Shown: positions 1 through 22,886 of the stretch, one piece after another | Position numbering within the stretch: the first letter of the stretch is position 1 | Layout of the letters: each line of letters begins with the position of its first letter | Origin: Anncaliia algerae PRA339 | Taxonomy: Eukaryota > Microsporidia > Tubulinosematidae | Length of the DNA stretch: 22,886 nucleotides | Direction of reading: 5' to 3' | Assembly: GCA_000385875.2 (NCBI GenBank) | Contig: KK365185.1 | Coordinates: 1-22,886 of the forward strand | The notes under the pieces: model-generated | Database searches by the model: none | What the model was told of the DNA's origin: nothing | The model's input: only the letters and a program-made list of their open reading frames with translations | Made by a program: the position numbers and the translations under genes

Positions 1-227
1 GATTAAATATTTGTAATTTTATTTGAAAAAAATTGTTGATTTTTTAAAATTTTGTAATATTCAAAAGAAAAAGAAATAAAATTTTCTTTATCAAAATATT
101 TTATCAAATATTAATTAATATTTCATATAAAAATTATTTTCATAACTTGTTTAGCTTACACAAATATTAATTTAAATATTTAAAACTCATTTATTTACCT
201 TTATTTATGAGAATTATCAAGAGTAAA

Positions 228-1037
228 TCATAAATCAGTTTCTTGTTTTGTTGGTTTACAAAGAGAGAAAAGTTTATTAGTGCTTGAAATATCATTATTT
301 TCAACTAATTCATTAGCTCTTAATCTAAAAAATACATGCAATGTTAAATATGAATCGCTCCCAGCCTGATGAGCTGGCCCTATGCCTGTAATCTCAAGGG
401 TATCTGCTATTTCCTGAAGGCCTTTTTTAACGTAATAGCTGCCACTAAGAATATATTTAAGATCATAGAACCTTTTAAAGTAAGTGGAAGTTAGGAATAA
501 GAATTCCTCAATAGTATCAGGTAAAAGCTCCTCTGAAATACATCTAAGCAAATATCCAAAATCAAATGCACCATGAAAGGTAATCCAAACTACATTAGGA
601 TTTAAAAGCAATCCTGATGAAAAAAGTAGTTCACCAAAGTCATCTAATTCAATCCCATTCTCAGCATGCTCCTTAAAATTTAAATTAGCATTCAATAATA
701 AAGAAAGGGAATCCTCTGCAAACATATCCCTCTCTAAATCAAATTTAAAATTAAATTGCCATGTAGAAGGTGTGGGAAGATGTCCTTCTTTATTAGAAAG
801 GGTTAATCCTAATTGAATTATTTTAAGCATATTACAATTACATCTGATTTGTTGGTATATTTGAACAATTGAGTGTGTGAAGTTCCCTATTGGTTTAGCT
901 ACTACTCCTGGAAATTCAGTATCTAAGCAAATATAATTATATGATTTATATAAAGAAATTATTTTATCAAATTCTATGTGTAAATCCTTTTTCCATACAT
1001 TTATTATATCTTTTTCTCTATTGCTATTGTTTATCAT
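228..1037 (-). CDS. CAF1: CAF1/POP2 deadenylase subunit of CCR4-NOT
   Basis: This 269-residue protein is recognisable as CAF1/POP2 (CNOT7/8 in animals), the DEDD-type 3'-5' exonuclease that shortens mRNA poly(A) tails within the CCR4-NOT complex, mostly in the cytoplasm. The diagnostic blocks are visible in order: INVWKKDL near residue 12, LDTEFPG with catalytic D39 and E41, FHGAFDFGYL with D159, FYDLKY near 190, and GPAHQAGSDSYLT with H223 and D228. All expected metal-binding and catalytic positions are present. The length matches compact family members, so the protein is essentially the nuclease domain alone. The ATG (reverse strand, 1037) is the first in frame and puts the usual short lead before the INVW block. 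The stop is TGA. No intron is needed. The gene follows the SMP gene on the same strand after a 246-bp gap. The family is certain; the symbol is by homology. Confidence 0.94.
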   Translation of the reverse strand: MINNSNREKDIINVWKKDLHIEFDKIISLYKSYNYICLDTEFPGVVAKPIGNFTHSIVQIYQQIRCNCNMLKIIQLGLTLSNKEGHLPTPSTWQFNFKFDLERDMFAEDSLSLLLNANLNFKEHAENGIELDDFGELLFSSGLLLNPNVVWITFHGAFDFGYLLRCISEELLPDTIEEFLFLTSTYFKRFYDLKYILSGSYYVKKGLQEIADTLEITGIGPAHQAGSDSYLTLHVFFRLRANELVENNDISSTNKLFSLCKPTKQETDL

Positions 1038-1283
1038 TTAGGATATCTAAAATAATTGTATATTAAATAATTATTAATTTAATATTTTATAAAAGTATCC
1101 TTGTTTAATGAGGTATAAATAAAAGAGCATTTATTTGTAAAAAATAGAGAATTTAATGTTTTTATTATAAATTAATAAATTAAATAATAGAATTAACTAA
1201 TAAAAATATATTTTTTCTATTAACTTTCATGAAATATTTACTTAAGTAATTTCAATATCAATCTGAAGTTATATAATTAAATA

Positions 1284-3650
1284 TTAATCATCTAATTTTG
1301 TAAATCCAAACCAAACATTAAAACTTGCATTTCCAGCTGCATTATTCTTAAAGCAGAAAGTATATTCCTTATGCTCTGTATAGATCATTCCACTATTTAT
1401 AAGATCAACTGAATCATTATCCTTTTGAAGCTTTGAATGAATTTGTAAATTGGAAGGAATTTTCCAATGGAGCAAATCATCTTTTTCTGGGAAAATAGTT
1501 ACAGTTAATTCCTTCTTAGAGGGTAGGAATAAATTACCTACCAAGAAAAAGCATTTATCCGTTAACTGCTTCATTTTTATTTTACTCCATTGGTTGTATT
1601 TGACAAAAGCTTTAAACTTTAAAATATATTTTCCCTCATAAGAAGGAAATACAAATAAAAAATTTGCTGAATTAGGAATCAATATTTTTCTAAGGACAAA
1701 TTTATCAGTATTTTCTTCATAAATTGATAATTGTATTTGCGTTTCTGCTTTATTAAAAAATTCTAAATAAACACTGCCTGTTTTTGCAGAATAAGGAATT
1801 TCAAGGCTTTCTGCCCAACTAAATTCATCAAATTTATCATTGTTCTCTAAAGAAGTAAACTTTGTGTAAAACTTAAGGAGTGTAGCAAAATATAGAACAT
1901 CATGACTAATTATTTTTTCCCTTGAAGTAATTTTAAGGTTTTCTTCATCAATTTCGTATAAGATGATGTTTTTGTTCTCGGAATGAGAATCAATGATAAT
2001 ATTTTCTTCTTCCAAGGAATTGACAAGGAAATCTTTGCCTTTATCTAAAATTATTGTCGTATAAACACCATTTTCCTTTTCCGTCTGTGCTAAAATTACT
2101 CCACCAAATAAATGTAATCTTATAAAACTATCAAATAATATTTTTTTATTTTTTAGCTGTAATTCTTTAACGAACCAATCATCTTTGTTCATATTTTTTA
2201 TCTTCTCAAATAACTTTTCCATTTCAGGTTGTTTTATAGATAAGTTACAATTCTCAGGATAAATTAATTCTTTTTTAAAATAAACATTTGCCTTTTCCCT
2301 GCTAAAAGAGAGAATAGAATGTAATTTTACTGAACCTAATGTTTTAGATTTCTTATCCAAAAATTTTCTTGAAATCCTTTCCACTCTTTGTTCAGTAAAT
2401 TCTAAATTTTTAGATAAAACAAATTGTAAAATTAGGAGGAATTTTTTTTTGATTTCAAAATATATAAATTCATTTGTTGTTATTCCCTGGAAAATAATGC
2501 CATCTTCTGATTTTATTCTGTAAAACTGATATGAAGCATCTGTGAAGTAAATTATTACAATAGATACGAATTCATCCAATTTTTTTATTTGTTTTAGCCC
2601 TACAAAGGTGGAAAAAAGATCTTTAAAAAATGAAAAATCATAAAAAGAATCAAAGGGAAATTTTTTTTCTAAATTTAAATCATATCTAATTATTCTATGA
2701 GTTTCATTAATAAAGTACTGACCTCTTCTTTTAGTATAACTTTCATATTTTTTCATGATTTTATAGTCAAGACAAGAATATGTCCTAATATTTAACTCGA
2801 TTTCTTCGGCTATACTCTTGTAGTTAGCAAAATCAATTTTATATTCAGGATGTGCTATGTTTTTTAAACTTGGAACAAGCATTGGAAGATAAAATGAATT
2901 CCAACAAGGATAAATCACATTTTTGTTCAAAGTATACATAAATATCTTTTTAAGAGTTTTAATTTTTAAATGATCCTCTTCTCCTTTAAAATAGACTTCA
3001 AAATTGGGATTTGAAACAAAAGTAGCATCAAATCTTGTAAGATGATTTTTAGAAGGAATGCGAAAAATTACATCCCCTTCAAAAGCAATTAATGAGATTT
3101 CTAAATCATAGATTAAATTTCCTGGCAAAGTAACAGTCATATTCACTGTAACTTTTCCATTAAACACAATTTTACTTAATAACAAAACATGATTAAATTC
3201 ATCCTCATCCTCTTCATCAGAAGACTCCTCCTTCATGCCCAACCCAAATATAATTTCATTATAATCATCCTTTCCTAGGCACTTAGACTCCTTTACATAA
3301 GGGCAGTCTTTAAATGATAATTTATTAATTTTTATACTTTTAATTAATTTTTGTTTCAAAGCAAAAGAAAACTTTTTTAAAATCAGATACTTCATCTTTT
3401 CTAAGAAATAAAAATTATCCTTTGCAATTTCAAACCATCTTTGAATTATAAGATTAACCCAAGCCAATTCTTTTGTAGGTTTTATTGATTCAGCAAAAAA
3501 TATTTTTTGTCTTTCAGACATAGATTGATGACTTAGTTGTAACTTCTTTTTAACAAAGGATGTTCTTGGGAATAGCAGCCTTGTTACTATGTTCCATAAA
3601 AGTATCTTTAATAATAATCCTGTAATTACTCCAAAAATAAAATTAAACAT
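1284..3650 (-). CDS. Membrane-anchored SMP-domain lipid-transfer protein (putative)
   Basis: This intron-free 788-residue ORF opens with a hydrophobic anchor (about residues 2-27) followed by a basic stretch. Residues about 60-262 look like an SMP (synaptotagmin-like, mitochondrial, lipid-binding) domain: ELAWVNLIIQRWF at the start matches the E/W-x-N-x-I-x-x-x-W opening of E-Syt, tricalbin and Nvj2 proteins, a helix rich in Ile/Phe/Lys follows, then beta strands (LLLSKIVFNGKVTVNMTVTL, LEISLIAFEGDVIFRI), ending in WNSFYLPMLVP. Such proteins usually tether the ER to another membrane and carry lipids through the SMP tube. An acidic insertion (EESSDEEDEDE, about 141-151) interrupts the domain. 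The remaining 500 residues are not recognisable; beta-rich segments could be diverged C2-like modules. The start (3650) is supported by the anchor immediately after it. The stop is TAA. The SMP call is by eye and would need a profile search. Confidence 0.72.
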   Translation of the reverse strand: MFNFIFGVITGLLLKILLWNIVTRLLFPRTSFVKKKLQLSHQSMSERQKIFFAESIKPTKELAWVNLIIQRWFEIAKDNFYFLEKMKYLILKKFSFALKQKLIKSIKINKLSFKDCPYVKESKCLGKDDYNEIIFGLGMKEESSDEEDEDEFNHVLLLSKIVFNGKVTVNMTVTLPGNLIYDLEISLIAFEGDVIFRIPSKNHLTRFDATFVSNPNFEVYFKGEEDHLKIKTLKKIFMYTLNKNVIYPCWNSFYLPMLVPSLKNIAHPEYKIDFANYKSIAEEIELNIRTYSCLDYKIMKKYESYTKRRGQYFINETHRIIRYDLNLEKKFPFDSFYDFSFFKDLFSTFVGLKQIKKLDEFVSIVIIYFTDASYQFYRIKSEDGIIFQGITTNEFIYFEIKKKFLLILQFVLSKNLEFTEQRVERISRKFLDKKSKTLGSVKLHSILSFSREKANVYFKKELIYPENCNLSIKQPEMEKLFEKIKNMNKDDWFVKELQLKNKKILFDSFIRLHLFGGVILAQTEKENGVYTTIILDKGKDFLVNSLEEENIIIDSHSENKNIILYEIDEENLKITSREKIISHDVLYFATLLKFYTKFTSLENNDKFDEFSWAESLEIPYSAKTGSVYLEFFNKAETQIQLSIYEENTDKFVLRKILIPNSANFLFVFPSYEGKYILKFKAFVKYNQWSKIKMKQLTDKCFFLVGNLFLPSKKELTVTIFPEKDDLLHWKIPSNLQIHSKLQKDNDSVDLINSGMIYTEHKEYTFCFKNNAAGNASFNVWFGFTKLDD

Positions 3651-6187
3651 TTGTTTATCAAGGTATAATTTTTTAATTACTAAAATTATTTAACAAAATT
3701 TAAATTAAATATTTTTTTATTTATAAAATAAAAACCAAAAATTTATGTTTAACTTTACAAAATATTTCACAAGAATATCAAAATTAATTTATAATTTATA
3801 AGAATGTATAATTTAAATATAATCTCTTATATTTTTTGATATTGGACTTATATTACTTCTTTATGCAATAGAGATTTAAATAAATAAAATTAAAAATTAT
3901 TAAAATCATCGTCCTTAAATTTTTGTTAATTTAATCTTTTTGCAGTTCTTTATTACAAATAAATGTAAATCCTAAAAAAAGACCCGAATTCCACCTCGGA
4001 AAAAATAAAATTTAAAGATAAAGGAATGGAAGTAAATTTTATAGAAATCATAAACACTATTCTTAGATAAGAAGCAAATAGCTAAATGTGTAACAAGGGA
4101 TATAAATATAATAGATATCCAATGTAAAAAACTTAAAAATAGCAAGAATAGTGTCCCAAATAGGCTCTTAGCTTAAGTGAATATTCCTTGGTATTTAAAA
4201 ATCGTATAAGTGTTTTTGCCCGGCATTTTTATATATTATTTTATTTGGGTTAATCTAATATAAAACATAATTTTTAAATTATTGTAAAATTGGAAAACCT
4301 ATAATTTATATACCCATCGAGAAAATAACTATATTTTTAATTAATTCAAAAATTTTAAGAGCAGCAGTAATTATTCTCAATGAGGTAATATAAATGAAAT
4401 AAACTTATCCTTGATTTGAATAAAAACTATGAACAGACAAATCATCATTTAATGTAGCTTTAAAAGTATATTATTTATATTTATTAATTTTTACATCTTA
4501 TATTCAATCGTATCTTATAAACGCATGATGATTTATCTTTTACATTTAAGTACAATTTAAGATCTCAATAAGATGAATTGAAAAATATTTTAATATGCTT
4601 ATTTTTTTGGCTACATTTTTGTTTAATCTACAGAGTTGAAATTAACAAAATTTTTTATTAAAAATAAAATATGCGTATCATTTAGTAAATATATAGTCTG
4701 TTTAAACAAGCAATGCATTTAATTCTATGAATAAAAACATTTAACCACACACAATTAGGCATTAGAGAAAAGGAATGCTTTCTTTTCTATTTAATAGTTT
4801 CTACACATCAGATATATTAAATCCCTTCATTTCAACTTGCATTTACCGAGAAAATTTTATCTAAATAGGTAACCTACTTTTTAAGCATTCTTTCTATCCC
4901 TTGGGCACTATAATCTACAAATAAAATCATCCATAAATACAATTATTAAATAGTATTAACTGCTAATTGCTTATAATCTAAATCAAAAATTGATAATTTT
5001 CAATGTTTAACAATTGTTCAATTCTAATTTTGTTATTTTCTGTGAATAAATATATATTTAAAATGCAAAATATTTATCAATACATATAAAATACTTTTAA
5101 TGGAAACAAATTTAGTTAATACATGTTCTTAAATATTAAACATTTATTGCGATTGGAGAAAGAAAATACAAAATTGTATTTAGATCATATTTTTTGGTTG
5201 GTTTTGATTATCACTTTACTCTTGAAGATAATCTAAGCAAAAGAAGTATTAATGATGTTTTAAAGTTAAGAAAATGTTTGCTTCTGATTGTATTTATTTC
5301 CCTTCTTAAAATAATTTAATAAAATCTTTAAGCTACTAAGCATATATTATTTTCTTTGTATGGATTTATAAGATTTTTGATGATCTGGGTAAAATTAACA
5401 AATATAATGTATTAATAAAAAATGTAATATAATAGAAAATAACTTTTAAAGCTTGTATTTTTCAAAAAATTTTCATAAAAATTCATAATACTTATTTTAA
5501 CTAAAGATATTCTAGAAAATACAACCTTTTTGCTTAAAATAAATTCATAAATTTTTGTTATGTATAAAATTTGACTTATTTATTAAATTAAAATCAATTA
5601 ATCTCTTTGCAATTTGTAAAATTAAGTATTTTTTGTTAAAATTGAACTAATATTTATAATTCTAGAATTTAACGATCTTCTGAAATTTGCCTTAAAATAT
5701 TGAAGATGAAATAAAAGATTTATATGTATTTTAATTGACATTGACAATATTTCAAGGTAATTTTTGGCAATTTAAAATTCTATGTATCTGGATAAATTTC
5801 TTACTTAGAAACTTAAGCAAAGTAAGGCGTAAATTTTATAAAAGAATAGCAAATATTTTATTAAATTAATTTAATTTAAAAACAATATATTGTTACTACT
5901 TTTCTTAGAATATTTAAAGTACCAAATAAAAGCTCAAATATATCACTTTAGGAATTTTAGATATAATTTATTGTAATTTTTTTCTTGTCTGAATATTCAT
6001 CTTAAATATTATATAGATCTTATTAAGTTGTTTTTAAATGAAGAAAGTATTTATTTTAGACCAAAATATCTTATAACTGTCAAAATTTTGAATAGAAAAT
6101 GCATTCCATATTTGTAAAATTTGATCAAAAACAATAAAAATGTCAAATAAATTCCTTAAGAAAAAAATAGAAGTTAAATTTTTAGAA
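3651..6187. other. Long A+T-rich divergent spacer between SMP gene and array gene 1
   Basis: About 2.5 kb lies between the divergently oriented SMP gene and the first array gene. I found no open frame with coding character, tRNA-like fold or simple repeat array. It contains an 11-bp perfect inverted repeat (4054-4064 and 4144-4154, listed separately) and a doubled TTGACA motif at 5735-5751 that may relate to the upstream element of the other array genes, though its spacing differs. The two promoters of the flanking genes must lie here. Confidence 0.6.
4054..4154. repeat. 11-bp perfect inverted repeat, arms 79 nt apart
   Basis: ACACTATTCTT at 4054-4064 is matched by its reverse complement AAGAATAGTGT at 4144-4154. 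The roughly 100-bp unit could be a degenerate miniature element or chance. No target duplication is obvious at the ends. Confidence 0.4.
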
Positions 6188-7045
6188 ATGTCTACTATTC
6201 AAACTCAATATATAATATTTTGCATATTTAATATCATTGAGATGGCAATTTTCGTAATTTATACTAAAATAGAGATAAGATACTATGAAATCCAAGGCAT
6301 TCGAAAGCCAAATATATTTGTATACAATATTTTAGCATTTTTTTTCAACAACCTGGTTGGATTTCTATCTATATCATTTGCTTTACTAACAGACAATTAT
6401 ACGGCCTTTATTCTATATTTTTATTGGAGCATCAATGTTTTATCTTTTGCCTTTGTTTTTAGCATGTATTCTCCTAATGGTTACATATATCTTGGATATA
6501 TAGTTGTTACAATAGCAGAAATATGGTTCATAACATATTACAGAAGATCTTTATCAAGGGACATGTTGTTTCGCAGAAATAGAAGGGTAGGCTCCAATTT
6601 AAATCTAAAAAATGCTTTAAGGGTAAGTTATAAATTAATTAGATCAAAGATTTTACGAGAGTTACTAGAATGGTGGCTTATTATTTTTTGTTAAGAATAA
6701 TATTTACTCAAATATTTTATGGTAGACTTTATAAAAATCAATCCCAGAAAAATAACTACGTACTTTGTTCTTTAACTTTAATTGACTTTTTAGCAACATT
6801 TTTTGAAAAAGAAGAGAATTATGTCGCAAAGTTTATTTCTCATATTGCGATTCTTTGTATTATTGGTACAATATTTCATGCACTTTTAATCAAATTCAAG
6901 GACCTTGAAATGTAAGTAAAATTTAATTAGCGTAAATATTTGTAGAATATTATTTGATATGCTAAGGTTCATTGTTTACCTGATATATAATTTATATGAT
7001 AATTTAAATTATGGTAAGGGACTTAAAGAACTAAGAAACATCTAA
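6188..7045 (+). CDS. Array gene 1: multi-pass membrane protein, subfamily A, three exons
   Basis: Exons are 6188-6622, 6643-6911 and 6931-7045, separated by 20-nt and 19-nt GTAAGT...TTAATTAG introns (phases 0 and 2). The spliced product is 272 residues. Hydrophobic segments lie near 6-26, 42-68, 72-94 and 98-116 (exon 1), 155-175, 184-199 and 208-226 (exon 2), with a further one in exon 3. Conserved blocks are LFRRNRRVGSNLNLK (about 127-141) in a basic loop, FFEKEEN (about 198-204), and NYGKGLKE near the C terminus. I chose the ATG at 6188 because it gives the same 435-nt first exon and the same STIQ/NTVQ opening as the paralogs. An in-frame ATG at 6140 would add 16 basic residues. This is the most divergent A member (YWSINVLSFAF, GYIYLGY). 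Function is unknown; it is likely membrane-embedded. The stop is TAA. Confidence 0.85.
6623..6642 (+). other. Intron 1 of array gene 1 (20 nt, phase 0)
   Basis: The sequence is GTAAGTTATAAATTAATTAG. Removing it joins AGG to ATC AAA GAT and brings exon 2 into frame so that it aligns with the paralogs. Retention shifts the frame and ends at 6694. Confidence 0.87.
6912..6930 (+). other. Intron 2 of array gene 1 (19 nt, phase 2)
   Basis: The sequence is GTAAGTAAAATTTAATTAG. It splits an Ile codon (AT|C). Retention produces TAA immediately at the donor. Confidence 0.87.
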
Positions 7046-7677
7046 CAAATTATTTAACTATATATTTTACATATGGATCAGACATAAACGATATTTCATT
7101 TGTTCATGAATATAGACTTATAAAAAATACCTCTCAAGAAAATGATAAAAAATTTAGAGTATTATGTTTTGAATTTCTAAAGCCAAGCTCTCAGATTAAT
7201 AAGAACTTGGTTAAAAATAATTCTAAGACATATATGTTTATTTTGATTGAAAAATATCGTTTCAACTGTTCTTTTCAATTAAGACACAATTTGTGCCATG
7301 ACATCTTATATTATTTCATTTTCAATATTTAGAATTTGCATTTAAAACTGCAACTATACCAATTATGAGCTATTATATTCTTTTAAAATATTATGGCTTT
7401 TGTTGGCATTATCACTTGTACTTTAAATATGGAATATATATCTGTGTATTTTTTGATATTCTGTATTATTAAAATTTACTTAAGCCAAATTTTCATTTAG
7501 GATTCGTAAAAAATTGTGATTATTTAACAAAAATTGATTCTAAAGGTAGAAAACCATTTTTTATTGGCATTTATAGATTTATACCATACAAAATTTTCTT
7601 ATAGTATATCATTCCCTAAGACAATAATTAGTGGAACTCAAGAATTGGATGCATATTTTGACATTAAAACCATTTCG
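7027..7677 (+). pseudogene. Degraded coding-like stretch, frame-shifted
   Basis: Immediately after array gene 1 there is a 101-codon stop-free frame without an early ATG (7027-7329; it includes segments such as SFVHEYRLIKNTSQENDKKF and TYMFILIEKYRFNCSFQLRH). The reading then moves to another frame (7302-7601), open for 100 codons apart from one TAA at 7470, containing KNCDYLTKIDSKGRKPFFIG. A 50-codon stretch (7528-7677, ending GTQELDAYFDIKTIS) returns to the first frame. No GTAAGT intron explains the shifts. Residue use (Gly, Pro, Cys, charged pairs) is more protein-like than the A+T background. I do not recognise the parent gene. It may belong with the open frame at 8000-8323. Confidence 0.4.
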
Positions 7678-7999
7678 TAAGCGAAAATATAAAAGACCTA
7701 TTTAGGCAGAAATAGTTGACCTATTAAATTTTTAAAAAAAATATGATTTACTTTACATTCTTCATCATGCGAATTAATGGGTTTAAGTATTTTTTATAGT
7801 TAATCTCCCTTTTTAGTTCTCAAAAATATTTTTACAATATTTTTAAAATAAAACTTCATTTTTTCAATAATTTGCAAACTTCTTAATTCGAATTAATGAA
7901 ACTATAATTGCGATCTGAAATGAAATTCATATAAAAAATATAAGCCGGAAATTTTCAAACTATAATTGATTTATGATTTTTTAAACATATATATAGGAT

Positions 8000-8323
8000 T
8001 TGTCCCTAATTATATCAAATAACTACCCACATTATTTTATGATTTCATCTTTATATTATTATGCCCGAAGAGGTTATATTATAAATAAGATCATTTGCAT
8101 GGGAAAATACACAAACGGACTTAATAAAACTATATGGTCGTTGAAATATTTTTTCGATGGAAACAAAATTTCTATAGTTAAAAGATCAATAGCTCCTAAA
8201 ATTATAAGAGAATTTTGGGGGAATTATTTTTTGATCAACTCTTCAAATCTTCAAGCTAACAATATAATTTCATTGTTGTTAATACTTTATAGAATTGCTG
8301 ACCCTTCAAACATCGTGTGCTGA
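8000..8323 (+). pseudogene. Coding-like 109-codon frame without ATG start, unknown
   Basis: The frame is open from 7997 to a TGA at 8324-8326, preceded by TAG at 7994. The first in-frame ATG encodes residue 14 (MISSLYYYARRGYIIN). The peptide has balanced composition with Trp, Cys, Gly and Pro: GLNKTIWSLKYFFDGNKISI, then APKIIREFWGNYF, then ANNIISLLLILYRIADPSNI. That is unusual for chance reading at this base composition. Both neighbouring frames close quickly. It could be an internal fragment of a decayed gene. I do not recognise the family and no intact flanks were found. Confidence 0.4.
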
Positions 8324-10197
8324 CCTATGATATTTATACTCTAAAGAAAATATATCCACAATAGAAAACTATGAAAAGCAAGATTTGTACTTCTAATTTA
8401 AAGAGCACAAAACCTAATCAAGAGGATAAAGAATATTACTTAAGGTCTTGTTAGTGGGATGTATTTAAAACAATTTTTTCAAGCACTAATTTCACAAAAT
8501 TAAACACGAAGTAGAAATACCTTGGTAAATTATATTTGGTGCAAGGACCATAAACAATGAGTATCTAAATGAAATTCAGATTTAAAGCAGAAATATGCAC
8601 AATGGCCCTATAAATTGAAAAATATGACATACTTTATAATTAAATATAGAAACAAGTAAAGACAGAAGAGTTGATTATTTTTTGGAGAATATTTTGAGTG
8701 ATTATCGAAATAGAGATAGGACATAAGGAAAGTTTTAAAGTTATTTTTTATTCAAGGAAATATAGGTGATTCTATGTATATTCCTTCTTTTGAAGTTTCA
8801 AATCGAGAACACACCACATTGACTAAATTATTCCTAAAAAGCCTTATGGAAGAACAACCTATCTGGTTTAACTGAACTATTTGGCCAGGTCAGAATCCTT
8901 TGGGCTCTTTCTTTATAAAAGCAAAATAATTTATTTAAATTGTACGTTTATATGAAGCATTTCCATATATCTTTTTTCCAATTTTCTTCTTCAAATAAAT
9001 TCAAAAGGTTTTGATTGAATTTTTTCTTTATTATTTATTCTGACAGGAACAGTTAGTTTTGTTCCAGTCCATATTACTTTATTAGAATTGGTTGAAATTC
9101 ATCATTGTTTATATATTCTATGGCATGATTTACAGTATTATGCCGAAATTATATTAATCCTTTTAACGATCAGTTAAAACTATAGAATCCGGCAAATCGT
9201 GTATAAGAATAAATCAATTAATATTGTAGAATTTCTTTTGATTAAAAAACGGCGAAAAATTTGCTCTAAGCACTTATACATTTTAAAAAATCCATGTGTC
9301 TTCAATAAAGTGGCCCTATTATATTTCGTTTTTCAAACTTGCTCTCAACAAATTTGACAGTAATAGTGGGCCGCCCATAGAGACATCATTTAATTTTATA
9401 CCAATAAAAATGAGCTGAATATATATTAAATCATTATTTACTATGTGGTTAAAACGCCTAGTAATTATACGAATCCTTTGAAAAAAACAATTTCTTAGAA
9501 ATAAATACGTTGTTTCAAAAAATTAAATAATTTGAATTTGATTTATAGATAAGTATTTCCTTTAATATTGTAATATGTGTTAAGCAAACATAATTAATGC
9601 TCCTGTATCTTTCCTTCATGATTTATCGAAAACGCGTTAAGCACTTTTCACACATTTCTATAATTTAAATGATATCTTTATATACACAATATTCAATAGC
9701 CGCATTTTCTTTTACTGTGATCCTTTGTGAAATATTCTTTCGGTTAACATTAAATATCATCAAAACAAATATAAAACTAAGTTTGTTCTTTTATAAAAGG
9801 TCGCCTTTGGGATTCGACATGGTCAAATGATGCAGCTTTAAAAAAAGATTAATCCTTTTATTAAATTTTTTTCTATAGAATTAAATAAATATCTGATACA
9901 ATGATATAACACACAATATTAATCGATTCATTGTAATTATTTTTAAATTATCAATAAATTATGCATTTAGTTATTTTTATAATTATTAAAGTTGTTTTGT
10001 TTTTAAATGAAAAATAAGAATATTAAACATAGAATATTTCTCTTTGAAAAATATTTTTATTTTTTACAATTGATTATTTATAATTGTTCGTTACTTCTTT
10101 TAGATTCTATAATTAATAAAACGATTGAAATAGATTACGATTTAAAATATTTTTTAAAATAGTTTAATATGTTATTAACCATTAAACAGTTTAAAAA

Positions 10198-10211
10198 TTT
10201 GACATTAATTA
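10198..10211 (+). promoter_or_regulatory. TTTGACATTAATTA element, 202 bp upstream of gene 2 ATG
   Basis: An identical 14-mer lies 199 bp upstream of gene 3, and near-copies lie about 101 bp upstream of genes 4 and 5. Fixed spacing within each subfamily suggests a shared promoter or transcription-factor element. This is inference; it could be residual duplication homology. Confidence 0.45.
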
Positions 10212-10399
10212 TAAAAAATTTATAATTTATATTACTGTTTGTTTATGACAGCTATAATTTGTATCTTATTAAACATAAAAATTACAAATATGTATTTTTT
10301 TATTCTAACCTGATTAATTACCTGTAAAAAAAAGATCTTATAATAAATAATTAAAATCAAAATTCATGTCATTATAAATAAAACAAATTCTTAGCTGAG

Positions 10400-11265
10400 A
10401 TGAATACAGTACAATCGATATATTTAATATTTTGTGTGATTTGTTTAATTCAAATAGTAATTTATATTATATATACTAAAAGGGAAATTAGAAATTACAA
10501 AAATCAAGGCATGTTGAAACCAAATATATTAATTTACAACACCTTCTCTTTTTTTGTAAACAACTTTACTACTTTTAATTGCATGTCATTTGCCATATTA
10601 ACTAGCAATTATATCTCCTTTATTTTGTTTTTTTACTTAAACATAAATATATTGTTGTTTTCTATAGTCGCTTGCATTTACTCACGAAATGGCTACTTAT
10701 ATCTTTCCTACATAATCACTCTGATTTTTGAAATATTTTTTATAGGTTATCATCGTAAATTATTCTTAAGAGAAATTTTATTCAATAGAAATAAACGAAT
10801 AGGTTCAAATTTAAATTTAAAACATGTATTAAAGGTAAGTAGAAATTAATTAGATAAGAGAATTTACTCGCATATGTAGAATGGTAGCATATTACTTTCT
10901 ATTCAGAATTATTTTGGTTCAAATCTTTTATGTAAAGCTATATCCAAACCAATCCGTAAACAATACATATATAATATGCGGAGCAGCTTTAGTAGATTTT
11001 GTTGCTATGTTTTTTGAGAAAGAAGAAAATTCAATCGCGAAGTTTTCCTCACATGTCTCTATATTACTGAATATTTTAACTATAGGATATACTCTTTTTA
11101 GAAAAATATCCGCTTTTGAAACGTAAGTTAATTTTAATTAGAGTTGATTTTTGCAGATTGTTGTTAGACTTTATCAGATTTATAGTTTACTTTTTTTATA
11201 ATTTGTATGATCATATAAATTATGGAAAAGGTTTAAAAGAATACTACAGGCAACTTAAAGGTTGA
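10400..11265 (+). CDS. Array gene 2: multi-pass membrane protein, subfamily A, three exons
   Basis: Exons are 10400-10834, 10854-11122 and 11142-11265, with two 19-nt introns (phases 0 and 2), giving 275 residues. Hydrophobic segments lie near 5-25, 42-67, 70-93, 99-116, 155-175, 182-198, 205-225 and 241-256. The topology is therefore seven or eight crossings, the last possibly amphipathic. Conserved blocks are ILFNRNKRIGSNLNLK (126-141), FFEKEEN (about 198-204) and NYGKGLKEYY near the C terminus. The start at 10400 is the first ATG in frame and fixes the 435-nt exon shared by all copies. Exon 2 begins IREFTRICRMVAYYF, matching gene 1 and gene 3 without gaps. The stop is TGA. Gene 3 is its closest paralog. 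No signal peptide distinct from the first membrane segment is seen. Function is unknown. Confidence 0.87.
10835..10853 (+). other. Intron 1 of array gene 2 (19 nt, phase 0)
   Basis: The sequence is GTAAGTAGAAATTAATTAG. Retention meets an in-frame TAA inside the intron (10847-10849). Confidence 0.87.
11123..11141 (+). other. Intron 2 of array gene 2 (19 nt, phase 2)
   Basis: The sequence is GTAAGTTAATTTTAATTAG. It splits a Thr codon (AC|A). Retention gives ACG TAA. Confidence 0.87.
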
Positions 11266-12506
11266 TGATATAAAATCAGAAAAAACAAATATGTCTATTC
11301 AGTATACTTTATAATTCATACAATTCTATAATCTCTGAACCTTCCATTAATGGTTTTTTAAAGAAAATATAGTTAATTACCATATACATTAAACGGAATT
11401 TGCCCCAACTTCCAAAATATATATAATTTTTCATTTTTATACATTCGTACACAGATAACCTAATTAAATGAATGCAAATATTATTTTGAAACTAGCTCTA
11501 TCAAAACAAAATTCATCATAATATTACCTTAAAATGATTTATTTAATAAACTGTACATATTTCCAATTCAACAATATCTTCCTGTCAATTCAAAGCTTTT
11601 ATGTGAGAATTTCTATATATTAAAGTCATTTAAAATATAAAGAACATGTCTTATTATATTTTTTCTTTAACTAACTAAAAATAAGATATATATCTGTGTT
11701 TCAAATATTTATTATATCCGTTAAGTAAAGTTAAAAGATACTTTAGTTGAAGCATCATGCTTTAATTAATATTAAGCGAACTAAATATTAATTCAATTTT
11801 TTTAAAAGGAAAGAATTGGATTAACTATTACTTATTACTACTTTCTTAATTCCATTTTCATTGGTCTCTATACTATTTTTTGTAGATACATCAAAGAAAT
11901 TTTTATAAAAGACATATGTTAACTAACAGTTTTTTTAATATAGATTAGATTATGAGAAAATTAAAATTAAAATACGAATTTTAAACATGCGGGCTATGTA
12001 AAATACTATTATTATTATTGTTGAAATAAGAAAATATCTGCTAGAACTTGTTCCTAATCATCATGATTTCAAAATATTCCTGCAATACATATAGTGTAAG
12101 AAATTAACCAATATGAATCTGGAAGGATTTGGCATGAATAAAATATTTCAATATTTCGTTTTTAGCAAGATATTTATAAGCATAATATTTTTGGGTAGAA
12201 GAAATTTTAAAAGATGATCACAATACACTTTACTTATTCAATACTATTGGAATTAAAGAATGCCAATTTTTTTTCAATTTTTACAATACATAGACATAAT
12301 TCCAATAATATACATGTAGTACTCGTGATATACAAAGGCAACACCCTTAAGAAAATTGTTATAAAGAGATTGATACAAATAAAATTTGTTTATAATTTTC
12401 ATTTTTAATGATGATGAACTTCATTAAAGGTCTAATATAAACACTTTTAAGATGTTATTTTTCTAAAAAATACTATTCTTTGATATTTCTATTAAAAACT
12501 TAATGA

Positions 12507-13662
12507 AAAAATATAAACATACATTTTATAGTTAATTATATTGGTATCAAATTTAAAATAATGGGATAATTGTTGAGATATAATAAACTAAAGGAAGGTG
12601 AAAGCAAAATTTATTCTTCTAAAAATTCTTTTGTAAAAAGAACTTGATTTATCTCTGCTATTATCCCTTTTAGGCAATTGGTGATTGTGTGGTTTCAATT
12701 AAAATTCTAATCCATTAAAAATCTATCGATAATATTAATTTTTTCTTGCGATTATTTAAATTTTATTTATATAAAGGTTGATTTTATGTAACATAATTAG
12801 TTTATCATGCCCCTTTTCTATCTTCATTCTAGCTTTTTAATAATACCTGGGATTTAATGGCAAAATTCTATAAATGATAAATTGAAAGGTTCAAGGTTTT
12901 TATTACTAGGAATCAAATCTCATATTACAAAATCAAAAAAATACATATTTAATACCTTTTTATTTTGGCTTAAAGTTTCTAATGAAGACATAATGAATTA
13001 CTTTTTTAAATATTTATAGTTTTAGTTTTTAAGGATAATGTGTTAAAATTTGTGATCCTTATAACAACAATACCGAATAATAGCAGATTTTACAAATATA
13101 TCCCATATAGTATCAAGAAACTTTTTAAGAATAAATTTACTTCATTTAATTAAGTCCTTTATCTGTATCCAAATAAGTCTCTTATCAAGGCGATAAAAGA
13201 ATTCGGAAAATTGAATTTTGAAAATTTTGTTATTTTTAGTTTACCTCAAGATGAAATTTTTTAATGCGAATAGAAAGAATTTAATCCTCGGATTATTTTA
13301 TTTATAGAAGCACGTAAGAAAATTTCCAATGAAGTTTAATAAATATGGAATAGTAAAAATGTCTTGGATTGCAGAAAAATTGATTTTGTGGCCAAGAATC
13401 CTTTTAACTAGACTATTACCTAAAGATGTTGCAATTATAGCAGATAAATTTTTACAAATATTAACAAAAGAATATAAATTTGTAATATTAAATGAAGTGA
13501 TTATGCTTATTTTGCAAGAGTTTGATATGCTATTTAAATGTTAAATATAAAACTAATTCTATCGATTTAATCATAGAAGTGAAAATCCTGCTTGAAAATT
13601 CAACTCATGATTTTTATTTAAATATGTTAAAACATAAGAAAATAGTGGAGTTTGCTATTAAA
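12507..13662 (+). pseudogene. Decayed protein-coding gene, unknown
   Basis: One reading frame from about 12507 to 13541 carries only about 14 stops in 345 codons, where roughly one in ten would be expected at this composition. Long stretches are clean: 12801-13016 has one stop in 72 codons, 13065-13193 none, and 13308-13541 none in 78 codons. The reading then continues with a +1 shift from 13501 to 13662 (54 open codons; IIEVKILLENSTHDFYLNML). Coding-like fragments include KGSRFLLLGIKSHITKSKKY, WIAEKLILWPRILLTRLLPK and DKFLQILTKEYKFVILNEVI. In-frame stops at 13194, 13212 and 13305 make it non-functional as a single protein. I do not recognise the family. It is the best evidence that these spacers are made of dead genes. 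Confidence 0.5.
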
Positions 13663-14154
13663 TGATTATGGGAATCATGACTGAAAAAACACGGAACTTC
13701 TTCAAATGTGTTTATTAAACTTTACTACTTAATTTATAATATTGTATATTCTATATGGGACAATAATTACATTTACAAATTTGAAAATAAACTTGTAGAA
13801 TAGAAGAATCAAACTAGAGAATTATTTAAAAGTAAAGATTTCTAGAATATTTTTTACTTAAATACTTTAAGAAACCTATAATTTATCTTCTAAACTGATT
13901 TAAAATATCAAGTAAATATTTTTTTTAATTATAAAAAACATTCTCATTAATTTTCAATTACTTAAAATAAATATTCTATAAAAAAATAACTTCTTTATAA
14001 AATGCCCATGCTACTTTATATGCCAAAGATACCCTATAATATTTGTAATATATTTTCTTGATTTAATTTATATTATACATAGATTATATGATTTACACCG
14101 GAAAATATTTATTGAAATCATTTGTTTGTTTTTAACATATTAAATACTTGACAC

Positions 14155-14168
14155 TTTGACATTAATTA
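14155..14168 (+). promoter_or_regulatory. TTTGACATTAATTA element, 199 bp upstream of gene 3 ATG
   Basis: This is identical to the 14-mer upstream of gene 2 and at nearly the same distance, while the DNA between element and ATG is largely unalike in the two genes. Confidence 0.45.
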
Positions 14169-14353
14169 ATAAAAATTTTGTGATTTAGACTAAAATTAAA
14201 ATAATGACGTCAGATAAATTTAGAATCCTTAAGCCATAAATATATTAATATTTTTCCATTATAGCATGATTGATTATTTTTAAAAGTAAATCTTTTATCA
14301 AAAGATCAGAATCAGCGTTGTATTATTTAAGTAAAATGGTTTTTCAGGTTAAT

Positions 14354-15207
14354 ATGAATACGATACAATTAATATACTTAATATTTTGTGGGATTTGTTT
14401 AATACAAATAATAATTTATGTTGTTCATGCAAAAACAGAAATCACCTATAATGAAAATCGGGGCGTATTGAAGCCAAATTATTTGATCTACAACATTTTT
14501 TCTTTCTTCATGAATAATTTTATTACCTTTAATTGTATGTCGTTTGCTATATTAACTAGCAATTATGTATCTTTTATCCTGTTCTTTTACATTAATATAA
14601 ATATTTTGTTAATTGCTATAGTTTCTTGCATTTACTCACGAAATGGATATTTGTATCTTTCTTACATATGGATTTCAATTTTTGAACTATTTTTTATAGG
14701 CTATAATCGCAAAATATTTTTAAGAGAGATTTTATTCAATAGAAATAAACGAATAGGCTCAAATCTCTTTTTAAAACATTTATTAAAAGTAAGTAAAAAT
14801 TAATTAGGTAAAGGAATTTACTTGCATAAGTAGAATTGTAGCATATTATTTTCTATTCAGAATTATATTTGTTCAACTCTTTTATGTAAAGCTATATTCA
14901 AATCAATCCTTCTATAATAACTATATAATATGCGGAGCAGCCTCTGTAGATTTAATAGTATTATTTTTAGAGAAAGATGAGAATTCCTTTGCAAAATATA
15001 TTTCACATGTTTCTTTACTGGTGATTCTTTCAACCATAGGATTTACTATTGTCAGAAAAATATGTTCCTTTGAAACGTAAGTAAAATTTAATTAGAGTCG
15101 ATTTTTTCAGATTATTGCTAGATTTTATCAGATTTCTAGTTTACTTTTTCTATAATTTATATGATCATATGAATTATGGAAAAGGTTTAAAAGAATTTTA
15201 TAAATAA
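14354..15207 (+). CDS. Array gene 3: multi-pass membrane protein, subfamily A, three exons
   Basis: Exons are 14354-14788, 14808-15076 and 15096-15207, with two 19-nt introns, giving 271 residues. Exon 2 (VKEFTCISRIVAYYFLFRII) has no early ATG because the Met seen in genes 1 and 2 is Ile here, so it is invisible to an ATG-based ORF search. Only splicing reveals it. Blocks are ILFNRNKRIGSNLFLK (126-141), FLEKDEN (about 198-204) and NYGKGLKEFYK at the C terminus, ending in TAA. Hydrophobic segments match gene 2 one for one. The ATG at 14354 gives the NTIQ opening and the 435-nt exon 1; an in-frame ATG at 14336 would add six residues. Very similar to gene 2 (CIYSRNGYLYLSYI identical in both), suggesting a recent duplication. 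Function is unknown. Confidence 0.86.
14789..14807 (+). other. Intron 1 of array gene 3 (19 nt, phase 0)
   Basis: The sequence is GTAAGTAAAAATTAATTAG. Retention meets an in-frame TAA inside the intron (14801-14803). Confidence 0.87.
15077..15095 (+). other. Intron 2 of array gene 3 (19 nt, phase 2)
   Basis: The sequence is GTAAGTAAAATTTAATTAG, identical to intron 2 of gene 1. It splits a Thr codon (AC|A). Retention gives ACG TAA. Confidence 0.87.
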
Positions 15208-16020
15208 ACTGTTGATTATGCACAAATAGTAATATCTAAATATTCTTTATTCCTTTTATTTTAAAAATTGTAGTCCAAAAGATCCGAATCTTCGAAAATG
15301 GACTGACAAAGAACATACAAATATGATATTTACTTACTATCTTTATTAGTTTATTCCATGATTGCGTTACTTAAATAAATTAAATATAATGAATATATTT
15401 TAAATATGTCTATTATTTTGAAAGTAGCCTATCAAAAGCAAGATATTCGGAGAATTATTATTTTTTGAAACATGTACGATATTACATTTAAGAAGTATTT
15501 ATTTTTATATATTACTATTTTAAGTTCATAAAGTTATATTTTCTAAAGATTTAGTTTAGTCTTTAACTTCTGTTAAACATTTGGAAAGTAAAAATATATG
15601 TATTAAAAGAACGGCATGATTTTTAAAATTTTTTTTTGTGCGATTTTATTGCCAGAAGATTTAAGTATCTTGTATTTTAAATAAATATTATGAATTAACG
15701 TTTAAAAAATAAATATCGTTGTTCTTTGGTATGCATTCATCTTTCTTAGAGGGGGTAAATATTATCTATTGAAGCTTTTTTAAATTTGTATATATTATAT
15801 TATTTCATGACAGATTTAAATCGAATTTTAACAAATAAGGCCTAATAAGGGCCTCTATTTTGATTAAGACACATCGCGGTTTAAGAACAATTTTAATTAA
15901 ACTAAACAAACTCTAATTTGTTCAAAATAAATTTTATAACGGTTTAATTTACTAAGATTTTCCACATCACATTGGTAATATGAAATGAAATATAATATTG
16001 TACAACAAGTTGATTAATAC

Positions 16021-16043
16021 TTCCAATATTGGTCATATTGGAA
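16021..16043. repeat. 8-bp inverted repeat, 7-nt loop
   Basis: TTCCAATA (16021-16028) and TATTGGAA (16036-16043) are exact reverse complements. It may be a small hairpin or an operator-like dyad; no role is known. Confidence 0.35.
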
Positions 16044-16501
16044 CATTTACAAAACATTCTTAAATAACCCCCACTGAAATCAAATATATTTTATAAAACA
16101 AATAAAATGAAAAAAAACAGACGGTTGGTCAAGCAACCACGTCAATAATTTTTAAATTCAACTTTTTATATGTTTATCTTGATCCAGGTCCTCTCCATAA
16201 CAACTTGAACAATAAATTTTGGCAAATTTTGGTCAAAGTCATTGATATATTAATTACATATATTTTTTCCTGCAAAACTTGGGGGAATCAAAGGAATAAA
16301 TATAAAAAAATATATTAAATAAGGGTCATAAGAATGAATTCTTTTAAAATTTAAATATTTTTAATGGGAACAAACATTGCGGCAATAGAATTCAATCACT
16401 GTTCCATAGACACCTAAAAAGAAGATAATCTTATAGGCATATTCTTATTTATGAAATTTTTTTTATTTCAGATAAATTAATCCATCTGCCAATCCCACCT
16501 A

Positions 16502-16526
16502 TTTTACGCTCTTTAAGAGCGTGAAA
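16502..16526. repeat. GC-containing palindromic hairpin
   Basis: ACGCTCTT and AAGAGCGT pair exactly around a single T at 16514. A T-G wobble and three flanking T-A pairs extend the stem to about 12 bp. It stands out from the A+T background and lies about 360 bp upstream of gene 4. Confidence 0.4.
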
Positions 16527-16786
16527 TTCATTTGTTCTGATATTTATATAGTAATATAAGCATTTTATTTATTGTTAAATCAATTAAAATTAGAAATAGT
16601 TCAAATTATCACATGAATAAATATTGTTTATTCTTTAAAATAAATTAAAATTCAAGTTTGAAGCATATTTTTTAAGTTTGATTTTTTATTTATAAAATTA
16701 ATTACAGGTTCAAAACTCAATTTATATTCTGAATTTAAAAATAAAAATATGTCATGGTTATTATTAATTACCTCTTTTTGAAATCA

Positions 16787-16795
16787 TTTGACACC
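16787..16795 (+). promoter_or_regulatory. TTTGACACC element, 102 bp upstream of gene 4 ATG
   Basis: A variant of the TTTGACATTA element, at nearly the same distance from the ATG as in gene 5 (101 bp). It is followed by an A+T stretch (AATATATTA) similar to gene 5 (GTATATA). Confidence 0.4.
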
Positions 16796-16885
16796 AATAT
16801 ATTACCTAATAACAGTCATTATTTTTGATATCGAATTAGAATATTGATATCAACATTAATTTTTTAAAAATATATTATATCATAA

Positions 16886-16891
16886 CCCATG
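16886..16891 (+). promoter_or_regulatory. CCC directly before the ATG of gene 4
   Basis: CCCATG sits in an otherwise nearly G+C-free leader. CCC-like motifs next to the start are described for microsporidian genes, and this supports the chosen ATG. Confidence 0.4.
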
Positions 16892-17761
16892 AGAAAATTT
16901 TATCAGTTTTATTTAATATTTACTATATTTATAGCCATTGAAATGATAGGAGGCGTTATTTACATTAGAAAAGCTATACTAGATATAAGAAGTATCGGAA
17001 TAATTGAATACCCTACTCTTATTGATAATTCTATTGGATATTTATTTGCTAATTTTTTGACATTTACATCACTATCATATGCTGTTATCGCACAGAATCA
17101 TTTTGCTTTGATATTTTATTTCTACTTTTCTTCTACTATTTTGCTAAGTTTTTTATGCATTACTCCATTTTCAAAGCGTCCATATCTGCAACTTTCTTAT
17201 CTTTCTCCCAAACTTTTTGAAATATTATTTGTATTTTATAATTCAGATTTATATTCACAAAAGATTTTATTTATTCGAAATCGCAAGATTGGATCAGACT
17301 TAAAATTAAAAAGGGTATTAAATGTAAGTATAAAATTAATTTGATTCATATTTTTACGGTTGTTTCACGAACTGTTGCATACTTTTATGTGCTTAGGCTT
17401 TTCTTGTTTGCTATTTTTTATGGGGATACTATAAAATTTCCCTTTCCAATAGTTTTATTTGTCCTATATTTCTCATGGATATTCATTGATTTAGTAGCAT
17501 CGTTCTATGAAAAATATGAAAATATGATATTGAAAACGATATCAAATTTTGCAATATCATTTTTCATTATTGATAATATATTTTTAATTCTAAAATATCA
17601 TCGAAAATTTGAAAGGTAAGTAAATTTTAATTAGTACAATCGTTATTTCTATTGCACTGGATATTGTAAGGATAGCTATATACTGGATTTCCAACATAAG
17701 GTACCAACTAAATTTTAATTGCGGGGCCAAACAATTTTTTGAGAGGGTTGAAAAATTGTAA
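16889..17761 (+). CDS. Array gene 4: multi-pass membrane protein, subfamily B, three exons
   Basis: Exons are 16889-17323, 17344-17615 and 17635-17761, giving 277 residues. Hydrophobic segments lie near 6-25, 44-66, 71-92, 98-116, 155-172, 178-197, 208-226 and in exon 3. B-type blocks are ILFIRNRKIGSDLKLK (126-141), ASFYEKYEN (about 197-205) and, in exon 3, YWISNIRYQLNFNCGAKQFF. The start at 16889 is the only suitable ATG, is preceded by CCC, and gives the family's 435-nt exon 1. One oddity: intron 1 ends in TTG rather than TAG, so the gene either uses a non-canonical acceptor or is impaired. If intron 1 were retained, a TGA at its end would stop the protein at 151 residues. All other exons and the second intron are intact, which argues for a living or only recently damaged gene. 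Function is unknown. Confidence 0.78.
17324..17343 (+). other. Intron 1 of array gene 4 (20 nt, non-AG 3' end)
   Basis: The sequence is GTAAGTATAAAATTAATTTG. It aligns with intron 1 of gene 5 except near the 3' end, where AG is replaced by TG. Excision at this point restores the frame and matches the gene 5 exon 2 start (IHIF). No close downstream AG preserves the alignment. Confidence 0.65.
17616..17634 (+). other. Intron 2 of array gene 4 (19 nt, phase 2)
   Basis: The sequence is GTAAGTAAATTTTAATTAG. It splits a Ser codon (AG|T). Retention gives AGG TAA. Confidence 0.87.
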
Positions 17762-19586
17762 TTGATATGTATTATTATTACATGGTATCATTTTCTGAGC
17801 ATCAGTGGGTACATGCAAATACATTAATTACTAAATAAATGTAAGAAGAAGATTTTATTAAAATTTAATTTGAAATGGGAAGCAAAAATACAAATGCTGC
17901 AGTTTCGATTTATATGATTATAATTTTGATAAAAGTTACTAAAATTCTATATTTATTTTAAATAATATATTAGGTATGATATGCTGAATAAATTTTGTTA
18001 CAAGTTAATATGATGATGTTTCTACTTTTTATAAAATAAAAGACAATATATAAGCATTTTATTTTGTTGAACCAAAATTTCGAAAAAGCTTAATTTGAAA
18101 AATTTTTACCCTCCTAAATATTCTAAAAATCATCATAACAAAAATAATCCGGTATTAATATTTTTTGTTTTTTAAATTTAAATCTAATGTTTTGTTCTAT
18201 TTTAATCGGCATATGTATCTATTTAAGAAGAAGTACATTATGATAATCAATAAAATTACTTTTACGCGAATATTTACATAATTTAAATGATTTACTAACC
18301 ATGCAAGGAAAGTTCATTTTAATTTTTTTATATCTATTTCCTAACAGTGGCATATGAAAGGAGATTATGATTTTGAAATCACATAAATTCATATAGCTTT
18401 TGAAAAAACAATGAGAATATAAATGAATCAAAACATTTTGCAATTTTTAAAATGATCTATCTATGTAAATTCGGAATTATAAGATATTTAGTAATAAATA
18501 ATTTATACATTTAAATGTAACTTGTATTTTTTTCACAAGACAAATATTAAATCATAGTTTTTTATCAAAGTTTAAAATTTTTGAAACTATTATTTGATCA
18601 TGAATTTTCCTCATTATGCATAAAAATATTATTAAAATATTAAAGATTCTATGGTTTTTATAGCACAAAATTTTTAAATTTCATCATTATAAAAATATTT
18701 TTGAAATTTTAAAAAAGTCTTCTGTCGTAAAATATGTATGTGAGAACGAATTGTAAAAAAATACACAAATATTTTAAAGCAAGCATATATACTGACCGTT
18801 GTTTTTCTTCTTATTAAGTCATACAAAATATGTATATAGAATGGTAAAGAAGATCTCGATGTATTAACTTAAAAATATCCCCAACTTCTTAATATATTGA
18901 AATTAGGTTTAAACATGACAAACTAAAGTATTATAGTTTTACAAAATGCAAATTAAAGATATTCTTATGAAGGAGATTGTGAATTAGGATTTATTGTTAT
19001 TTTTGTACTTTCTATATCTTTTGAATTTCCTAATTGTCGCATTTGATATGCTGTTATATATCAAGCTTGTTTAATATTAAAACTATTTTTAAAAGCATTT
19101 TTTAAAACAAAATTATTGTAAAATACTTGACTTAAATTAGCGTCCGCAAAATGTGCAATATTTTTGATAATATTTAATAACGGAAATTTAAAATTTCATA
19201 TTCAAAATATAAAAAGTATCCCGTTTATTGCAACCATCACATCAGAATATATAATTTTTATGTAATTTTTCTACATTTTTTTGTTTGGAAGCTGTTTTAT
19301 TTTTTTTGCAATTCTATGATAATTGATGTCAATACTTTTAAAGTAATCAATCTAATATTTTATTAACATGATAAATTTATGTGAATAAAAATAGCAACTA
19401 TTATGTGAATTTTTGTAATATTATACAATTATTCTAAATATAGTTATAAAATTCAATATAAAAATTCTTTTTTACCTAGTATAACCCTTTTAATAAAAAT
19501 TTATATGTACTTTTAAATATCAGTGAATATTTTTCATTTATAGCTCATATATGTTTTTTAATCCTTAAGAAGGTATTAATCATTAC

Positions 19587-19627
19587 CTAATATCTCATAT
19601 TAAGATCTTATATTAGCAAGATATTAG
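19587..19627. repeat. Nested inverted repeat
   Basis: CTAATATCT (19587-19595) and AGATATTAG (19619-19627) are exact reverse complements. The loop between them contains its own palindrome, AAGATCTT, so a cruciform is possible. Confidence 0.35.
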
Positions 19628-20273
19628 ATTATGTTATTTATCTGTTCAAAACAGTATCTTGCATCACAATATTGCTAAATAATGCTATGTTTCGACGATT
19701 TTTGCTTAGTACTCCTATTTTACGTCATATAACATGTTCATTTTTCCCATTGTTTTATAATTTTTAAATTGTATCTTTTAAACGGTTATTTAAGAAAATA
19801 AATGCTATTCTATTTTGATATAAAAATTTGAGTAAAAACTTAAAGTTTAATTATAATAAATAAAGTTATATGTTTATCATAAAAGGTTTGGGCCTATTTA
19901 TAGTTTCGATCTACATTACACATTTTTTTCAATTTGTTAATGATACTTGATAAGTAAAGTATTGTTAGGTTGCATCTGATTGAGAATTTATTTATGGAAA
20001 TTTGAATGTTTAAAAGAAATAGCGGAAGGAAAGAATAGAATAACAAAAAATGCTTTAATTTAAAAATTTAGAAATGAAACGCCTTTTTTCTTTTGCTTTA
20101 TGGCTGTGCAGCATTTATTATAGCTACTATCTAATAAAAATACGTTAATTAATATTGTAAATATTTTATTCGAAAATATTTATTTATGTTATTATTAAAA
20201 TCCTTATCAGTCAAAACTATAAAAATAGAAATATGTCAAAAAATTAAGAATTAATATTTAATTCATAGAAATA

Positions 20274-20284
20274 TTTGACATTAG
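20274..20284 (+). promoter_or_regulatory. TTTGACATTAG element, 101 bp upstream of gene 5 ATG
   Basis: It shares TTTGACATTA with the elements of genes 2 and 3 and its spacing with gene 4. A second shared string, GCTATAATTT, follows at 20341-20350 and also occurs after the element of gene 2 (10251-10260). Confidence 0.45.
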
Positions 20285-20371
20285 TATATATTTTAAGAAA
20301 TATTTTTGTTTATAATAATAATATATTATAATTGACACGAGCTATAATTTTAAAAGAGAAAATTCTTTTTG

Positions 20372-20377
20372 CCCATG
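20372..20377 (+). promoter_or_regulatory. CCC directly before the ATG of gene 5
   Basis: CCCATG follows a T-rich run, as in gene 4. This supports the start at 20375. Confidence 0.4.
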
Positions 20378-21247
20378 AAAAAGTTTTTACAATTTTACTT
20401 AACTTTTACTTTACTTATATTGGTAGAGATGATAACTGCTGTTGTTTATATTAGGATGGTTATACAGGCTGTAAAAAGGATTGGAGTATTGGTATATCCT
20501 GCTATTGTTGATACTTCACTTGGATATTTGCTAGGAAATTTTTTGACATTTACATCATTATCATTTGCTGTTATTGCACAAAACCATTTCGCTTTAATAT
20601 TTTATTTCTATTTTTCTTTAAGCATCTTATTAAGTTTGTTTTGTTATGCTCCATTTTCCTATCGAGGATATCTACAATTCACTTATTTGTTTCCGAAGCT
20701 TTTTGAAGTAATCTTCGTATTTTATAATTCGGATTTATATTCACAAAAAATTTTATTTATACGAAATCGTAAGATTGGATCGGATCTAAAGTTAAAAAAA
20801 GTTTTAAATGTAAGTATAAAGCTAATTAGATACATATATTTAATGTTGTTGCACGAACAGTGGCTTATTTATACATAATTAGAAATATAATTATAACTAT
20901 TTTCTATACAAATACTTTAAAAATACCTTTCCCAGTCACTCTTTATACTTCATATTTTTCGTTCATTTTTATCGATTTATCAGCATCATTCTATGAAAAA
21001 TATGAAAATTTTATTTTAAAAACAATATCGAATCTATCAATATTGGCATTATTGATAATTAATATATTGTTTTTAGTTGAGCACAACAAATTCTTTGATA
21101 TGTAAGTAAAGTTTAATTAGTATCATTGTTATTTCAATTTCATTGGATTTAGTAAGACTAACTATATATTGGATCTCAAATATAAGGTTACAACTTAATT
21201 TTAATTGCGGCGCGAAACAATTTTTTGAAAGAACAGAAAAGATATAA
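20375..21247 (+). CDS. Array gene 5: multi-pass membrane protein, subfamily B, three exons
   Basis: Exons are 20375-20809, 20830-21101 and 21121-21247, with 20-nt and 19-nt introns, giving 277 residues, exactly the exon lengths of gene 4. Both introns are canonical. Hydrophobic segments lie near 6-26, 44-66, 71-92, 98-116, 155-172, 178-197 and 208-226, plus one in exon 3. Blocks are ILFIRNRKIGSDLKLKKVLN (126-145), ASFYEKYEN (about 197-205) and NFNCGAKQFFERTEK at the C terminus, ending in TAA. The MKKFLQFYLTF opening matches gene 4 and follows CCC. Near-identical stretches to gene 4, such as FVFYNSDLYSQKILF, show a recent duplication within subfamily B. It is the best reference copy for correcting gene 4. 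Function is unknown. Confidence 0.88.
20810..20829 (+). other. Intron 1 of array gene 5 (20 nt, phase 0)
   Basis: The sequence is GTAAGTATAAAGCTAATTAG. It contains CTAAT, the clearest branch-site-like string in the set, directly abutting the acceptor. Confidence 0.88.
21102..21120 (+). other. Intron 2 of array gene 5 (19 nt, phase 2)
   Basis: The sequence is GTAAGTAAAGTTTAATTAG. It splits an Ile codon (AT|T). Retention gives ATG TAA. Confidence 0.88.
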
Positions 21248-22886
21248 TAAGGAAAAAGTACTGAGTTCATATATCTTTGAGAATATCCTTGCATATCAAA
21301 TATAAAATCCTATAATTATTGAATTAGTTTAATGTATTTTATTGAAATTTGCTACAAACAAGAGTATCTAAGTAATTTTTTTGTTCAACTGTCATTTTTT
21401 AGATATTATCAATTTGAAAGGTTTAGATCATATGAATAAAAAATCTTACATAGAAGGTGGTCGTTTATTTATTCTGATTGAAAAAAAATTAGAACAACCA
21501 GGAACATTCATTCAATCCCATTATATGAATCGGTTTAAAGGCTATCAATAATTACTAATATTTAAGTAAATTTTGGCACTTATCTAATAGGTTATAATCT
21601 AATCAAAGATAACTACAATTTTTCCTTGATGAATTTTCTTTTCAGGTATGTTTTGTTTTAAGATTAAGTTAAACCTCCTGAGAAAAATAATTTGAGCATA
21701 ACTTGAGTAATTAAAAAAACTTTCATTCTTAAGAAAGATCTGTTTAATTTAAATATTTCATATAATGACATTATAGATATGAATATGGACATAATGGCAG
21801 AAATTATTGAATACATAAATATAAAGCAAAAAATAATGTGAATAAAGGCTTAAGTTTTAATAATTAAATTCCAGGGCCTTATAACTCTAGCAAAAGATCT
21901 TTAAAGGTTTTTTCTTAAATCATATCTTGTATGAAAGTCATCTCTTGCAAACGGGGAAATTATGCTTCACATTTTGTTTTTATTTTATTTTCATATTATA
22001 ATATATAGCTATGAGTTGACTTAGTTTTTAATATAAGACCAAAGGAACAACTTTCTTCTAAAAAATAGCTGATTTATCCTTCTAATATATATTGTCTAAC
22101 CCTAGAAAGTTTGCAAAATTTTTAGTAGTTTTTATATAATTCTTCATTAAAATCACGAGATTTCTTGCAAATATTTTCATTTAATTAAAAAAATATTTTG
22201 CCTCTAATCTGTAATTTAGTTATATATTTTTGAATTTAATCAGTATTTCATCTCTAATGAATAGTTTTAAATACATTTAGAAAAAAAAATAAAAGTCACA
22301 TTTTATCTCAAACACATGCATTCACATACGATAAAAAATTTACAAATTAAACTTTGCGATCCCCCAAATCCACCTGATTTTTTTATGAACCCTATTCCTT
22401 TTTAGTCAAAAAATTTACAAACTCCCATAGGACAATTTAAAAAGAATCTGACAACAAGTCAAGTTTCTTTGTAATACGATATATAAATTCTAATTGCATT
22501 TATATTAGTAATTTAATAATACATTTATAATTCTTTATACAATTTATTAAATAAAATATCAGTTGCTTTCTTTACATATTTTTTGAATTTGTAACAAATT
22601 TTAAACTCAAATCAAATATTAACTCAACTATTATACAAATTTGAGAACGGTTTAAATAGCAAAAAAACTATATAAAATTTAATATATTTATTTTAATTGT
22701 AAACCATGGAATAAAATCAAGTATCTTTATTAAGACAATGTTTCATATATATTTTTAATGAAATAAGAACATCTAATTCGTTAAATCTAACATTTAATCT
22801 AATTGAGTATATTTTGAAAATATTAAAAGAATATTAGGGCCTTTCTTTTGCGATTCTAAAGTAATTTTACAAATTTATATTTAATA
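21248..22886. other. Spacer right of array gene 5 to the window edge
   Basis: In this 1.6-kb region a 59-codon open frame (21372-21548, with an ATG at 21432; it includes GGRLFILIEKKLEQPG) ends at TAA. It is short and unrecognised, and its FILIEK string recurs in the relic downstream of gene 1. Further right I see A+T-rich sequence with AAAAAATTTACAAA repeated at about 22334 and 22409. No sixth array gene begins before the edge. Confidence 0.5.

Follow-up and report, generated by a model that had tools for sequence, protein, structure and literature searches.

The stretch of DNA analyzed here (the window) is the 22,886-base contig KK365185.1 of Anncaliia algerae PRA339. Between positions 6188 and 21247 it carries five tandem genes, which give intact membrane proteins of 271-277 aa once ten introns of 19 or 20 nt are removed (Table 1). 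The joined proteins of the five genes align with one another from end to end. Exon 1 measures 435 nt and the intron phases are 0 and 2 in each gene; all ten introns start with GTAAGT and nine end with AG, the exception being intron 1 of gene 4 (17324-17343), which ends in TTAATTTG. No Met occurs in the frame of gene 3 exon 2, which is also absent from the list of open reading frames of at least 60 aa. The preliminary description of this DNA had placed the five genes and ten introns at the same coordinates and had reported the constant exon 1, the phases, the intron lengths and the missing ATG, all of which held for the array. Its reading of the locus as three-exon paralogous multi-pass membrane genes in tandem was borne out by the aligned joined proteins and the shared breaks. 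The ten introns are all present, but the TG end of one of them had been passed over. Long AT-rich spacers without recognized genes separate the copies, and a search for family remnants in the window's spacers gave no match with an E-value better than 0.54. For the neighbor at 1284-3650, searches of Pfam and PDB were without result.

Table 1. Exons and introns of the five tandem genes, in positions of the window
Feature	Position	Strand	Remarks
gene 1 exon 1	6188..6622	+	435 nt, ends in phase 0
gene 1 intron 1	6623..6642	+	20 nt, GTAAGT..TAATTAG
gene 1 exon 2	6643..6911	+	269 nt
gene 1 intron 2	6912..6930	+	19 nt; 34 nt also in frame
gene 1 exon 3	6931..7045	+	protein 272 aa
gene 2 exon 1	10400..10834	+	435 nt
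gene 2 intron 1	10835..10853	+	19 nt
gene 2 exon 2	10854..11122	+	269 nt
gene 2 intron 2	11123..11141	+	19 nt; 34 nt also in frame
gene 2 exon 3	11142..11265	+	protein 275 aa
gene 3 exon 1	14354..14788	+	435 nt
gene 3 intron 1	14789..14807	+	19 nt
gene 3 exon 2	14808..15076	+	269 nt, no in-frame Met codon
gene 3 intron 2	15077..15095	+	19 nt; 34 nt also in frame
gene 3 exon 3	15096..15207	+	protein 271 aa
gene 4 exon 1	16889..17323	+	435 nt; CCC immediately 5' of ATG
gene 4 intron 1	17324..17343	+	20 nt, end TTAATTTG: GT-TG borders; next 150 nt without in-frame AG
gene 4 exon 2	17344..17615	+	272 nt, conserved with gene 5
gene 4 intron 2	17616..17634	+	19 nt
gene 4 exon 3	17635..17761	+	with TG as acceptor, protein 277 aa
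gene 5 exon 1	20375..20809	+	435 nt; CCC immediately 5' of ATG
gene 5 intron 1	20810..20829	+	20 nt
gene 5 exon 2	20830..21101	+	272 nt
gene 5 intron 2	21102..21120	+	19 nt
gene 5 exon 3	21121..21247	+	protein 277 aa

A genome-wide search for further copies yielded four (c6, c7, c8 and c11), so that the family, at first counted as five, has at least nine genes with 18 introns on three contigs. Outside the array exon 1 is 423 nt long in three copies and 459 nt in one, and exon 3 spans 109-127 nt across the nine genes. The same two breaks, of 19-21 nt each, occur in all nine copies, and the joined frames contain no other stop. Each of the 18 introns causes a frame shift or an in-frame stop if kept. 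In the pairs gene 4/gene 5 and gene 2/gene 3, dN is below dS in all three exons, with dS near saturation; for gene 4/gene 5 the dN/dS values are 0.33/1.43 in exon 2 and 0.12/1.57 in exon 3. Pairs with c7 and c11 also gave dN < dS wherever dS was computable. On these sequence comparisons we consider it likely that Anncaliia possesses at least nine paralogous genes, each interrupted at two shared positions by a pair of spliceosomal introns 19-21 nt long. The 18 introns are probably two ancestral introns that were copied along with the gene, and not 18 separate gains.

The 5,600,601-base genome contains 19 matches to the pattern GTAAGTN{3,9}TAATTAG, compared with 5 to the reversed control, from which we conclude that the array introns are not due to chance. 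Fifteen of these matches fall in the membrane-gene family; the 22,886-base contig holds nine, all inside the array genes. For the version of the pattern ending in TG there were 4 matches against 2 for the control, and three of the four lie exactly at family intron positions. Matches with other endings numbered 23. All 18 family introns have a GTA[AG]GT 5' end, as do the introns of the eL37 and eL39 genes, and the branch motif TAATT stands near the 3' end of each family intron. The acceptor is AG in 15 of the 18 and TG in gene 4 intron 1, c7 intron 2 and c11 intron 1. In the eL37 and eL39 genes (Pfam matches of 1.5e-20 and 4.1e-13) the same motif intron directly follows the ATG. Six more motif matches with a wide gap were inspected together with their reading frames and showed no clear exon-intron gene. 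Judged by motif, the 15 AG introns would be microsporidian spliceosomal introns and the three TG introns candidate variants.

The three TG deviations are one identical change, A to T, with the final G retained. Gene 4 intron 1 and c11 intron 1 have no in-frame AG nearby, whereas in c7 intron 2 an in-frame AG stands at +9, for which reason its TG may not be an acceptor. The branch A of TTAAT lies, we presume, about four bases from the acceptor. Given so short a spacing, it may be the distance to the branch point that defines the acceptor, and TG could then stand in for AG in two or three introns; we regard this as plausible, though somewhat short of probable. The TG introns could instead be damaged and their carriers young pseudogenes or allelic errors, in which case only the six AG/AG genes would be alive. 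We give this an appreciable but less than even chance, as three of 18 acceptors depart from an otherwise invariant motif and the introns of E. cuniculi are described, in the part of that report available to us, as all GT-AG (PMC3629993). Random decay would nonetheless have to account for exons 3' of the TG sites that keep open frames with dN < dS, and for the same A to T change in all three cases. It would also have to accommodate the c11 TG in A. algerae PRA109, where the protein H311_02338, identical to c11 at 132 of 141 exon-1 residues, reads through the intron and includes the Trp codon formed by the TG and the G behind it; the site is thus shared despite nine residue differences in exon 1.

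A second question is where the introns end. Intron 2 is followed by a further in-frame AG 9 or 15 nt on in seven of the nine genes (+15 in genes 1, 2, 3 and c6; +9 in c7, c8 and c11), and first at +36 in genes 4 and 5, so that its acceptor is not fixed by frame alone. Some introns would be real but longer if TAATT were the branch site and the later AG the acceptor. These AGs sit in a conserved Arg codon, AGA, with the break after its AG, and in genes 2 and 3 they are preceded by a T-rich stretch as at classical acceptors. Intron 1 does not follow this pattern: genes 1, 4, 5 and c6 lack an in-frame AG within 90 nt, in gene 2, c7, c8 and c11 the first is no nearer than +69, and only gene 3 has one close by, at +6; the codons directly after TAATTAG are conserved. 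Longer introns would furthermore remove 12 exon 3 residues from genes 4 and 5. Only with an end at TAATTAG does removal of the eL37 intron give the joined protein, which matches Pfam from residue 2. We consider longer introns improbable.

With the short introns that we prefer, the spliceosome would remove both, and only the fully spliced message would yield the protein of about 275 aa with its six to eight segments. If intron 1 were kept, translation would stop 2 to 23 residues past exon 1; retention of intron 2 would in each of the nine genes end it right at the border, since GTAAGT is read as N-N-G TAA when in phase 2. Protein searches, with a reach of relatives sharing short words, gave relatives only from A. 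algerae PRA109 or from read assemblies, so that the earlier view of the family as lineage-specific fits within that reach. The A. algerae relatives also support a microsporidian origin; a chlorarachniophyte nucleomorph, first considered for the small intron size, was dropped on account of them and of the 5.6 Mb assembly. The PRA109 proteins H311_01060, H311_02338 and H311_04900 belong to the family via exon 1, with up to 100/101 residues identical; this closest pair is H311_04900 and c8, both of which stop inside the intron. The public PRA109 proteins are exon-1 frames ending in or just past intron 1, and the protein searches found no joined three-exon protein among public relatives. Such exon-1-only annotations could mean that each exon is a short gene of its own, or that splicing never takes place and the product consists of exon 1 alone. 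A precedent is Spraguea lophii, for which the available part of the report gives splicing as undetected at six of eight motif sites, the short ones adjoining the start codon (PMC3749934); sites of this kind can thus be spliced only rarely, which also weighs against the short-intron reading. We nevertheless give this very little credence, since exon 2 of gene 3 lacks a Met, exon 3 is merely 109-127 nt long in the nine genes, dN is below dS in exons 2 and 3 as well, and the two breaks are identical in 9/9 copies. The AT-rich spacers without recognized genes might suggest a pseudogene array riddled with frameshifts, or errors of assembly, but this is hardly tenable and largely refuted by the motif counts and exon comparison, as all breaks in the nine copies, spread over three contigs, show one and the same 19-21 nt motif at a matching position and no further stop interrupts the joined frames.

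The introns resemble those of Encephalitozoon cuniculi and Trachipleistophora hominis, which also start with GTAAGT, carry TAATT near the acceptor and are very short (PMC3629993, PMC3486916, PMC3749934). In T. hominis the search for introns used the pattern GTA[AG]GT..TAATT N0-4 AG (PMC3486916). Where such introns lie in ribosomal protein genes, they often sit directly at the start codon (PMC3629993, PMC3486916, PMC3749934), while those of the Anncaliia family come two per gene, deep in the frame, in a membrane family and with three TG ends. As read here they measure 19-21 nt, less than the 22-76 nt reported for E. cuniculi. In the human transcriptome, rare GT-TG introns likewise combine a GT start with a TG acceptor; the part of that study available to us names single examples (PMC4176328), whereas the present family has 3/18, two of them strong at the sequence level. 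A literature search gave nothing matching on non-canonical splice sites or a multi-pass multigene family in microsporidia; an earlier report of Anncaliia introns is possible. Searches of the assembly for Prp8 (PF10596, PF08083) and U6 (RF00026) returned 0 matches, which says little because no control gave a signal; the search for SSU rRNA (RF02542) in the same genome was without result, with 5 of 24 candidates scored.

Concerning the proteins themselves, simple hydropathy gave 6 to 8 segments, the count varying between members, so that the multi-pass character proposed before stands while the range of seven or eight has to be widened. Automatic topology placed more Lys and Arg on the N-terminal side in only two of nine members, against the eight-segment model. 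Loops on the even side were more alike in 9/9 pairs, which were hand-picked from 36 and are non-independent. The loop asymmetry is borderline, its difference being reached by 17 of 276 circular shifts, and orientation is uncertain; it is the only observation that points toward the receptor, transporter or host-interface role put forward in the preliminary description. Most likely the protein would reside in a parasite membrane with a conserved basic face turned to the cytosol and loops of greater variability outside; any host-facing or uptake function is a tentative guess. In Pfam, searched with six of the nine full-length members, the one weak match (PH_RBD, E 0.072, one member) is taken as chance, and a PDB profile search had 0 matches at E up to 10, in keeping with the earlier remark that no named family matches. 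The loop pattern suggested an HRD1-like topology; this was dropped, and no such likeness is claimed, because neither database gave a match.

A 2021 survey, in the part available to us, cites A. algerae to exemplify microsporidia devoid of introns. Against this published intronless state stand the motif introns of two ribosomal protein genes and the 18 of a single family, and the public protein sets therefore appear to truncate a whole membrane-protein family. We can imagine, as a rather unlikely extension, a minimal spliceosome that fixes the acceptor by branch-point distance and accepts TG, with short introns mostly (18 of 23 motif matches) in one family, where splicing would perhaps serve as a switch between a stub and the full protein. 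If the TG acceptors are real, they would show how little a reduced spliceosome requires to locate an intron's 3' end.

We searched an assembly that totals 5,600,601 bases and consists of 78 contigs, one of which (C43) is the window in its entirety. The window has a G+C content of 22.8% and contains 11 GTAAGT hexamers on its plus strand. The hexamer at position 480 lacks the remainder of the intron motif; the other ten are closely followed by TAATTAG (nine) or TAATTTG (one) and occur two per gene in five tandem genes, g1 to g5. Removal of these introns gave open proteins of 272, 275, 271, 277 and 277 aa (g1 to g5) that could be aligned end to end, which bears out the five full-length paralogs of the preliminary description. 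Its statement that exon 1 always has 435 nt and that the introns lie in phases 0 and 2 also held for all five genes; exon 2 measures 269 or 272 nt. All ten introns that it had announced were located, but it was silent on the TG end of g4 intron 1. The observation of a hidden three-exon family is confirmed; its splicing is predicted from the DNA, as is any function.

The family was found to be larger than the five members first described, with at least nine copies genome-wide. Exon 1 of g4 as query retrieved eight places in the assembly: the window's five genes plus three further loci on contigs C3 and C2. A ninth copy, c11, is flanked by two other copies on C2 and was obtained from the intron-pattern search as well as with a c7 query. 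The genome-wide search that had been proposed thus added c6, c7, c8 and c11. Further queries of the assembly with c7 exon 1, c6 exon 1 and g2 exon 2 gave no additional member, very divergent ones being possible. Both introns occupy identical alignment positions and phases in all nine genes, and exon 1 has 423 nt in c7, c8 and c11 and 459 nt in c6. In an exon 1 tree, c7, c8 and c11 grouped with their database partners, and a second group united g4 and g5 with H311_01060 of A. algerae PRA109 and with two proteins from read assemblies; the c6 branch was very long and its placement unsure. Three protein searches matched the window's own frames, H311_01060, H311_02338, H311_04900 and read-assembly or record proteins ('lgn', 'ena'). 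With a reach limited to relatives sharing short words, they gave nothing else, either at E values up to 10 with exon 1 or exon 2 as query, or at E up to 1 with the full-length profile. Four copies are 94 to 100% identical to PRA109 or read-assembly exon 1 proteins, which assigns the window to A. algerae or a very near relation. The named PRA109 protein nearest to g4 and g5, H311_01060, shares only 91/145 and 88/145 residues with them.

The pattern GTAAGTN{3,9}TAATTAG occurred 19 times in the genome versus 5 times for the reversed pattern, and 15 of the 19 matches belong to the family. Two others directly follow the ATG of the ribosomal protein genes eL37 and eL39, whose joined proteins were recognized by Pfam (E 1.5e-20 and 4.1e-13). 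The last two, 19 nt long, lie in joined frames of 116 aa (L017, C6:224483), reminiscent of Tim17/22, and 119 aa (L009, C2:18680); a Pfam scan of both joined proteins gave no match. The TG version of the pattern was found four times versus twice in the control, three times within the family. The fourth such match, GTAAGT..TAATTTG at C69:13549-13569 (L031), is outside recognizable genes. Without its last two bases the pattern gave 46 matches, 23 of them ending in neither AG nor TG, versus 77 for the reversed control, so the motif without AG or TG is no commoner than the control. A wider pattern (N2-32, TAAYTAG) was powerless, with 25 matches versus 25, and the census is therefore limited to the short intron class. 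The simplest cause of the family's share of AG- or TG-ended matches (18/23) would be duplication of one gene already carrying two introns.

To define the intron borders, all 18 family introns were inspected for in-frame AGs downstream. After intron 2 these occur at +15 in four genes (g1, g2, g3, c6), at +9 in three (c7, c8, c11) and at +36 in two (g4, g5). In seven of the nine genes intron 2 could therefore be longer, at the expense of three to five residues. After intron 1, g1, g4, g5 and c6 lack such an AG over the next 90 nt, g3 has one at +6, and in the remaining copies none occurs before +69. The case for a TAATT[AT]G acceptor consequently rests on intron 1, intron 2 of g4 and g5, and eL37. 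By the usual yUnAy reading of TTAAT, the branch A would lie about four bases from the acceptor. For the TG-ended introns, no frame-keeping AG follows g4 intron 1 within 150 nt, and the nearest after c11 intron 1 is 69 nt away and would cost 23 residues, whereas c7 intron 2 has one after 9 nt that would cost three. These distances make the first two cases strong and the third weak. H311_02338 shares 132/141 exon 1 residues with c11, and its VSKMLIWLDI across the intron corresponds to VSKMIIWLDI in c11; as tryptophan is encoded by TGG only, both the TG and the base that opens the exon are preserved there. The exons downstream of the TG sites look constrained: for g4/g5, exon 2 gave a dN/dS of 0.33/1.43 and exon 3 one of 0.12/1.57, and dN was below dS for the c7 and c11 pairs wherever dS was computable, which it was not in several exon comparisons, while in others it was near saturation. 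At least two family introns thus seem to end in TG.

Each of the 18 introns introduces a frame shift or in-frame stop. If retained, intron 1 leads to a stop 2 to 23 residues past exon 1, and intron 2 to a stop at the border in all nine genes because GTAAGT in phase 2 reads N-N-G TAA. Four database exon 2 fragments from other sources likewise end at this border.

Hydropathy analysis gave six to eight segments per protein, a somewhat broader range than the seven or eight reported initially. Under our own eight-segment model, the loops on the side of both ends resembled one another more closely than the remaining loops did in all nine pairs that we chose from 36; for g4/g5 the figures were 74/82 positions on that side versus 19/47 on the other. 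The difference in conservation is borderline, being reached by 17 of 276 circular shifts. Loop 4, which has 34 residues and lies on the side of both ends, carries on average 8.2 Lys+Arg and by the positive-inside rule would be cytosolic. Against this orientation, an automatic count per protein found an excess of Lys+Arg on the N-terminal side for only 2/9, because the segment numbers found differ between proteins. The model weakly suggests a conserved cytosolic face with variable outer loops.

Features around the array are listed below. The 788 aa protein, whose look is reminiscent of SMP-type lipid-transfer proteins, had no match in Pfam and PDB searches. No family remnants were found in the spacers, and the spacer ORFs 8000-8323 and 13329-13544 gave only sub-threshold Pfam matches. 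Models for SSU rRNA, Prp8 and U6 had no match in the whole assembly, for which assembly gaps or method limits may account. The stretch shared upstream of g2 and g3 (88 columns, about 167-256 bases before the ATG) shows that duplication extended past the coding region. In four of nine copies CCC or GGG occurs no more than 15 bases from the ATG, and in g4 and g5 immediately before it; signals of this type have been reported from microsporidian genes (PMC10815200).

Features of the window outside the family coding regions
Feature	Position	Strand	Remarks
CAF1-family ribonuclease	228-1037	minus	Pfam E 3e-19; adjoins family array
788 aa protein	1284-3650	minus	N-terminal hydrophobic stretch
Spacers	7046-10399, 11266-14353, 17762-20374		2.6-3.4 kb; small ORFs only
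Shared upstream stretches of g2 and g3	10144-10229 and 14102-14187		77% identical

In the literature, A. algerae is named as devoid of introns (PMC8476143), E. cuniculi introns are 22-76 nt and GT-AG without exception (PMC3629993), splicing in S. lophii was detected at 2/8 motif sites (PMC3749934), the median splicing efficiency of V. culicis introns is 25.3% (PMC4435813), and T. hominis introns were searched for with the expression GTA[AG]GT..TAATT N0-4 AG (PMC3486916). Three A. algerae genomes are referred to in a 2025 paper (PMC12558613). An earlier report of Anncaliia introns is possible. Splicing as inefficient as in V. culicis, if present here, would make most messages yield stubs, as a switch or as waste. 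The interest of the family goes beyond its size: most of the short motif introns detected here belong to it, although a related parasite has been described as lacking introns, and at least two of its introns seemingly end in TG.
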